This document shows positions 1 to 64,000 of a stretch of 64,000 bases of DNA, piece after piece. The DNA is taken from assembly GCF_008728835.1 (NCBI RefSeq), contig NZ_CP042582.1:4018217-4082216 (forward strand). The letters are read 5' to 3'. Position numbers and translations under genes: made by a program. Origin of the DNA: Hypericibacter adhaerens (GTDB taxonomy: Bacteria; Pseudomonadota; Alphaproteobacteria; Dongiales; Dongiaceae). Numbering within the stretch: position 1 is the first letter of the stretch; every line of letters begins with the position of its first letter. The notes below the pieces were generated by a model, which worked only from the letters and a program-made list of their open reading frames with translations, was not told where the DNA came from and made no database searches.

Positions 1-203
1 CGGGCATGAACGGCTACGTGTCCAAGCCGATCGACGTCAGCCTGCTGATGCTCGAGGTCGCGCGCTGCGCGGGCCGGGAAGCCGGTCCCGCGCCGGCCCC
101 GCCGGCATCTTCGGCCGCGAGAGAGACAGAACCGCAAGGCGGCGCGGACGCGGAAGCGGCCGTCGTCGAGTTCCTGGGCTTGCTGAACGGCACGGCCGGA
201 TAA
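1..203 (+). CDS. Response-regulator receiver domain, C-terminal end (partial)
   Basis: The window opens inside this gene, with the reading frame running from base 3. The visible residues GMNGYVSKPID are the last strand and helix of a CheY-like receiver domain, where the Lys-Pro pair contains the conserved lysine of the phosphorylation site. A leucine-rich helix and an Ala/Pro-rich low-complexity tail follow, ending at TAA (201-203). The phospho-accepting aspartate lies upstream, outside the window. The protein could be a hybrid histidine kinase ending in a receiver domain or a stand-alone response regulator. Its position 48 bp before a PAS/MCP energy-taxis pair suggests a role in sensing or taxis, which is inference only. 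Confidence 0.75.
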   Translation, partial: GMNGYVSKPIDVSLLMLEVARCAGREAGPAPAPPASSAARETEPQGGADAEAAVVEFLGLLNGTAG

Positions 204-251
204 GCCCGTGCCGGGACCGAAGAACCAACGATAAAGAGAAAGAGGAAGATC

Positions 252-836
252 ATGCTGGGCCTGGCTTCCACCGATCGAACGAGCGCGCGCCGCGCACCCC
301 CTGCCCGCAAGCTGGCGCGGGTCGTGCAACCCACCGCAACCGAACGCCATTTCGACAAGAACGAGATCATCGTCAGCAAGACCGACCTCAAGGGCCACAT
401 GATCTATGTGAACCGGGTCTTCATGGCGATCTCCGACTACGACGAATCCGAGCTGCTCGGGCAACCGCACAGCATGATCCGGCATCCCGACATGCCTCGC
501 TGCGTCTTCAAGCTGCTTTGGGAGCGGCTGCAATCGGGCAAGGAGATCTTCGCCTACGTCAAGAACATGACGAAGACCGGCGACTACTACTGGGTGCATG
601 CCCACGTGACGCCGACGATCCTGAGCTCGGGCGAGATCATCGGCTACCACTCCAACCGGCGCGTGCCGGAACGCCGGATCCTCGACGAGACCATCATCCC
701 GCTCTATCGCGCGCTCAAGGCGATCGAGGATCGCGATCCCGACCGCAAGAGCGGGCTCCAGCAATCCTGGGACAAGCTTCACGCCATCCTGAAGGAAAAG
801 GAGATCAGCTATGACGAGTTCATCTTCGGTCTTTAA
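252..836 (+). CDS. PAS-domain sensor, CetB/Aer-type, paired with the next MCP
   Basis: This 194-residue soluble protein has a single PAS fold at about residues 35-150 ([13 protein letters not shown], then SMIRHPDMP, and a WVHAHVTP strand). The pattern matches the FAD-binding PAS domain of Aer and CetB energy sensors, which read electron-transport status. No HAMP or methyl-accepting domain follows; those functions sit in the next gene, whose start codon lies 26 bp inside this one. The start ATG has a GAGGA ribosome site. FAD binding is expected from the family and was not shown. The inferred job is sensory input to the downstream receptor, as in split CetA/CetB systems. Confidence 0.8.
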
Positions 837-2115
837 GGCCGCGGCGGCGCTCGCCGCCGCCGCGGCCGTTCTCGGCATCGGCTGGATGGGGGTCCGGGCC
901 GGCCTGTCCGCGGAGGTCGCTGGCCCCGGTGCCCTGGTGGCGCTCGCGGGCATCGGCTTCCTGGGCCTCGGCGGCCGGACGATCTCGGCGGGCGGCGGCG
1001 CCGTCGCGCGCGGGCTTCAGGTCTGCAAGGCCGTGGCCGACGGCAATTTCGAGGCCCGGGTCACGGATATCCGCGAGGCCGGCGAGATGGGCGAACTGCT
1101 CTGGGCGATCAACGAGCTGATCGACCGGGCCGACGCCTATCTGCGCGAATCCGCGGCCTCGATGGATCACGTCGCCCGCAACGTCTATTACCGGCGCATC
1201 GCCGAGACCGGGATGGTCGGCAGCTTCCTGGCGAGCAGCCAGCGCATCAACAAGGCCACCGACGCGATGGCCACGAAGGTCGCGGAATCCCGCCGGGTCG
1301 CCGACAAGATCAGGGACGTCGTCGGGACGGTCTCGGCCGCGGCGACCCAGCTCGAGACGACCGCGCGCTCGATGCAGGGGGCCGCCGACAGCACCTGCAA
1401 GCGCGCCGACGCCGTGGCCGCCGGCGCCGATCAGGCGGCCGCCAGCGTCGGCACCGTCGCTTCGGCGGCCGAGGAACTGACCGGCTCGATCCAGGAGATC
1501 GGCCAGCAGGTGGCGCGCTCCAACCAGATCACGCTGACCGCCGTCCGCGAGACCGAGGAGACCAACGCGCGGGTGGAGAGCCTCGCCACGGCCGCGCAGA
1601 AGATCGGCGAGGTGGTGGTGCTCATCACCGAGATCGCGAGCCAGACCAACCTGCTGGCGCTGAACGCGACGATCGAGGCGGCGCGGGCCGGCGATGCCGG
1701 CAAGGGCTTCGCCGTCGTGGCGCAGGAGGTGAAGCAGCTCGCCAGCCAGACGGCGCACGCGACCGAGGACATCACCGCCCAGGTGGCCTCGATCCGCAGC
1801 GCCACCGACGCCGCGGTCGCCGGTGTCAACGGCATCGGCAAGACGGTGCGCGAGGTGAACGAGATCGCCTCGGCCATCGCCGCCGCGATCGAGGAGCAGA
1901 GTGCGGCCACCCGGGAGATCGCGTCCAGCGTGTCGCAGGCCTCGGCCGGCACCACCGACGTGACCCGCAACGTCCAGGAGGTCACCGCGGTCGCCAGCGA
2001 GACCGGCACCGCGGCGACCCAGGTCCTGAGCGCCGCCTCGGCGCTCTCGAAGCAGGCGGAATCCCTCAACAGCGTGATGCGGGCCTTCCTGGAGGCGATG
2101 AACCGCGCGGCATGA
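811..2115 (+). CDS. Methyl-accepting chemotaxis protein, CetA-like, no periplasmic domain
   Basis: The protein has 434 residues. Two closely spaced hydrophobic helices (about 7-29 and 36-55) form a membrane hairpin with no periplasmic sensor. A HAMP-like region (about 60-115) and a cytoplasmic MCP coiled coil follow. The hairpin tip at about 274-303 ([20 protein letters not shown], then [15 protein letters not shown]) is the highly conserved CheA/CheW-binding segment. The C terminus has no CheR/CheB-tethering NWETF-like pentapeptide. It overlaps the PAS gene by 26 bp and has its own AAGGAG site inside that gene, so the pair is probably translationally coupled. The likely role is an energy-taxis transducer taking its input from the PAS partner. 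Confidence 0.88.
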
Positions 2116-2235
2116 CGGGCTCTGGCGGCCGGCCGGTCCCATTGGATAGTGTAAGCCGGACGGCCGCCCCTGCGGGATCACGATGCCCCGCGGGATCGGC
2201 GGCCGGAATTCGACCGATCGCCAGGAACCCCGCCC

Positions 2236-2898
2236 ATGCATTTTGCCCCGAACTCGGAATCGCACGGCCTCAAGTTCAACCCCTTCAAGAGCTGCACGGT
2301 GCCGCGGCCGATCGGCTGGCTTTCCAGCGTCAGCCGGACGGGGGTCGCCAACCTGGCGCCTTACAGCCAGTGGCAGAACCTGACCTTCGATCCGCCGATG
2401 GTGATGTTCGCCGCCAACCAGTATCCGGACGGGCGGCGCAAGGACACGGTGATCAATGCCGAGGAGACCGGCTGGTTCGCCTGGAACATGGCGACCTATG
2501 CGCTGCGCGAGGCGGTCAATGCCAGCGCCCGGGCGGTCGCGGCCGAGATCGACGAGTTCGATCTCGCGGGCGTGACCAAAATTTCATGCATCGACGCGCC
2601 CTGCCCGCGCGTGGCGGAATCGCCGATCCATTTCGAGTGCCGCTATCTCAGCACCCAGCGCTTCGCCGGCAACAGCCCGGAGGGGACAGTCGACGTGGTG
2701 TTCGCGCGGGTGGAGCGCATCCATATCCGCGACGAGGTGATCGGCGCCGACGGCAAGATCGACATCAAGCGCATCCGCCCGATCGCGCGGCTGGGCTATT
2801 ACGACTACACCGTCGTCGACGAGGTGTTCGAGATGCGGATTCCGGCGGCCAATGAACTGGAGCTGGCCGGGCTCGAGGGGATGCCGCGGAAGGTATGA
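2236..2898 (+). CDS. Flavin reductase family protein (FMN-binding split barrel)
   Basis: This 220-residue protein has the flavin reductase-like split-barrel pattern: PRPIGWLSSVSRTGVANLAPYS near the N terminus, then FDPPMVMFAANQ and KDTVINAEETGWFAWNMAT. Family members use NAD(P)H to reduce FMN for partner monooxygenases or act as flavoproteins. No monooxygenase partner is adjacent, so the partner is unknown. The ATG at 2236 gives a full-length domain and was preferred over a longer overlapping frame with no domain match. The next gene is convergent, only 21 bp after the stop. Confidence 0.85.
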   Translation: MHFAPNSESHGLKFNPFKSCTVPRPIGWLSSVSRTGVANLAPYSQWQNLTFDPPMVMFAANQYPDGRRKDTVINAEETGWFAWNMATYALREAVNASARAVAAEIDEFDLAGVTKISCIDAPCPRVAESPIHFECRYLSTQRFAGNSPEGTVDVVFARVERIHIRDEVIGADGKIDIKRIRPIARLGYYDYTVVDEVFEMRIPAANELELAGLEGMPRKV

Positions 2899-2919
2899 GG
2901 GCCAGGCACGGTCCGTGTC

Positions 2920-3258
2920 CTAACGAGCGTCAGGCAGGCCCAGGATCCGCCCCACCCGCTCTTCCAGCAGGGCAATCAGCTCGGGCTGCATGAAACGGTA
3001 CTCGTCGGGAATGCCCAGCACGACCACGCGCTTCGACCGCAGAAGCGCGCCGAAATCCCGGGTGAGCTTCTCCTTGTGGCCCGGTTCCATGACCAGGATG
3101 AGATCGGCCCATTCGATCGCCTCGGCCGAGACCGGTGTCTCGGCATCCTTGCCGACCCCGGCCGACTGCGTCTCGATCCCCTCATAGCGGGCGAAGACGG
3201 CCTCGGCGGTCGGGCTGCGCCAGCGATTGCGGCCGCAGACGAAGAGCAGCCGCGTCAC
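2920..3258 (-). CDS. Low-molecular-weight protein tyrosine phosphatase-like protein
   Basis: This 112-residue protein begins VTRLLFVCGRNRWRSPTAE. The sequence C8-GRNRW-R14-S15 is a LMW-PTP phosphate-binding loop (C-X5-R-S), placed as usual right after the first beta strand. The length is shorter than the usual 140-160 residues and the classical C-terminal DP acid loop is not obvious (a PDEYRFM segment is present), so activity is uncertain. The start codon is GTG, with a GGAG site just upstream. That ribosome site lies within a 19-bp sequence identical to the 3' end of the TetR gene 1.1 kb away. The gene was probably once directly joined to AKR-TetR in one operon (see findings). Confidence 0.75.
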   Translation of the reverse strand: MTRLLFVCGRNRWRSPTAEAVFARYEGIETQSAGVGKDAETPVSAEAIEWADLILVMEPGHKEKLTRDFGALLRSKRVVVLGIPDEYRFMQPELIALLEERVGRILGLPDAR

Positions 3259-3273
3259 AGGGCTCCGGCCTTG
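3255..3273. repeat. 19-bp direct repeat, copy 1, at the edge of an AT-rich insertion
   Basis: The sequence tcacagggctccggccttg occurs here and again, identically and in the same orientation, at 4416-4434. This copy carries the GTG start and GGAG ribosome site of the phosphatase gene. The other copy is the 3' end and stop codon of the TetR gene. Confidence 0.9.
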
Positions 3274-4415
3274 GCCGTGCGCTTTCCGAGAACCCCACTT
3301 CAGCGCACTAATTTGCCTAATACATCATTTACGGGTATCTTAAAGAAAATGTTCTTCTCCCTTTTGGGTGCCGCCATGGCAATCGAGAAATTGCTATTCG
3401 TGGACACAAACATCTGGCTCGATTTCTATCGTGCAAGATCCGATGCCGGTCTGGCGCTACTGAAGCATCTTGAGGCAATCGCTGATCGGATAATCGTCAC
3501 TCATCAGCTTGAGATGGAGTTTAAGAAGAATCGGCAGCGAGCTATTGTAGATGGAATGCAGGAACTTAAGCCGCCGGTTAATATTTCTCGCCCAGGTATT
3601 TTTTCAGACGCTCAAGCGGTCAAATCCTTAAGCAAGAGCCTGAAAACCGCTGAGGCTAATGTCAAAAAACTCAAACAGAAGCTAGGAAAAGCGCTGAAAG
3701 ATCCCGCAGCGTACGATCCGGTCTATCAAGCATGTCAAAGGATATTCCACCGCCAGAGCGACCTAGTGCTGACGAGGGAAAATCCGATACGTCGTTCAAT
3801 TCGTACCCTTGCTCTACGGCGCTTCCTTCATGGCTGCCCACCACGAAAGAAGGACGACACCTCAATGGGCGACGCTATAAACTGGGAGTGGATGATTCAT
3901 TGCGCAATCGAGCGAACTGCGGAACTCGTGATTGTAACTCGGGATTCCGATTACGGCTTAGTAATAGACAATACGCCGTATATAAACGATCACCTGCGTC
4001 AAGAATTTGGCGACAGGGTAAGTCAGAAGCGGAAGATATTACTTTACACGAAACTATCGGATGCTCTTAAGCATTTTAAGGTCGAAGTAACGCCAGCTGA
4101 GAAAATTGAAGAAGAGAAACTATTGAGCAAGGCGGCGAGCCCCGAAGGCGCTAAAACCGAGGAGGTGTTAGATGCATTAATAGGCCTGCTCAAAGCTCCT
4201 GCGAAAAGCATGGATGAAGCGAAGGCTGATAATGCTAATTCTGCTTCGGAAGGACTATTAGAACTACTTCGGGGCCTATGGCCCTCCCAAAATGAACCTC
4301 CTGCGACCCACGATGAAAAAGGCCCAGAGCCGTCTAGCTAGACTGAAGCGTTCATCCATTGGGGGGCGGAACAACATTGCGCTGCAGGCAGTTGTTTGCG
4401 GAGTTTGTGCGAGTA
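3274..4415. mobile_element. AT-richer insertion of about 1.14 kb carrying a PIN nuclease gene
   Basis: The segment between the two 19-bp direct repeats is visibly richer in A and T (near 50% GC) than its surroundings. It holds one complete gene on the strand opposite its flanks. No integrase, transposase or terminal inverted repeat was found. The repeats are seen directly; acquisition by transfer is inference from composition, repeats and the broken operon logic. Confidence 0.6.
3376..4341 (+). CDS. PIN-domain protein (DUF4935-like putative RNase)
   Basis: The protein has 321 residues. The N terminus LLFVDTNIWLDF is the first PIN strand, with acidic D10. Further conserved acids lie at D166 and E171 (GDAINWEW) and at D190/D192 (VTRDSDYG), giving the metal-binding set expected of a PIN ribonuclease. 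A charged helical insert (about 75-120) and a low-complexity C-terminal tail (about 240-321) surround the domain. No antitoxin-sized partner is adjacent, so it is unlikely to be a classical VapC. ATG 3376 is used because it starts at the first PIN strand; ATG 3349 is possible. Base composition and codon use differ clearly from the neighbours. Function could be defence or RNA turnover; this is unproven. Confidence 0.72.
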   Translation: MAIEKLLFVDTNIWLDFYRARSDAGLALLKHLEAIADRIIVTHQLEMEFKKNRQRAIVDGMQELKPPVNISRPGIFSDAQAVKSLSKSLKTAEANVKKLKQKLGKALKDPAAYDPVYQACQRIFHRQSDLVLTRENPIRRSIRTLALRRFLHGCPPRKKDDTSMGDAINWEWMIHCAIERTAELVIVTRDSDYGLVIDNTPYINDHLRQEFGDRVSQKRKILLYTKLSDALKHFKVEVTPAEKIEEEKLLSKAASPEGAKTEEVLDALIGLLKAPAKSMDEAKADNANSASEGLLELLRGLWPSQNEPPATHDEKGPEPSS

Positions 4416-4434
4416 TCACAGGGCTCCGGCCTTG
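4416..4434. repeat. 19-bp direct repeat, copy 2, at the TetR gene 3' end
   Basis: This is identical to 3255-3273. Read on the minus strand it encodes the last TetR residues and its TGA stop. A GTG lies one base out of phase with that stop, in the same GTGA context that begins the phosphatase gene at the other copy. Confidence 0.9.
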
Positions 4435-5012
4435 AGCCCCGCGATCACCAGCTTCATCACGGCCTTGATGTCGGCCTCGACCTCCGTGCCGGCGGCGGCG
4501 CGGACCATGTGCGGGTGGTGGAAGCGGATCGTGGCGCTGAGCACGGCGCGCGCGGCCTCGGCCGGATCCTTGACCTTGAACTCGCCCTCGCGGATGCCGT
4601 CGGCGATGATCGCCGCGACCTGGCGCAGCAGCGTGGCCAGATGCCCGGCGACCACCTCGCGCGCCGCTTCCGCGACCGCGTGATAGGCCGCGAACAGCTC
4701 GGGATCCTCCAGCACCTTGCGGCGCTTGGCCTCGGCCAGCGCCTGGACCCAGCCCTCGAGCCGCCGCGCGGCCGGGCCTTTCCGGGTCACGAAGGCTTCG
4801 AGGGGATCCGAGACTTTCGAGAGCCAGCGCTCGGCCACCGCATCCTGCAGCGCGGCCTTGCTGTCGAAATGGCGATAGACATTGGCGTGGCTCATGCCGA
4901 GCGCGCGGGCCACGTCGCTGACCGTGGTCTTGGCCGGCCCATGCCGGCGCAGCTGCGCCTCCGCCGCATCGAGGATGCGCTCGCGCATGGGACGGGCGTC
5001 GTCCGCAGACAT
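4416..5012 (-). CDS. TetR-family transcriptional repressor
   Basis: The protein has 198 residues. Residues about 10-55 hold a TetR helix-turn-helix (RERILDAAEAQL, then TVSDVARALGMSHANVYRHF). The C-terminal half is an all-helical ligand and dimer domain. ATG 5012 is chosen because it starts just before the HTH; the longer frame upstream is Pro/Arg-rich and crosses a hairpin. The gene lies 88 bp downstream of an aldo/keto reductase on the same strand. A 28-bp perfect palindrome, the likely operator, sits in front of that reductase (6124-6151), so it probably autoregulates the two-gene unit. The final 19 bp are duplicated at 3255-3273. Confidence 0.85.
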   Translation of the reverse strand: MSADDARPMRERILDAAEAQLRRHGPAKTTVSDVARALGMSHANVYRHFDSKAALQDAVAERWLSKVSDPLEAFVTRKGPAARRLEGWVQALAEAKRRKVLEDPELFAAYHAVAEAAREVVAGHLATLLRQVAAIIADGIREGEFKVKDPAEAARAVLSATIRFHHPHMVRAAAGTEVEADIKAVMKLVIAGLKAGAL

Positions 5013-5045
5013 CGCCGTTCTGGACAAGCGTCCCCTCACCCCGAC

Positions 5046-5072
5046 CCTCTCCCCCACGTGGCGGGGGAGAGG
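5046..5072. repeat. GC-rich hairpin between the AKR and TetR genes
   Basis: CCTCTCCCCC pairs perfectly with GGGGGAGAGG across a 7-nt loop, preceded by a C-rich run. No T-tract follows on either strand, so it looks more like a dispersed intergenic palindrome than a terminator. It lies inside the presumed AKR-TetR transcript. Confidence 0.6.
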
Positions 5073-5100
5073 ATAGCAATATTCGGGAGGGAACGCCGCC

Positions 5101-6093
5101 TCATCCGGCGCTCTTGCGCTCGCTGTCGAGCGACTGCATGCCATGAGCCGGATAGCGGTCGCCGGCCACCGCACCCTTGGGCATCGCCGCCTCGATCTGG
5201 GCGAGGTCGGCCGGGTCGAGCCGGATCTCGAGCGCCTTCAGCGATTCCTCGAGCTGCGTGCGCTTGCGGGCGCCGATCAGCGGGATGATGTCGCTGCCCT
5301 GATGCAGCACCCAGGCGATCGCGAGCTGCGCCGGCGTGATGCGCAGGCGCTGCGCCACCTTGGCCAGGGCGTCGACCAGCGCCTGGTTGCGGACGAGGTT
5401 CTCGCCCTGGAAACGAGGGCTCATGGCCCGGAAATCCTTGGCCCCCGTCGGCTTGCTGCCGGAGAGGAGACCGCGCGACAGCACGCCATAGGCCGTCACG
5501 CTGATGCCGAGCTCGCGCAGCGTGGGCAGGATTTCCGCCTCGATGCCGCGCGAGGCCAGCGAATATTCGATCTGCAGCCCCGCGATCGGATGGGTGGCAT
5601 GGGCCTTGCGGATGGTGGCGGCCCCCACCTCCGAAAGGCCGATATGGCGCACATAGCCGGCCTTCACCATCTCGGCGATGGCGCCCACCGTCTCCTCGAT
5701 CGGCACGACCGGATCGAGACGCGCGGGCATATAGAGATCGATATGGTCGGTGCCGAGCCGCTTCAGGCTGTAGGCGAGCCAGGTCTTGACCGCGTTCGGC
5801 CGTGCGTCATAGCCGATGAAGCTGTTGTCGGGCGCGCGCTGGGCGCCGAACTTCACCTGGATGAAGAACTTGTCGCGCTTTCCCTTGATCGCTTCCGCCA
5901 CCAGCATCTCGTTATGGCCCATGCCGTAGAAATCGCCGGTATCCAGCAGCGTGATGCCCGCCTCGGCGGCGGCGTGGATGGTGGCGAGGCTCTCGGCCCG
6001 GTCGGCGGGCCCGTAGAAATCCGACATGCCCATGCAGCCGAGACCGACCATGGAAACCGCGGGGCCGCTGCGGCCCAGGAGACGCGTGCGCAT
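5101..6093 (-). CDS. Aldo/keto reductase
   Basis: This 330-residue NADPH-dependent aldo/keto reductase is a single TIM barrel. Catalytic D51, Y56 (LLDTGDFYG) and K81 (VKFG) are present. The usual catalytic histidine position reads LYMPARLDP, with Ala in place of His, a variant I recall from some bacterial AKR branches. The nucleotide-binding end is recognisable in PLIGARKRTQLEE. It probably reduces aldehydes or quinones; the substrate is unknown. The gene is first of the AKR-TetR pair, and the operator palindrome centred about 45 bp upstream of its start suggests induction by a TetR ligand. Confidence 0.87.
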   Translation of the reverse strand: MRTRLLGRSGPAVSMVGLGCMGMSDFYGPADRAESLATIHAAAEAGITLLDTGDFYGMGHNEMLVAEAIKGKRDKFFIQVKFGAQRAPDNSFIGYDARPNAVKTWLAYSLKRLGTDHIDLYMPARLDPVVPIEETVGAIAEMVKAGYVRHIGLSEVGAATIRKAHATHPIAGLQIEYSLASRGIEAEILPTLRELGISVTAYGVLSRGLLSGSKPTGAKDFRAMSPRFQGENLVRNQALVDALAKVAQRLRITPAQLAIAWVLHQGSDIIPLIGARKRTQLEESLKALEIRLDPADLAQIEAAMPKGAVAGDRYPAHGMQSLDSERKSAG

Positions 6094-6123
6094 CGCGAAG
6101 GATCCTTTCGAGGGAGACGTGAT

Positions 6124-6151
6124 GAGTTACAAATTACGTAATTTGTAACTC
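6124..6151. promoter_or_regulatory. Perfect 28-bp palindrome, likely TetR operator
   Basis: The half-site GAGTTACAAATTAC is followed at once by its exact reverse complement, with the centre at 6137/6138. Length, even symmetry and AT-rich core fit TetR-family operators. It lies 31 bp upstream of the AKR start, in a GC-rich context where a chance 28-bp palindrome is very unlikely. The cognate regulator is probably the TetR protein at 4416-5012. Confidence 0.8.
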
Positions 6152-6215
6152 CCTGTCAAGGCGACGACGGCGGCGATGCGCATTCTTGCGGAGAATTAAG
6201 CGAAGGACGCGCGTT

Positions 6216-6623
6216 TCAGTCCGGCTGGGTCTGGTGTTCCGGCAGGTCCGCCGGCCAGGACAGCCAGCCATGTCGGTCGCGCGCCCACACCGCGCCCCTC
6301 GGCGGCGGGAAGCCGGGATCGGCGAAGCTGCCGACGCAGATCGAGACTTCGTCCGGAATGTCCGGCGAATCGCCATAGACCGTGCTGCCGCATTCGGGAC
6401 AGAAGTAATTGTCCACGGCACGGCCGGAATCCGCGATGCGCCGGTAGCGCGAAATCTTGCCCGCCGTGGCGACCACCGCGGATTTGGGCCAATAGCTCCA
6501 GCTCAGGAAGGGACCACCCGACTGCTTCTGGCATTCGAAGCAGTGGCAGACCAGGACCTGGGCGGGCTCGCCCTGCACCGTGATCGAGAGCTGGCCGCAG
6601 GAGCAGGATGCCGTTCTCGTCAT
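6216..6623 (-). CDS. GFA/CENP-V family zinc protein
   Basis: This 135-residue protein carries the cysteine set of the GFA (glutathione-dependent formaldehyde-activating-like) fold: C7 and C9 (CSCG), C26, C28 and C31 (CHCFEC), and C75 and C78 (CPECG). These bind two zinc ions in characterised members. The motif GGPFLSW is also typical. The family name comes from Gfa, but most members have no proven glutathione or formaldehyde function. It is transcribed toward the AKR gene but separated from it by the operator region, so it is probably an independent unit. Confidence 0.87.
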   Translation of the reverse strand: MTRTASCSCGQLSITVQGEPAQVLVCHCFECQKQSGGPFLSWSYWPKSAVVATAGKISRYRRIADSGRAVDNYFCPECGSTVYGDSPDIPDEVSICVGSFADPGFPPPRGAVWARDRHGWLSWPADLPEHQTQPD

Positions 6624-6663
6624 GCTCGTTTCTCCCTCGCGCTCCCGGCATTGCCCCGGCGGA

Positions 6664-7140
6664 TCATTTCACGGACCAGATCATCTGCACATTGTGGTCG
6701 TAAAACTCGGCGCCGAGCTGCTGATAGAATCTGATCGCGGCCGGATTCTTCCGCCAGACCACCCAGGTCACGTGGCTGGCGCCGCGGGCGGTCGCCAGAT
6801 TTCCCGCTTCCTTCATCAAGGCATGGCCGACGCCCTGCCCGCGCGCCGCCTCGGAGACGAAGAGACCCGCCACATAGAGCGCCTTGTAGATCTCGAACAC
6901 ACCCATATGCCAGGCCAGATAGCCGACCGGCCTGCCTTCGCGTTCGGCGATCAGGGTGCTGACCACGGGCTCCGCCTCGAACGAAAGTGCGACGCAGCGT
7001 TCCTTCTCCGCCAGCCCCGCCCACTCGTCGCCCGGCGACGGCTCGGGATCGATCGCCTGAAGATAGTCCGAGAATTCCTGCAGCATGCCCAGCAGGGCGG
7101 CGCGATCGGTCGGCCGGGCCGGGCGGATGATCAGCGACAT
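6664..7140 (-). CDS. GNAT-family N-acetyltransferase
   Basis: This 158-residue single-domain GNAT acetyltransferase has the acetyl-CoA loop SEAARGQGVGHALM at about 96-109 (the R/Q-x-x-G-x-G pattern). A C-terminal RKNPAAIRFYQQLGAEFY helix-strand motif is typical of small-molecule acetyltransferases. ATG 7140 gives the standard N terminus (MSLIIRPARPTDRAAL); the very long open frame upstream is antisense to the neighbouring lipoprotein and was discarded. The acceptor substrate is unknown. Confidence 0.87.
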   Translation of the reverse strand: MSLIIRPARPTDRAALLGMLQEFSDYLQAIDPEPSPGDEWAGLAEKERCVALSFEAEPVVSTLIAEREGRPVGYLAWHMGVFEIYKALYVAGLFVSEAARGQGVGHALMKEAGNLATARGASHVTWVVWRKNPAAIRFYQQLGAEFYDHNVQMIWSVK

Positions 7141-7218
7141 GGCGACAACCCCGCATTGCAGTTCCGTGGCGACCGATGAAGAGCCGTTCGCTCTTCCCGC
7201 CGAGCGCGTCAAACCCAG

Positions 7219-7246
7219 TTGCCAGGACGGCGAAACCGCCCATACT
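7219..7246 (+). promoter_or_regulatory. Possible sigma70-like promoter for the NlpE-type lipoprotein
   Basis: TTGCCA at 7219-7224 and CATACT at 7241-7246 are separated by 16 bp, about 75 bp before the ATG at 7324. Both boxes are imperfect, so this is a weak call. Confidence 0.3.
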
Positions 7247-7323
7247 GGCCCCGCGCCCAAGAGCTCTCGATCCTGCCATAAGACTGTCCGGCCCGTCTTC
7301 CACCGAGCGAAAGGCAGCCCGCC

Positions 7324-8706
7324 ATGAAGCGACTTTCCGTCCTCTGCCTGGTCCTGCTGCTCGCGGGCTGCGCCACGCACCAGGCGGTGGTGATGGGATC
7401 GGCCTCCTATCGCGAACGAATGGCGCTGCTGCCGGGTGCCGTGTTCGAGGCGACGCTCGAGGATGTCTCGAAGGCCGATGCGCCGGCGGTGATCCTGGGC
7501 CAGACGCGGATCGAGAATCCGGGCAACCCACCGATCGATTTCGCGATTCCCTATAACCCCAGGGATATCGTCACCAACCACAAATACACGGTGCGCGTCC
7601 GGATTCTCTCGGGTTCCGATACCCTGTTCGTCACCGACACCAACTATCCCGTCCTGACGATGGGGAACAAGAGCCAGGCGAAGCTGCTGCTGGTGCGCGC
7701 CGCGGGCGGCGTGGCGGCCGGCAGCGCCGGCACCGATCCGAACATCGGCCCCCTGCCGGCGCGCTTCGTCGGCGAGATCCCCTGCGCCAATTGCAGCGGC
7801 ATCCGCTACCAGGTCGACCTCCTGCCCGACCAGATCTTCTTCTCGCGCATGACCTATGAGGGCCGGAACACCGTTTATGACCAGATCGGAAGCTGGTCGG
7901 TCCCGCCCGAGGGCGGCCGGGTGATGCTGACGCCGTCGAAAGGCGAGCCGACGCAGTTCTCGCTGGTCGGGCCGGGGCGCCTGCGGATGCTGGACCGCAC
8001 CGGCAAGACGATCGAGTCCAAGCTCAACTACGACCTGACGCGCGACGACAAGCTGGCGGCGCTCGATCCGGCGCTGCCTCTGGCCGGCATGTACAGCTAT
8101 AGCGCCGATGCCGGGATTCTCGTCGAATGCAGCACCGGCATGAAGCTCGCCGTGCTGCAGAACGACGACAATGCCGCGCTGGAGCGCGCCTATAGCCAGG
8201 CGCCTCACGAGCCGGGGCAGCCGCTCAAGGCCGAGTTCGAAGGACGAATCTCGCTGACGGCGCCCGCCGGCAGCGAGGGCGATCTGCCGGTCATCACGAT
8301 CCTGCGGTTCAATCAGATCTGGCCGGGCGAGACCTGCGGCCAGCGTTTCGCCAGCGCGCCGCTCGAGAACAGCTATTGGAAGCTGACCCGTCTCAACAGC
8401 CGACCGGTGCTGCTGGCGGCGGGGCAGCGCGAGCCCTACCTCGTGCTGCAAGCCCAGGACCACAAGCTCGCCGGCTATGCCGGCTGCAACCGCATGATCG
8501 GGAGCTATGTGCTCGAGAACGACACGCTGCGCTTCAGCCAGGTGGCGGCGACCAAGATGGCCTGCCTCAAGGGCATGGACACGGAGGACGCCTTCCTGAA
8601 GACTCTCGACCAGATCCGGCGCTGGTGGATCGAAGGCGAGCACCTGATGCTCACCAACGAATACGGCGAGATACTGGCGCAATTCGAGGCGGTGGCGCTG
8701 CCTTAA
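7324..8706 (+). CDS. Lipoprotein with YbaY-, NlpE- and META-type domains
   Basis: This 460-residue lipoprotein begins MKRLSVLCLVLLLAGC, a signal peptide with lipobox LAGC and lipidated C16. Residues about 25-125 match YbaY (SYRERMALLPGAVFEATLED, then DTNYPVLT). Residues about 148-235 match the NlpE N-terminal barrel, with the CxxC motif of FVGEIPCANC. A linker beta region follows. Residues about 346-455 form a META/HslJ domain (ENSYWKLTRLN, then GYAGCNRMIGSY and KMACLKGMD). NlpE-type proteins act in envelope and metal stress sensing, and META domains are linked to envelope stress and antibiotic resistance. The role here, in outer-membrane or periplasmic stress, is inference. Confidence 0.85.
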   Translation: MKRLSVLCLVLLLAGCATHQAVVMGSASYRERMALLPGAVFEATLEDVSKADAPAVILGQTRIENPGNPPIDFAIPYNPRDIVTNHKYTVRVRILSGSDTLFVTDTNYPVLTMGNKSQAKLLLVRAAGGVAAGSAGTDPNIGPLPARFVGEIPCANCSGIRYQVDLLPDQIFFSRMTYEGRNTVYDQIGSWSVPPEGGRVMLTPSKGEPTQFSLVGPGRLRMLDRTGKTIESKLNYDLTRDDKLAALDPALPLAGMYSYSADAGILVECSTGMKLAVLQNDDNAALERAYSQAPHEPGQPLKAEFEGRISLTAPAGSEGDLPVITILRFNQIWPGETCGQRFASAPLENSYWKLTRLNSRPVLLAAGQREPYLVLQAQDHKLAGYAGCNRMIGSYVLENDTLRFSQVAATKMACLKGMDTEDAFLKTLDQIRRWWIEGEHLMLTNEYGEILAQFEAVALP

Positions 8707-8722
8707 GGGAGGCTCCGTCGCC

Positions 8723-9268
8723 TCAGTTACGGTCGCCGCGGCAACGCACGCTGTCGCCGGGCTGGCGGACGTCGACCTGATAGAGACCGCCCAGGTTGCC
8801 ATGCGTATCGGCCGCCGAGGCGATCACGCCCACCGGCGGGCCGCTGGGCGCCACCACGTCGAAGGTGAGCAGCACGCCCGTGCGGACCAGCCCCGGCCCC
8901 GGCGGCGACAGGCCGACATCGATCTCGTTGCCCGAGCTGGTGCTGGCGACCGAGAGGCTCGATTCCGGCGCGCCGGGCGCGACGATGACCGAGGCCGGAT
9001 CGATCCGGCCGAAGGCCGCGCGCACCGTGACCCGGCCGACGCCGCCGGCATCGCTCACGCTGAGCGCGAAGTGAGCCGGGGCGATGGCGAAATGCGCGCA
9101 GGCATCCGCCGGCGTATCCGCGCCTTCACGGCTGCTGAAGGTCGGATTGCCGGCGCGGTTGAGCGCGCTCAGCGTCAGCTCCGGCGGCGTAGCGTCGCTC
9201 GCGACTTCGGACGCGGTGCAGGCGGCGAGCGCCAGCACTGCGGTCAGCGCGAACCAGGCTTTTGTCAT
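8723..9268 (-). CDS. Unidentified lipoprotein
   Basis: The protein has 181 residues and I do not recognise its family. From ATG 9268 it begins MTKAWFALTAVLALAAC, a clear lipoprotein signal with lipidation predicted at the cysteine of LAAC. The mature part is Ala/Gly/Ser/Pro-rich with alternating hydrophobic residues (FALSVSDAGGVGRVTVRAAF, then LLTFDVVAPSG), suggesting a beta-sandwich, possibly Ig- or cadherin-like, exposed at the envelope. Two cysteines remain in the mature part (DACAHF and SVRCRGDRN) and could form a disulfide. It is convergent with the upstream lipoprotein gene, 16 bp between stops. The longer start at 9319 would place residues before the signal peptide. Confidence 0.6.
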   Translation of the reverse strand: MTKAWFALTAVLALAACTASEVASDATPPELTLSALNRAGNPTFSSREGADTPADACAHFAIAPAHFALSVSDAGGVGRVTVRAAFGRIDPASVIVAPGAPESSLSVASTSSGNEIDVGLSPPGPGLVRTGVLLTFDVVAPSGPPVGVIASAADTHGNLGGLYQVDVRQPGDSVRCRGDRN

Positions 9269-9399
9269 GATGGTCCCCGTCATCGGCGAATGGGCGACCC
9301 GCTGTCGGGCAAGCGCCACGTCCAGGCCCGCGATCCTAGGCCAGCGACGCGTTCTGCGATAGCCGGTGCCGGCTCATGCCCCGGTGATTGGGCGGCAAA

Positions 9400-10200
9400 T
9401 CAACCGGCCGCTCGTTCCGCCTCGCCCCAGCGCGCCAGTTGCTCGTCGATCAGCTCGATCAGCCGGTCCCGGCCAAAGCTGGGATCGTGGCCGGCATGGA
9501 TGGTCCTCACCGGCAGGTTCCGCAGGCGATGCAGGGTGCGGACATAGTCGGACCGGCTCGAATGATGCAGCTGGTCGAACAGCGGCCCGTCATAGACGGC
9601 ATCGCCCGAGAAGAGCGTCTCGGTCTTGCGCTCGAGGAGCCCGATCGAGCCCGGCGAGTGGCCCGGCAGATGCAGCACCTCGAACACGCGGTCGCCGAGG
9701 TCGATCACGTCGCCCTCCTCCACCGCGCGGACCTGGCGGGCGGGCCGGATACGGAAGCTGCGGATGTCGTAATCGGCGGAAGGCAGGGCCGTGATCATCG
9801 CCCCCTCGATCTTGTAATCGGGCAGCGACGGGATCCGCAGCGTGGCCATGTCCGCGGGGTCGAAGCCGGGATCGGCCAGCGTGTAATCGCCACGGGGCGC
9901 CTGCAGGCCCTCGGCCTCGAGGCGATGGGCGATGCAATCCTCGAACTCGTGATGGCCACCGATATGGTCGATATGGGCATGCGTCGCCACGGCGGAGACC
10001 GGCTTGTCGAGGATGTCCTTGGCGAACGTGCGCAGGCTGCAGATACCCATGCCGGTATCGATGATCAGATCCCGGTCGCGGCCCCGCACATGCCAGATGT
10101 TGCAGCGCAGGAGCGGCGCCACATGCGGCTCCCACAGGAAGGTGACGCCGTCGGCCAGCCGGCGCAGCTCGAACCAGTGATCGGCAACCTGCAAAGCCAC
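9400..10200 (-). CDS. Metallo-beta-lactamase-fold hydrolase
   Basis: This 266-residue MBL-fold protein has the zinc motif HAHIDH at H74, H76, D78 and H79, followed by LPGHSPGS (third histidine), FSGDAVYDG (bridging aspartate) and a final HAGHDPSFGR histidine. This is the complete binuclear metal set. The family includes glyoxalase II, lactonases and thioesterases; the motif does not fix a substrate. It lies 37 bp after the stop of the Fe-S flavin oxidoreductase on the same strand, so it may be the last gene of that catabolic run and hydrolyse a product of it (inference). Confidence 0.82.
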   Translation of the reverse strand: MALQVADHWFELRRLADGVTFLWEPHVAPLLRCNIWHVRGRDRDLIIDTGMGICSLRTFAKDILDKPVSAVATHAHIDHIGGHHEFEDCIAHRLEAEGLQAPRGDYTLADPGFDPADMATLRIPSLPDYKIEGAMITALPSADYDIRSFRIRPARQVRAVEEGDVIDLGDRVFEVLHLPGHSPGSIGLLERKTETLFSGDAVYDGPLFDQLHHSSRSDYVRTLHRLRNLPVRTIHAGHDPSFGRDRLIELIDEQLARWGEAERAAG

Positions 10201-10237
10201 GTTCGACCCTTCCCGCCCGGTTGAGACCGTCCGCCGG

Positions 10238-12211
10238 TCAGATTGCCGTGCCGACCTTCAGCCCGTCCAGCACCGCTTCCTCGGCCGTGCGCGGCGTGGC
10301 GCAATCGCCGACCAGATGGAGCTCGCCGTTCCAGCCAGCGAGCTCGGCCTCGAGATCGGCGACCCGGCGATGGCCGAGCGAGGTCACCACCGTGTCGATG
10401 CCTTCGAGCAGCATCGGCTCGGCGCTGGTGGCATGCTGGAAATAGACCGTGTCGCCGTCGACGCCATAGAGCCGGGCATAGTTCGTCACCTCGACGCCCA
10501 GCTTGTGCAGGATGCCGTTCCAGCTGTCGCGCACATAGAGCGGCAGGCGCTGGCCCGCATGCAGTCCGTCGACGCAGAGCCGGACCTTGCAGCCGTCGCG
10601 CGCCAGCTTCTCTGCGATCCCCATGCCGATCCAGTCGCAGCGCCAATCCGCCACCACGACCGAGGAGCCGACATTGACCTCGCCCCTCAGCACCTGCCAG
10701 GCATCGACAACATGGCCGCTCTCGGCGGCCCCCTCGATCTCGGGCTGATAGGGCTCGGCGCCGGTGGCGATCACCACCACGTCGGGCTTCTCGCGCTCGA
10801 CCAGGGCGCGGTCGACGCGGGTACGCTTCACGACCTTGGCGCCGGCCCGCTCCAGCTCGCGCGTCAGGTTGGTGACGATGCCGCCGAACTCGGCGCGGCC
10901 CGGCAGGAGCTGCGCCAGCAGCGCCTGGCCGCCCAGCCGCTCGCTCGCCTCGTAGAGGGTCACGTCATGGCCGCGCTCGGCCACGACCGCCGCCGTCTTC
11001 ATGCCGCCCGGCCCGCCGCCGACCACCATGACCTTTCTCTTCTTCGCCGCCGGCGCGCGGTGGGCGCTGTCATATTGCAGCTCGCGGCCGGTCTCCGGAT
11101 GCTGGATGCAGGAGATCGCGTAGCCCAGATGGAAATGGCCGATGCAGGCCTGGTTGCAGCCGATGCAGGCGCGGATATCGTCAAGCCGCCCTTCCTGCGC
11201 CTTGTTCGCCATCTGCGGGTCGCAGATCTGGGCGCGGGTCATGCCGCACATGTCGGCCTGGCCCGAGGCCAGGATCTGCTCGGCGATCTGCGGCTGGTTG
11301 ATGCGGCCGGCGACGAAGACGGGCTTCCTCACCTTCGCCTTCACCGTTGCCGCGAAGGGGGCCACATAGCCGGTCCCGACGATCATCGGCGGCACGATAT
11401 GGACGGCGCCGGCGAAGCTCGCCGAGGAACCGGCGATCACGTTGTAGTAGTCGAGCTGCCCGTCGGCATCGAGCGCCAGCAGCGCCTCGAGCGCCTCCGG
11501 TGCGGTCTGGCCGTTATGGTCCATATCCTCGCCCGAGATGCGCAGGCCCACCACGAAATCGCGGCCGACCTTGGCGCGGGTCGCGGCGATCGCCTCGCGC
11601 AGGAAGCGCAGCCGGTTCTCGAAGCTGCCGCCATATTTGTCCTCGCGCCGGTTGAGGCGCGGATTGAGGAACTGCGAGGGCAGATAGCCGTGGCTGGCCA
11701 CGATCTCGCAGCCATCGATGCCCGCCCGCTTGAGCCGCGCGGCGGCCGAGGCATAGCCCGCCACGATCTCATCGATCATGCGCTGCGAGAGCGGCTGCGG
11801 CATGACATGGAAGCGCTCGTTGGGCACGGCCGACGGTGCATAGGCCACGGGCAGGCTGCCATCCTGGCTCTCCATGATCTCGCGGCCGGGATGGAAGATC
11901 TGGCCGAACACCCGCGTGCCATGGGCATGGGCGAGCTCGGCCACCTTGCGGTAGCCCGGGATGCAGGCATCCGTCGTCGCCATCAGGATATGCGAGGTGT
12001 AGCGCGCGCTCTCATGCACGCCCGCCACCTGCATCACGATCAGCCCGCAGCCGCCCTCGATCCGCGCCCTATGGTAGGCGACCAGCTTCTCGTTGACCGT
12101 GCCGTCGGTCGGCAGGCTGGTGTCATGCCCGGTCGAGAGGATCCGGTTCTTGATGGTGACATGGCCGACCTGGATCGGCGTGAAGAGATGGCGGAAAGGC
12201 GTTGCAGCCAT
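10238..12211 (-). CDS. NADH:flavin oxidoreductase with 4Fe-4S, demethylase-like
   Basis: This 657-residue protein has three parts. Residues 1-340 form an old-yellow-enzyme TIM barrel for FMN (FTPIQVGHVTIKNRI; active-site region SHGYLPSQFLNPRLN). A CIGCNQAC cluster motif follows, with cysteines at 349, 352, 356 and 368 for a 4Fe-4S centre. Residues about 392-657 are an FAD/NAD(P) Rossmann region (VMVVGGGPGGM). The layout is that of 2,4-dienoyl-CoA reductase, trimethylamine dehydrogenase and the stachydrine, N-methylproline and dimethylglycine demethylases. The companion aldehyde dehydrogenase and cupin-type regulator favour N-methyl compound catabolism, but the substrate is not proven. Confidence 0.83.
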   Translation of the reverse strand: MAATPFRHLFTPIQVGHVTIKNRILSTGHDTSLPTDGTVNEKLVAYHRARIEGGCGLIVMQVAGVHESARYTSHILMATTDACIPGYRKVAELAHAHGTRVFGQIFHPGREIMESQDGSLPVAYAPSAVPNERFHVMPQPLSQRMIDEIVAGYASAAARLKRAGIDGCEIVASHGYLPSQFLNPRLNRREDKYGGSFENRLRFLREAIAATRAKVGRDFVVGLRISGEDMDHNGQTAPEALEALLALDADGQLDYYNVIAGSSASFAGAVHIVPPMIVGTGYVAPFAATVKAKVRKPVFVAGRINQPQIAEQILASGQADMCGMTRAQICDPQMANKAQEGRLDDIRACIGCNQACIGHFHLGYAISCIQHPETGRELQYDSAHRAPAAKKRKVMVVGGGPGGMKTAAVVAERGHDVTLYEASERLGGQALLAQLLPGRAEFGGIVTNLTRELERAGAKVVKRTRVDRALVEREKPDVVVIATGAEPYQPEIEGAAESGHVVDAWQVLRGEVNVGSSVVVADWRCDWIGMGIAEKLARDGCKVRLCVDGLHAGQRLPLYVRDSWNGILHKLGVEVTNYARLYGVDGDTVYFQHATSAEPMLLEGIDTVVTSLGHRRVADLEAELAGWNGELHLVGDCATPRTAEEAVLDGLKVGTAI

Positions 12212-12310
12212 GGCGATGCACTCTGAGAAACGGGGACCGGTCAGGAACTCGTGAAGCGAGCCGCCACCGCCCGCGACGACCGGGCGATGACGGCTCTTGG
12301 ATGAAGGCGT

Positions 12311-13834
12311 CTATCTCTTGCCCTGATACATCTCGCTGTCCTTGTAGGGGAACCACCAGAAATCGTGGGACGAGCAGGCGGGATCGATCATGGCGAGCTT
12401 GGTGTGGCGGAAGGTGTCGAGGCCCTCGGCGCCGAGCTGGCGGCCCATGCCCGACATCTTGCGCCCGCCGAAGGGGCCGGCATCGTTGTCGAGCAGCGGC
12501 GCATTGACCCAGACCATGCCGGCCTCGAGCTCGTTGACGGCGCGCATGCTCTCCTCGAGATCCCGGGTGTAGATCGAGGCCCCCAGCGCATAGCGCGAGC
12601 GGTTGGCGAGCGCGAGCCCCTCATCAAAGCTGCCAACTTTGCAGATCGGCAGCACCGGCCCGAAGCTCTCGCGGTTCATGATCTCCATGTCGGGCGTGAC
12701 GCCGGTCAGGACCGTGCATTCGGCGAAGAAGCCGCGATTGAGGCCGGCGGGCCTGCCGCCGCCGGTTGCGACCTTGGCGCCTTCCTTCACCGCACGCGCC
12801 AGGATGCCCTCATAGCGGTCGCGTTCCTTGCGCGAGGCGAGCGGCCCCATATCGACCTTGTCGAGGCCGTTGCCGATGCGGACCTTCTTCGCCTCGGCGA
12901 CGACGCGCTCGACGAACTCGTCATGGATCTTCTCATGCACATAGAAACGCTCGGCCGCGGCGCAGACCTGGCCGCAATTGATGAAGGCGCCGAAGCTGGC
13001 CCCGCGCGCGGCGATATCGAGGGGTGCCGAGGGCATGACCAGGAAGGGGTCGTTGCCCGAGGCCTCGATCAGGGTGCGCTTGAAGCTGCCGGCACAGGCC
13101 TGGGCCACCTTCTGCCCGGTCTCGATCCCGCCGGTGAAAGCGATCATATGCGTGTCGGGGCTGGCCACGAGCTGGCCGCCGACGCGACCGCCGCCCGTCA
13201 CGCACTGCACCACGCCCGGCGGCAGCACCGCCGTGAAGGCCTCGAGGAACTTCATCGTCACCAGCGAGGTCATCTCCGAGGGCTTGATGATGACGGCATT
13301 GCCCGAAGCCAGCGCCGCCGCCGCCTCCCAGCAGAGCAGGCAGAGCGGATAGTTGAAGGGCAGGACGATGACGACGACGCCCAGCGGATCCTTGACCGTG
13401 AAATGGAACTGGCCGTCGGTGGCCGGCCCCAGCACCTTGCCCCATTCGGCGCGGCCGACCTCGGCGTAGTAGTCGATCGCCGACATGGCCCAGGTGCATT
13501 CGTCGAAGGATTCCTTGTAGGTCTTCCCCATCTCGCGGGTCAGCATCTCGGCGATGACGGGCCGCGTCCCGCGCAGATGGTGCGAGACCTCGTGCAGCAG
13601 CTCGGCGCGGGTGAGCGCGTTGGTCTTGTTCCAGGCCTTCTGCGCCTTGTTGGCGATGCGGATCGCCTCCTCGACCTCGGCCTCGGTCGAATCCGCGACC
13701 TTGCCGACGACATCCTCGGTCGCGGGGTCGATCACGTCGAACTGGGTCGACGCCTTGCTCGCGCGTTGCTCGCCCCCGATCAGGAGCCGGTTGCTGAGGC
13801 GTCCGAGTTCGGCCAATGCGGTCATGATGGTCAT
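12311..13834 (-). CDS. NAD(P)-dependent aldehyde dehydrogenase
   Basis: This 507-residue enzyme of the ALDH superfamily has catalytic N161 (LPFNYPL), E257 (LIEASGNDP, in place of the usual ELGG context) and nucleophile C291 (NCGQVCAAAE). The cofactor region KPSEMTS is also present. It oxidises an aldehyde to the acid and probably acts on the aldehyde produced by the flavin demethylase-like enzyme whose gene lies 99 bp downstream. ATG 13834 and the in-frame ATG 9 bp later are both possible. The regulator gene follows upstream on the same strand, 42 bp away, so regulator, dehydrogenase and demethylase probably form one transcript. Confidence 0.86.
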   Translation of the reverse strand: MTIMTALAELGRLSNRLLIGGEQRASKASTQFDVIDPATEDVVGKVADSTEAEVEEAIRIANKAQKAWNKTNALTRAELLHEVSHHLRGTRPVIAEMLTREMGKTYKESFDECTWAMSAIDYYAEVGRAEWGKVLGPATDGQFHFTVKDPLGVVVIVLPFNYPLCLLCWEAAAALASGNAVIIKPSEMTSLVTMKFLEAFTAVLPPGVVQCVTGGGRVGGQLVASPDTHMIAFTGGIETGQKVAQACAGSFKRTLIEASGNDPFLVMPSAPLDIAARGASFGAFINCGQVCAAAERFYVHEKIHDEFVERVVAEAKKVRIGNGLDKVDMGPLASRKERDRYEGILARAVKEGAKVATGGGRPAGLNRGFFAECTVLTGVTPDMEIMNRESFGPVLPICKVGSFDEGLALANRSRYALGASIYTRDLEESMRAVNELEAGMVWVNAPLLDNDAGPFGGRKMSGMGRQLGAEGLDTFRHTKLAMIDPACSSHDFWWFPYKDSEMYQGKR

Positions 13835-13876
13835 CCTCCCTGAAATATCGTTCTTGATGTCGTTGTTCTTCCGCCC

Positions 13877-14548
13877 TCAGTAGCTGGGCGGCGTGATGGC
13901 CCAGATCACCACCGTTTCGGTGGCGCCGGGATTGCGGTAGCGATGGGGCAGCGTGCTCTTGAAGGTGAAGCTGTCGCCTTCCCAGAGCCGGAAGCGCTTG
14001 CCGTCGATCCAGAGGTCGAGCCGGCCCGCGATGACGATGCCGGCCTCCTCGCCGATATGGGTGTAGGGCGCCTCGCCGCTGGTGGCGCCGGGCGGGAAGC
14101 GGCTCAGCAGCAGCTCGAGCTGCCCGTCGAGATAGGGCGTCAGCAGGCTGTCGGTGATGCCGTGGCTGTAATGCAGCACGCGCCGCCGGTTGGCGCGCAC
14201 GATGAAGGCGCGCTCCTCGTCGGGGCCGGAATCGTTCTCGGCGAAGAACCAGCTGATATTGACGCCGAGCGCCTTGCCGATGTCGTGGAGCGCGATGACC
14301 GACGGGTTGGAGAGGCCGCGCTCGATCTGGCTGAGGAAGCCGACCGACAGGCCGGTCTTCTCACCCAGTTCCTCGAGCGTCATGTCGCGGGCATGGCGCA
14401 GGCTGCGCACCTCGCGGCCCAGATGATGCGAGAGCTGGCCGCTGGCGCCCTCCCCGGCGTTCGCGCTCGGCTCGCCGGGCAGCAGCTTGGCGGCGCGAAT
14501 CATGCGCCGGTTCGTGTTCGCGGCCGCTCTCTGGGCTCTCCCCGCCAT
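13877..14548 (-). CDS. XRE-cupin transcriptional regulator
   Basis: The protein has about 223 residues. The first half holds a Cro/C1-type helix-turn-helix (LGREVRSLRHARDMTLEEL, then TGLSVGFLSQIERGLSNPSV). The second half is a cupin ligand domain (THIGEEAGIVIAGRLDLWID, then GDSFTFKSTLPHRYRNPG). This HTH-plus-cupin layout is that of PuuR-like regulators, which control genes for small amines and amino acids, often next to aldehyde dehydrogenases as here. The start is uncertain: ATG 14548 is used, ATG 14503 is possible, and the longest frame would need TTG at 14587. A 9-bp inverted repeat 24 bp upstream (14572-14600) may be its operator. Confidence 0.82.
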   Translation of the reverse strand: MAGRAQRAAANTNRRMIRAAKLLPGEPSANAGEGASGQLSHHLGREVRSLRHARDMTLEELGEKTGLSVGFLSQIERGLSNPSVIALHDIGKALGVNISWFFAENDSGPDEERAFIVRANRRRVLHYSHGITDSLLTPYLDGQLELLLSRFPPGATSGEAPYTHIGEEAGIVIAGRLDLWIDGKRFRLWEGDSFTFKSTLPHRYRNPGATETVVIWAITPPSY

Positions 14549-14571
14549 GGCAGGCCCGAGGCTAGCGGCCT

Positions 14572-14600
14572 CAGTGAAAATTATCAAAAATTTTTCACTG
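14572..14600. promoter_or_regulatory. Inverted repeat, candidate XRE-cupin operator
   Basis: CAGTGAAAA (14572-14580) and TTTTCACTG (14592-14600) are exact reverse complements around an 11-bp AT-rich spacer. The site lies just upstream of the XRE-cupin gene and 120 bp before purB. Placement suggests autoregulation. Confidence 0.55.
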
Positions 14601-14720
14601 GCCTGGAATTGGACTCATGCGGCAGGCGCATGAATGGACCGAATCGCCTGCGCCCCTTATGGTCCGCAGCCTGTGCCATAATGGGATTTGTCCCCCGACC
14701 TGCCAGGGCCCGAAAACTCA

Positions 14721-16019
14721 ATGATTCCACGCTATAGCCGTCCCGCCATGACCCGGATCTGGGAACCGGAGAACCGCTTCCGCATCTGGTTCGAGATCGA
14801 GGCCCATGCCTGCGACGCCCAGGCCGAGCTGGGGGTGATCCCGAAGGAGGCGGCGAAAGCGGTCTGGGAACGGGGCCAGTTCGAGATCGCGCGGATCGAC
14901 GAGATCGAGCGCGAAACCAAGCACGACGTGATCGCCTTCCTGACCAACCTGGCCGAGCATGTCGGGCCGATGGCGCGCTTCGTCCATCAGGGCATGACCT
15001 CGTCGGACGTGCTCGACACCTGCCTCGCGATGCAGCTCAAGCAGGCGGCGGACCTGCTGCTGACGGACCTTGATCAGTTGCTCGCGGCGCTGAAGGCCCG
15101 CGCCTTCGAGCACAAGCTCACCCCCACCATGGGCCGCAGCCACGGCATCCATGCCGAGCCCACCACCTTCGGGCTCAAGCTCGCCGGCCACTATGCCGCC
15201 TTCGACCGCGCGAAGAAGCGGCTCATCGCGGCGCGCGAGGAGATCGCGACCTGCGCCATCTCGGGCGCCGTCGGCACCTTCGCCAATATCGATCCGCGCG
15301 TGGAAGAGCATGTGGCGAAGAAGCTGGGCCTCAAGCCCGAGCCGGTCTCGACCCAGGTCATCCCGCGCGACCGCCATGCGATGTTCTTCGCGACCCTGGG
15401 CGTGATCGCGGGCTCGATCGAGAATCTCGCGATCGAGATCCGCCATCTGCAGCGCAGCGAGGTCGCCGAGGCCGAGGAATATTTCTCGCCGGGCCAGAAA
15501 GGCTCCTCGGCCATGCCGCACAAGCGCAATCCCGTTCTGACCGAGAACGTGACCGGTATCGCGCGGCTCATCCGCGGCATGGTGCTGCCGGCGCTCGAGG
15601 ACGTGGCGCTCTGGCATGAGCGCGACATCTCGCACAGCTCGGTCGAGCGGGTGATCGGCCCCGACGCCACCATCGCGCTCGATTTCGCGCTCGCGCGCAT
15701 GGCGGGCGTGGTCGAGAAGCTGGTGATCTATCCGGCGGCGATGCAACGCAATCTCGATCTCTTCGGCGGGCTCGTGCATTCGCAGCGCGTGCTGCTGGCC
15801 CTGACCCAGGCCGGCATGGCGCGCGAGGAGGCCTACCAGACGGTCCAGCGCAACGCGATGAAGGCCTGGGAGACGCGCGGCGATCTGCTGGCGCTATTGA
15901 AGCAGGACCCGGGCGTGACGGCGAAGCTGAAGCCCGCCGAGCTCGAGGCGCTGTTCGACCTCGGCTATCACTTCAAGCATGTGGATGCGGTGTTCCGGCG
16001 GGTGTTCGGGGGGAGCTGA
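14721..16019 (+). CDS. purB: Adenylosuccinate lyase
   Basis: This 432-residue enzyme of the fumarase/aspartase superfamily has the signature [15 protein letters not shown] at about residue 258, with catalytic serine in the flexible loop. The upstream catalytic histidine region [14 protein letters not shown] and TSSDVLDT are also present. It removes fumarate from SAICAR and adenylosuccinate in purine synthesis. ATG 14721 ([20 protein letters not shown]) is the standard N terminus; the longer frame starts with TTG. A CATAAT box at about 14676 could be the -10 element, but no clear -35 was seen. The purCSQL genes lie 2 kb downstream on the same strand. Confidence 0.95.
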
Positions 16020-16030
16020 GTTTTGTATTG

Positions 16031-16059
16031 ATCCCCTCCCCCTGAACGGGGGAGGGGAT
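16031..16059. terminator. 12-bp GC-rich hairpin between convergent genes
   Basis: ATCCCCTCCCCC pairs perfectly with its complement across a 5-nt loop, between purB and the convergent zeta-subunit gene. There is no T-tract on either side, so it may act as a bidirectional transcript end or be a dispersed C-rich palindrome like the one at 5046-5072. Confidence 0.5.
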
Positions 16060-16075
16060 TGGATTGAGCCGGGCG

Positions 16076-16405
16076 TCAGCCCTTCACCTCCGCCATCACC
16101 TGCCGGCGCGCGAGTTCCTGGCATTCGGACAGGTGCCGGCGCACGCGATGGTCGGACATCTCGATGCCGCGGTCGGTGAAATCGGCGAGCAGCTTCTTGA
16201 CGACGGCGTCGCTGCCATGGAGCTCGATCTCGGCCATGACCAGCGATTTCGCGTAGGCCTCGTGCTCCGCGGGCGGCAGCCTCAGCTCCTGCGCCGCCCA
16301 GAGACCCAGCAACCGGTTGCGGCGCGCATGGACCCGGAACTCCAGCTCCTGGTCATGCTTGAACTTGTCCTCGAGCGCCTTCTCACGATCGTCCAACGCC
16401 GACAT
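16076..16405 (-). CDS. F1-ATPase inhibitor zeta-subunit family protein (DUF1476), copy 1
   Basis: This 109-residue charged helical protein begins MSALDDREKALEDKFKHDQE. The pattern (REKALEDKFKHDQELEFRVH, then LGLWAAQELRLPPAEHEAYA) is that of DUF1476. The Paracoccus denitrificans member of this family is the zeta subunit, which inserts its N-terminal region into F1 to block ATP hydrolysis. The length matches the family. A second, diverged copy lies 100 bp upstream on the same strand. Which of the two is the true F1 inhibitor cannot be told from sequence. Confidence 0.9.
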   Translation of the reverse strand: MSALDDREKALEDKFKHDQELEFRVHARRNRLLGLWAAQELRLPPAEHEAYAKSLVMAEIELHGSDAVVKKLLADFTDRGIEMSDHRVRRHLSECQELARRQVMAEVKG

Positions 16406-16505
16406 GGGTCTCTCCCTTGCTTCGCGGAGACCGCGACGAGATCGCGCGGCCTCCAGATTGCAGAGATGACGTCGGCCTCGGCGCGGAGAAGCGTCGGCGC
16501 CGGCG

Positions 16506-16832
16506 TCACTTCGATTCGGACATCACCTGCTTGCGCGCAACCTCGCGCAGGTCGCTCAGCTGCTGGCGGATGCGATGCTCCGAGATCGAGACACCCTTCG
16601 CCTTGAAATCGGCGAGGAGCTTCTCGACCACATCGTCATCGCCCGGCTTCTCCAGATCGGCCATGACCACCGACTTGGCATAGGCCTCGTGCTCGGCCGC
16701 CGGCAGCTTCAGCTCCTGCGCCGCCCAGAGGCCGACCAGCTTGTTCCGGCGAGCCGCGACTTTGAATCCGAGTTCCTGGTCATGCTTGAACTTGTTCTCA
16801 AAACCACGTTCGCGATCTTCGAAGCTCGCCAT
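16506..16832 (-). CDS. F1-ATPase inhibitor zeta-subunit family protein (DUF1476), copy 2
   Basis: This 108-residue paralogue of the next gene is similar over its whole length (MASFEDRERGFENKFKHDQE, then RNKLVGLWAAQELKLPAAEH). ATG 16832 gives the conserved start. The two proteins differ most in the N-terminal segment, which in the Paracoccus zeta subunit is the inhibitory part, and in the loop before the last helices (EKPGDDDVVEKLL against ELHGSDAVVKKLL). Same strand and close spacing suggest tandem duplication. Separate regulation is possible because 100 bp of non-coding sequence separates them. Confidence 0.9.
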   Translation of the reverse strand: MASFEDRERGFENKFKHDQELGFKVAARRNKLVGLWAAQELKLPAAEHEAYAKSVVMADLEKPGDDDVVEKLLADFKAKGVSISEHRIRQQLSDLREVARKQVMSESK

Positions 16833-17033
16833 TGCGACCCATTCTCCCTTCGTTGAAGTCCCACCTTGGACCGGCAGGCCCGGTTCAAAGGTGGTCGCGC
16901 GCGCGGCCATCGTCAAGTTTTCCGGGCCGTTCATATCCAATTGAAACAAATCGGAAAGCCGAGGGCTCCTGTCGGCCGATCCATGTCAGGACCTCTTGCC
17001 TTCCAGCCGCGAACCTGTCATGCCGCTTTCCCC

Positions 17034-17795
17034 ATGTGCAGCGTGGTGATCCTGCTGAGACCCGGCCATGACTGGCCGGTGATCCTCGGCGCCAACCGGG
17101 ACGAGATGAAGAACCGGCCATGGGCGCCACCGGCGCGCCATTGGCCCGATCGCCCGGAAGTGGTGGCTGGCATCGACAGGCTGGCCGGCGGTAGCTGGAT
17201 GGGGCTGAACGACCATGGCCTGGTCGCCGCGATCATGAACCGGGTGAACTCGCTGGGCCCCGCGACGGGCAAGCGCAGCCGCGGCGAGCTGGTGCTGGAG
17301 GCGCTCGACCACGCCGATGCGCGCCAGGCCGCCGGCTCGCTCGCCGATCTCGATCCCGAGGCCTATCGCCCCTTCAACCTTGTCCTGGCCGACAACCGCG
17401 ACGCCTTCTGGCTGCGCAATCTCGGCAGCCGCGAGGAAGGGCGCGGCATGAGCGTCGAGCGAATCCCGCCCGGCCTCTCGATGCTGACCGCGAACGACCG
17501 CAACGACCGGACCCACAGCAAGCGGATCGCGCATTACCTGCCGCAGTTCGAGAAGGCACCGGTCCCCGACCCCGCCGCCAATGGCTGGCAGGGCTGGGAG
17601 GCGTTGCTCAAGGACCGGACGCCGGCGCCGGGCGGCACGGTCTATGACGCCATGTGCATCGTCGGCGAGAACGGCTTCGAGACCCTTTCGAGCTCGCTGC
17701 TGGCCTTGCCGAAACCGGGACTCGAACGCCACCCGATCTGGCGTTTCGCCGCCGGCCGGCCCGACCTGTTCCCCTACGAAAAGCTCAGCTTTTGA
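17034..17795 (+). CDS. NRDE-family protein (TANGO2-like)
   Basis: This 253-residue protein begins MCSVVILLRPGHDWPVILGANRDE, the NRDE hallmark, with Cys2 positioned as an N-terminal nucleophile. GGSWMGLNDHGLVAAIMNR and a C-terminal MCIVGENGFETLSSSL are also typical. The family includes eukaryotic TANGO2 and is structurally Ntn-hydrolase-like; its biochemical role is not settled, and heme handling has been proposed for relatives. ATG 17034 is chosen because it puts Cys at position 2. The longer frame adds a Gly/Arg-rich stretch with no domain. Confidence 0.85.
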   Translation: MCSVVILLRPGHDWPVILGANRDEMKNRPWAPPARHWPDRPEVVAGIDRLAGGSWMGLNDHGLVAAIMNRVNSLGPATGKRSRGELVLEALDHADARQAAGSLADLDPEAYRPFNLVLADNRDAFWLRNLGSREEGRGMSVERIPPGLSMLTANDRNDRTHSKRIAHYLPQFEKAPVPDPAANGWQGWEALLKDRTPAPGGTVYDAMCIVGENGFETLSSSLLALPKPGLERHPIWRFAAGRPDLFPYEKLSF

Positions 17796-17823
17796 GCGGG
17801 TTTACCCGCGTCCCCGGGCGCGG

Positions 17824-17852
17824 TTGTAACCCTCCGGCACCCCTGCTATAGA
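17824..17852 (+). promoter_or_regulatory. Possible sigma70-like promoter of the pur operon
   Basis: TTGTAA (17824-17829) and TATAGA (17847-17852) are spaced by 17 bp, about 90 bp before purC. Each box matches four of six consensus positions. Confidence 0.45.
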
Positions 17853-17942
17853 GACGCCGACCGGCGGGACCGCCTTCGCCCATGCCGATTTTCCCTGGGC
17901 ACGCCAAGCCTTACGCAGTCCCGTCATCCCCCGGAGCTCGCC

Positions 17943-18707
17943 ATGTCGCGTCGTCGTCGTATCTATGAAGGCAAGGCGAAGATCCTGTTCGAGGGCCCCG
18001 AGCCCGGAACCCTGGTCCAGTATTTCAAGGACGACGCGACCGCCTTCAACAACCAGAAAAAGGGCACCATCACCGGCAAGGGGGTGCTCAACAACCGCAT
18101 CTCCGAATATCTGATGGTGAAGCTCGGCGAGATCGGCGTGCCGACCCATTTCGTGCGCCGGCTCAACATGCGCGAGCAGCTGATCCGCGAGGTCGAGATC
18201 ATCCCGATCGAGGTGGTGATCCGCAACGTGGTCGCCGGCTCGCTGTCGCAGCGCTTCGGCATGGCCGAAGGCACGGTGCTGCCGCGCTCGATCGTCGAGT
18301 ATTATTACAAGTCGGACGAGCTGGGCGATCCGATGGTGAGCGAGGAGCATATCACCGCCTTCGGCTGGGCGAGCCCGCAGGACCTCGACGACATGCTGTC
18401 GCTGTCGCTGCGCACCAACGATTTCCTCACCGGCCTCTTCCTCGGCGTCGGCCTCCGGCTCGTCGATTTCAAGATCGAGTTCGGCCGTCTCTACGAGAAC
18501 GAGGAGATGCGGATCGTGCTGGCCGACGAGATCAGCCCCGATTCCTGCCGGCTCTGGGACGTGAAGACCAACGAGAAGCTCGACAAGGACCGCTTCCGCC
18601 GCGATCTCGGCGGGGTGGCGGAGGCCTATCAGGAAGTGGCGCGCCGGCTCGGCATCCTGCCCGAGGGCGGCCCGCGCGACCTCAAGGGCCCCTCGACGAT
18701 GCAGTGA
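17943..18707 (+). CDS. purC: Phosphoribosylaminoimidazole-succinocarboxamide synthase
   Basis: This 254-residue SAICAR synthetase catalyses ATP-dependent ligation of aspartate to CAIR in purine synthesis. Motifs seen are the N-terminal [10 protein letters not shown] strand-loop for ATP, the [16 protein letters not shown] loop, [15 protein letters not shown], and DFKIEFGRL followed by [15 protein letters not shown] at the catalytic end. The length is standard for the bacterial enzyme. It is the first gene of the purCSQL run, 25 bp before purS, with a possible promoter about 90 bp upstream. Confidence 0.96.
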
Positions 18708-18732
18708 CAACCGACATCAGGAACCGGAGACC

Positions 18733-18975
18733 ATGAAGGCGCGCGTCCATATCACCCTCAAATCCGGCGTTCTCGATCCGCAGGGACGCGCCATCCAGCA
18801 TGCGCTGGGGGTCATGGGCTTTGCCGGCGTCGAGGATGTGCGCCAGGGCAAATATATCGAGATCGAGCTCAAGGAAACCGATCGGGCCAAGGCCAAGGCC
18901 AATCTCGACGCGATGTGCCAGAAGCTCCTGGCCAACACGGTGATCGAGAACTACGCGATCGACCTGGCGGACTGA
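18733..18975 (+). CDS. purS: FGAM synthase subunit PurS
   Basis: This 80-residue subunit of the three-part formylglycinamidine ribonucleotide synthase bridges PurQ and PurL. The pattern MKARVHITLKSGVLDPQGRA, then GVEDVRQGKYIEIEL and ANTVIENYAIDL, covers the full small alpha/beta fold. It lies 25 bp after purC. Unusually, 206 bp separate it from purQ, and that gap holds a C-rich hairpin and an 80-bp paired palindrome. Confidence 0.95.
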   Translation: MKARVHITLKSGVLDPQGRAIQHALGVMGFAGVEDVRQGKYIEIELKETDRAKAKANLDAMCQKLLANTVIENYAIDLAD

Positions 18976-19015
18976 CGGACTGCGATGAAGAGTTCGCCGC
19001 ACCCCTCCCCCTACC

Positions 19016-19032
19016 CCCTCCCGCAAGGAGGG
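19016..19032. repeat. Small GC-rich hairpin after purS
   Basis: CCCTCC pairs with GGAGGG around a CGCAA loop in a C-rich tract. It sits just before the larger paired palindrome and has no T-tract. Confidence 0.4.
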
Positions 19033-19047
19033 CGCATCGGCCCTGCC

Positions 19048-19127
19048 GTCATCCCCGCGAAAGCGGGGATCCATCTTGATCCAGGCCACCAAGCTTTGAC
19101 GTGGATCCCCGCTTTCGCGGGGATGAC
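19048..19127. repeat. 80-bp paired-palindrome repeat (REP/BIME-like), copy 1
   Basis: A 26-bp arm (19048-19073) and its exact reverse complement (19102-19127) flank a 28-bp centre. Each arm itself contains the small hairpin CCCCGCGAAAGCGGGG. The same architecture, with identical arm and spacer lengths, recurs at 22811-22890, while the centre sequence differs. It lies inside the purS-purQ gap and would form a long RNA stem in the pur transcript. Confidence 0.9.
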
Positions 19128-19181
19128 AGCGGAAACAGATTGGGCTCGTTTCGGTCCCCGACATCCGCAGGATTTGCTGTC

Positions 19182-19867
19182 ATGAAATCCGCCGTCATCG
19201 TATTTCCCGGCTCCAATCGCGAAGGCGACGCCTGGCAAGCCCTGGCCGAGGTCACGGGATCGGCGCCGCAGCTGGTCTGGCATCGCGACAGCGAGCTGCC
19301 GAAGGTCGATCTGGTGGTGGTGCCGGGCGGCTTCTCCTATGGCGACTATCTGCGCTGCGGGGCCATCGCCGCCCATTCGCCGATCATGCGCGAGGTCAAG
19401 GCGCGCGCGGCCAAGGGCATGGCGGTGCTCGGCATCTGCAACGGCTTCCAGATCCTGACCGAGGCGGGATTGCTGCCGGGCGCCCTGCTGCGCAACGCCG
19501 CGCTCAAGTTCATCTGCCGCAACATCAATCTGAAGGTCGAGAACAGCCAGACCATGTTCACCGGCGGCTACGAGCAGGGCCAGGTGCTGTCGGTGCCGGT
19601 CGCGCATCACGACGGCAACTATCACGCCGACGCGGCGACGCTCGACAAGCTGGAGCAGACCGGCCGCGTCGCCTTCCGCTATTGCGAGCCCGACGGCGCC
19701 GTCACGGCAAAGGGCAATCCCAACGGGTCCGCGCGCAACATCGCCGGCATCTTCAACGAGACCAAGACGGTGCTGGGGCTGATGCCGCATCCCGAGAACG
19801 CGATCGACACGCTGCTGGGCTCGGTCGATGGCCGCGGCCTCTTCCGCAGCCTCGCGGAGGCGCTCTC

Positions 19868-19871
<4 letters not shown>
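19182..19871 (+). CDS. purQ: FGAM synthase glutaminase subunit PurQ
   Basis: This 229-residue class I glutamine amidotransferase supplies ammonia to PurL. Nucleophile C86 is in the [11 protein letters not shown] elbow, and the His-Glu pair is in the C-terminal [10 protein letters not shown]. The N terminus [18 protein letters not shown] is characteristic. ATG 19182 is used; the longer frame runs back through the paired palindrome. The gene ends in GTGA, overlapping the GTG start of purL by 4 bp, so translation is coupled. Confidence 0.96.
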
Positions 19872-22087
<2,216 letters not shown>

Positions 22088-22117
22088 ACCGGCCGGCCTT
22101 GGAAGGATAGAGATTTC

Positions 22118-22348
22118 ATGGCGATGGACGCTGCCGAGCTGGAACGCCTCATCAAGGAAGCGCTGCCCGACGCGGTCGTCGCCATCGAGGATCTGCGCGG
22201 CGACGGCGACCATTATGCCGCCCTGGTGAAGTCGCAGGCCTTCGCGGGCAAGACCCGCATCCAGCAGCATCAGATGGTCTATCAGGCCCTGCGCGGCCGG
22301 ATGGGCGACGAGCTGCATGCGCTGGCGCTGCAGACCGCCCTGCCCTAG
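22118..22348 (+). CDS. BolA/IbaG-family protein
   Basis: This 76-residue BolA-like KH-fold protein has the pattern MDAAELERLIKEALPDAVVA, GDGDHYAALVKSQAFAGKTR and QHQMVYQALRGRMGDELHAL. The histidine in QHQMVY corresponds to the residue that binds a shared 2Fe-2S cluster with monothiol glutaredoxins. The glutaredoxin gene follows by 89 bp, so the two products probably form a BolA-Grx complex for iron-sulfur trafficking. The position directly after purL is common in alphaproteobacteria (from memory). Confidence 0.9.
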   Translation: MAMDAAELERLIKEALPDAVVAIEDLRGDGDHYAALVKSQAFAGKTRIQQHQMVYQALRGRMGDELHALALQTALP

Positions 22349-22437
22349 GAACCAGGAACGAGCTTTACCCGAGACCCGCGCGATCGGCCGTTGGAGAGAC
22401 CGGCCCTCACGCCCCCCGAGAGAGGATGAAGGATCCC

Positions 22438-22776
22438 ATGTCGACCAACCCCGTCTTCGAGCGCATCAAGCAGGAGATCACCGACAACGAGATCGTGCTC
22501 TTCATGAAGGGCACGCCGGTGTTCCCGCAGTGCGGCTTCTCCGCCGCCGTGGTCCAGGTGCTGAGCCATCTCGGCGTCAAGTTCAAGGGCATCGATATCC
22601 TGACCGATCCCAGCCTGCGCCAGGGCATCAAGGAATTCAGCAACTGGCCGACCATCCCGCAGCTCTATGTGAAGGGCGAGTTCGTCGGCGGCTGCGACAT
22701 CGTGCGCGAGATGTACCAGACGGGCGAGCTGCAGCAGCTCCTCTCCGACCGCGGGATCGCGCACAAGGCGGCGTAA
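22438..22776 (+). CDS. grxD: Monothiol glutaredoxin, CGFS type
   Basis: This 112-residue glutaredoxin has the CGFS active site at C32-S35 (FPQCGFSA), WPTIPQLYVKGEFVGGCDIV with the cis-proline and glutathione-binding loop, and a lysine before the active site (MKGTP). CGFS proteins bind a glutathione-ligated 2Fe-2S cluster and pass it to targets with BolA partners. ATG 22438 is preferred for its AAGGA ribosome site; ATG 22426 would add four residues. A paired-palindrome repeat lies 34 bp after the stop. Confidence 0.94.
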   Translation: MSTNPVFERIKQEITDNEIVLFMKGTPVFPQCGFSAAVVQVLSHLGVKFKGIDILTDPSLRQGIKEFSNWPTIPQLYVKGEFVGGCDIVREMYQTGELQQLLSDRGIAHKAA

Positions 22777-22810
22777 CGTTTCCTTCCTCTCCGCCCGCGC
22801 CTACCCTGCC

Positions 22811-22890
22811 GTCACCCCCGCGAAAGCGGGGGTCCACGTCTGCACTCGACGTGCCGGATGAAGACGGATCCCCGCTTTCGCGGGGATGAC
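22811..22890. repeat. 80-bp paired-palindrome repeat (REP/BIME-like), copy 2
   Basis: Arms at 22811-22836 and 22865-22890 are near-perfect reverse complements around a 28-bp centre, with the same arm and spacer lengths as the copy at 19048-19127. Small hairpins with a GCGAAAGC core lie in each arm. It sits between the convergent grxD and reductase genes, where it could also end transcripts. Confidence 0.9.
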
Positions 22891-22903
22891 GATCAGGCGC
22901 TTC

Positions 22904-23935
22904 CTACTTATCCGGCCCCAGCCGCACGACCATCTTGCCGTGATTGCGGCCGCTGAAGAGGCCGAGGAAGGCGTCAGGGGCCTTCTCGATGCCCTCGAAC
23001 ACCGTCTCCTGCCATTTGACCCGGCCCTCCGCGATCCAGCGCGGCATGTCGAGCTCGAAGTCGGGGCCCATATCCTGCAGATCCAGGACAAGGATGCCCT
23101 GCACCGTCAGGCGGCGGCGCACGATGCGCATCAGGTTGGACGGACCCGGCATCCGCTCGTTATAGCCGGCGATCATGCCGCAGATGATGATGCGGCCGTG
23201 GAGCTTCATGTTCTCGAGCGCCGCCTCCAGATGGGCGCCGCCGACATTCTCGAAATAGATGTCGATGCCGTCGGGCGCCAGGCGCTTCACCTCCGCGGTC
23301 AGGTCGCCGACGGCCTTGTAGTCGATCACGTGATCGAAGCCCGCGACCTCGGTCAGCCATTTGACCTTTTCCGGCCCGCCGGCGCTGCCGATCACGCGGC
23401 AGCCTTTGATCTTGGCGACCTGGCCCACCACGCTGCCGACCGCGCCCGCCGCGCCCGACACGAACAGGGTCTGGCCCCGCTTGGGCTGGCCGTAGCGCAG
23501 AAGGCCGCCATAGGCGGTGAGGCCGGGCATCCCCAGCACGCCCAGATAGGCGCTGAGGGGAGCCACCTTCGGATCGACCGGCGAGAGCTGATCGCCCGCG
23601 GCGACGAAGGCTTCGCGCCAGCCGAGCATCGAGCTGACATAGGCGCCGACCGGATAGGCGCCGTCCCGCGAAGCCATCACCTGCCCCACCGCATGGCCGA
23701 GCAGGGGCTGGCCCAGCTCGAAGGGCGCGACGTAGCTGTCGCGGGCGCCGGTCATGCGGCCGCGCATATAGGGATCCACCGACATGACGATGTTGCGCAC
23801 CGTCATCTGCCCGTCGGCGAGCGGCGGCAGCGCGACCTCCGCCAGCTCGAAATCGTCATGCGTCGGCATGCCCTTGGGATAGCGCTTCAGGCGGATCTCG
23901 CGGCTGGTCGTGGGCAGACGAGGACCGGACGCCAT
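22904..23935 (-). CDS. NADP-dependent oxidoreductase, MDR superfamily (CurA-like)
   Basis: This 343-residue zinc-independent medium-chain reductase has GMPGLTAYGGLLRYGQPKRG, the Rossmann motif FVSGAAGAVGSVVGQVAKIK, and IYFENVGGAHLEAALENM. The pattern matches the leukotriene B4 12-hydroxydehydrogenase / prostaglandin reductase / curcumin reductase branch, which reduces alpha,beta double bonds of enones using NADPH. ATG 23935 is chosen; the longer start would add nine residues with no domain. The physiological substrate is unknown. Confidence 0.88.
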   Translation of the reverse strand: MASGPRLPTTSREIRLKRYPKGMPTHDDFELAEVALPPLADGQMTVRNIVMSVDPYMRGRMTGARDSYVAPFELGQPLLGHAVGQVMASRDGAYPVGAYVSSMLGWREAFVAAGDQLSPVDPKVAPLSAYLGVLGMPGLTAYGGLLRYGQPKRGQTLFVSGAAGAVGSVVGQVAKIKGCRVIGSAGGPEKVKWLTEVAGFDHVIDYKAVGDLTAEVKRLAPDGIDIYFENVGGAHLEAALENMKLHGRIIICGMIAGYNERMPGPSNLMRIVRRRLTVQGILVLDLQDMGPDFELDMPRWIAEGRVKWQETVFEGIEKAPDAFLGLFSGRNHGKMVVRLGPDK

Positions 23936-23996
23936 GGGCCACCTCTCTCGCGAAAGAAACATCCCTCGCGAGAATAGCCGAAGACCGTCGAGAAGG

Positions 23997-24170
23997 TCAG
24001 GCGGCGCGGAAGCCTGTCGCGCTCAAGCGGCGCGGGACCCTTTTGGAGCGCTCAGGCAGCGCGGGAACCTACTGCGCTCAGGCGGCACGGGAGCCCATTG
24101 CGCTCAGGCGGCGCGGGAGCCTATTGCGATCAGGCGGCGCGGGAGCCTATTGCGCTCAGGCGGCGCGGGC
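23997..24170. repeat. 26-bp minisatellite, about 6.6 units, entering the dioxygenase 3' end
   Basis: Successive units begin at 23997, 24023, 24052, 24078, 24104, 24130 and 24156. All are 26 bp except the second (29 bp) and the last, which is partial. Units share TCAGGCGGCGCGGGAGCC followed by a variable TATTGCG part. The 24104 and 24130 units are almost identical, and those toward 23997 are more diverged. The last unit supplies the stop codon and final residues of the YgiD-like gene on the minus strand. Confidence 0.9.
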
Positions 24171-24965
24171 CTGGTCCGGCGCCAGCTCGCCCCAGGCATA
24201 GGAAGCCATGCTCAGGCTGCCATGGGCGAAGCTGCGGTGGATCGGCCGCCCCGCCTCGCCCTCGCCGGCGCCGAGCGCCACGAAGAAGGGCAGGAAATGC
24301 TCGTCGCGCGGATGGGCCTGGATGCCCTCGGGCTTGAGGCGGCGATATTCGATCAGGCTCGCGGCATCCTGGGCCGCGACCCGGTCGGCCAGCCAATCGT
24401 CGAAGCCGGTGGCCCAGGCGGCAGGCGTCTCGCGGTCGATGCCGAACTGCCGCAGGTTATGGACGGCGCCGCCGCTGGCGAGAATCAGCACCCGCTCCTG
24501 GCGCAGCGGCTGGAGCGCACGGCCCACGGCCAGGTGATGGCCCGGCCCCGCCGGATGCTGGATCGAAAGCTGCGTCACCGGGATGTCGGCCTTGGGATAG
24601 ATCAGCAGCAGCGGGTTCCAGGCGCCATGATCGAGGCCGCGCTCGGGATCCGTCGCGGCCGGCAACCCCGCCGCGTTCAGCAGCGCCTTGGCGCGTTCGG
24701 CCAGCGCGGGCGCGCCCGGGGCCTTGTAGGTCAGGCGATAGAGCGCCTCGGGAAACCCATAGAAATCATGGATGGTTTCGGGATGAAGGGCGGTGCTGGC
24801 GGTGGGGACCGCCGTCTCCCAATGGGCGGAGACACAGAGGATGGCGTCGGGCCGCGGCAGGCGCGCGCCCAATCCGGCCATGAAATCGCGCGCCGGGATC
24901 TGCTCGAAGGGCAGCATCGGCGAGCCATGCGAAACAAACAGGACGGGAAAGGTCGGGTCGCTCAT
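24156..24965 (-). CDS. LigB-type extradiol dioxygenase family (YgiD/DODA-like)
   Basis: This 269-residue class III extradiol ring-cleavage dioxygenase-like protein carries H13 (SHGSP), H48 (SAHWE), H113 (GLDHGAW), H169 (GGAVHN) and H223 (HPRDEHFLPFF). These are the metal and catalytic histidines of the DOPA-4,5-dioxygenase group, which in E. coli YgiD uses a single metal ion. It probably cleaves a catechol-type ring; the natural substrate is unknown. The final residues (DQARAA) and the stop are encoded inside the 26-bp minisatellite, so unit gain or loss could change the C terminus. Confidence 0.88.
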   Translation of the reverse strand: MSDPTFPVLFVSHGSPMLPFEQIPARDFMAGLGARLPRPDAILCVSAHWETAVPTASTALHPETIHDFYGFPEALYRLTYKAPGAPALAERAKALLNAAGLPAATDPERGLDHGAWNPLLLIYPKADIPVTQLSIQHPAGPGHHLAVGRALQPLRQERVLILASGGAVHNLRQFGIDRETPAAWATGFDDWLADRVAAQDAASLIEYRRLKPEGIQAHPRDEHFLPFFVALGAGEGEAGRPIHRSFAHGSLSMASYAWGELAPDQARAA

Positions 24966-25087
24966 GGCGCTAGAGATAGCGATTCCGGCTTTGCTTTTCC
25001 ATGACCCACCGGCAGGTAACCTGCTCTCCTCCCGGTGCCCGAGGCCGGGAATTCCGGCCTATCGGGATCGCATTCGCGACCCCGGCC

Positions 25088-25762
25088 CTAGGCCGGTGGT
25101 TTCGGCTGCCCCTTCGCGCGCTCGAACCGCTCCAGCACCGGCTTGGCATGGATCGAGCTGCCCATGAGCATGGCCCAGGGCGCGATCTGGGTCGCCTGCT
25201 TGAACTCCGCCATCCATTCCGCGGCGTAACCCAGGTCCTTGGTTTCCGGATAGCAGGGCATGCCCGCCGTGTAATGCACCAGCTTCGCCGGCTTCGGCGG
25301 GTCGTACATGACGAGGTGGTTCCACTCCGGCGGCAGGCTGCCGATCTTGTCGGTCCAGTTGATGCCGTGCAGCCCTTCAGCGGTCTCGACGAACTCGGGC
25401 GTGAGCTTCCGGTTGTCCAGATGGGCGCAGTTGAACAGCATCACCGAGGCCCATTCGAAGCGCGACGCGCTTTTCACCACCATGACCGCGTTGTCGTCGG
25501 CCATGTCGAACAGCTCGGCGATGTCGCCCTGGACCAGCATGTCCAGGTCGAGGAACAGCGCCCGCCCCTCGAAGTTGCAGAGATGGGGCACCAGGAACCG
25601 GGAGAAGGTGAAGGGCGTGAGTCCCGTCCGCTTGAGGGGAAGCTGCTGGATGACCAGAGGCGTGATCGCGACCGGGCGCGAGGCGCGCCGCATCAGCGAA
25701 AAATGCAGCACGTTATAGGCAACGGGTTGCCGCGGATCGTAGCCGATGAAGACATGCAGCAT
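25088..25762 (-). CDS. Glycosyltransferase, GT8-like (DxD motif)
   Basis: This 224-residue single-domain protein begins MLHVFIGYDPRQPVAYNVLH. FLDLDMLVQGDIAELFD contains the D-x-D metal and nucleotide-sugar motif of GT-A glycosyltransferases, and HYTAGMPCYPET lies near the C terminus, where GT8 enzymes have a conserved histidine. No membrane segment is seen. ATG 25762 has a GAGG ribosome site; GTG 25768 is possible. It follows the two TPR-glycosyltransferase genes by 43 bp on the same strand, so the three may build or modify one surface glycan or flagellin glycan (inference). Confidence 0.72.
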   Translation of the reverse strand: MLHVFIGYDPRQPVAYNVLHFSLMRRASRPVAITPLVIQQLPLKRTGLTPFTFSRFLVPHLCNFEGRALFLDLDMLVQGDIAELFDMADDNAVMVVKSASRFEWASVMLFNCAHLDNRKLTPEFVETAEGLHGINWTDKIGSLPPEWNHLVMYDPPKPAKLVHYTAGMPCYPETKDLGYAAEWMAEFKQATQIAPWAMLMGSSIHAKPVLERFERAKGQPKPPA

Positions 25763-25805
25763 AGCCACCTCGTTTCGTCCTCTGGGTTCCTGCCTGATCC
25801 TCGCC

Positions 25806-27506
25806 TCAGGATAGAGGCTGCCCCGGCCGGTTGAAAGCGATCCCCTCCGCCAGCAGCCGACCGGCCTCGGCGATGACGGGTCCCCAATCGCCGGGCACGG
25901 CCTGGCGGAAGAGCCGCAAGGACGGCCACCAGAGGCAGTCGGTCCGTTCGAGCAGCCAGCGCCATTCGGGTGGCTGCGGCAAAAGCACCCAGCAGGGCAC
26001 GCCGAGCGCGCCCGCCAGATGCGCCGTGCTGTTGTCGATGGTGATGATCAGATCGAGCGCCGCGATCTCCGCGGCAAGCCCGTCGAGGTCGGTCCAGGGA
26101 TCGGCGGCCGGTGCCTCCAGCCGCTGGCCGCTTTCGCCGAGCGCCGCGATCTCCGCCGCGTGATCGCCATACTGAAGATCGACGAACCGGACTCCCGGGG
26201 CCTGCAGCAGCGGCCGCAGGGCCGGCAGCGCGATGCGCCGGCGCAAGCCCGCGCCGGGCGCGGTGGTGTGCCAGGCAAGCCCCACCCGCGGCCGGTCGTG
26301 CCCCTCGCGCCGGCGTAATGCCGCCACGCGCTCGGGATCGGCCTTGAGATAGGCCCCGCCCCGCCCCGCGAAGCTCGCCAGGTCGGGCCGCAGATGGCGC
26401 ATCAGCGAACCGGACGGGATCTGCGCGGCGATGTCCGCAGGGCCGGACGGCGGCCCGGCCCCTTCGGCCGGCTGAACGACGAACTCGACCGTCGGCAGGG
26501 AGCGGCGAAACAGCCCGATCATCCGGGGATCGCATTCCGCGACCAGATCCATCTCGCCGGCAAGCTCCGGGAGAAGGCTCAGGAACATGATCTGATCGCC
26601 GATCCCCTGCTCGTTCCAGACCAGCAGGCGGCCCCGCAGGTCGCGCCGGCCGTTCCAACGGGGCTGAGGATGGAGGGCGGCCTTCGCCACCATGTCGGGC
26701 GCCCGCAGCCGCCATTCATAGGCTGCCCACCCTTCCGCGAGCCGCCCGAGCAGAAGCAGCGTGAAAGATTCGAAGTGATGCGCATCGGCATTGTCGGGCG
26801 CGAGCTTCTGCGCCTGCCGATAGGCGGCGACCGCGTCGTCGAACCGGCAGGCCTGGGCCAGCGCATTGCCGAGATTGAGCCGGAGCTCGACATTCGACGG
26901 ATTGGCGGCAGCACCCTGCTCGAACAGCCGCACCGCCTCCTCGGCCGCCCCATTCTCCAGCAACAGAAGTCCCAGATTGTTGAGCGCACCCGGCAGATCG
27001 GGCTTGAGCGCCAGCGCCGCGCGATAATGCTCGATCGCTTGGTCGCGGCGTTGCGCGCGCTGCAGCAGGCGGGCGAGGTTGTAATGCAGGTCGGGCTGCG
27101 CGCCATGGAGGGCGAGCCCCTGGCGAAGAAGCGCTTCCGCATCCTCGCCGGTTCCGGTCTCGCCGAGAAGATTGGCGAGATTGACGCGGGCGGCGAGATA
27201 GTCGGGACGCAAAGCCAGAGCCCGACGGTAGCTCGATGCCGCCTCGCCGCCGCGCCCCGCATGCTGCAGGGCCAGAGCCAGGCTGTAATGCGCCGCCGAA
27301 TCGGCGGGTTTCGCCGCGGCCGCCTTGGCCAGGTGCTGGACCGCCTCCGCATGCACGCCACGCTGGTCGAGCAGAAGCCCCAGCAGCATCGCGATATCGG
27401 GATTGTCCGGTGCCGCGGCCAGGAGACGCCGATAGGCGCGCTCCGCCTCCACGAGGCGGCCGGCCTTGTGCTGGGCGAAGGCGACAGCCAGCGGCGACCG
27501 CGTCAC
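25806..27506 (-). CDS. TPR protein with GT9-like C-terminal domain, copy 1
   Basis: This 566-residue protein has a first half of tandem tetratricopeptide repeats (about 5-270: LGLLLDQRGVHAEAVQHL, ALALRPDYLAARVNLANLLG and so on). The second half has a heptosyltransferase-like fold: WNEQGIGDQIMFLSLLPEL, VGLAWHTTAPG, VRFVDLQYGDH, and DLIITIDNSTAHLAGALGVP with PEWRW. Such TPR-GT proteins are linked to protein O-glycosylation or flagellin modification in other bacteria. The GTG start at 27506 overlaps the preceding gene's TGA by 4 bp (GTGA), so translation is coupled. It is a paralogue of that preceding gene. Confidence 0.82.
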   Translation of the reverse strand: MTRSPLAVAFAQHKAGRLVEAERAYRRLLAAAPDNPDIAMLLGLLLDQRGVHAEAVQHLAKAAAAKPADSAAHYSLALALQHAGRGGEAASSYRRALALRPDYLAARVNLANLLGETGTGEDAEALLRQGLALHGAQPDLHYNLARLLQRAQRRDQAIEHYRAALALKPDLPGALNNLGLLLLENGAAEEAVRLFEQGAAANPSNVELRLNLGNALAQACRFDDAVAAYRQAQKLAPDNADAHHFESFTLLLLGRLAEGWAAYEWRLRAPDMVAKAALHPQPRWNGRRDLRGRLLVWNEQGIGDQIMFLSLLPELAGEMDLVAECDPRMIGLFRRSLPTVEFVVQPAEGAGPPSGPADIAAQIPSGSLMRHLRPDLASFAGRGGAYLKADPERVAALRRREGHDRPRVGLAWHTTAPGAGLRRRIALPALRPLLQAPGVRFVDLQYGDHAAEIAALGESGQRLEAPAADPWTDLDGLAAEIAALDLIITIDNSTAHLAGALGVPCWVLLPQPPEWRWLLERTDCLWWPSLRLFRQAVPGDWGPVIAEAGRLLAEGIAFNRPGQPLS

Positions 27507-29047
27507 GGCGAGGCCGTCCGCGGCCTGCCGGCGGCGACATGGCGGGCCAAGGCCTCGGCCGCTTCCTGCACGACGCCGCTCCAATCCTTCCACGCCTTTT
27601 GCCGGAACAGCCGCAGCGACGGCCACCAGAGGCAGTCGCTGCCCTCCAGGAGCCAGCGCCATTCGGGCGGATGCGGCAGCAACACCCAGGCGGGGACGCC
27701 GAGCGCGCCGGCCATGTGGGCGGTGCTGTTGTCGATCGTGATGACCAGATCGAGGGCCGCGATCTGCGCCGCGAAATCGTCGAGGCTCTTGATCTGATCG
27801 ATCTCCGGGTCCTGGTGGATCTCGATACCCGCCTCGCCCGCCAGCTTCGCGATCGCCTCGCGATGATCGCCGTACTGCAGGCTGACAAACCGTGCGCCCG
27901 GCACCCGCAGGATCGGCAGCAGCGCCTCGAGCGCAATCGGGCGCGGCGCGGTGAGCTCGACCTTGGTGGTATGCCAGGCAATGCCGACATTGAGCTTCTC
28001 GTTACCGTAGCCGCCGCGGCAACGATCACGCTTCCCCTGGTCGGGTTTCAGATAAGCGCCGCCGCGGCCCGCGAAGCTGGCGCGGTCGGGGCGCAGCCAG
28101 CGCCCCAGGCTGCCGGCGGCACTCTGGGCGCGAATGTCGGGAGCCGACAGGCGCGTCGGCAGAGGATGGGCCCGCGCCACCAGCTCGACGCCGGGGAGGG
28201 AACGCGCGAACAGCGGCACCAGGCGGGGATCGCATTCCAGGAGGCAGCTCACCTTCGTGGAAAGCTCGGGCAGGAGGCTCGTAAACATGACCTCATCGCC
28301 GACCCCCTGCTCGCTCCAGATCAGCAGCTTGCCGTCCGGCAGCGGCTTGCCGTCCCAGGGCGGCTGCCGATAGAGCCCCGGCCGGCCCGAGCTTTCCTCG
28401 CGGGTGCGCCAGCGCCACTCATAGCCGCGCCAGCCTTCCTCGAACTGGCCCATCAAGAGCTGAAGCTGGCTCGCAGCCCAATGCGCGCGCACATCGTCGG
28501 GGGCCAGACGCATGGCCTGCCGGAACGCCAAGAGCGCCGGCGTGTATTGGCCCATGAGCTTCAGATTGAGTCCCAGATTGACCAGGGCATCGGGAAATTC
28601 GGGCCGGGCGGCGAGCGCCTTCCGGAACAAGGCGATACCGCTCTTCAGGTCGTCACGCGCGCTGAAGAACAGGCCCAGGCTGTTGAGCGCATCGGCGTGA
28701 TGCGGATCGAGCTTCAGCACGATCTTGTAGATGTCGATGGCCTTGCCCAGGCGCTTAGCCCGCTGATGCGCGCGGCCCAGGCTGTAGTGCAGCGCCGCCG
28801 ACCCCGGATGCCGCGCCACGGCCGCATCCAGCAGGGTGACCGCCTCCTCGGCCGAGCCCATGTCGCGCAGGCTGTCGCCCAGCCCCGACAGGGCCTCGAT
28901 CGAATCCGGGGCGCGGGCAAGAACCGCGCGATAGAGCGCCACCGCCTCGGGCCAGCGCGATGCCGCCTGGTGCGCCCTGGCCGCCGCGAGATCAGCCGCA
29001 AGGGCCGGTCCAGGCATGGCGGCGGTCGAATCGTCGGATGCGGTCAT
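27503..29047 (-). CDS. TPR protein with GT9-like C-terminal domain, copy 2
   Basis: This 514-residue paralogue of the next gene has the same layout: tetratricopeptide repeats at about 15-205 (YRAVLARAPDSIEALSGLGD, LDPHHADALNSLGLFF and so on), then a GT9-like domain with IWSEQGVGDEVMFTSLLPEL, VGIAWHTTK, ARFVSLQYGDH and LVITIDNSTAHMAGALGVPA. The C-terminal ends of the two proteins are strikingly alike (PPEWRWLLEGSDCLWWPSLR against PPEWRWLLERTDCLWWPSLR). The TPR numbers differ, so repeats were gained or lost after duplication. It is the first gene of the three-gene glycosyltransferase run, downstream of the rpsD terminator. Confidence 0.82.
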   Translation of the reverse strand: MTASDDSTAAMPGPALAADLAAARAHQAASRWPEAVALYRAVLARAPDSIEALSGLGDSLRDMGSAEEAVTLLDAAVARHPGSAALHYSLGRAHQRAKRLGKAIDIYKIVLKLDPHHADALNSLGLFFSARDDLKSGIALFRKALAARPEFPDALVNLGLNLKLMGQYTPALLAFRQAMRLAPDDVRAHWAASQLQLLMGQFEEGWRGYEWRWRTREESSGRPGLYRQPPWDGKPLPDGKLLIWSEQGVGDEVMFTSLLPELSTKVSCLLECDPRLVPLFARSLPGVELVARAHPLPTRLSAPDIRAQSAAGSLGRWLRPDRASFAGRGGAYLKPDQGKRDRCRGGYGNEKLNVGIAWHTTKVELTAPRPIALEALLPILRVPGARFVSLQYGDHREAIAKLAGEAGIEIHQDPEIDQIKSLDDFAAQIAALDLVITIDNSTAHMAGALGVPAWVLLPHPPEWRWLLEGSDCLWWPSLRLFRQKAWKDWSGVVQEAAEALARHVAAGRPRTASP

Positions 29048-29104
29048 GCGCCTGTCAGACTAGTCGAAGGGACGGCGACCGGCCAAGACGGGGCCCGAAA
29101 GCAG

Positions 29105-29132
29105 AAAGGCCGGCCCCAGGGGGCCGGCCTTT
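29105..29132 (-). terminator. Rho-independent terminator after rpsD
   Basis: AAAGGCCGGCCCC pairs perfectly with GGGGCCGGCCTTT (13 bp), with a short T run on the minus-strand side. It lies 30 bp beyond the rpsD stop and before the glycosyltransferase genes. Confidence 0.8.
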
Positions 29133-29162
29133 CGCAAGACAGGAGATTCTTTCCCGCGCCGA

Positions 29163-29777
29163 TCAGCGCGAATAGAACTCGACCACCAGATGCGGTTCCA
29201 TCTGGACCGGGTAGGGCACGTCGGCGAGCGCCGGAACGCGCACGAACTTGGCGCGCATGCCCTTGTGATCGGCCTCGATATAATCCGGCACGTCGCGCTC
29301 GTTCGAGGCGGCGGCCTCGAGCACCGTGGTGAGCTGCTTGGAGCGGTCCTTCACCTCGACGATGTCGCCTTCCTTCACCTGGTAGGAAGGAATGTTGACG
29401 CGCTTGCCGTTGACCTTCACATGGCCATGGTTGACGAACTGGCGTGCCGCGAAGACGGTCGGCACAAACTTGGCGCGATAGACCACGGCATCGAGACGGC
29501 GCTCCAGGAGGCCCACCAGCTGCTCGCCGGTGTCGCCGCGGCGGCGCGCGGCCTCTTCATAGAGGCGGCGGAACTGGCGCTCGCCGATATTGCCGTAGTA
29601 GCCCTTGAGCCGCTGCTTGGCCATCAGCTGCAGGCCGAAGTCGGACGGCTTCTTGCGGCGCTGGCCATGCTGGCCCGGGCCGTATTCGCGCTTGTTGAGG
29701 GGGCTCTTGGGACGGCCCCAGAGATTCACATTGAGGCGTCGGTCGATCTTGTATTTGGATTCGGCGCGCTTTGTCAC
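29163..29777 (-). CDS. rpsD: 30S ribosomal protein S4
   Basis: This 204-residue primary rRNA-binding protein of the small subunit begins [20 protein letters not shown]. The S4 RNA-binding domain is at about 95-155 ([20 protein letters not shown], then [20 protein letters not shown]), and the C terminus is [11 protein letters not shown]. The GTG start at 29777 has an AAGGA ribosome site 8 bp upstream and gives the normal length; the longer frame adds 27 residues absent from the family. It is monocistronic here, with its own promoter (29904-29932) and terminator (29105-29132), and not in an alpha-operon context. Confidence 0.97.
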
Positions 29778-29903
29778 CGGATGGTTCCTTTTGCTGCTTG
29801 TTGTCCCGATAGTTCCATCCCAAGCGCCCATGGCTGGACGTTCGGGGGACGGGATCACGGCCCCTTGGCGCTAGATCCACTTTCTCGGGAATTGAGGCGG
29901 CAG

Positions 29904-29932
29904 GTTGTAGCCGCTGGCGGCGGCCCTGTCAA
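29904..29932 (-). promoter_or_regulatory. Sigma70-like promoter of rpsD
   Basis: On the minus strand, a consensus TTGACA (29932-29927) and TACAAC (29909-29904) are separated by 17 bp, about 130 bp upstream of the rpsD start. Confidence 0.65.
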
Positions 29933-29953
29933 AGCCGATTAAATCAATATAAT

Positions 29954-30748
29954 TCAACTGGTTGTAGTCGTTTTTCGGCGCCGGGGCCGGTTTTCGCGCT
30001 TGGAGGAGAGCTCCTTGACGATGCCATGGAGGGTGCGGATCTCCTGGCGGGTCAGGCCGGCGCGCTGAAACAGATTGCGGATATTGCGCACCATGCCCGG
30101 CCGTTTCTCGGCATTGCGCAGGAAGCCCGAGGCGTCGAGCTCGCGCTCGAGATGGTCGAAGAAGTTGAGGAGCTCCTCCTTCTCGGCCGGCCTTGTGCCA
30201 TTGACCACCAGCTCGCGCGGGGCCGTGTCGTCGCCCGACTGGTACCACTCATAGCCGATGAGGAGCACGGCCTGCGCCAGGTTGAGCGAGGTGAAATCGG
30301 GATTGAGCGGAACCCGGATCACCGCATCGGCCAGCGACAGCTCGTCATTCTCGAGGCCCGCCCGCTCCGGGCCGAACATCACGCCCACCCGCTCGCCGCG
30401 CGCGATGAGGGTCCGCATCTCGGCCGCCGCCTCGCGCGGCGTCATCACCGTCTTGATCATCTGGCGGTGGCGCGCCGAGGTCGCATAGACGCGGGTCAAA
30501 TCCGCCATCGCCGCGCGCGCCGAGGGATAGAGCTCGGCCTTGTCGATCGGCTCATGCGCGCCCGACGAAACCTCGCGCGCGCGCTCGTTGGGCCATTGCT
30601 CGCGCGGGCGTACCAGACGCAGATTCGTCAGGCCGCAATTCATCATGGCCCGCGCCGTGGCGCCGATATTCTCCGGCAGCTGCGGCTCGATCAGGATGAC
30701 CGCGGGCGTCTCGAGCGGGGCCTGCGCCCGGCGGCCCGGCGTGGCCAT
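29954..30748 (-). CDS. trmJ: tRNA (cytidine/uridine-2'-O-)-methyltransferase TrmJ
   Basis: This 264-residue SPOUT methyltransferase uses S-adenosylmethionine to methylate the 2'-O of tRNA position 32 in characterised members. Motifs are VILIEPQLPENIGATARAMM at the N terminus, GVMFGPERAGLENDELSLAD and IRVPLNPDFTSLNLAQAVLL, which form the trefoil knot. A C-terminal helical extension ends in a basic tail (KRENRPRRRKTTTTS). The start overlaps the cimA stop by one base (TGATG), so the two are co-transcribed and probably coupled. Confidence 0.92.
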   Translation of the reverse strand: MATPGRRAQAPLETPAVILIEPQLPENIGATARAMMNCGLTNLRLVRPREQWPNERAREVSSGAHEPIDKAELYPSARAAMADLTRVYATSARHRQMIKTVMTPREAAAEMRTLIARGERVGVMFGPERAGLENDELSLADAVIRVPLNPDFTSLNLAQAVLLIGYEWYQSGDDTAPRELVVNGTRPAEKEELLNFFDHLERELDASGFLRNAEKRPGMVRNIRNLFQRAGLTRQEIRTLHGIVKELSSKRENRPRRRKTTTTS

Positions 30749-32376
30749 CAGTCTTTCCCCGCACCGCCCTTGATCGCGCCGCTGCGCACCGGCGCCCCGG
30801 CGCGGAAGAGCTTCCAGCTGATGCCGTCATGGAGCGCGTTGAAGGAGGCGTCGATGATGTTGGCGGAGACGCCGACCGTGGACCAGCGCTCGCCGCTGTC
30901 GTCGGCGCTCTCGATCATGACGCGCGTCACCGCACCCGTGCCGGCGGAGGGCGTGAGGATGCGGACCTTGTAGTCCACCAGCCGCATATCCTCGAGCTCC
31001 GGATAGAAGGCGAGCAGCGCCTTGCGCAGCGCCGTGTCGAGCGCATTGACCGGGCCGTTGCCGGTGGCGACCGTCATCAGCCGCTCCTCGCCGACCTCGA
31101 GCGTGATCGTGGCCTCTGATTCCGTCACCAGCTCGCCGCGCGCGTTCCAGCGCCGGTCGTCCATGACCCGGAAGCGGGAGACGCGGAAATAGTCGGGAAT
31201 GCCGCCCAGCTCGCGGCGCGCCAGAAGCTCGAAGCTGGCCTCCGCCCCGTCATAGGCATAGCCGTCATATTCGCGCACCTTCACCAGCTCGACGAGGGCC
31301 GCCACCTTGGGATCGTCGGCTTCGATCGAAAGCCCGATATCGCGGAAGCGCGCCAGGATGTTGGCGCGGCCGGACTGGTCCGACACCACGATATGGCGGC
31401 GATTGCCGACCAGCGAGGGCTCGATATGCTCGTAGGTGCGCGGATCCTTCTCCACCGCCGAGACATGGAGGCCGCCCTTGTGCGCAAAGGCGGATTCGCC
31501 GACATAGGCGGCGTTGCGCAAGGGCGCGCGGTTGAGACGCTCGTCGAGCAGCCGCGAGAGATGGGTCAGGCCCTTGAGCGCCTCGCGATCGATGCCGAGC
31601 TTGAAGTCGGTCTTGAGCAGGAGGCTCGGGATCAGCGACACCAGGTTGGCATTGCCGCAGCGCTCGCCCAGCCCGTTGAGCGTGCCCTGGATCTGGCGCG
31701 CCCCGGCATGGACCGCAGCCAGGCTGTTGGCGACCGCATTCTCGGTGTCGTTGTGGCAATGGATGCCGAGATGGCTGCCGGGGATGGCCTTGGTCGCCTC
31801 GCCGACGATGCGCTCGATCTCGTGCGGCAGCGTGCCGCCATTGGTGTCGCAGAGCACGATCCAGCGCGCGCCCGACGCATGGGCGGCCTTGATGCAGTCG
31901 AGCGCGTAGGCGGCATTCGCCTTGTAGCCGTCGAAGAAATGCTCGGCGTCGAACATGACCTCGTCGACCCGCGTCTTCGCATGCGCCACGCTCTCGGCGA
32001 TCATGTCGATGTTCTCGGACCGCGAGATGCCGAGCGCCACATCGACATGGAAATCCCAGCTCTTGCCGACCATGCAGACCGAGCGGGCCTTGGTGCCGGT
32101 CAGCGCGGCCAAGCCCGGATCGTTGGCGGCGCTGCGGCCCGGCCGGCGGGTCATGCCGAAAGCGACGAGCCTGGCATGCTTCAGCGCGGGCGGCGCGGCG
32201 AAGAACGCATCGTCCGTCGGGTTGGCGCCGGGCCAGCCGCCCTCGACATAGTCGACCCCGATCTTGTCCAGCGCCTGGGCAATGGCCTGCTTGTCCAGAA
32301 CGTTGAAATCCACGCCCTGGGTCTGCGCGCCGTCGCGCAGCGTGCTGTCGAAGAGGTATACGCGTTTGTCGTCCAT
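30748..32376 (-). CDS. cimA: (R)-citramalate synthase
   Basis: This 542-residue enzyme of the isopropylmalate/homocitrate synthase family condenses acetyl-CoA and pyruvate to citramalate for isoleucine synthesis. Motifs are FDSTLRDGAQTQGVDF at the N terminus (catalytic Arg-Asp), GIHCHNDTENAVANSLAAVH and GTLNGLGERCGNANLVSLIP, and a C-terminal regulatory domain with SFELLARRELGG and ATGNGPVNALDTALRKAL. The regulatory domain suggests feedback control. ATG 32376 gives the standard N terminus; the open frame upstream was discarded. It pairs with trmJ downstream. Confidence 0.92.
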   Translation of the reverse strand: MDDKRVYLFDSTLRDGAQTQGVDFNVLDKQAIAQALDKIGVDYVEGGWPGANPTDDAFFAAPPALKHARLVAFGMTRRPGRSAANDPGLAALTGTKARSVCMVGKSWDFHVDVALGISRSENIDMIAESVAHAKTRVDEVMFDAEHFFDGYKANAAYALDCIKAAHASGARWIVLCDTNGGTLPHEIERIVGEATKAIPGSHLGIHCHNDTENAVANSLAAVHAGARQIQGTLNGLGERCGNANLVSLIPSLLLKTDFKLGIDREALKGLTHLSRLLDERLNRAPLRNAAYVGESAFAHKGGLHVSAVEKDPRTYEHIEPSLVGNRRHIVVSDQSGRANILARFRDIGLSIEADDPKVAALVELVKVREYDGYAYDGAEASFELLARRELGGIPDYFRVSRFRVMDDRRWNARGELVTESEATITLEVGEERLMTVATGNGPVNALDTALRKALLAFYPELEDMRLVDYKVRILTPSAGTGAVTRVMIESADDSGERWSTVGVSANIIDASFNALHDGISWKLFRAGAPVRSGAIKGGAGKD

Positions 32377-32494
32377 TGCCGAAAAAGGTCCGAAAAAGCA
32401 GGCGATTGGCGGCTGCCCGGTCGCGAGGCCGGTGTCTTTCTGCCCCCTGGAACCAGCGCCGTCAACCAGCGGGTCCGGGCCAGGTCGTCGCGCC

Positions 32495-32523
32495 CTGACA
32501 GCCGCGGGTCGAACCGCTATCCT
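32495..32523 (+). promoter_or_regulatory. Possible sigma70-like promoter of the LysE gene
   Basis: CTGACA (32495-32500) and TATCCT (32518-32523) are separated by 17 bp, about 70 bp before the LysE-family ATG. Confidence 0.4.
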
Positions 32524-32593
32524 GGCCCCTTGCCCACGCCCCGGCAGGATGGCGATCCTCCGCGGCCGGCAGCCCGCCCGGAATGACCCTTTC

Positions 32594-33232
32594 ATGCCGC
32601 ATTTCCTGCCCGACCTCGCGACCCTCCTCCCCTTCCTGGCCGCCGCCCTCGCCCTCAACCTGACGCCGGGCGCCGACATGACCATGGTGCTGGCCCAGAG
32701 CCTGGGCCGCAGCCGGCGCGCCGGCATCTGGGCGGCACTGGGCGTCGCCGCGGGCAGCCTGATCCATTCGCTTCTCGCCGCCTTCGGCGTCTCGGCCCTG
32801 CTGCAGCAGTCCGAGACCGCCTTCCTCGTCGTCAAATATGCAGGCGCCCTCTACCTGCTCTATCTCGCCTGGCGGGCCGCGACCGATCGCTCGGGCCCGC
32901 TGCAGGCGGCGGCACTGCCGCCGCGGCGCGCCCACCGCGCGTTCCTCGACGGCGTGGTGACGAACCTGTTCAATCCGAAGGTGGCGCTGTTCATCCTGGC
33001 CTTCCTGCCGCAATTCGTGGATCCGTCGCGCGGCTCGGTCGCGGCGCAGATCCTGTTCCTGGGATTGCTCTTCAATATCGGGGGAACGAGCGTGCTGCTG
33101 GCGGTGGCGTTCTCGGCCGGCGCCGCCCGCGAACGGATCCTCAGCTCGCGCCGCGCCGTGACGGTGCTGCGCTGGATCACGGCCAGCCTGTTCGTGGGCC
33201 TCGCCGCCCGTGTCGCCCTCAGCGAGCGTTAA
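32594..33232 (+). CDS. LysE/RhtB-family amino-acid exporter
   Basis: This 212-residue inner-membrane protein has five or six hydrophobic helices. The N-terminal signature LNLTPGADMTMVLAQSLGRS, then GAGxxG-like ALGVAAGSLIHSLLAAFGVS and NLFNPKVALFILAFLPQF, is the LysE/RhtB pattern. Members export amino acids such as lysine, threonine or homoserine lactones; the substrate here is unknown. ATG 32594 is used because the first helix follows directly. It is divergent from cimA; no regulatory gene is adjacent. Confidence 0.9.
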   Translation: MPHFLPDLATLLPFLAAALALNLTPGADMTMVLAQSLGRSRRAGIWAALGVAAGSLIHSLLAAFGVSALLQQSETAFLVVKYAGALYLLYLAWRAATDRSGPLQAAALPPRRAHRAFLDGVVTNLFNPKVALFILAFLPQFVDPSRGSVAAQILFLGLLFNIGGTSVLLAVAFSAGAARERILSSRRAVTVLRWITASLFVGLAARVALSER

Positions 33233-33304
33233 CCCGGGAGCGTCTCACCTCGATCATGAAACCGGATCCGCGACCAGGCCCTCAGGAGATCGGAATCCCG
33301 CCCC

Positions 33305-33868
33305 ATGGCTGACGATCCCGTCTCCCTCAGGCGCAAGCCCAAGGCGACCGGCGCGCGGCTGTCGACCGCGACCGCCCAGATGGAGCGCCTGTCCTTCGAG
33401 GAGACAAGCTCCGCCATGATCCGGCAGCTCGCCGCCTACTGGGCCGAATTGCGTGGGGACAAGCCCCTGCCGCTCAAGAAGGACTTCGATCCCGCGCGCG
33501 TCGTCAATCTCCTGCCCTATCTCATCGTCGCCGAATATCACCTCGACCCGCTGCGGATCCGCTATCGCCTCGTCGGCACCGAGCAGGTCCGTCATGTGGG
33601 CGAGGACTATACCGGCAAGTGGCTGCACGAGGTGCTCTGGGACCCGCGCTATATCGAGGTCTGGCTCGTTTCCGTCGGCGAGATGATCGAAAGCCACCAG
33701 CCGATCTTCGGCCGGGACTTCCTGCTCTGGGCGGACGGAAAGATGAAGAACTACGAGTGGGCCATCTTCCCGGTCTCGGCCGACGGCGCCCGCGTGACGC
33801 ACGGCATCGGCATCGAGGATTTCAGCACGATGGAACGCCAGCGCGGACTCTTCGCGCCGGACCGATAG
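33305..33868 (+). CDS. PAS_5-family protein (DUF1488-free, single domain)
   Basis: This 187-residue protein has LAAYWAELRGDKPLPLKKDF, then ARVVNLLPYLIVAEYHLDPLRI and RYRLVGTEQVRHVGEDYTGK, the pattern of the PAS_5 family common in alphaproteobacteria. The family fold resembles a PAS sensor, but the ligand and partner are unknown and no kinase, cyclase or transcription-factor domain is attached. The C terminus (GIGIEDFSTMERQRGLF) ends the domain. It lies 72 bp after the LysE gene on the same strand and may be co-transcribed; a functional link is not evident. Confidence 0.75.
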   Translation: MADDPVSLRRKPKATGARLSTATAQMERLSFEETSSAMIRQLAAYWAELRGDKPLPLKKDFDPARVVNLLPYLIVAEYHLDPLRIRYRLVGTEQVRHVGEDYTGKWLHEVLWDPRYIEVWLVSVGEMIESHQPIFGRDFLLWADGKMKNYEWAIFPVSADGARVTHGIGIEDFSTMERQRGLFAPDR

Positions 33869-33892
33869 CGGCGCACGCCACTCGGAACGCGA

Positions 33893-35281
33893 TCAGCCGG
33901 CCCTGCGCCAGGTGGTGCCCTGCGGGCCGTCATCGAGCAGGATGCCGCGCGCGGCCAGGTCTTTGCGGATACGGTCCGCCTCGGCGAAGTTGCGCGCCTT
34001 GCGTGCCGCGGTGCGCGCCGCGATCGCGGCCTCGATCTCGGCACTGTCATCGGCCCCGCCGCGCAGCCAAAGCTCCGGCTCCTGCTGCAGCAGCCCCAGC
34101 AGCGCTCCCGACCGAGTCAAAGCCTGGACGGCGCGCTCCCGCTCCGTGTCGCTCGGCGCCTTGTTCAGCCGATGCACCAGCTCATGCAGGTGGCTCAGCG
34201 CCAACGGCGTGTTGAGATCGTCCTCGAGCGCCGCCATGACATCGAGCGGCGCCTCGTCGATCGCGTCCTGCGTCGGCAGGGCGGCACCGCCCGCACGGGC
34301 GAGCGCGGTGTAGAAGCGGTCGAGCGTGGCCTTGGCCTCGACCAGGCCCTCGCGCGTGATGTCGATGGGCTGCCGGTAATGGGCCGAGAGCAGCGCCAGG
34401 CGGATGGCCTCGCCGCGATGGCCTTCCTCCAGGAGCTCATGCACGGTGAAGAAGTTGCCGAGCGATTTCGACATCTTCTCGCCGTTCACCTGGACGAAGC
34501 CGTTATGCATCCAGTAGCGCGCGAAGACCGGTGTGCCGTGGGCGCAGCGGCTCTGGGCGATCTCGTTCTCGTGATGCGGGAAGATGAGATCGATTCCGCC
34601 GCCATGGATGTCGAAGACCGGTCCCAGCAAGGCCTCCGACATGACGGAGCATTCGATATGCCAGCCCGGCCGCCCGCGGCCCCAGGGGCTGTCCCAGCCG
34701 GGCTGGTCGGCGCTGCTCGGCTTCCACAGCACGAAATCCGCCGGATGCTTCTTGTAAGGCGCCACCTCCACCCGCGCCCCGGCGATCATCTCGTCGAGCG
34801 TGCGGCCGGAGAGCTTGCCGTAATCCGGCATGGAGGGCACGTTGAAGAGCACATGGCCCTCGGCCGCGTAGGCATGGCCGAGCCCGATCAGGCGCTCGAT
34901 CATCGCGACCATGCCGGCGACATGCTCGGTCGCGCGCGGCTGATGCGTCGGCGCGAGCGCGCCCAGCGCCGCCATGTCCTCCTGATAGGCCTTGGCGGTG
35001 CGCTCGGTCAGGTCCCGGATCGTCTCGCCGCGCTCGTTGGCCGCGGCGATGATCTTGTCCTCGATGTCGGTGATGTTGCGCACATAGATCACGTGCTCCG
35101 GCCCATAGACGTGCCGCAGCAGGCGGAACAGCGTGTCGAACACGACCACGGGCCGCGCATTGCCGATATGGGCGAAGTCATAGACCGTGGGCCCGCAGAC
35201 GTACATCCGCACCTGCTTCGCATCGAGCGGAACGAACGCCTCCTTGCGGCGCGTCAGCGTGTTGTGCAGATGGATCGGCAT
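33893..35281 (-). CDS. cysS: Cysteinyl-tRNA synthetase
   Basis: This 462-residue class I synthetase charges tRNA-Cys. The zinc and substrate motif [15 protein letters not shown] (C29, HIGH-type signature) is followed by [10 protein letters not shown] and [12 protein letters not shown] with zinc-binding Cys and His residues, and the KMSKS signature at about 268-272 ([10 protein letters not shown]). The C-terminal helical anticodon-binding part carries [20 protein letters not shown]. It is 24 bp downstream of gltX on the same strand, so the two synthetases are co-transcribed. Confidence 0.97.
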
Positions 35282-35305
35282 GTCTCGACGGTCGTGAAGC
35301 CTGGG

Positions 35306-36637
35306 TCAGCCCTTGCCGCGCAGCAGCCGGGCCGAGGCCCGCGCGCGGCCGATGAGAGGTAGCAAAAGCCGCATCTCCGGTCCATGGTCGAGGCCGGTCA
35401 GGGCCTGGCGCAGGGGCTGGAACAGCGCCTTTCCCTTCTTGCCGGTGGCCGAGGTGATGGCGCCGGTCCAGTTCTTCCAGGTCTCGTCGTTCCAGGGCTC
35501 GGGCGGCAGCTCGGCCGCCGCGATCCGGGTCAGGTCGACATCGTCGGTGCGGGTGAGGATCTCGCCCTGGCAGATCCGGGCCCACTGCTCGATATCGGCC
35601 AGCTTCTGGAGATTGCCGCGGACCGCATTCCAGAGCCGCTCGTCGACGCCGCCGGCGGCGATGCGCGAAGCCACTTCCTTGAACTCGGTCTCGTGCAGCA
35701 GGCGGGCGTTGATCTGGGCCAGCTCCTCGCGGTCGAAATGGGGCGAGGCCGCGCCCAGCTTGCCGAGATTGTGCTCCGGGACGAGTTCGGCCCAGGAATG
35801 GACCGGCTTCATCGGATCGCCGGTCCCGAGCCGCGCCAGATAGCTCGCCAGCGCCAGGGGCTCGATGCCGGCGGCGCGAAGCTCGCCGATCGAGAGGCTG
35901 CCGATGCGCTTGGACAGCTCCTCCCCGCCCTTGCCCTTGAGCAGGGGCAGATGGCCGAAGCGCGGCACCGTGCCGCCCAGCGCCTCGTAGATCTGGATCT
36001 GCGCGCCGGTGTTGGTGACGTGATCGGCACCGCGGATCACGTGCGTGACGCCGAGGTCGATGTCGTCGACCACGGAGGGAAGCGTATAGAGATAGGTGCC
36101 GTCCTCGCGGATCAGGACCGGGTCGCTCTGGCTGGCCTCGTCGATATGCTGCGGGCCGCGCACCATGTCGATCCAGCGCACCTCCTTGAGGTCGAGCCGG
36201 AAGCGCCAATGCGGCAGGCGTCCCTCGGCCTCGAGCTTGGCGCGATCGGCCGCGGACAAGGCCAGCGCCGCGCGGTCATAGACCGGCGCCCGCCCCGACT
36301 GGAGCTGCGCCTGGCGCTTGAGCGCCAGTTCCTCGGCGGTCTCGTAGCAGGGATAGAGCCGCTCGGATGTCTTGAGCCGCTCCGCCGCCGCGTCATAAAC
36401 GGCGATGCGCTGCGACTGCGAGACCTCGCGGTCCCAGGCCAGACCGACCCATGTCAGGTCCCTGCGGATCGCCTCGGCGAACTCGGCGGTCGAGCGCTGC
36501 AGATCGGTATCGTCGAAGCGCAGCAGGAACTCGCCCGCCTCCTTGCGCGCAAAGAGCCAGTTATGCAGCGCCACGAAGATGTTGCCGACATGGAGATGAC
36601 CGGTCGGGCTGGGCGCGAAACGGACGCGGACCGTCAT
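35306..36637 (-). CDS. gltX: Glutamyl-tRNA synthetase (second-type GltX)
   Basis: This 443-residue class I synthetase has the HIGH-type motif PSPTGHLHVGN at residues 9-19. The KMSKS-type motif is GEELSKRIGS, with Glu in place of the usual first Lys of KLSKR. The length is shorter than the common 470-500 residue GltX, as in second-type GltX enzymes of alphaproteobacteria. These may charge tRNA-Gln or act non-discriminatingly in some species. ATG 36637 is used; GTG 36643 is also possible. The anticodon-binding C-terminal domain is present. Confidence 0.9.
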   Translation of the reverse strand: MTVRVRFAPSPTGHLHVGNIFVALHNWLFARKEAGEFLLRFDDTDLQRSTAEFAEAIRRDLTWVGLAWDREVSQSQRIAVYDAAAERLKTSERLYPCYETAEELALKRQAQLQSGRAPVYDRAALALSAADRAKLEAEGRLPHWRFRLDLKEVRWIDMVRGPQHIDEASQSDPVLIREDGTYLYTLPSVVDDIDLGVTHVIRGADHVTNTGAQIQIYEALGGTVPRFGHLPLLKGKGGEELSKRIGSLSIGELRAAGIEPLALASYLARLGTGDPMKPVHSWAELVPEHNLGKLGAASPHFDREELAQINARLLHETEFKEVASRIAAGGVDERLWNAVRGNLQKLADIEQWARICQGEILTRTDDVDLTRIAAAELPPEPWNDETWKNWTGAITSATGKKGKALFQPLRQALTGLDHGPEMRLLLPLIGRARASARLLRGKG

Positions 36638-36885
36638 CGGCACCGTCTCCGGCCCGGGGAATCAGGGATTGAGCGCGGGGTCCGGGTCCGCTGCTTCCGG
36701 CATTCGCCAGGGGCCCCGGCCGGATCGAACAGGGCCAGGCTCGGCATGGCTCGCAGTTTCATGATGGCAAGAGAGATACAACAGCCCGGCCGGATTGACC
36801 ACGGCCACGGAAGCGGCATGATGGCGGTCCCTCATTGCCCAGTCCTTAAAAAGGACCGCCGTTTCAGTCCCCTTCGAGGTTTTTC

Positions 36886-38160
36886 ATGACCGAAGCCGAT
36901 GCCGCGCGCCGCATCCTCAAAGCCGTCGATGACGGGTTCGACGATCAGATCCGCTTCACCGCCGACCTCACGCGGCAGCCCTCCTTACGCGGGCAGGAGG
37001 CGGCGGCCCAGGATATGATGGCCCGGGCCTTCCGGGATCGGGGGCTGGGCGTGGACCGCTGGCTGATCGATGTGGAGGCGATCCGCAACCTGCCCGGCTT
37101 CTCGCCGGTCATGGTCTCCTACGAGAACGCCTGGAACGTGGTCGGCGCCTGGCGGCCGCAAGGCGCGCGGGGCCGCTCGCTCATCCTCAACGGGCATATC
37201 GACGTGGTGCCGACCGGCCCCGCCGACATGTGGACCAGCCCGCCCTTCGAGCCGCGCATCGCCGATGGCTGGCTCTATGGCCGGGGCGGCGGCGACATGA
37301 AGGCGGGTCTCGTTGCCGGCATGTATGCCTTCGATGCCGTCCGTCGCGCCGGCTATGCGCCGCAGGGCGACATCTATATCCAGTCGGTGGTCGAGGAGGA
37401 ATGCACCGGCAACGGCGCGCTCGCCTGCCTGCAGCGCGGCTACAAGGCGGACACCGCCATCATCCCAGAGCCCAGCCAATGCAAGCTGGGCGCGGCCCAG
37501 GTCGGCGTGATGTGGTTCCAGGTCCATGTCCAGGGACGGCCCGTCCATGTGGCGCGCGCCGGCTCCGGCTCGAACGCCATCGAGGCCTGCTTCCCGATCA
37601 TCCGCGCGCTCCACGAGCTCGAGGAGGACTGGAACAAGCGCGGGCACGCGGCCTTCGCCGAGCACAAGCACCCGATCAATTTCGTCGTCAGCAAGATCCA
37701 GGGCGGCGACTGGACCTCGAGCGTGCCGGCCTGGTGCGTCTTCGACATGCGCGTCAGCCTCTTCCCCGGCATGGACCTGGCGCAATGCCGGCGCGAGATC
37801 GAGGAGACCGTCGCCAACGCCGCGCGCAAGGATTCCTTCCTCGCCAATTCCCCGCCCCGGGTCGTCTATCACGGCTTCCAGGCGGAAGGTTACGTGCTGG
37901 AAGGCGGGGCCGAGCCGCAGGCGCTGCTGGAGCGCTGCCACCAGACGGTCTTCGGCCAGAAGCTCGACCGCATGACCTTCACCGGCACCACCGACGCCCG
38001 CTTCTTCGGCCTCTATGCCGACACGCCGGCGATGGTCTATGGCCCGGAATCGGAGGACATCCACGGTTTCGACGAGCGGGTGAATATCGAATCGATCCGC
38101 CGCGTAACGCAGTCGATCGCCCTCTTCATCGCCGACTGGTGCGGCGTGAAGGCGGCCTGA
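36886..38160 (+). CDS. M20-family deacylase (ArgE/DapE-like)
   Basis: This 424-residue zinc hydrolase has H104 and D106 (NGHIDVVP), GRGGGDMKAGL with the bridging Asp, the catalytic Glu pair VVEEECTGNGA, and IIPEPSQCKLG and SEDIHGFDE as the remaining metal ligands. Between them is the dimerisation domain (QVHVQGRPVHVARAGSGSNA). The family removes acyl groups from amino acids (acetylornithine, succinyl-diaminopimelate and relatives); the substrate is not fixed by the sequence. A short inverted repeat GTCCTT/AAGGAC (36842-36856) lies 30 bp upstream of the start. Confidence 0.87.
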   Translation: MTEADAARRILKAVDDGFDDQIRFTADLTRQPSLRGQEAAAQDMMARAFRDRGLGVDRWLIDVEAIRNLPGFSPVMVSYENAWNVVGAWRPQGARGRSLILNGHIDVVPTGPADMWTSPPFEPRIADGWLYGRGGGDMKAGLVAGMYAFDAVRRAGYAPQGDIYIQSVVEEECTGNGALACLQRGYKADTAIIPEPSQCKLGAAQVGVMWFQVHVQGRPVHVARAGSGSNAIEACFPIIRALHELEEDWNKRGHAAFAEHKHPINFVVSKIQGGDWTSSVPAWCVFDMRVSLFPGMDLAQCRREIEETVANAARKDSFLANSPPRVVYHGFQAEGYVLEGGAEPQALLERCHQTVFGQKLDRMTFTGTTDARFFGLYADTPAMVYGPESEDIHGFDERVNIESIRRVTQSIALFIADWCGVKAA

Positions 38161-38169
38161 CGCGATCTT

Positions 38170-38607
38170 TCAGGCGCCGGCCAGCTCGCGCCGCAACCGC
38201 GACGCGGTTTCGGCCAGAACCGCATCCGGCACCCGGGGCGTGGCACGGAAGGTGATCTTCTCCTCCGCGATATAGCGCCGCGAGGTGATGTCGGTCGGTG
38301 CGTGCATCGGCAGCAGATGGGCATGCGCATGCGGTACGTCGCTGCCGGTGAAGCAGAAGGCGACGCGGCGCACGCCGTAGAGGCGCTTCTGGACGGCCGC
38401 GAGACGCTGGCCCAGATGCAGGATGCGCGCGGCGAGCTCCGGCGGCAGATCGTCGAAAAACGCATAATGCGCCCGCGGCACGATCTGCGTGTGCCCTTCG
38501 CGGATGGGGTTGATGTCGAGAAAGGCGACGATCGCCTCGTCCTCATGGAGGATATGGCCGGGCAGCTCGCTGGCGGCGATCTTGCAGAAGAGACAATCGG
38601 CGGTCAT
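38170..38607 (-). CDS. HIT-family nucleotide hydrolase
   Basis: This 145-residue protein has the histidine triad VPHAHAHLLP (H93, H95, H97), the nucleophile motif of Hint/Fhit hydrolases. N-terminal C5 and C8 (CLFCKI) are typical of zinc-carrying bacterial Hint-type members, and the fold continues DINPIREGHTQIVPRAHY. It probably hydrolyses nucleoside phosphoramidates or adenylated compounds. It is convergent with the M20 gene, 9 bp between stops. Confidence 0.87.
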   Translation of the reverse strand: MTADCLFCKIAASELPGHILHEDEAIVAFLDINPIREGHTQIVPRAHYAFFDDLPPELAARILHLGQRLAAVQKRLYGVRRVAFCFTGSDVPHAHAHLLPMHAPTDITSRRYIAEEKITFRATPRVPDAVLAETASRLRRELAGA

Positions 38608-38681
38608 GCGAAGCCTCGGTCCAGCAGGGAGAGGCTTCCTTCATAGCGGGAGCGATCGCTCTCGACCAGGAGGCCGAAGGA

Positions 38682-39209
38682 TCAGGCTGCGCCGAACTCG
38701 AAACGGCAATGGTCATGGCCACCCTGGGCGGCGCATTGGATCTCGCGGCACTCCGTCTCGACCGGGGTCGCGCTGCCTTCGAGCAGGAAACGGAAGGCCC
38801 CCGTCATGAAGCCCTCGAACATGTAGCAGACCGGGCGTTCGGCGCCGGCCGGCCGTTCCAGCACGAAGACCGAATGCCTGAGGCTGATGCGGCCTTGCCG
38901 CCGTTCGGGGTCCAGCTCGTCGATCGAGAACTGCCCCCAACCGCGCTGCGACAGCCGTTTGAAGTAATGTCGGAACGTCGCTTCGGCGGCGAGGCCGTGC
39001 GTGCGCGCCTCGGCCCGGCACCACTGGATCGCCGATTTGGCGGTGGCCGCCCGCAGGATCCCGCGATAGGCCTCGAGGCCCAGCGCCTCCTCCACCGCCC
39101 GGTGATTGTTCACCAGGAAATGGCGCGGCAGATAGACCATCGGCAGGCCGTCGGTCCGCCAGATGCCGGTGGCCGGATCGACCTCGATCGGAACCTCGGG
39201 TGCGGCCAT
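38682..39209 (-). CDS. V4R-domain protein, putative ligand-binding
   Basis: This 175-residue protein ends in CREIQCAAQGGHDHCRFEFG, the Cys/His-rich end of 4-vinyl-reductase (V4R) domains, which bind small molecules in regulators and enzymes. DUF5943 proteins, found near demethylase genes in Pseudomonas, also resemble this pattern. An N-terminal strand region (LPMVYLPRHFLVNNHRAVEE) precedes it. ATG 39209 lies 11 bp after the amidohydrolase stop, so the two are co-transcribed. It may bind the pathway's substrate or product; this is inference. Confidence 0.6.
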   Translation of the reverse strand: MAAPEVPIEVDPATGIWRTDGLPMVYLPRHFLVNNHRAVEEALGLEAYRGILRAATAKSAIQWCRAEARTHGLAAEATFRHYFKRLSQRGWGQFSIDELDPERRQGRISLRHSVFVLERPAGAERPVCYMFEGFMTGAFRFLLEGSATPVETECREIQCAAQGGHDHCRFEFGAA

Positions 39210-39220
39210 GGCACGCGCCG

Positions 39221-40492
39221 CTATTCGGCCGCCCGCTCCTGCGCCCTGGTCTGGGCGATGTTCTTGTAGAGCGCGCCGTCCTTCATGATGACGAGGAAGC
39301 TCTCTTCCGGCACCATGATCGACAGATCCTTGAGCGGATCGCCATTGACCAGCAGCAGGTCGGCGAGGAAGCCCTCCTTCACCTGCCCCAGCTCGTGGCC
39401 CATGCCCATCACCTGGCCGCCGATGCGGGTGCCGCATTGCAGCGCCTCGCTCGAGCTGTAGCCCAGGAGATCGACGAAATGCTTGAGGTCGCGCGCGTTG
39501 GTGCCCTGCGGCGATTGGACGAAGCCGTAGTCGCCGCCGATCAGCGCCCGCACGCCGCGCTTGCGAAGCTCGGAATAGACCTTGTGGCTGTCGTCGATCA
39601 CGCGCTGCATGCCGATATGGATCGCGAACTCGCGGCTGAACCAGGGCTCGCCGTCATAGAGCGTGCCGTAGATCACGCCGATCGCCGGGCCGACGAAGAT
39701 CCTGTCCTTCACCGATTCCAGCATGTCGAGCGCCTCCTCGTCCGAGGATTCGCAGTGGTAGATCACGTCGACACCGCAGCGCACCGCGCGCTTGACCGAC
39801 TCCGCCGACCGCGAATGGCAGGCGACCACCTTGCCGAAATCCCGGGCGACCGAGACTGCGGTCTGGACCTCGTTCTCGCGCATGACGGTCATGCCGCCAT
39901 GCGCCTTGGGGCCCAGATCGTCGCCCGAGATGTTGATCTTGATATTGTCCACGCCCTCCCGGCAGCAGAGCCGGACGGTGCGCGCGATCTCGTCGGGACC
40001 GTCGGCGATCATGCCGAAGCTCTCGTAATACATATGCTGCTTGCGCTCGTCGCCCAGCCCCCCGGTGACGGTGATCTCGGGGCTGCAGGCGCGAATGCGC
40101 GGCCCCGGCAGGCGTCCGGCTTCGACCTCGTTGCGGATGACGACATCGAGACGCAGCTTCGAGCTGGCGGCGCTGAAGGCGCTGGTGAAACCGTGATCGA
40201 GCAGCGTCTTGGCGTTGCGCATGGTGAGCAGCACATGCTCTTCCGGCGGGATGTTGCCGAGGTCGGAATCGTTGACGGCGCCGCCATAGGAAAGATGAGC
40301 ATGGCCTTCGACCAGCCCCGGCATGAGCGTCTTACCCTGGCAATCGATGACGGTGGCGCCGTCGGCCGAAAGCTGGCCCGTGCTGCGCGCGACGGTGCGG
40401 ATGCGGTTGCCCTCGACCAGGACGTCCGCCGGGAAGGGATTGGCACCGCTGCCGTCCCAGACCATCGCATTGCGGAAGAAGACTCGGCTCAT
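39221..40492 (-). CDS. Amidohydrolase-superfamily enzyme
   Basis: This 423-residue metal-dependent hydrolase has H64 and H66 (EGHAHLSYGG), a metal-bridging lysine region NIKINISGDD, histidines in VACHSRSAESV and VIYHCESSDEE, and a final aspartate in IGGDYGFVQSPQG. This is the complete binuclear amidohydrolase set. The layout resembles imidazolonepropionase- and Xaa-Pro dipeptidase-like members, so the substrate probably has an amide, imide or cyclic lactam bond. It lies between the V4R gene and a fumarylacetoacetate-hydrolase-family gene, all on the minus strand, and is probably under the GntR regulator at 41582-42283. Confidence 0.85.
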   Translation of the reverse strand: MSRVFFRNAMVWDGSGANPFPADVLVEGNRIRTVARSTGQLSADGATVIDCQGKTLMPGLVEGHAHLSYGGAVNDSDLGNIPPEEHVLLTMRNAKTLLDHGFTSAFSAASSKLRLDVVIRNEVEAGRLPGPRIRACSPEITVTGGLGDERKQHMYYESFGMIADGPDEIARTVRLCCREGVDNIKINISGDDLGPKAHGGMTVMRENEVQTAVSVARDFGKVVACHSRSAESVKRAVRCGVDVIYHCESSDEEALDMLESVKDRIFVGPAIGVIYGTLYDGEPWFSREFAIHIGMQRVIDDSHKVYSELRKRGVRALIGGDYGFVQSPQGTNARDLKHFVDLLGYSSSEALQCGTRIGGQVMGMGHELGQVKEGFLADLLLVNGDPLKDLSIMVPEESFLVIMKDGALYKNIAQTRAQERAAE

Positions 40493-40536
40493 GGGGTTCT
40501 CCTGTCCTAGGGCGAGAGGCTCCGCTCTCTGTTGCT

Positions 40537-41433
40537 TCAGGCGTTCGCCGCGACGGGTTCCGCCACGGCGGCGCCGATCTCATCGGCCACGGGGTTGCGC
40601 AGGGTACCGATGCCTTCGATCTCGACCTCGCAGACATCGCCGTGCTTCATGAAGAGCGGCGGCTTGCGGGCCATGCCGACGCCCGAGGGCGTCCCCGACA
40701 CGATGATGTCGCCGGGCCAGAGCGTGATCGCCTCGCTCAGGATCGAGATGAGGGCCGCGACGTCGAAGATCATGTCGCTGGTCGAGGCGTCCTGCACGAC
40801 CTGCCCGTTGAGGCGGGTCTGGATATGCAGGCCCTTGCCGCCGGCCGGCAGCTCGTCCGCGGTCACCATGACGGGACCGAAGGGGCCGGTCGCGTCGAAA
40901 TTCTTGCCGACGGTCCATTGCGGCGACTTGGTCTGGAAATCGCGGATCGACGCGTCGTTGAAGATCGAATAGCCGGCGACGTGATCGAGCGCCTGGGTCC
41001 GCGCGATATGCCGCCCGGCCTTGCCGATGACCGCAACCATCTCGCCTTCATAGTCGAGCTGAACGGACGCGGCCGGGCGCCGGATGGGAGCGCCATGGCC
41101 GATCAGGCTCGAGGAGAAGCGCACGAAGATCGTCGGATAGGCGGGCGGCACGAAGCCGCTCTCGAGCGAATGGTCGACATAGTTGAGCCCGACGCAGACG
41201 ATCTTGCCGGGAGCCGGCAGCGGCGGCAGCCATTCGATGGTCGAGCGATCGAGAGCCCTGCCCCTGGCAAGCGACGCACCCGCCGCACGCAAGGCCGCCG
41301 GGCCTTCGGCGATCAGGCGGCTGAGCGGGCCGGGGAAGCCGGGCTCGTCATGGAGCAGCCCGCGAAGCGCGCCTTCCTCGGATGCAACCGCCACCCCCAC
41401 TTTGCTGCCGGACCGATAGGTCGCAAATCGCAC
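40537..41433 (-). CDS. Fumarylacetoacetate hydrolase-family protein
   Basis: This 298-residue enzyme has IVCVGLNYVDHSLESG, QLDYEGEMVAVIGK with acidic metal ligands, VAGYSIFNDASIRDFQ, and GDIIVSGTPSGVGMARKPP at the C terminus. This is the FAH/5-oxopent-3-ene-tricarboxylate family, which cleaves C-C bonds or isomerises and hydrolyses dicarboxylic keto-acids using Mg. The GTG start at 41433 has a GGAGG ribosome site; the longer frame starts in the operator region. It is the first gene of the FAH-amidohydrolase-V4R unit and divergent from a GntR regulator. Confidence 0.88.
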   Translation of the reverse strand: MRFATYRSGSKVGVAVASEEGALRGLLHDEPGFPGPLSRLIAEGPAALRAAGASLARGRALDRSTIEWLPPLPAPGKIVCVGLNYVDHSLESGFVPPAYPTIFVRFSSSLIGHGAPIRRPAASVQLDYEGEMVAVIGKAGRHIARTQALDHVAGYSIFNDASIRDFQTKSPQWTVGKNFDATGPFGPVMVTADELPAGGKGLHIQTRLNGQVVQDASTSDMIFDVAALISILSEAITLWPGDIIVSGTPSGVGMARKPPLFMKHGDVCEVEIEGIGTLRNPVADEIGAAVAEPVAANA

Positions 41434-41494
41434 GCCACGCCTCCCCGCTGTTCGGCCTCGACCTTGCGCTCTATGATATATATCCGTCAACAGA

Positions 41495-41506
41495 TAATAT
41501 ATTTTC
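41495..41506. promoter_or_regulatory. AT-rich GntR operator half-site, copy A
   Basis: TAATATATTTTC (41495-41506) is the forward form of a motif whose reverse complement lies 23 bp downstream. The region is the only AT-rich stretch between the FAH and GntR start codons. Confidence 0.55.
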
Positions 41507-41529
41507 TGGGCACGGGAGCCCATGACATG

Positions 41530-41541
41530 GAAAATATATTA
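41530..41541. promoter_or_regulatory. AT-rich GntR operator half-site, copy B (inverted)
   Basis: GAAAATATATTA (41530-41541) is the exact reverse complement of the site at 41495-41506. The pair is arranged head to head in front of the GntR gene, and the same motif recurs before the second GntR gene at 47444-47455. Confidence 0.55.
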
Positions 41542-41581
41542 CCTTATAGTTCATCGTCGTTGGCAGCTTCGAGGCGTGGAG

Positions 41582-42283
41582 ATGGCCCGGGATTCCGCCG
41601 TGAACCTCACCCAAGGGGCCTATGAGCAGCTCCGCGCCGACCTCCTCGCCTGCCGCATCCTTCCCGGCAGCCGCCTCAAGATCCAGGAACTCTGCAATCG
41701 CCTCTCGGTCAGCCTGGGCGCGATCCGCGAGGCGCTGTCCCGGTTGACCTCGGAAGGGCTGGTGGTGGCGGAGCCGCAGCGGGGATTCCGCGCCGCGCCC
41801 ATCTCGGAAGCCGACCTGCAGGACCTCACCAAGGTGCGCATCGAGATCGAGAGCCTCTGCCTGCGCCGCGCGATCGAGGTGGGCGATGTCGACTGGGAGG
41901 CGCGCCTGGTCGCGGCCTTCCATCGCCTTTCCCGCACGCCCGAGCGGGTCGAAGCCGACCCGGCCCGATCGAGCGACGAATGGGCCGAGGCCCATGCCGC
42001 CTTCCACACCGCACTCGCCGATGGCTGCGACAGCCCCTGGCTGCTGCGGCTGCGCCGCCAGCTCTACGACCAGAGCGAGCGCTATCGCCGCCTGTCCGTG
42101 CCGCTGACCACGCGCACGCGCAATATCGGCGCGGAACATCAGGCCATCGTCGATGCCACGCTGGCGCGCGATGCCGACAAGGCGGTGGCGCTGCTGTCGG
42201 CCCATCTGAGCGCCACCACACGAATCCTGCTGACGGCGACGCTCGAGGGCGAGGCCGAGAAGCAGCGCGAGCTGGCGGGGTAA
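41582..42283 (+). CDS. GntR/FadR-family regulator (FCD domain), copy 1
   Basis: This 233-residue regulator has an N-terminal winged helix (QGAYEQLRADLLACRILPGS, SVSLGAIREALSRLTSEGLV) and an all-helical C-terminal FCD domain with metal- and ligand-binding histidines (SDEWAEAHAAFHTAL, then HLSATTRI). It is divergent from the FAH-amidohydrolase-V4R genes, with AT-rich inverted sites between them. By eye it is about 70% identical to the regulator at 47536-48240, most strongly in the winged helix, and the two probably share DNA targets. ATG 41582 is used; the upstream frame has no domain. Confidence 0.87.
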   Translation: MARDSAVNLTQGAYEQLRADLLACRILPGSRLKIQELCNRLSVSLGAIREALSRLTSEGLVVAEPQRGFRAAPISEADLQDLTKVRIEIESLCLRRAIEVGDVDWEARLVAAFHRLSRTPERVEADPARSSDEWAEAHAAFHTALADGCDSPWLLRLRRQLYDQSERYRRLSVPLTTRTRNIGAEHQAIVDATLARDADKAVALLSAHLSATTRILLTATLEGEAEKQRELAG

Positions 42284-42292
42284 ATCCGCGCC

Positions 42293-43426
42293 TCAGAGCC
42301 TCATCCAGCGCCGCGCGATCTCGGTATAGAGCGCGACGGACTGCTCGATCTTCGAGACCAGGCAATATTCGTCGGTCTTGTGCGCCATGGCGGTCTCGCC
42401 GGGACCGAGGATGACGGCGGGCACCTGATCCATGGCGGGCACCAGCACCGAGGCGTCGGTGAAGAAGGGTGCGCCGCGCGGATCCATCCGCCGGCCAGTG
42501 ATGCCTTCGCACAATTCGAAGACGCTCGCGACCCAGGCGTCGTGAGGATTGCTGGCAATCGGCCCGACATCGACGATCCGCGCGAGTTCCGCCTCCTCGC
42601 CCAGCAGCGTCTGGATCTCCTGCCAGACCGCCATGTTCGACTGGCCCGGCACGGTGCGGATATCGACCTGGATCTGGGCGTGGTCAGGCACCGAATTGAC
42701 ATTGAGGCCGCCATGCAGGGAGCCGACATTGAGCGTCGGGCGGCCCAGCTGGTTATGGACGACCGCCTTGAACTCGTGCTTGCCCAAATGCAGCGCGCCG
42801 CGTGCCGCCTTGTAGACGGCATTGTCGCCGAGCTCGGGCATGGAGCCGTGCGCGGTCACGCCGCGATAAACCGCCTGCAGCCAGATCGCGCCCTTGTGCC
42901 CGATGAGCGGATCGTTGCCGGTGGGCTCGCCCACCACCAGGGCGCCCGCCCGCGGCAGGACCTTCTCCAGCCCGGCCAGGAACCGCGCGCCGTCGCAACC
43001 GGTCTCCTCGCCGGCCGTGAAGACCAGCACGAGGCCGGCCTTGCGCCCGGGCAGCCCCGCCACCGCCATGGCGGCCGCCGCCATAGCGGCCACGCCGCTC
43101 TTCATGTCGCTGCTGCCGCGGCCATAGAGCCGGTCGCCGTCGATCTCGGCCCCGAGCGGGTCGCGCTGCCAGGCCGCATTCCCCAGCGGCACGGTGTCGA
43201 GATGGCCGGTGAAGCAGATCGGCGCCGCATCGGCCGCCCCTTCGAGGCGGGCGATCAGGCTGGTGCGGCCTTCGGCATAGCTGTAGGCCGCGACCTCGAA
43301 ACCCACCGGCTCGAGCAGCCGGCCCAGATGCTCGGCGCAGGCCCGCTCCTCCCCCGGCGGATTGATCGAGCGCAGGCGCACGAGCTCTCGCGTGAGATCG
43401 ACCGCATTCACCTCGCTTCCGGCCAT
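42293..43426 (-). CDS. M20-family peptidase/deacylase
   Basis: This 377-residue zinc hydrolase has FTGHLDTVPLG (first His-Asp), YGRGSSDMKSGVA (bridging Asp), catalytic Glu pair FTAGEETGCDG, VVGEPTGND, and the final ligand MAHKTDEYC. The dimer domain includes AVYRGVTAHGSMPELGDNAV. The layout is that of acetylornithine deacetylase / succinyl-diaminopimelate desuccinylase relatives. ATG 43426 has a GGAG ribosome site. It is transcribed in the same direction as the PotABCD-type importer, after a terminator hairpin (43476-43507), so partial read-through from the importer genes is possible. It may process the imported compound. Confidence 0.88.
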   Translation of the reverse strand: MAGSEVNAVDLTRELVRLRSINPPGEERACAEHLGRLLEPVGFEVAAYSYAEGRTSLIARLEGAADAAPICFTGHLDTVPLGNAAWQRDPLGAEIDGDRLYGRGSSDMKSGVAAMAAAAMAVAGLPGRKAGLVLVFTAGEETGCDGARFLAGLEKVLPRAGALVVGEPTGNDPLIGHKGAIWLQAVYRGVTAHGSMPELGDNAVYKAARGALHLGKHEFKAVVHNQLGRPTLNVGSLHGGLNVNSVPDHAQIQVDIRTVPGQSNMAVWQEIQTLLGEEAELARIVDVGPIASNPHDAWVASVFELCEGITGRRMDPRGAPFFTDASVLVPAMDQVPAVILGPGETAMAHKTDEYCLVSKIEQSVALYTEIARRWMRL

Positions 43427-43475
43427 CGTCGGACTCCCCTCCCTTGGCGCAGCACGCCACGTCCCCATGAAAGCA

Positions 43476-43507
43476 GAAATGCCGCCGGCTTGCGCCAGCG
43501 GCATTTC
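43476..43507 (-). terminator. Terminator or attenuator hairpin between importer and M20 genes
   Basis: GAAATGCCGCCGGC pairs with GCCAGCGGCATTTC (one mismatch) across a 4-nt loop, with T-rich sequence (TTTCTGCTTTC) after it on the minus strand. It lies between the solute-binding protein stop and the M20 start. Confidence 0.65.
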
Positions 43508-43523
43508 CGGTCGCCAGAGAGGG

Positions 43524-44570
43524 TTACTGGCGCAGGCCGGTCCAGATCTTGTCGTAGGCGCGGATCGCCTTCTCGTCGCAGGAGGGCGCGAAGGTGATCT
43601 TGAGATCGGCCGGCGGATTGAACTCCGGCGAGTTGCCGATCTCCGGCGGCAGGAACTTGTTCGAGCCCGTCACCGCGGTCTGGTAGCCGGTCGATTGGGA
43701 CTGCAGCGCGATGTTCTGAGGATCCATGAGGAAATTGAGGAATTTCTTGGCGTTCTCGAGATCGGGCGCGTCCTTCGGCACGGCGACATTATCCATCCAG
43801 CCGACCACGCCCTCCTTCGGGTAGACATAGACGAAGGTCGATTTCTCGGTGCGCGTGGCGAGCGCCTTGCCCGACCACTGCTCATGCATCACGGTCTCGC
43901 CCGAGACTTGGCGCTCGACGGTGCCGTCCGAGTTGTAGACCTTCACGAAGGGCTTCTGCGCCTGCAGGAGCGCGTTCAGCGCCTTGAGGTCGTCGGGATT
44001 GGAGTTGCATTGCGGCTTGCCGAGATAGACGAGCGCCAGCGACATGACCTCGGTGGGCGAACCGAACATGCCGACCTTGCCCTTGAGCTCCGGCGGCGGC
44101 TCGAACAGCGGCTTCAGGCTGTCGGTCGGGCCCTTATAGACGGCGGTGTCGACGGAATAGGAGGTCGTGCCCCAGACCCACGGAACCGAATATTGCGCAT
44201 CCGGGTCCCACGCCCGCTTCTGCCATTGCGGATCGAGATTCTTGAAGTTCGGCATATGCGCGACATCGACCTTCTGCAGCAGGCCCTGCTTCACAAAGAT
44301 CGGTATGAAATCGTTGCTGATGATGATCACGTCGTAGCCGGCCGCGCCCGAGCTCAGCTTGGCGAGCGCCGTCTCGTTCGAATCGTAGGTGTCGATCGTG
44401 ACCTTGATTCCGGTCTCGCTCTCGAACTTCTTCACCATGTCCGGCGAGGTGTAGTCGGTCCAATTGTAGATATGGAGCTCGCCGGCGCCGGCCTTCGCCA
44501 GTTGCGGTGCGGCACCGATCAATCCCGCCGCCAGCAGCACGCTGGCCAGGCTCGTTTTCCAGTTCCTCAT
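43524..44570 (-). CDS. ABC importer periplasmic solute-binding protein, PotD-like
   Basis: This 348-residue periplasmic protein has a cleavable signal peptide (MRNWKTSLASVLLAAGLIG, cleavage near AKA). GELHIYNWTDYTSPDMVKKF and TGIKVTIDTYDSNETALAKL are typical of PotD/PotF polyamine-type binding proteins. VPWVWGTTSYSVDTAVYKGP and a C-terminal TGLRQ helix are also seen. Ligand-binding residues cannot be assigned with confidence, so the substrate (polyamine, modified amino acid or other cation) is open. ATG 44570 has a GGGAGG ribosome site. It follows the two permease genes and the ATPase gene of the same importer. Confidence 0.88.
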   Translation of the reverse strand: MRNWKTSLASVLLAAGLIGAAPQLAKAGAGELHIYNWTDYTSPDMVKKFESETGIKVTIDTYDSNETALAKLSSGAAGYDVIIISNDFIPIFVKQGLLQKVDVAHMPNFKNLDPQWQKRAWDPDAQYSVPWVWGTTSYSVDTAVYKGPTDSLKPLFEPPPELKGKVGMFGSPTEVMSLALVYLGKPQCNSNPDDLKALNALLQAQKPFVKVYNSDGTVERQVSGETVMHEQWSGKALATRTEKSTFVYVYPKEGVVGWMDNVAVPKDAPDLENAKKFLNFLMDPQNIALQSQSTGYQTAVTGSNKFLPPEIGNSPEFNPPADLKITFAPSCDEKAIRAYDKIWTGLRQ

Positions 44571-44605
44571 GGTTGTCCTCCCTTTCCGATTGGTCTTGAG
44601 GCCGG

Positions 44606-45409
44606 TCAAAAGGCGCGCCGATATCGCCGGCCGACCAGGAGGGCGGTCACGACGAAGATCAGCGAAATGACGAGAAGGATGGTGGAGATGGCGTTGACCT
44701 CGGGCGTCACGCCGAGGCGCATCATGCCGTAGACATAGACCGGCAAGGTGGTCGAGCCCGCGCTCGAGACCATCATGCTGATGAGGAAATCGTCGAGCGA
44801 GACGACGAAGGCCATGATGGCACCGGCCGCGATCGCCGGCGCCAGCAGCGGCAGCGTCACATGGCGGAAGAGCCGCCATTCGTCGGCATAGAGATCCCGG
44901 CCCGCCTCCTCGAGCATGCCGCCCATGTCGCGCAGCCGCGCCTGGACCGGCAGGAGCGCGAAGGGGATGCAGAAGACCGTATGGGCGATGATCAGGTTGA
45001 CGAGGCCGTAATGCATGCCGAGCAGCGAGAAGAAGACCAGGGTCGTGATCGCGACCACGATCTCCGGCACCACCAGAGGCATCGCGATCATGCCGGTGAC
45101 GAGGCCGCGGCCGAACCGAAGGGTCCCGCGCTCGAGCGCGAGGGCTCCGGCGGTTGCGATCACGGTCGAGGCGATGGTCGCGGCGACCGCGATGATCACG
45201 CTGTTGAGGGCCGCCGCGCGGATGTCGTCGTTGTTCGCGACCTGCACGAACCAGCGCAGGCTGAAGCCGGTCCAGACGGTGACGAGCTTGCTGGCGTTGA
45301 AGGAATAGAGCACCAGGATCAGCAGCGGCGCATAAAGAAAGACGAAGATCGCCGCCGTGAAGGAGGGAAGACCCGGCGTGCGCCGCCAGTCGAAGGTTTT
45401 CGCGGTCAT
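44606..45409 (-). CDS. ABC importer permease, PotC-like
   Basis: This 267-residue inner-membrane permease has six hydrophobic segments. The cytoplasmic EAA loop EEAGRDLYADEWRLFRHVTL, with the conserved Gly, contacts the ATPase. MAFVVSLDDFLISMMVSSAG is typical of PotC-type permeases. Its ATG overlaps the previous permease stop by 4 bp (ATGA), so translation is coupled. It pairs with the next permease to form the translocation channel. Confidence 0.88.
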   Translation of the reverse strand: MTAKTFDWRRTPGLPSFTAAIFVFLYAPLLILVLYSFNASKLVTVWTGFSLRWFVQVANNDDIRAAALNSVIIAVAATIASTVIATAGALALERGTLRFGRGLVTGMIAMPLVVPEIVVAITTLVFFSLLGMHYGLVNLIIAHTVFCIPFALLPVQARLRDMGGMLEEAGRDLYADEWRLFRHVTLPLLAPAIAAGAIMAFVVSLDDFLISMMVSSAGSTTLPVYVYGMMRLGVTPEVNAISTILLVISLIFVVTALLVGRRYRRAF

Positions 45410-46281
45410 GCCCGGCTCTCCCGGGGCGCCCTGCGCCGCGCCCGGAGCGCGAAGACGAGAAGGATGGTCAGCGCGATGGCGGTCGAGAGCGCGGCGCCGA
45501 ACGGCCAGTTCCGCGAGGTGCTGAACTGCATCTGGATCAGGCTGCCGATCAGGAGCTTCTTGCCGCCGCCCAGCAGGTCGGGCGCGAGGAAGGAACCCAG
45601 CGCCGGCGCGAAGACGAGCCCGACGCCGGCCAAGGCACCGGGCTTGGCGAGCGGCCAGACCACGCGGCGGAACACCGCGACCCGGTCGGCATAGAGATCG
45701 TAGGCCGCCTCGATCAGCCGGAAATCGATGCGCTCCAGCGTCGAATAGATCGGCAGCACCATGAAGGGCAGGAAGGTATAGACCAGCCCCAGCAGGATCG
45801 AGCCGTCGTTGTAGAGCAGCGGCAGGGGTTCGGCGACGAGCCCGATCGCGCGCAGGCCGTCATTGATCAGCCCCTCGTCGCGCAGGATCAGGATCCAGCA
45901 ATAGGTGCGGATCAGCGTGTTGATCCAGAAGGGCAGCGTGACGAGGAACAGCAGGAGGCGCCGCCGCGCTTCGTTCTGGCAGACGATGTACCAGGCGATC
46001 GGCAGGCCGAGCACGAGGCAGATCAGCGTGGTGGCGACGGCCAGGTAGAGCGAGCGCAGGATGATGAAGATGTAGTCGGGCGCGAAGACCAGCGCATCGT
46101 CGAAATCGCGCTGATAGAGGAACTGGACATAGGCGTCGAAGGTCAGCGGAAGATGGACGCCGCCATAGGGATTGGCGGTCATGAAGGAATAGCCCATGGC
46201 GATGAGCATCGGGATCAGCATGAAGATCCCGATGACCAGGACAGCCGGCGCGATCAGGAGGCAGGTGCGTTTCTCTCCCAT
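45406..46281 (-). CDS. ABC importer permease, PotB-like
   Basis: This 291-residue inner-membrane permease has six hydrophobic segments. The EAA loop is IEAAYDLYADRVAVFRRVVW. N-terminal LLIAPAVLVIGIFMLIPMLI and the LVTLPFWINTLIRTYCWILI helix match PotB-type permeases. The ATPase gene ends 13 bp upstream, and the next permease overlaps by 4 bp. The order ATPase, permease, permease, binding protein is that of PotABCD operons. Confidence 0.88.
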   Translation of the reverse strand: MGEKRTCLLIAPAVLVIGIFMLIPMLIAMGYSFMTANPYGGVHLPLTFDAYVQFLYQRDFDDALVFAPDYIFIILRSLYLAVATTLICLVLGLPIAWYIVCQNEARRRLLLFLVTLPFWINTLIRTYCWILILRDEGLINDGLRAIGLVAEPLPLLYNDGSILLGLVYTFLPFMVLPIYSTLERIDFRLIEAAYDLYADRVAVFRRVVWPLAKPGALAGVGLVFAPALGSFLAPDLLGGGKKLLIGSLIQMQFSTSRNWPFGAALSTAIALTILLVFALRARRRAPRESRA

Positions 46282-46294
46282 CGTCCGGTTCCGC

Positions 46295-47296
<1,002 letters not shown>

Positions 47297-47443
47297 CGTC
47301 GAACCCCTGACTGGCGCGGCGTTGCCGCCGATCGGCCGGGCGTCCTTCTGGGCGGGACCTGTGCGGGTTGGCGTCTGCTGCCACGGGCTGATGAGCCCAA
47401 GCCGATCTCGGGAAGCTTCGCACCAAAATTATATTTGTCAAAG

Positions 47444-47455
47444 GAAAATATATTT
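47444..47455. promoter_or_regulatory. AT-rich GntR operator motif, second regulator region
   Basis: GAAAATATATTT (47444-47455) differs by one base from the site at 41530-41541. It lies between the importer ATPase gene and the second GntR gene. TTGACA- and TATAAT-like sequences for the minus strand are nearby (47436-47441 and 47428-47433), but their spacing is not ideal. Confidence 0.55.
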
Positions 47456-47475
47456 TATGCTTCTTAGAATTTAAA

Positions 47476-47494
47476 CCAGAGATAATATATCTGG
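47476..47494. promoter_or_regulatory. Palindromic AT-rich site before the second GntR gene
   Basis: CCAGA at 47476-47480 and TCTGG at 47490-47494 are inverted around a TAATATA core that matches the other sites. It lies 41 bp before the GntR start and overlaps a possible -10 box (TAATAT), which would suit autorepression. Confidence 0.55.
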
Positions 47495-47535
47495 TGGCCG
47501 GCAGCGACCGGTGCGGGAAGCAAACGGGGACCTCG

Positions 47536-48240
47536 ATGGGGCGGGATGCCGCGCCAAACCTGACGCAAGGCGCTTATGAGGGGCTGCGGGCCGACCTCCT
47601 GGCCTGCCGCATCCTTCCGGGCAGCCGGCTCAAGATTCAGAACCTGTGCGACCGCTTCTCGGTCAGCCTGGGCGCCGTGCGCGAGGCCCTCTCCCGCCTG
47701 ACCTCGGAGGGGCTGGTGACCGCCGAGCCGCAGCGCGGTTTCCGGGCGGCGCCGATCTCGGTCGCGGATCTGCGGGACCTGACCATGGTGCGGATCGAGA
47801 TCGAGCGGCTCTGCATCGCCCGCGCGCTGGCCGTCGGCACCGTCGAGTGGGAGGCGAACATGGTCGCGGCCTTCCACCGCCTCTCACGCACGCCGGAACG
47901 TGCCGCGACCGACCCGGTCCGGTCGAACGACGAATGGGCCGATGCGCATGCGGCGTTCCATTGGGCCCTGGTCGAGGGCGCCGACAGTCCCTGGCTCCTG
48001 CGCATCCATGGCCAGCTCTACGCCCAGAGCGAACGCTATCGCCGGCTCTCCGTGCCGCTGAGCATGAAGGAGCGGGATGTCGGGCAGGAGCATCAGCGCA
48101 TCATGGAAGCCGCCCTGCGGCGCGACACGAAGGAGACGGTGGCGCTGATGACGCGCCATCTCGCCGTCACCACGGAGATCCTGCTCGCCGCCGACATCGA
48201 GAATGCCGCGGCCAGGCCGGGCGGCGAAGACGCGGAATGA
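47536..48240 (+). CDS. GntR/FadR-family regulator (FCD domain), copy 2
   Basis: This 234-residue paralogue of the regulator at 41582-42283 shares a nearly identical winged helix (QGAYEGLRADLLACRILPGS, FSVSLGAVREALSRLTSEGL) and the same FCD layout (NDEWADAHAAFHWALVEGAD, HLAVTTEI). Differences cluster in the ligand-binding helices, so the two may respond to different molecules while reading similar DNA. It is divergent from the importer operon and probably controls it. ATG 47536 is used; it gives the same N terminus as the paralogue. Confidence 0.87.
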   Translation: MGRDAAPNLTQGAYEGLRADLLACRILPGSRLKIQNLCDRFSVSLGAVREALSRLTSEGLVTAEPQRGFRAAPISVADLRDLTMVRIEIERLCIARALAVGTVEWEANMVAAFHRLSRTPERAATDPVRSNDEWADAHAAFHWALVEGADSPWLLRIHGQLYAQSERYRRLSVPLSMKERDVGQEHQRIMEAALRRDTKETVALMTRHLAVTTEILLAADIENAAARPGGEDAE

Positions 48241-48281
48241 GCACTGCCACGCCCGGGACGTGACGGTCCCCTCGTTGGCCG

Positions 48282-50258
48282 TCACACCTTCATCGGCAGG
48301 ATGAGCATCGGGATCCCGCGCATATGGAGCTCGCGCTGCATGGCGAGCGCCGTCTGGTTGTGCAGCAGGCGCGTCACCAGGTTTTCGCGCTGGAAGAGCA
48401 GCTTCGAGGCGAGGAACACGCAGTCGGGATAGTCCGCCAGCACCTTGTCCGCGAGCTGGGTGAGCTCGGCCATCACGTCGGCGCCCAGCCGGTAATAGCC
48501 GGCCGCCGCCATGCCGCGGCGCTGGCAGTAGTTCACGAACTGGTCGAGGCTGGCCTTCACCTCCTGCTCGAGCTGCTTGACCGCATCGTCGCTGCGGAAG
48601 CTCGCGGAATCGATCTCGCCCACGCGCAGGAAGATGTAGTTCTTGAAGCGGTCGCCGAAGAGCTTGCGCGCCGTCAGCAGCGTGTGCATGCCGGCGCCCG
48701 TGTTGGCGCCGATCAGGAAGACGGCCGTGGGCTTCTTCGGATCGAGCGGCGGGGGGTTGTCCACCGGCCCGCCGGGCGCGGTCGCCGCAAACAGCGCGTC
48801 GACCTTGGCCATCTGGCGGCGATGGTCCTCGTAGTACTGGCGGATCATCAGGCAGAGGCCGATCACCAGGCCGGTGATCAGCACCGTCATCCAGGCGCCC
48901 TGGGTGAACTTGGTATAGAGCGTGACACCCAGGATGCCGCCGGTCACGATCGTGCCCAGGATCGCGAGCAGCAGCCGGCCGATGCGTGGCCGGCCATGGC
49001 GCAGCTCGACCAGCCAATGCACCAGGAGGCCGGCGAAGCTGAGGGTGAAGCTGATGAAGACGTTGATGCTGTAGAGCACGACGATGATGCTGACCTGGCC
49101 GCCGGTCAGGATCAGCACGCCGACCGCCGAGAGCCCCATCATCATCACGCCGTTCTGCGTCACCAGCCGGTTCGAGAATTGCGAGAACTGGTGCGGGACC
49201 CAGCGGTCGGCCGCCATGTTGGCGAGCACGGCGGGACCGCCGAGAAAGCCGGTATTGGCGGCCACGAACAGCAATCCGGCGGCGAAGGCGAGCGTCATCA
49301 GCATGACCACGGGCAGGATCGGCGAATCTGCGCCCAGGAGTTGCTCGAGGATCAAGCGGAAGGTGGCGGCGTTGAGTGTGCGGCCATGCTCGGGCACCAC
49401 CGACCAGAGCAGGTAGAGGATGATCAGCCCGCCGGCGGTGAAGGCCAGCGAGGTCGCCATATAGGCCATGGTCCAGCGGGCGCTGCGCACCCGCGGCTCC
49501 TTGAGCATATGGACGTTGTTGGAGACGGCCTCGATGCCGGTATAGGTGCCGCCGCCGAGCGCGAAGGCCTGAAGGACGATCGCCAGCATCGCCGGCAGGC
49601 CGATGGCGCCGATCAGGTTGCTGGATTCGGAGATCGTGTCCGGGATCAGCGTCGGCAGGCGATCGGCATGGAGCGTCATGCCGATCACGATCAGCCCGCC
49701 ATGGCTGATGAGGAAGCCCAGGAAGATCGGCATCAGCACCAGCACCACTTCCTTGATGCCACGCAGGTTGGCGATCAGCAGGGCCAACGTGATCACGATC
49801 TCGACCGGCAGCTTCCAGGGCTGCCAGGCGACGGGCAGCAAGCTGAACAGCGCGTCGACGCCGCTGGCGATCGAGATGGCGATCGTCAGCATGAAATTGA
49901 CGATCAGCGCCGAGCCCGACACCAGGCCCGCCTTGGGACCCAGCAGCACCGAGGCGATGCGATAGCCGCCGCCGCCCTGCGGGAAGAGCTCGATGACCTG
50001 GATATAGCCGAGGCAGATGATGAAGACGGTGAGCGCCGTCGCGACGGCAAGGTAGAGGGCCAGGTGGTTGTAGCCGGCGAGCGCGAGGAAGGATTCCTCC
50101 GGGCCGTAGTTCGCCGAGGAGAGCCCGTCCGCGCCCAGCCCGACCCAGGCCAGGAAGGCGACCAGCAGCATGCCTTCGCGATGCTGGGTCGCAAGCGGAT
50201 TGCGCGGCGCGCCGATGACGAGGCGCTTCAGGCGCTTGAAATAGGCCCTTCCAAACAT
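48282..50258 (-). CDS. KimA-like APC-family potassium transporter
   Basis: The protein has about 658 residues. The N-terminal three quarters are a 12-helix APC-type transporter (GLSSANYGPEESFLALAGYN, then QAFALGGGTYTGIEAVSNNV). The last about 160 residues form a soluble domain with AVFLIGANTGAGMHTLLTAR, resembling the universal-stress-protein-like cytoplasmic domain of KimA (YdaO), a proton-coupled potassium importer. In Bacillus, KimA is controlled by c-di-AMP; no such signal is assumed here. Other APC substrates cannot be excluded. ATG 50258 is used; ATG 50288 would add ten residues. Confidence 0.75.
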   Translation of the reverse strand: MFGRAYFKRLKRLVIGAPRNPLATQHREGMLLVAFLAWVGLGADGLSSANYGPEESFLALAGYNHLALYLAVATALTVFIICLGYIQVIELFPQGGGGYRIASVLLGPKAGLVSGSALIVNFMLTIAISIASGVDALFSLLPVAWQPWKLPVEIVITLALLIANLRGIKEVVLVLMPIFLGFLISHGGLIVIGMTLHADRLPTLIPDTISESSNLIGAIGLPAMLAIVLQAFALGGGTYTGIEAVSNNVHMLKEPRVRSARWTMAYMATSLAFTAGGLIILYLLWSVVPEHGRTLNAATFRLILEQLLGADSPILPVVMLMTLAFAAGLLFVAANTGFLGGPAVLANMAADRWVPHQFSQFSNRLVTQNGVMMMGLSAVGVLILTGGQVSIIVVLYSINVFISFTLSFAGLLVHWLVELRHGRPRIGRLLLAILGTIVTGGILGVTLYTKFTQGAWMTVLITGLVIGLCLMIRQYYEDHRRQMAKVDALFAATAPGGPVDNPPPLDPKKPTAVFLIGANTGAGMHTLLTARKLFGDRFKNYIFLRVGEIDSASFRSDDAVKQLEQEVKASLDQFVNYCQRRGMAAAGYYRLGADVMAELTQLADKVLADYPDCVFLASKLLFQRENLVTRLLHNQTALAMQRELHMRGIPMLILPMKV

Positions 50259-50310
50259 GCTCGCCGGCCAGCCCTGACGGGCGACCATCCCTTGTCGTTT
50301 CTTGGTCTTC

Positions 50311-51429
50311 TTATCTGCGCAGCAGGAACTCGCGGCCGACCTTCACCATCGGCTTGCCGTCATACTCGATAATGTCGGCCGTGGCGTAGGTCTCGGGCCA
50401 ACGCTGGGGCAGGTAGGAACCGGTGCCGATCACGTCGATCGGCGCCTTGGCGTCGGCCATGACCTTGCATTTGGCCGGATCGAATCCGGAAGAAGCCACC
50501 AGCTTCACCTTGGGAAAGCCGGCTTGGTCGAGCGCGTCGCGCACATGCCAGCAGGCCGCCGCCGAGACGCCGGCACCGACCAGATAGCGCAGCTCGGCCT
50601 CGGAGCGATAACCGCGGATCGAGGCCGGAGCATGGCGCTCGAGCGCCGCATAGGAGGCCGGCGGATCGAGCCCCTCGACGAAGCGGCTGCCGGGTGTGTC
50701 GATGCGCACGCCGAGCCGGCCCGCTTCGGCAAGCTCCGGAAAGCGCCGGCAGACCGCCAGCGAATCCGTGACTTCGCGCGCGAAATAGTCGACCAGCACG
50801 GTCATGTCCTGGTCGGGAAAGCTCTCATGGAACATCTCGGCCGCGCGCAAGGTGGAGCCGGCATAGCCGATGAGCGCGTGCGGCATGGTGCCGAGGCCGT
50901 GCGTCAGGCCGAAATAGCCGGCGGTCGCGGTGGTGGCGTTGCCGATGAAGCCCTTGGCGTTGACCTTGCGGCGCGCGCGGTCAGACCCGACGCTGGCGGC
51001 ATAGGCCATGATCTCGGCCATCTCCATGCCGGCGCAATGACGGGCATCCATCGCCAGGAAGGCCACCTTCGGCAGGTCCGCGCACATGGTGTAGGCGTTG
51101 AAGGCGGCGACGCAGGCGGGACCCAGCTTCTGCAGGAAGATGGTCTCGAGATCGCAGAGATGCAGCAGCGAACCGCCGAGATAGAGGATCGGCTCGCCGG
51201 CGCCGACCCAGCGCCCCTCGGCATAGTTGATCTCGATCTTGAACTCGGTGCCGCGCGCCTTGGCCATGGTCTGGAGCCATTCGACCGCGAGCCGCGGCGC
51301 CGAGACGACGGGGCGGCGCATGAACACCGCATAGGTGACGCGCCGATCGCCGAAGCGCCGGACCACCTCCTTGGTGCGCACGAAATACTGGTCGGTCCAG
51401 GCCGCTATCTCGTCGGGCTCGGGATTCAT
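50311..51429 (-). CDS. pncB: Nicotinate phosphoribosyltransferase family protein
   Basis: This 372-residue enzyme of NAD salvage makes nicotinate mononucleotide from nicotinate and PRPP. Motifs are TDQYFVRTKEVVRRFGDRRV, FMDARHCAGMEMAE-like FLAMDARHCAGMEMAEIMAY, GLTHGLGTMPHALIGYAGST with the catalytic-type His, and VDYFAREVTDSLAV and VKLVASSGFDPAKC for phosphate binding. The length is nearer the short archaeal-type NAPRTase than the about 400-residue E. coli PncB. It lies 52 bp from the transporter and 38 bp from aroF-type genes on the same strand; linkage to either is not obvious. Confidence 0.85.
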   Translation of the reverse strand: MNPEPDEIAAWTDQYFVRTKEVVRRFGDRRVTYAVFMRRPVVSAPRLAVEWLQTMAKARGTEFKIEINYAEGRWVGAGEPILYLGGSLLHLCDLETIFLQKLGPACVAAFNAYTMCADLPKVAFLAMDARHCAGMEMAEIMAYAASVGSDRARRKVNAKGFIGNATTATAGYFGLTHGLGTMPHALIGYAGSTLRAAEMFHESFPDQDMTVLVDYFAREVTDSLAVCRRFPELAEAGRLGVRIDTPGSRFVEGLDPPASYAALERHAPASIRGYRSEAELRYLVGAGVSAAACWHVRDALDQAGFPKVKLVASSGFDPAKCKVMADAKAPIDVIGTGSYLPQRWPETYATADIIEYDGKPMVKVGREFLLRR

Positions 51430-51467
51430 GACCGCGTCGCTGTGGGAGCGGGGATCTTCGGGTTCCG

Positions 51468-52850
51468 TCAGGACGCCTGGGCGACGCGCTTGCCGGCCGC
51501 CAGCCGCTCGCGCTTGAGGGATTCAGCGATGAGGAACGCCAGCTCGAGCGACTGGCTGGCATTGAGACGGGGATCGCAATGGGTGTGATAGCGGTCCGCG
51601 AGCCGTTCGTCGGTGATCGCCTGCGCGCCGCCGATGCATTCGGTCACGTCCTGGCCGGTCATCTCGAAATGGACGCCGCCGGCATGGGTGCCTTCGGCCT
51701 GATGCACGGCGAAGAAGCCCCGCACCTCCGCGAGGATGCGGTCGAAGGGCCGCGTCTTGTAGCCGGTCGAGGATTTGATGGTGTTGCCGTGCATCGGATC
51801 GCAGGACCAGACCACCTTGGCGCCGCTGCGGGCGACGGCGCGGATCAAGGGCGGCAGCTTGGCCTCGACCTTGTCATGGCCCATGCGCGCGATCAGCGTG
51901 AGGCGGCCGGGCACGTTCTGCGGATTGAGGATCTCGATGAGCCGCAGCAGGTCGTCGGTCGGCATGGTCGGACCGCATTTCAGCCCGATCGGGTTGCCCA
52001 CGCCGCGCAGGAACTCGACATGCGCGCCGTCCGGCTGGCGCGTGCGGTCGCCGATCCAGAGCATATGGGCCGAGCAGTCGTACCACTGGCCGGTCAGGCT
52101 GTCGACGCGGGTCAGCGCCTGCTCGTAGGCGAGCAGCAGCGCCTCGTGGCTGGTGAAGAACTCGGTCTCGCGGATCTGCGGCGTGGTATCGCCGGTGAGG
52201 CCGCAAGCCGCCATGAACTCCAGCGTCTCGCTCAGCCGGTCGGCGAGCTCGGCATAACGATTGCCCTGCGCGCTGTCGGAGACGAAATCGAGGTTCCAGC
52301 GGTGGACCTTGTGCAGATCGGCGAACCCGCCTTGCGCGAAGGCGCGGAGCAGGTTCAGGGTCGCGGCCGACTGGTTATAGGCCTGCACCAGCCGCTCGGG
52401 ATCGGGCTTGCGGGCCTCGGGCGTGAACTCGATGCCGTTGATATTGTCGCCGCGATAGCTCGGCAGCTCGACGCCGCCGATGGTCTCGGTCGGTGCCGAG
52501 CGCGGCTTGGCGAACTGGCCGGCCATGCGGCCGACCTTCACCACCGGGCAGGCGGCGCCGAAGGTAAGCACCACCGCCATCTGCAGCATGACGCGGAAGG
52601 TGTCGCGGATGTTGTTGGCGTTGAACTCGGCGAAGCTTTCCGCACAGTCGCCGCCCTGGAGCAGGAAAGCCTGCCCCTCGGCCACGGCGCCCAGCCGCTC
52701 GGTCAGACGCCGGGCCTCGCCCGCGAAGACCAGCGGCGGAAAGGCACGCAGCCGCCGCTCGACTTCCTCGAGCTTCGCCGGTTCCGGATAGTCCGGCACC
52801 TGGCTGATCGGCTTGGCGCGCCAACCGTCGGGCATCCACTTCGCGGTCAT
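51468..52850 (-). CDS. Class II 3-deoxy-D-arabino-heptulosonate-7-phosphate synthase
   Basis: This 460-residue class II DAHP synthase condenses phosphoenolpyruvate and erythrose-4-phosphate as the first step of aromatic amino-acid synthesis. Motifs are [12 protein letters not shown] (metal Cys), [32 protein letters not shown] and GLKCGPTMP, the HD-type [13 protein letters not shown], and [20 protein letters not shown] with the last metal ligands. Class II enzymes occur in plants, actinobacteria and many proteobacteria. ATG 52850 gives the standard length; the longer frame adds unrelated sequence. A promoter with 17-bp spacing lies 43 bp upstream. Confidence 0.95.
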
Positions 52851-52892
52851 CAAGAAGGTTCCTTTCCTGCCCCATCCCGAGCAAGGTCCCCG

Positions 52893-52921
52893 CATATACG
52901 CCCTCGCGGCTGTCATTTCAA
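52893..52921 (-). promoter_or_regulatory. Sigma70-like promoter of the DAHP synthase gene
   Basis: On the minus strand TTGAAA (52921-52916) and TATATG (52898-52893) are spaced by 17 bp, about 43 bp before the ATG. Confidence 0.55.
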
Positions 52922-53046
52922 CCAAGCCCCCGGCAGGGCAGGATTGACCCCCGGGACAGGCCCGGCTGCACCCCCGGCAGGGCTCTCGCCCCTCCCCTGT
53001 AAGCACTTGAGATCGCGGTGTTTATCAGCCGCCGAACGCCGAGGGC

Positions 53047-54414
53047 TCAGCTCTTCGGATCGGGCTCGGGCGTGCGCAGCGTCACGAATTCCTCGGCCGC
53101 CGTCGGATGGAGCGCCATGGTGGCGTCGAACTGGGTCTTGGTCGCTCCCATCTTCACCGCGATCGCGATCGCCTGGATGATCTCGGGCGCGTCGGCGCCC
53201 ACCATATGGGCGCCCAGCACGCGCTGGCTGGCGCGGTCGACCACCAGCTTCATCAAGGTGCGCTCCTCGCGGCCCGTGAGGGTGTGCTTCAGGGGCCGGA
53301 AGCTGGTCTTGTAGATGTCGAGCGCACCATGGCGCCCGCGCGCCGTCTCCTCGCTGAGCCCCACCGTGCCGACCGGCGGCTGGCTGAAGACGGCCGAGGG
53401 CACGGTCTCGTGGCTCATGCGCCAGGGCTTGTTGCCGAAGACGGTATCGGCGAAGGCATGGCCCTCGCGGATCGCGACCGGTGTCAGGTTGATGCGGTTC
53501 GTCACGTCGCCGATCGCGAAGATATGCCCGACGCTGGACCGGGAATCATCGTCCACCACCACGGCGCCCTGGGCGTCGAGCGCGACGCCCGCCGCCTCGA
53601 GACCCATCTTCTCGGTGTTGGGAACGCGGCCGGTGGCATAGAGCACCTGGTCGAACGTCTCCTGCCGACCGTCGGCGAACTCGACCGCGATGCCCGCACC
53701 GTCCCGCTTCAGGCCTTTGAGGCTGGTCTCCAGCCGCAGATCGATGCCCTTCTTGCCGATCTCGGCCGCCAGGAAATGGCGCAGATCCTTGTCGAAGCCG
53801 CGCAGGATCTGCTCGCCGCGATAGGCCAGCACCGTCTTGACGCCGAGCCCGTTGAAGATGCCGGCGAACTCGACCGCGATATAGCCACCGCCCACGACCA
53901 GCACGCGCCCCGGCAGATGCTCGAGATGGAAGGCCTCGTTCGAGGTGATGCCGAGCTCCGCGCCCGGGTGGGTCGGGCGCTGCGGGCGCCCGCCCGTCGC
54001 GATCAGGATCCGCGCTGCGGTGAAATGCCGGCCGCCGAGATCGACGGTGTGTGGATCGGTCAGCCGCGCGCGGCCCTCGAACACGTCGGCGCCGGCGCTG
54101 GTCAGCGCCTTGCGGTAGAGGCCCGAGAGCCGTTCGATCTCCTTGTCCTTGTTGGCGACGAGCCGGCCCCAGTCGAAGCGCGGCCCGGCCGGCAAGGTCC
54201 AGCCATAGGCGGCCGCGTCCTCGAAATCCTCGTGGAAATGGGAGGCATAGACGAAGAGCTTCTTCGGGATGCAGCCGCGGATGACGCAGGTGCCGCCATA
54301 GCGATATTCCTCGGTGACGGCGACCTTCGCGCCATGGGTGGCGGCGATGCGGCCCGCCCGGACCCCGCCCGAGCCGCCGCCAATGACGAAGAGGTCGTAA
54401 TCGTAGCCCGACAT
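53047..54414 (-). CDS. gor: Glutathione-disulfide reductase
   Basis: This 455-residue FAD/NADPH disulfide oxidoreductase has the FAD-binding motif FVIGGGSGGVRAGRIAA and redox-active C43 and C48 (GGTCVIRGCIPKK). The NADPH motif is VLVVGGGYIAVEFAGIFNG and the second FAD motif is VGHIFAIGDVT. The C-terminal interface carries the catalytic His-Glu in ALHPTAAEEFV. It keeps glutathione reduced in the cytoplasm. The CVIRGC spacing matches GOR rather than lipoamide or mercuric reductase. It is preceded by the ABC exporter pair on the same strand, 24 bp away. Confidence 0.95.
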   Translation of the reverse strand: MSGYDYDLFVIGGGSGGVRAGRIAATHGAKVAVTEEYRYGGTCVIRGCIPKKLFVYASHFHEDFEDAAAYGWTLPAGPRFDWGRLVANKDKEIERLSGLYRKALTSAGADVFEGRARLTDPHTVDLGGRHFTAARILIATGGRPQRPTHPGAELGITSNEAFHLEHLPGRVLVVGGGYIAVEFAGIFNGLGVKTVLAYRGEQILRGFDKDLRHFLAAEIGKKGIDLRLETSLKGLKRDGAGIAVEFADGRQETFDQVLYATGRVPNTEKMGLEAAGVALDAQGAVVVDDDSRSSVGHIFAIGDVTNRINLTPVAIREGHAFADTVFGNKPWRMSHETVPSAVFSQPPVGTVGLSEETARGRHGALDIYKTSFRPLKHTLTGREERTLMKLVVDRASQRVLGAHMVGADAPEIIQAIAIAVKMGATKTQFDATMALHPTAAEEFVTLRTPEPDPKS

Positions 54415-54438
54415 CGCGAGGTTCTCCCGTAGGGCGGC

Positions 54439-55830
54439 CTAGGCCGCGTGGGGCTGCGCCCGCGGCAGATCCCGGGACGCGAGGCGGGGCGCCAGAGCCC
54501 GCCAGCGCCGCCAGGTCAGGACCGCCATCAGCACCACCTCGGCCAGCGGAATGCCGATGGCGATGCCGGGACCCTCCAGCGGCCAGGGCAGAAACACGGC
54601 CTTCATCCAGCCCGAGCCCAGGAAGCCCAGGATGCCCGGGATCACCCAATAGAGGATCGCGAGATAGATCAAGGCCGCGAGATCGGGATTGCGCGCCCGC
54701 TTGCCGAAATTGAGGAACAGCAGGATGAGAAGGTCGCGCAGCGCGAAGAGGATCGCGGCCACGGCCCAGGCGGTCGCCGGCAGGACCGAGACGTCGGCGA
54801 TCTGGAGGAAATCGTGGAACAGGGGCTGGATGCGCGTGGGATCGCCCTGGTCGGTGCGCAGGCCCAGGGCCAGAACCAGCCCTGCCATCAGCGGCAGCGA
54901 GGGCAGCCAGAGCGGCATGAGCCGGGCGGCGCGGGCGAGGTCGCCCGACTTCAGCGACAGCAGGAACCAGCGGTAGCGCACGCTGTCCTTGTTGTCGGCG
55001 AAGATCGCCACATAGTACAGCACCGCCGCGACCGGCACCGCCACCACCAGCCCGTCGATGCCCATGGTCCGGGCCGAAGCGTCGGGGAAGCCCGCGAAGA
55101 AGGCGATCGTGTAGATCGAGAACAGGATCCACGCCCAGGGCCAGACCCGCTTCTGCAGATCGGCGCAGAGCGCGCGATAGACACCGAAGAGCGCCCAGAC
55201 CAGGAATCCGGCCGCCGCAGCCAGGAAGAATTCGTTGGGACGCGCCTCGAGCCCGTACCAGTCGACCATGAAGCTGACTTCGATCCGGCCCAGATGGAGC
55301 AGACCCGGGCCCGCGGGCGACAGCAGGACGCCGGCGACGATGCCGAGCAGCTGGGCGATCAGGGAGGAGCTGCGGCCGCCGGCCCGCGCCCGGCCGCGCT
55401 GCAGCAGCACCGTCAGCAGCGACACGGCCAGCGCCGTGGCGCCGGCGATCGGATGCAGGAGGAAGACCTGCCAGGGCTGGTCGCCTTCGAGCGCCAACAC
55501 GGCGAGGCAGATCAAGGCGCAGTACCAGACATAGCTGGTGGCGCCGAAGAGCTTGCCCCAGGCCATCGACCAGGGACCCAGCGCCGACATGCGCTGGCTG
55601 TCCCAGGTGCGGTTGGCGATTTCCTCGCCCAGCGAGGCCGCCGCGCGGCGCGTGCCCCAGAGCAGCATGATGGCGTAATAGAGCCAGAGCGCCGCTTGCG
55701 CGACCCGGTCGATATCCTTGCCGCCGACATACCACGCCAAGAGGAAGAGCGCGCCGATGACCAGCGGCGCCACGATCAGGCGCGGCAGGCCCAGCTCGAT
55801 CCAGAGATTGCGCAGGAGCTCGGGATTCAT
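54439..55830 (-). CDS. ABC transporter permease (ABC-2-like)
   Basis: This 463-residue inner-membrane protein has about ten hydrophobic segments. Its only clear partner is the ATPase gene it overlaps by 4 bp (ATGA at 55827-55830). The N-terminal cytoplasmic-like region (SLGEEIANRTWDSQRMSALG, then WSMAWGKLFGATSYVWYCAL) is typical of exporters and permeases of the ABC-2 type. No substrate signature is seen. Confidence 0.72.
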   Translation of the reverse strand: MNPELLRNLWIELGLPRLIVAPLVIGALFLLAWYVGGKDIDRVAQAALWLYYAIMLLWGTRRAAASLGEEIANRTWDSQRMSALGPWSMAWGKLFGATSYVWYCALICLAVLALEGDQPWQVFLLHPIAGATALAVSLLTVLLQRGRARAGGRSSSLIAQLLGIVAGVLLSPAGPGLLHLGRIEVSFMVDWYGLEARPNEFFLAAAAGFLVWALFGVYRALCADLQKRVWPWAWILFSIYTIAFFAGFPDASARTMGIDGLVVAVPVAAVLYYVAIFADNKDSVRYRWFLLSLKSGDLARAARLMPLWLPSLPLMAGLVLALGLRTDQGDPTRIQPLFHDFLQIADVSVLPATAWAVAAILFALRDLLILLFLNFGKRARNPDLAALIYLAILYWVIPGILGFLGSGWMKAVFLPWPLEGPGIAIGIPLAEVVLMAVLTWRRWRALAPRLASRDLPRAQPHAA

Positions 55831-56816
55831 GGCACCGGCCCCGCCGGCGCGGGAGCCTGGATCTTGGTCCCGTTGACGTGAGGTGCGGCCGAGGCGCGGG
55901 CCCGGCTGTCCTTGAGCAGGGCCAGATAGGCATCCTGGAGATCGGCCTTGGTGGCGGCGAAACCCGCGACCGGCAGGCCGGCCTCGATCAGCCGGCGCAA
56001 CAGCGCGGCCTGGACCGCGGCGTCGCCGGCCATGGTGAAATGCGCGAGCCGGCCCTCGATCCGGACATCGCCCAATCCCGCCGCCGTCAGGACGGCCGCC
56101 AGGTCGGCACGCGGCTCGACCAGCTGCAGCTCGAAGCGCCGCGCCGCATTGGGCGCGGGCGCGCCGTCGAGCGCGTGATAATCGAGGATGCGCCCCTGCT
56201 CCAGCACCAGCAGATGGGTCGAATAATCCTCGAGCTCCGCCAGGATGTGCGACGACACGATCAGCGTCATGCCTTCGTCCTTCAGGCCGCGCAGCACGGC
56301 GGCGAGGCCGAAGCGCGCCTCGGGATCGAGGCCGGAGGCCGGTTCGTCGAGCAGGATGACGGCGGGCTCATGCACGATCGCCTGGGCGATGGCGAGACGC
56401 TGGCGCAGACCCCGCGACAGCTCGCCCGCCCGCTGCTTGAGCCGGTCGGCCAGCCCCAGCCGCTCGGCCGCGCGCTGCACCGCCGCCGCGCGCCGATCGG
56501 ACGGAATGCCTTGCGCGCGGGCACGATAGTCGAGGCAGCGCTGGACGCTCAGCTCGCTGTAGAGCCCGAAGAAATCGGAGAGATAGCCCATGCGCGCATG
56601 GGCTTCGCGCGGGGTGCGGTGGACATCGATCTGGTCGAGCTGGACGCGGCCGGCGGCCGGCAGCGCCAGGCCCGCCATGCAGTTCAGAAGCGTGGTCTTG
56701 CCGGCACCGTTGGGGCCGACCAGCGCCGTGATCGAATGGGGCTCGACGGCGAAGGAGACGCCGTCGAGGGCCCGAAATCCCGGATAGTCGAAGACGAGAT
56801 CCTCGACCCGGATCAT
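55827..56816 (-). CDS. ABC transporter ATPase (exporter type)
   Basis: This 329-residue ATPase has Walker A VGPNGAGKTTLLNC, signature LSRGLRQRL (a variant of LSGGQ), Walker B ILLDEPASGLDPEAR and switch His SSHILAELE. A C-terminal extension of about 100 residues (FELQLVEPRADLAAVLTAAG and so on) carries a regulatory-type domain. Coupling with the multi-helix permease and the LSRG signature suggest an ABC-2 export system. Substrate and direction are inferred from family only. Confidence 0.85.
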   Translation of the reverse strand: MIRVEDLVFDYPGFRALDGVSFAVEPHSITALVGPNGAGKTTLLNCMAGLALPAAGRVQLDQIDVHRTPREAHARMGYLSDFFGLYSELSVQRCLDYRARAQGIPSDRRAAAVQRAAERLGLADRLKQRAGELSRGLRQRLAIAQAIVHEPAVILLDEPASGLDPEARFGLAAVLRGLKDEGMTLIVSSHILAELEDYSTHLLVLEQGRILDYHALDGAPAPNAARRFELQLVEPRADLAAVLTAAGLGDVRIEGRLAHFTMAGDAAVQAALLRRLIEAGLPVAGFAATKADLQDAYLALLKDSRARASAAPHVNGTKIQAPAPAGPVP

Positions 56817-56869
56817 CGGGCCCCCGAGCTCATGGCGCGAACGGGCGTTCGTCGATCAGAACCTGGCGA

Positions 56870-58354
56870 TCAGACGCCGCCCATGCAGAGATACTTGATC
56901 ACCAGGAAGTCATCCATGCCGTATTTCGAGCCTTCGCGGCCGAAACCCGACTCCTTCACGCCGCCGAAGGGCGCCACTTCCGTGGAGATGATGCCGGTGT
57001 TGATGCCGATGATCCCGCTCTCCAGCCCCTCGGCCACGCGCCAGACGCGGCCGAGATCGCGGGCGTAGAAGTAGTTGGCGAGACCGAACTCGGTGTCATT
57101 GGCGAGCTTGAGCGCGTCCTCATCGGTCTTGAAGCGGAACAGCGGCGCCACCGGCCCGAAGGTCTCCTCGTGCGCCACCGCCATCTCGGTGGTGACGCCG
57201 GTCAGGACCGTCGGCTCGAAGAAGGAGCCACCCAGCGCGTGGCGATGGCCGCCGGCGATGACCTTGGCGCCCTTCTTCACGGCGTCGGCGACATGCTCCT
57301 CGACCTTCTCGACCGCCTTCATGTTGATGAGCGGACCCTGCTGGGTCTCGCCCTTGAGGCCGTCGCCGACCTTGAGCTTCGCCACCGCGGCGGCGAGCTT
57401 CTGGGCGAACGTGTCATAGACCTTGTCCTGCACCAGGATGCGGTTGGCGCAGACGCAGGTCTGGCCGGTGTTGCGGTACTTCGACATCATCGCGCCCTCG
57501 ACCGCGGCATCGAGATCCGCGTCGTCGAACACGATGAAGGCGGCGTTGCCGCCGAGCTCCATCGACATCTTCTTGACGGTGTCGGCGCTCTGCTTGAGCA
57601 GGATCTTGCCGACTTCGGTCGAGCCGGTGAAGGAGATCTTGCGCACGATCGGGTTGGAGGTGAGCTCGCCGCCGATCTCGCGGGCGGAACCCGAGATGAT
57701 GTTGATGACGCCGGCGGGGAAGCCCGCGCGCTCGGCGAGCTCGGCCAGCGCGAAGGCCGAATAGGGCGTCTCGGTCGCGGGCTTGATCACGACCGGGCAG
57801 CCGGCGGCCAAGGCCGGGGCGCATTTGCGGGTGATCATCGCGTTGGGGAAGTTCCAGGGCGTGATGGCGCCGACCACGCCGACCGGCTCCTTGATCACGA
57901 CGATGCGCTTGTCGGCCTGGTGGCCCGGGATGGTGTCGCCATAGACGCGCTTGGCCTCCTCGGCGAACCATTCGACGAAGGAGGCGCCATAGGCGATCTC
58001 GCCCTTGGCTTCGGCCAGCGGCTTGCCCTGCTCGGCCGTCAGGATGACACCCAGGTCATCCTGGTTCTCCATCATCAGGTTGAACCATTTGCGCAGGATG
58101 TTGGCGCGTTCCTTGGCGGTCTTCTTGCGCCAGGCCGGCCAGGCGGCATTGGCCGCCTCGATCGCGCGGCGGGTCTCGGCGGTGCCCATGTTCGGGATCG
58201 TGCCCAGCACCTCGCCCGTGGCCGGGTTGGTCACGTCGATGGTCTTGCCGGAATCGGCATTGGCCCATTTGCCGTTGATGTAGGCCTGCTGACGGAAAAG
58301 TCGCGGATCCTTCAGCGGCAGCTGAGAGGCAACCTTCATGGCGACCTGTTGCAT
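56870..58354 (-). CDS. gabD: Succinate-semialdehyde dehydrogenase
   Basis: This 494-residue ALDH of the GabD type has catalytic N168 (PWNFPNAMI), E266 ([11 protein letters not shown]) and C300 ([11 protein letters not shown]), plus the cofactor motif [10 protein letters not shown] and the [12 protein letters not shown] loop. GabD oxidises succinate semialdehyde to succinate, completing GABA use. Divergent gabT (GABA aminotransferase) supports this. ATG 58354 has a GAGGA ribosome site. A promoter with a good -10 (TATACT) lies at 58396-58423. Confidence 0.92.
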
Positions 58355-58678
58355 GGTGTGTCCTCGGAACAAGGGGTTGGCGGGAGGTTGGGCGGAGTAT
58401 AGCGGTCGGCGGATCGGGCGCAATCCAGTCAATTCCTTGAACGGACGGCCATTGTCGCAGCACAGGACAACCCGCCGCATCCCTCCAGATGGGTAGCCGT
58501 TCCTCCGCCCGCAAAATCGCGGGGCGCATGACAGGGATGCCGGCCGGGGGTGGCGGCCCGGGCCGGATTCATGCTATCGCCGGTGCGGTTTTTCGCGCCG
58601 ACGCCCTCCGGCCGGACAGCTTCCGCTGCCGGTCCAGACCCTGACGGACGGGCCGGCCTTCCGAAGGAGACGAGACCC
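58355..58678. other. gabD-gabT divergent intergenic region
   Basis: This 324-bp control region between the divergent gabD and gabT genes contains a probable gabD promoter (58396-58423). I saw no clear large palindrome; a short TTGTC/GACAA inverted pair lies near 58454-58470. The gabT side shows no strong promoter by eye. No small gene was accepted. Confidence 0.5.
58396..58423 (-). promoter_or_regulatory. Possible sigma70-like promoter of gabD
   Basis: On the minus strand TTGCGC (58423-58418) and TATACT (58401-58396) are spaced by 16 bp, about 42 bp before the gabD start. The -10 is good, the -35 weak. Confidence 0.4.
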
Positions 58679-59962
58679 ATGGCAACCAACCAGGAAATGC
58701 TGCAGCGCCGCGCCAATGCCGTGCCGCGGGGCGTGGGCACGGCGATGCCGTTCTATGCCGCCAAGGCGGAGAACGCCGAGCTGTGGGATATCGAGGGCAA
58801 CCGCTATATCGATTTCGCCGGCGGCATCGCGGTGCTCAACACCGGTCACCGTCATCCCAAGGTGATGAAGGCGGTCGAGCAGCAGATGGGCAAGTTCACC
58901 CACACCGCCTTCCAGGTCGTCGCCTATGACGAATACATCAAGCTGGCGGAGCGGCTGAACAAGGCGGCTCCCGGCAATTTCCCGAAGAAGACGATCTTCT
59001 TCACCACCGGCGCCGAGGCGCTGGAGAACGCGGTCAAGATCGCGCGCCACTACACCAACCGCGCGGGCGTCGTCACCTTCGCGGGCGCCTTCCATGGCCG
59101 CACCAGCCTGACCATGGCCATGACCGGCAAGGTCCAGCCCTACAAGGTGGGCGGTCCCTTCGTGCCCGAGGTCTATCACGTCCCCTTCCCCAACGAGCTC
59201 CACGGCGTCAGCGTCGAGCAGTCGCTGGCCGCGCTCCAGACCCTGTTCAAGGCCGACATCGATCCCGCGCGCGTCGCCTGCATCGTGATCGAGCCGGTCC
59301 AGGGCGAAGGCGGCTTCAACATCGCGCCGAAGGCCTTCGTGCAGGCGCTGCGCAAGATCTGCGACGAGCACAAGATCCTGCTGGTCTCGGACGAGGTGCA
59401 GGCCGGCATCGCGCGCACCGGCAAGATGTTCGCGATCGAGCATAGCGGCGTGGCACCCGACCTCATCACCTCCGCCAAGAGCCTGGCCGGCGGCTTCCCG
59501 CTCTCGGCCGTGATCGGCCGCGCCGAGGTGATGGATTCGGTCCCGCCGGGTGGCCTGGGCGGCACCTATGCCGGCAGCCCGCTGGGCGTGGCCGCCGGCA
59601 ATGCCGTGCTGGACGTGATCGAGGAGGAGAAGCTGCTGGAGCGCGCCGACAAGATGGGCCAGCTCATGACCGAGCGGCTCAAGGCGATGGCGAAGAAGAA
59701 CCGCTTCTCCTGCATCGGCGACGTGCGCGGGCTGGGCGCCATGATCGCGGTCGAGCTGGTCAAGGACCGCGCCACCAACGAGCCCGATGCCGACCTGACC
59801 AAGAAGGTCGTGACCAAGGCCCAGGAGAACGGGCTGATCCTTCTCTCCTGCGGCGTCTACAGCAACGTGCTGCGCCTGCTGGTGCCGCTCACCGCCAGCG
59901 ACGCGCTGGTGAACGAGGGCCTCGACATCATCGAGAAGTCGCTCGACCAGGCGCTGAACTGA
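58679..59962 (+). CDS. gabT: 4-aminobutyrate aminotransferase
   Basis: This 427-residue class III PLP aminotransferase transfers the amino group of GABA to 2-oxoglutarate, giving succinate semialdehyde. Motifs are TGAEALENAVKIARHYTNRA and AFHGRTSLTMAMTGKVQPYK, then LLVSDEVQAGIARTGKMFAI with the cofactor aspartate, and PLP lysine K267 in SAKSLAGGFPLSAVIG. ATG 58679 has an AAGGAG ribosome site. It is divergent from gabD, which uses its product. A terminator follows at 59987-60020. Confidence 0.94.
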   Translation: MATNQEMLQRRANAVPRGVGTAMPFYAAKAENAELWDIEGNRYIDFAGGIAVLNTGHRHPKVMKAVEQQMGKFTHTAFQVVAYDEYIKLAERLNKAAPGNFPKKTIFFTTGAEALENAVKIARHYTNRAGVVTFAGAFHGRTSLTMAMTGKVQPYKVGGPFVPEVYHVPFPNELHGVSVEQSLAALQTLFKADIDPARVACIVIEPVQGEGGFNIAPKAFVQALRKICDEHKILLVSDEVQAGIARTGKMFAIEHSGVAPDLITSAKSLAGGFPLSAVIGRAEVMDSVPPGGLGGTYAGSPLGVAAGNAVLDVIEEEKLLERADKMGQLMTERLKAMAKKNRFSCIGDVRGLGAMIAVELVKDRATNEPDADLTKKVVTKAQENGLILLSCGVYSNVLRLLVPLTASDALVNEGLDIIEKSLDQALN

Positions 59963-59986
59963 TCGGACAGCCGGCTGAAAACGAAG

Positions 59987-60020
59987 AGGGCGGCGCCCCG
60001 GAAGGAGCGCTGCCCTTTTT
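59987..60020 (+). terminator. Rho-independent terminator after gabT
   Basis: AGGGCGGCGC pairs with GCGCTGCCCT (10 bp, one G-T pair) and is followed by TTTTT (60016-60020). It lies 25 bp after the gabT stop. Confidence 0.8.
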
Positions 60021-60041
60021 CATGGAGTATTGTCGCCGGCG

Positions 60042-61862
60042 TTACTCGACCGTGACGCTCTTGGCGAGGTTGCGGGGCTGGTCCACGTCGGTGCCCTTGG
60101 CGACGGCGGCGTGATAGGCCAGGAGCTGCACCGGGATCGCGTGCAGGATCGGCGCCACGAAGGAATCGACCTCGGGCAGCGCCACGGTGATGGCGGCCTT
60201 GCCGCCCAGCTTCTTGGCGCCCTTGCGGTCGGAGAGGAAGATCACCCGGCCGCCGCGCGCGATCACCTCCTGCAGGTTGGAGGCGGTCTTCTCGAAGAGC
60301 TCGTCGGAGGGCGCCACCACCACGACCGGCACGTTCTCGTCGATGAGCGCGATCGGCCCGTGCTTCATCTCGCCCGCGGCATAGCCCTCGGCATGGATGT
60401 AGGAAATCTCCTTGAGCTTGAGGGCGCCTTCGAGCGCGATCGGGTAGCTGGTGCCGCGGCCGAGGAAAAGCACGTCTCGCGCCTCGGCGATGTCGTAGGC
60501 GATGCGCCGGATGGATTCGTCGTGGTTGAGCACCTCGGCGGCGCGGGCCGGCACCTCGAGCAGCGCCTGTGAGAGCTCGCCTTCGCGCTTGTGGTCGATG
60601 ACGCCGCGCGCACGGGCCGCCGAGATCGCGAGGCAGGCCAGCACCGTGAGCTGCGTGGTGAAGGCCTTGGTCGAAGCGACGCCGATCTCGGGGCCCGCCA
60701 GGGTCGGCAGCACCAGGTCCGATTCCCGCGCGATCGTGCTCTCCGGCACATTGAGCACGGAAAGGATCTTCTGGCCCTGGCTGCGCGCATAGCGCAGCGC
60801 CGCCAGCGTGTCGATGGTCTCGCCCGATTGCGAGATCACGAGCGCGGCACCGCCCGGAGGCAGCGGCGCCTCGCGATAGCGGAACTCGGAGGCGATATCG
60901 AGCTCGACCGGCACCCGCGCGATCTGCTCGAACCAGTATTTGGCGACCATGCCGGCAAGATAGGCGGTGCCGCAGGCGACGATGGTCAGGCGCGGCAAGG
61001 TCGCGAAATCGAACGGCAGCGCCGGCATCTCGATCGTGCGCGCCAGGGGATTGACGTAGCGCTGGAGCGTGTCGCCGATCACCGCCGGCTGCTCGTAGAT
61101 CTCCTTGAGCATGAAATGGCGGAAATTGCCCTTGCCGACGCGGGCCCCCGTCATCGCCGTCTGCTTGATCTCGCGCTCGACCTTCTGGGCGCCGTTATAG
61201 ATCTCGCCGCCCCTGGAGGTGACGACGACCCAGTCGTTCTCCTCGAGATAGCAGATGCGCGAGGTGAAAGGGGCGAGCGCCAGCGCGTCGGAGCCCACAT
61301 ACATCTCGCCGTCGCCATAGCCCACCGCGAGCGGGCTGCCGCGCCGGGCGCCGATCATCAGGTCCGAGCGGCCGGCGAAGATGACGGCGAGCGCGAAGGC
61401 GCCTTTGAGCCGCTCCATCGCGATGCCCATCGCCTGCTGCGGCGTCTTCTGCTGGTCGAGGAGATGGGTCAGGAGATGGGCCACCACCTCGGTGTCGGTC
61501 TCGGTCTCGAACCTGCGGCCGGCCGCCTCGAGCTCCTCGCGCAGTTCCTGGAAATTCTCGATGATCCCGTTATGCACCACGGCGACGCGGTCCGTCGCGT
61601 GCGGATGGGCATTCGTCTCGGACGGCCGGCCGTGGGTCGCCCAGCGCGTATGACCGATGCCGATGGTGCCGGCGAGCGGGCTCGATCCGACCAGCGCCTC
61701 GAGCCGCGCGATCTTGCCCTCCGCGCGCCGGCGCTCGATATGGCCGTTGACGAGCGTGGCCAGACCTGCGGAATCGTAGCCGCGATATTCGAGCCGCTTG
61801 AGGCCCTCGATCAGCAGCGGGGCGACGGGTGCCTTGCCGATGATGCCGATGATGCCGCACAT
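60042..61862 (-). CDS. glmS: Glutamine-fructose-6-phosphate aminotransferase (isomerizing)
   Basis: This 606-residue enzyme makes glucosamine-6-phosphate, the first step to UDP-GlcNAc. The N-terminal glutaminase half begins MCGIIGIIG, with Cys2 as nucleophile, followed by RLEYRGYDSAG, GHTRWATHGRPSETNAHPH and the VVHNGIIENF loop. The two SIS sugar domains carry SQSGETIDTLAALRYA and FLGRGTSYPIALEGALKLKE, and the C terminus is DVDQPRNLAKSVTVE. It lies 57 bp downstream of glmU on the same strand. No glmS ribozyme-like leader fits the short gap. Confidence 0.96.
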   Translation of the reverse strand: MCGIIGIIGKAPVAPLLIEGLKRLEYRGYDSAGLATLVNGHIERRRAEGKIARLEALVGSSPLAGTIGIGHTRWATHGRPSETNAHPHATDRVAVVHNGIIENFQELREELEAAGRRFETETDTEVVAHLLTHLLDQQKTPQQAMGIAMERLKGAFALAVIFAGRSDLMIGARRGSPLAVGYGDGEMYVGSDALALAPFTSRICYLEENDWVVVTSRGGEIYNGAQKVEREIKQTAMTGARVGKGNFRHFMLKEIYEQPAVIGDTLQRYVNPLARTIEMPALPFDFATLPRLTIVACGTAYLAGMVAKYWFEQIARVPVELDIASEFRYREAPLPPGGAALVISQSGETIDTLAALRYARSQGQKILSVLNVPESTIARESDLVLPTLAGPEIGVASTKAFTTQLTVLACLAISAARARGVIDHKREGELSQALLEVPARAAEVLNHDESIRRIAYDIAEARDVLFLGRGTSYPIALEGALKLKEISYIHAEGYAAGEMKHGPIALIDENVPVVVVAPSDELFEKTASNLQEVIARGGRVIFLSDRKGAKKLGGKAAITVALPEVDSFVAPILHAIPVQLLAYHAAVAKGTDVDQPRNLAKSVTVE

Positions 61863-61919
61863 GAGTTCCGACCTCCTCGATCTGTCCCGCCCGGCACCGG
61901 GGTGCGCGGACGGGCGTTC

Positions 61920-63326
61920 TCATCCCTTGCCCGGCTTGCGTTTCGTTCCGGCTTTCTTGCCGGCCTTTCCCGCCGGCTTCGCCCGACCCTTGGCCTTGCC
62001 GCGCTGGGCGCGGAAGCTCTGCGCACGCCCCGAGAGATTGACCTGGCGGCCGCGCGCGATCGCCATGGCATCGGCCGGGACATTCTCGGTGATGACGCTG
62101 CCGGCGCCGACGATGGCGCGGGCGCCGATCGTCACCGGAGCCACCAACGACGTGTTGGAGCCGATCGAGGCGTTGGCGCCCACGACGGTCCGCGACTTGC
62201 TGAAGCCGTCATAATTCACGGTAATGGTGCCGGCGCCGATATTGGTGCCACCGCCGATCTCGGCATCGCCGATATAGGTGAGATGGTTCGCCTTGGCGCC
62301 CGGCCCAAGCCGCGCGTTCTTCACCTCGACGAAATTGCCGATATGCACGTCCGGTCCGATGGCAGCCCCGGGGCGCAGCCGCGCGAAGGGACCGATCCGG
62401 GCGCCGGCGGCGATGCGCGCGCCTTCGATATGGCAGAAGCCCTTGATCTCGACATCGTTCTCGATCGTGACGCCGGGCCCGAAATAGACATGCGGGCCGA
62501 CCACGACGTCCTGACCGAGCGCGGTGTCATGGCTGAAATAGACGCTCTCGGGCTCCAGCAGCGTCGCACCTCCCTCCATCGCCGCGGCGCGGGCCCGGCG
62601 CTGATAGGCCTGTTCCGCCACCGCCAGATCGGCCCGGCTGTTGACCCCCATCAGTTCCTCGACCGGCGCCTCGACCACGGCGCAGGACCAGCCGCGAGCG
62701 CGCGCCAGCGCCACGAGATCGGTCAGGTAATATTCGCCTTTCGCATTGTCGTTCCGCAGCTCCTTGAGCAGCGGCAGCACGCGCTCGGCATCGAACGCCA
62801 TCACGCCGGAATTGCAGAGCGTGATCGCGCGCTGCGGGGGTGTCGCGTCGCGCGCCTCGACGATGGCGTCAAGCCCGCCCGTGGTATTGAGAACCAGACG
62901 GCCATAGAAGCCGGGTTCCTCGGGCCGGAACCCGAGGACGACGACGGCGGGATCGTCGGCCTCGTGCCGGCGCTTCAGCATCGCCTCGAGGGTCGCGGTC
63001 GCGATGAAAGGCGTGTCGCCGTAGAGCACCAGGAGATCGCCCGAGACGCCTTTGAGCGCGGCACGCGCGGCCGTCACGGCGTGGCCGGTGCCGAGCTGCT
63101 CACGCTGGATCGCGACCTGGGCCGGATGGGCCGCCTCGGCCACCGCTTCCATGCCGGGCGCCACCACCAGCACCACCGGATCGCAGCACAGCGGTTTCAA
63201 CGCCGCCATCACGTGACCGATCATCGGCCGGTTGGCGATCTCATGCATGACTTTGGGCTTGCGCGACTTCATGCGGGTGCCCTTGCCCGCGGCAAGGATG
63301 ATGGCGGCGGGGCGTGATGTCGGCAT
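61920..63326 (-). CDS. glmU: Bifunctional UDP-GlcNAc pyrophosphorylase / GlcN-1-P acetyltransferase
   Basis: This 468-residue bifunctional enzyme finishes UDP-GlcNAc synthesis. The N-terminal uridylyltransferase domain has IILAAGKGTRMKSRKPKVMH, QLGTGHAVTAA and VLYGDTPFI. A left-handed beta-helix acetyltransferase domain follows from about residue 260 (GPHVYFGPGVTIENDVEIKG, then EVKNARLGPGAKANHLTYIG and NYDGFSKSRTVVG). The last about 30 residues are an unusual Lys/Arg/Gly-rich tail (GKAKGRAKPAGKAGKKAGTK). It precedes glmS in one transcript. Confidence 0.95.
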   Translation of the reverse strand: MPTSRPAAIILAAGKGTRMKSRKPKVMHEIANRPMIGHVMAALKPLCCDPVVLVVAPGMEAVAEAAHPAQVAIQREQLGTGHAVTAARAALKGVSGDLLVLYGDTPFIATATLEAMLKRRHEADDPAVVVLGFRPEEPGFYGRLVLNTTGGLDAIVEARDATPPQRAITLCNSGVMAFDAERVLPLLKELRNDNAKGEYYLTDLVALARARGWSCAVVEAPVEELMGVNSRADLAVAEQAYQRRARAAAMEGGATLLEPESVYFSHDTALGQDVVVGPHVYFGPGVTIENDVEIKGFCHIEGARIAAGARIGPFARLRPGAAIGPDVHIGNFVEVKNARLGPGAKANHLTYIGDAEIGGGTNIGAGTITVNYDGFSKSRTVVGANASIGSNTSLVAPVTIGARAIVGAGSVITENVPADAMAIARGRQVNLSGRAQSFRAQRGKAKGRAKPAGKAGKKAGTKRKPGKG

Positions 63327-63800
63327 CGCGGACGAGAATGAGGTTGGTGCAAAGAGATTGAGGACTGCCGGACTCTAACCGATTCGCGAGACCGGCAGCA
63401 GGGCCGCCGAATCTCCAATCTAATGCCGGCCGTTCAAGGATTTGCGCCGACGGCGCGCACCCTGCCACAGGCCGATTCACGTCCCAAGGGACCATGCTGT
63501 GGCGGCGATTTCATGGCGCTGACATGGAAAAGCGCGGTCCGGACCTTTCCGCTCGTATTTGCGGAACGCCGCCCCATCGGTGCCTGTCATCAAGAAGCCC
63601 CGTCACGAAACTGCTGCAAAAATGGGCAATTGCCTTTGGAACGTGCAGAGAAATGGGGATAACCACCGGATTTCTTTGAGCTTTCTTCAAGCGGGGAAAC
63701 CAGTCCGAAAGAAAGCGTCGACTATCTTCGGGCTCCGCCTGCAGCCGCCAGCCCGCGGCGCTCGCACCCGAATGAAAATCGATCTCCCCGGACCCTGCCG
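63327..63800. other. Intergenic region before the terminal chemoreceptor
   Basis: These 474 bp separate the divergent glmU and chemoreceptor genes. Composition is less GC-rich than the average. An 8-bp inverted pair GCTTTCTT/AAGAAAGC (63680-63687 and 63709-63716) is present. No clear promoter, tRNA or convincing small gene was seen; a 79-codon open frame at 63423-63662 is probably chance. Confidence 0.5.
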
Positions 63801-64000
63801 ATGACCAAGGCCCTCGCTCCCATCCCGACATCAGGAAACCCCGACGCCGCCGGCGACACGGCCAATGCCTCGCCCGAGCGGGTTCTCGAGCTGGCCGATG
63901 CGGCCGGGCAGATCGCGGCCGAGAAGAGCCGCGCGATCCAGGGCATCACGCGGCAGACCAAGATCCTGGCGCTCAACGCCACCATCGAAGCGGCGCGGGC
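63801..64000 (+). CDS. Chemoreceptor-type protein, N-terminal part, truncated by window end
   Basis: The 66 visible residues begin MTKALAPIPTSGNPDAAG, continue through a short acidic linker, and reach the MCP hairpin tip [15 protein letters not shown] at about residues 52-66. There is no transmembrane segment, HAMP or sensor before the tip, and only about 50 residues precede it, so the descending coiled-coil arm is far shorter than in normal receptors. The remainder lies beyond the window. It could be a soluble short receptor joined downstream to another domain such as PilZ, as in some alphaproteobacteria. The start ATG is inferred; its ribosome site is weak. Confidence 0.7.
   Translation, partial: MTKALAPIPTSGNPDAAGDTANASPERVLELADAAGQIAAEKSRAIQGITRQTKILALNATIEAAR

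Follow-up and report, generated by a model that had tools for sequence, protein, structure and literature searches.

Insertion with long target duplication has been described for restriction-modification genes of Helicobacter pylori and others (Nobusato et al., 2000), a system represented here by the papers that cite it. A similar anatomy is reported at restriction-modification genes in the available text of several such papers (PMC3031569, PMC1643837, PMC4978471, PMC3154945, PMC11708052), one of which relays the original authors' suggestion that the restriction enzymes attack the target. Direct repeats also flank 10–18% of the small variable segments in the genomes treated in PMC2884548, E. 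coli included, and the available part of that study explains such variability for the most part by slippage deletion across repeats that are mostly <30 bp, and regards end joining as almost absent in prokaryotes. The entry of single genes into bacterial chromosomes without a mobility enzyme has so far mostly been inferred.

The locus described here, in a 64,000-nucleotide stretch of the Hypericibacter adhaerens chromosome (the window), belongs to this already known kind of event, being a repeat-flanked insertion with a PIN nuclease gene as its cargo. It resembles insertion with long target duplication, as portrayed by the citing papers, in that a foreign gene missing in a relative has its target duplicated at both edges and in that three sibling events carry duplications of 164–301 bp; it differs from the system so portrayed in having a lone PIN nuclease instead of a restriction-modification pair and a duplication of only 19 bp. 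With the variable segments of PMC2884548 it shares a present/absent segment bracketed by a short direct repeat, but whereas the available text of that study reads such segments largely as deletions, composition and identical repeat copies favor a recent insertion here. The locus combines a base-exact insertion and its empty allele with end-joining genes in the genus and siblings of other duplication lengths, making it a concrete system for considering end joining as a gene-acquisition route and a modest prospect as a test bed for transposase-free capture.

A PIN nuclease gene bracketed by a 19-bp direct repeat

The features of the locus, in window positions, were as follows.

2920–3258, minus strand: short low-molecular-weight protein-tyrosine-phosphatase-like ORF (P0003, PF01451), starting in the left repeat copy, intact
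3255–3273: left copy of the 19-bp repeat, with the GTG start and the GGAG ribosome-site-like motif of the phosphatase gene
3274–4415: inserted DNA, 1,142 bp, 49% GC, single copy in the genome, missing at the G001 site
3376–4341, plus strand: PIN_12 (PF16289) nuclease gene, 321 aa, identified by profile match and conserved acidic residues
4416–4434: right copy of the 19-bp repeat, with the TetR stop codon and the final TetR codons
4416–5012, minus strand: TetR-family regulator gene (P0002), ending inside the right repeat copy, intact

The first-pass annotation of the window had proposed an exact repeat at 3255–3273 and 4416–4434, one copy at the TetR stop and the other at the phosphatase GTG start and ribosome site. 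Direct sequence match confirmed both copies as identical, and their placement relative to the two genes could be read directly from the sequence. Identity stopped abruptly on both sides, the bases just outside the two copies being different. No third copy was found in the window with up to three mismatches allowed, and two matches to the 19-mer occurred in 0 of 100 shuffles. A search of the whole 5.87-Mb genome returned the flanking pair as the only exact copies, plus one place with three mismatches. Among 20,000 random position pairs with a spacing of 300–5,000 bp, drawn from 1.26 Mb of the same genome, only two had an exact direct repeat of at least 19 bp near both ends.

The DNA between the copies had a GC content of 0.49 compared to 0.69 in the flanks, and the PIN ORF lay on the plus strand between two minus-strand genes, so that the earlier description of an AT-richer insert in the opposite orientation also held. 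The encoded protein covered the whole PIN_12 profile (E 3.1e-24, 86.7 bits versus a gathering score of 32) and also matched PIN_8; profile searches gave no PADLOC or NCBIfam match and one PHROG match of unknown function, and a protein search of viral contigs gave no match. Residues D10, E48, D166, D190, and D192 were invariant in a five-sequence alignment of the protein with four relatives. Invariant acidic residues are expected of a working PIN nuclease from the fold, and the protein is probably an active nuclease, as predicted from its sequence. The full profile match and conserved acidic residues are thus shared with the PIN_12 (PF16289)/DUF4935 nucleases, whereas the C-terminal ~70 residues were weakly conserved among the relatives in the same alignment.

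The distribution of the family was patchy, with relatives of 40–45% identity in unrelated hosts and with members, the window's own genome included, in 3 of 385 genomes of the class (E ≤1e-10) and 4 of 398 genomes at phylum level (E ≤1e-8). A literature search found no functional study of PIN_12/DUF4935 nucleases, and a defense or toxin-like role for the protein is a guess.

An empty site in the same genus

The only same-genus genome listed, G001, served as the single relative for determining the direction of the event. In G001, tetR ran directly into the phosphatase gene through a GTGA overlap, and the flanks of the window, when joined at the repeat, aligned to G001 over 317 bp at 87% identity with 0 gaps. 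The first-pass annotation had predicted precisely this junction, with removal of the insert rejoining TetR and phosphatase through a 4-bp GTGA overlap, and had suggested alignment to a relative lacking the PIN gene; the joined junction was found in G001. Together, the empty G001 site and the gapless alignment bear out its proposal that an element with the PIN gene inserted and a 19-bp target was duplicated. TetR-type matches were widespread (40 of 61 genomes at E ≤0.001, own genome and paralogues included), with a close match of 81% in G001. The tetR-phosphatase pair was present in only two genomes among the loci fetched, and the phosphatase ORF otherwise had only a partial match in these loci, in L013 (43 residues, 42%).

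The target sequence of G001 differed at 6 of the 19 bases and the flanks of the two species were 13% diverged, yet the two repeat copies in the window were identical. Under a simple model, an insert as old as the species split would have retained identity over 19 bp with a chance of ~0.07, and the insertion was therefore placed in the lineage of the window. The sequence comparison thus supports insertion accompanied by duplication of a 19-bp target, with the direction inferred from one relative.

Two further differences from G001 were observed near the start of the window. The first comprised positions 1–1432, part of a 2.2-kb block of normal GC that reaches into the window start and is clean on the G001 side. 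The second covered positions ~2115–2948, also of normal GC, with a flavin-reductase-like ORF at 2236–2898 that was named by eye.

Retention of both overlapping genes

In the empty arrangement, the stop/start overlap reads TCAC on the plus strand and the phosphatase ribosome site falls within tetR. Judged from this gene order, an insertion at the overlap would sever one of the two genes if nothing were duplicated. In the window, the tetR stop is restored on one side and the phosphatase ribosome site and GTG start on the other, where the GTG is the complement of 3256–3258 and is preceded by GGAG. Both genes remain whole because the duplicated 19 bp gives each of them its own copy of the stop or of the ribosome site and start. 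Selection may have favored this outcome with both genes intact, and, to judge from the arrangement, even a tightly overlapping gene pair may tolerate an insertion when the target is duplicated at the junction.

Other insertions in the genus

Insertions were surveyed by comparison over roughly one fifth of each genome, 1.262 Mb of G000 (the genome of the window) and 1.2 Mb of G001, with 616 kb aligned in chain. A net insertion was counted where one genome exceeded the other by ≥300 bp, with a gap of ≤30 kb. Edge direct repeats were present at 4 of 102 net insertions, with lengths of 19, 164, 236, and 301 bp, and the same four were the repeat-bearing cases among the 22 clean insertions (≤60 bp in the other genome).

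PIN insert: 19-bp edge repeat, 100% identity
G000:C1:4164092-4167695 (L058, ~2092-5695): ~3.4 kb insertion with a 236-bp imperfect duplication, 83.5%
G001:C1:3863540-3867064 (L127): 164-bp duplicated gene end, 93%, with a Lon protease gene behind an M24 peptidase gene
G001:C1:3873048-3875122 (L128): 301-bp duplication, 97%, AT-rich, with small ORFs lacking a family match

The insertion with the 236-bp duplication adjoined a terminase-like gene (Terminase_6N). Its cargo consisted of one gene with a WYL domain, one with a ThiF domain, and two small ORFs that matched no family; the ThiF-domain gene had E1-E2 matches in PADLOC, down to 1.6e-11, along part of its length. In the Lon case, one repeat copy was nearer to G000 than the other (89% versus 85%). 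The 301-bp duplication was located at the 3' end of a long ORF and its left flank was disturbed; to its left, a second low-GC stretch was missing in G000. Since three insertions of the genus besides the PIN case carry edge duplications of 164–301 bp, duplication at insertion sites is not an isolated occurrence.

Edge repeats were enriched in low-GC inserts, occurring at 3 of 8 below a GC of 0.58 versus 1 of 94 above (Fisher p 0.0013 with the PIN case and 0.012 without it), for a cut that was picked after inspection and with one of the three low-GC cases just under it. A first version of the census, covering 862 and 800 kb and limited to exact repeats no farther than 60 bp from any of 179 edges, had returned one repeat of at least 14 bp, the 19-bp PIN case; a second version over the same stretches gave five hits among 88 insertions. 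One hit of this second version, an 18-bp repeat at G000 3955337, was dropped as it lay ~270–500 bp from the insertion edges.

Origin of the insertion

The explanation tentatively put forward, with a confidence somewhat short of even, is that foreign PIN DNA was captured at a staggered chromosomal break, filled in, and joined by Ku/LigD with duplication of 19 bp. According to this model, ~1.14 kb of AT-rich foreign DNA with one PIN gene would have entered the stop/start overlap of tetR and the phosphatase gene at a break whose ends were staggered by 19 bases, fill-in of the overhangs would have produced the 19-bp target duplication, and the ends would have been sealed by Ku/LigD end joining, a step proposed from gene content alone. 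Both G000 and G001 encode Ku and a LigD-type ligase. The frequency of edge repeats in the census (4 of 102) showed no excess over the 10–18% given in the available text of PMC2884548; as repeat-flanked segments occur in E. coli according to that text and are no rarer there, the anatomy does not need Ku. For a simple staggered break, the duplications of 164–301 bp (83–97% identity) would be long, and they may have arisen in some other way. By analogy with the suggestion relayed for restriction enzymes in one of the citing papers, the PIN nuclease could attack its own target. A wider generalization, to which we attach little probability, is that this genus, possessing Ku and LigD, acquires foreign genes at gene junctions without a transposase, duplicating 19 to ~300 bp while overlapping genes survive, and that the PIN nuclease may even cut its own staggered site.

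An unlikely alternative is homology-assisted illegitimate recombination, whereby incoming linear or circular DNA with the gene beside a target-homologous stretch would have recombined by homology at one end and been joined illegitimately at the other, slightly upstream, producing a duplicated stretch with one copy derived from the donor. Such recombination has been reported in competent bacteria and during E. coli conjugation in the available parts of PMC3240628 and PMC2884548, and for repeat-flanked moved genes of Arabidopsis the accessible text of PMC2869330 prefers integration of a circle by homology as simpler than target duplication. That process and the present locus have in common that foreign DNA enters through a short junction and that no dedicated recombinase is involved. 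The copies of the longer cases differ by 3–17%, as a donor-derived copy could, and the unequal distance of the Lon copies to G000 points the same way, although this asymmetry is explained equally well by relaxed selection on the truncated copy. At the PIN locus, however, the 19-bp copies are identical despite the divergence of the species' flanks, the identity ends abruptly on both sides, and no donor-derived homologous flank is visible beyond the 19 bp. Homology-facilitated illegitimate recombination could nevertheless be the source of the longer, imperfect duplications.

The direction of the event could also be reversed, with the insert and its repeats being ancestral and G001 having lost the insert through a deletion that ran from one 19-bp copy to the other. 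The available text of PMC2884548 gives such deletions between short direct repeats as a cause of repeat-flanked variable segments, and the restriction of the gene pair to two genomes among the loci fetched is compatible with this account. Against it stand the low chance of 19-bp identity calculated above and the foreign composition and repeat of the insert, which in any case require an insertion at some earlier time. Although G001 could have lost the insert precisely at a later stage, insertion is the likelier reading, and the ancestral scenario is on the whole rather improbable.

Target duplication by break capture was also set against the interpretation offered in the first-pass annotation, a cassette moved by an outside integrase, with the 19 bp as the att core of a recombinase acting in trans. 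An exact repeat at a gene end, the gene remaining intact, and the lack of a recombinase inside the insert agree with this interpretation. The last point had been anticipated correctly: neither a recombinase nor a transposase was found, the PIN gene being the one long ORF, with two shorter overlapping ORFs outside the family scan. The genome search did not return an exact copy of the 19-bp site with other cargo, which the annotation had proposed searching for, and no att-like site was seen to recur or to lie in a conserved gene end, as would be typical of an integrase-mobilized cassette or island. A pre-existing identical att site is unlikely because the target is poorly conserved, differing at 6 of 19 bases in G001. 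Furthermore, no tRNA was found in the window, and relatives of the insert DNA were limited to part of the ORF: the only match in the plasmid collection was to a Pseudoalteromonas record and covered 126 bp of the PIN ORF, the phage collection yielded no relatives, and among the matches listed for 60 relatives nothing fell below E 0.03 outside the own locus. The integrase part of the first-pass interpretation is accordingly not supported, and integration by a recombinase in trans is an improbable reading.

The insert is without sign of a transposon or an integron. Terminal inverted repeats were not above chance in the 40-bp or the 100-bp insert ends (the score was reached by 64 and 333 of 500 shuffles, respectively), hairpins at the insert ends were no better than in shuffles (z -0.14 and -0.82), and no further copies of the insert were found in the genome. 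Gapped similarity beside the repeats had a somewhat high score on either side (reached by 23 and 28 of 500 shuffles) but was given no weight, since it extended over a short stretch, needed gaps, and was out of register. Long duplications are produced by some IS families, but a non-autonomous transposon with decayed terminal inverted repeats, whose transposase made the 19-bp duplication, is very improbable here, as it is unlike an IS, transposon, or MITE in being a single copy with no transposase seen and terminal inverted repeats within the range of shuffles, and identical duplications suggest a recent event with little time for decay.

PIN loci in other genera

Direct repeats were also considered at PIN loci of other genera. 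Imperfect matches in two copies, of 13–30 nt at 73–94%, were seen in L032, L034, and L035, none of them exact and some bracketing the gene (for instance, 20 nt at 85% in L034), and were rejected as chance-like. Searches for Ku gave no match in G169 and G324, which both have PIN relatives, or in two further genomes from the genus of G324. Over this handful of genomes, the Ku pattern and the chance-like repeats at the other PIN loci would fit break capture with end joining.

At L035, L153, and L154, in the genus of G324, G239, and G136, three unrelated small genes occupied the place after a purA-like gene, itself named by eye. The gene at this place differed by species, being the PIN nuclease, a GIY-YIG-like ORF, or an unknown ORF, the latter two named by eye. 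No long repeat was seen at the place in these three genomes, and it looks like a case of replacement, not duplication. The GIY-YIG-like ORF was bordered by palindromic CCCTCTGGCTTGACCAGAGGG-type repeats.
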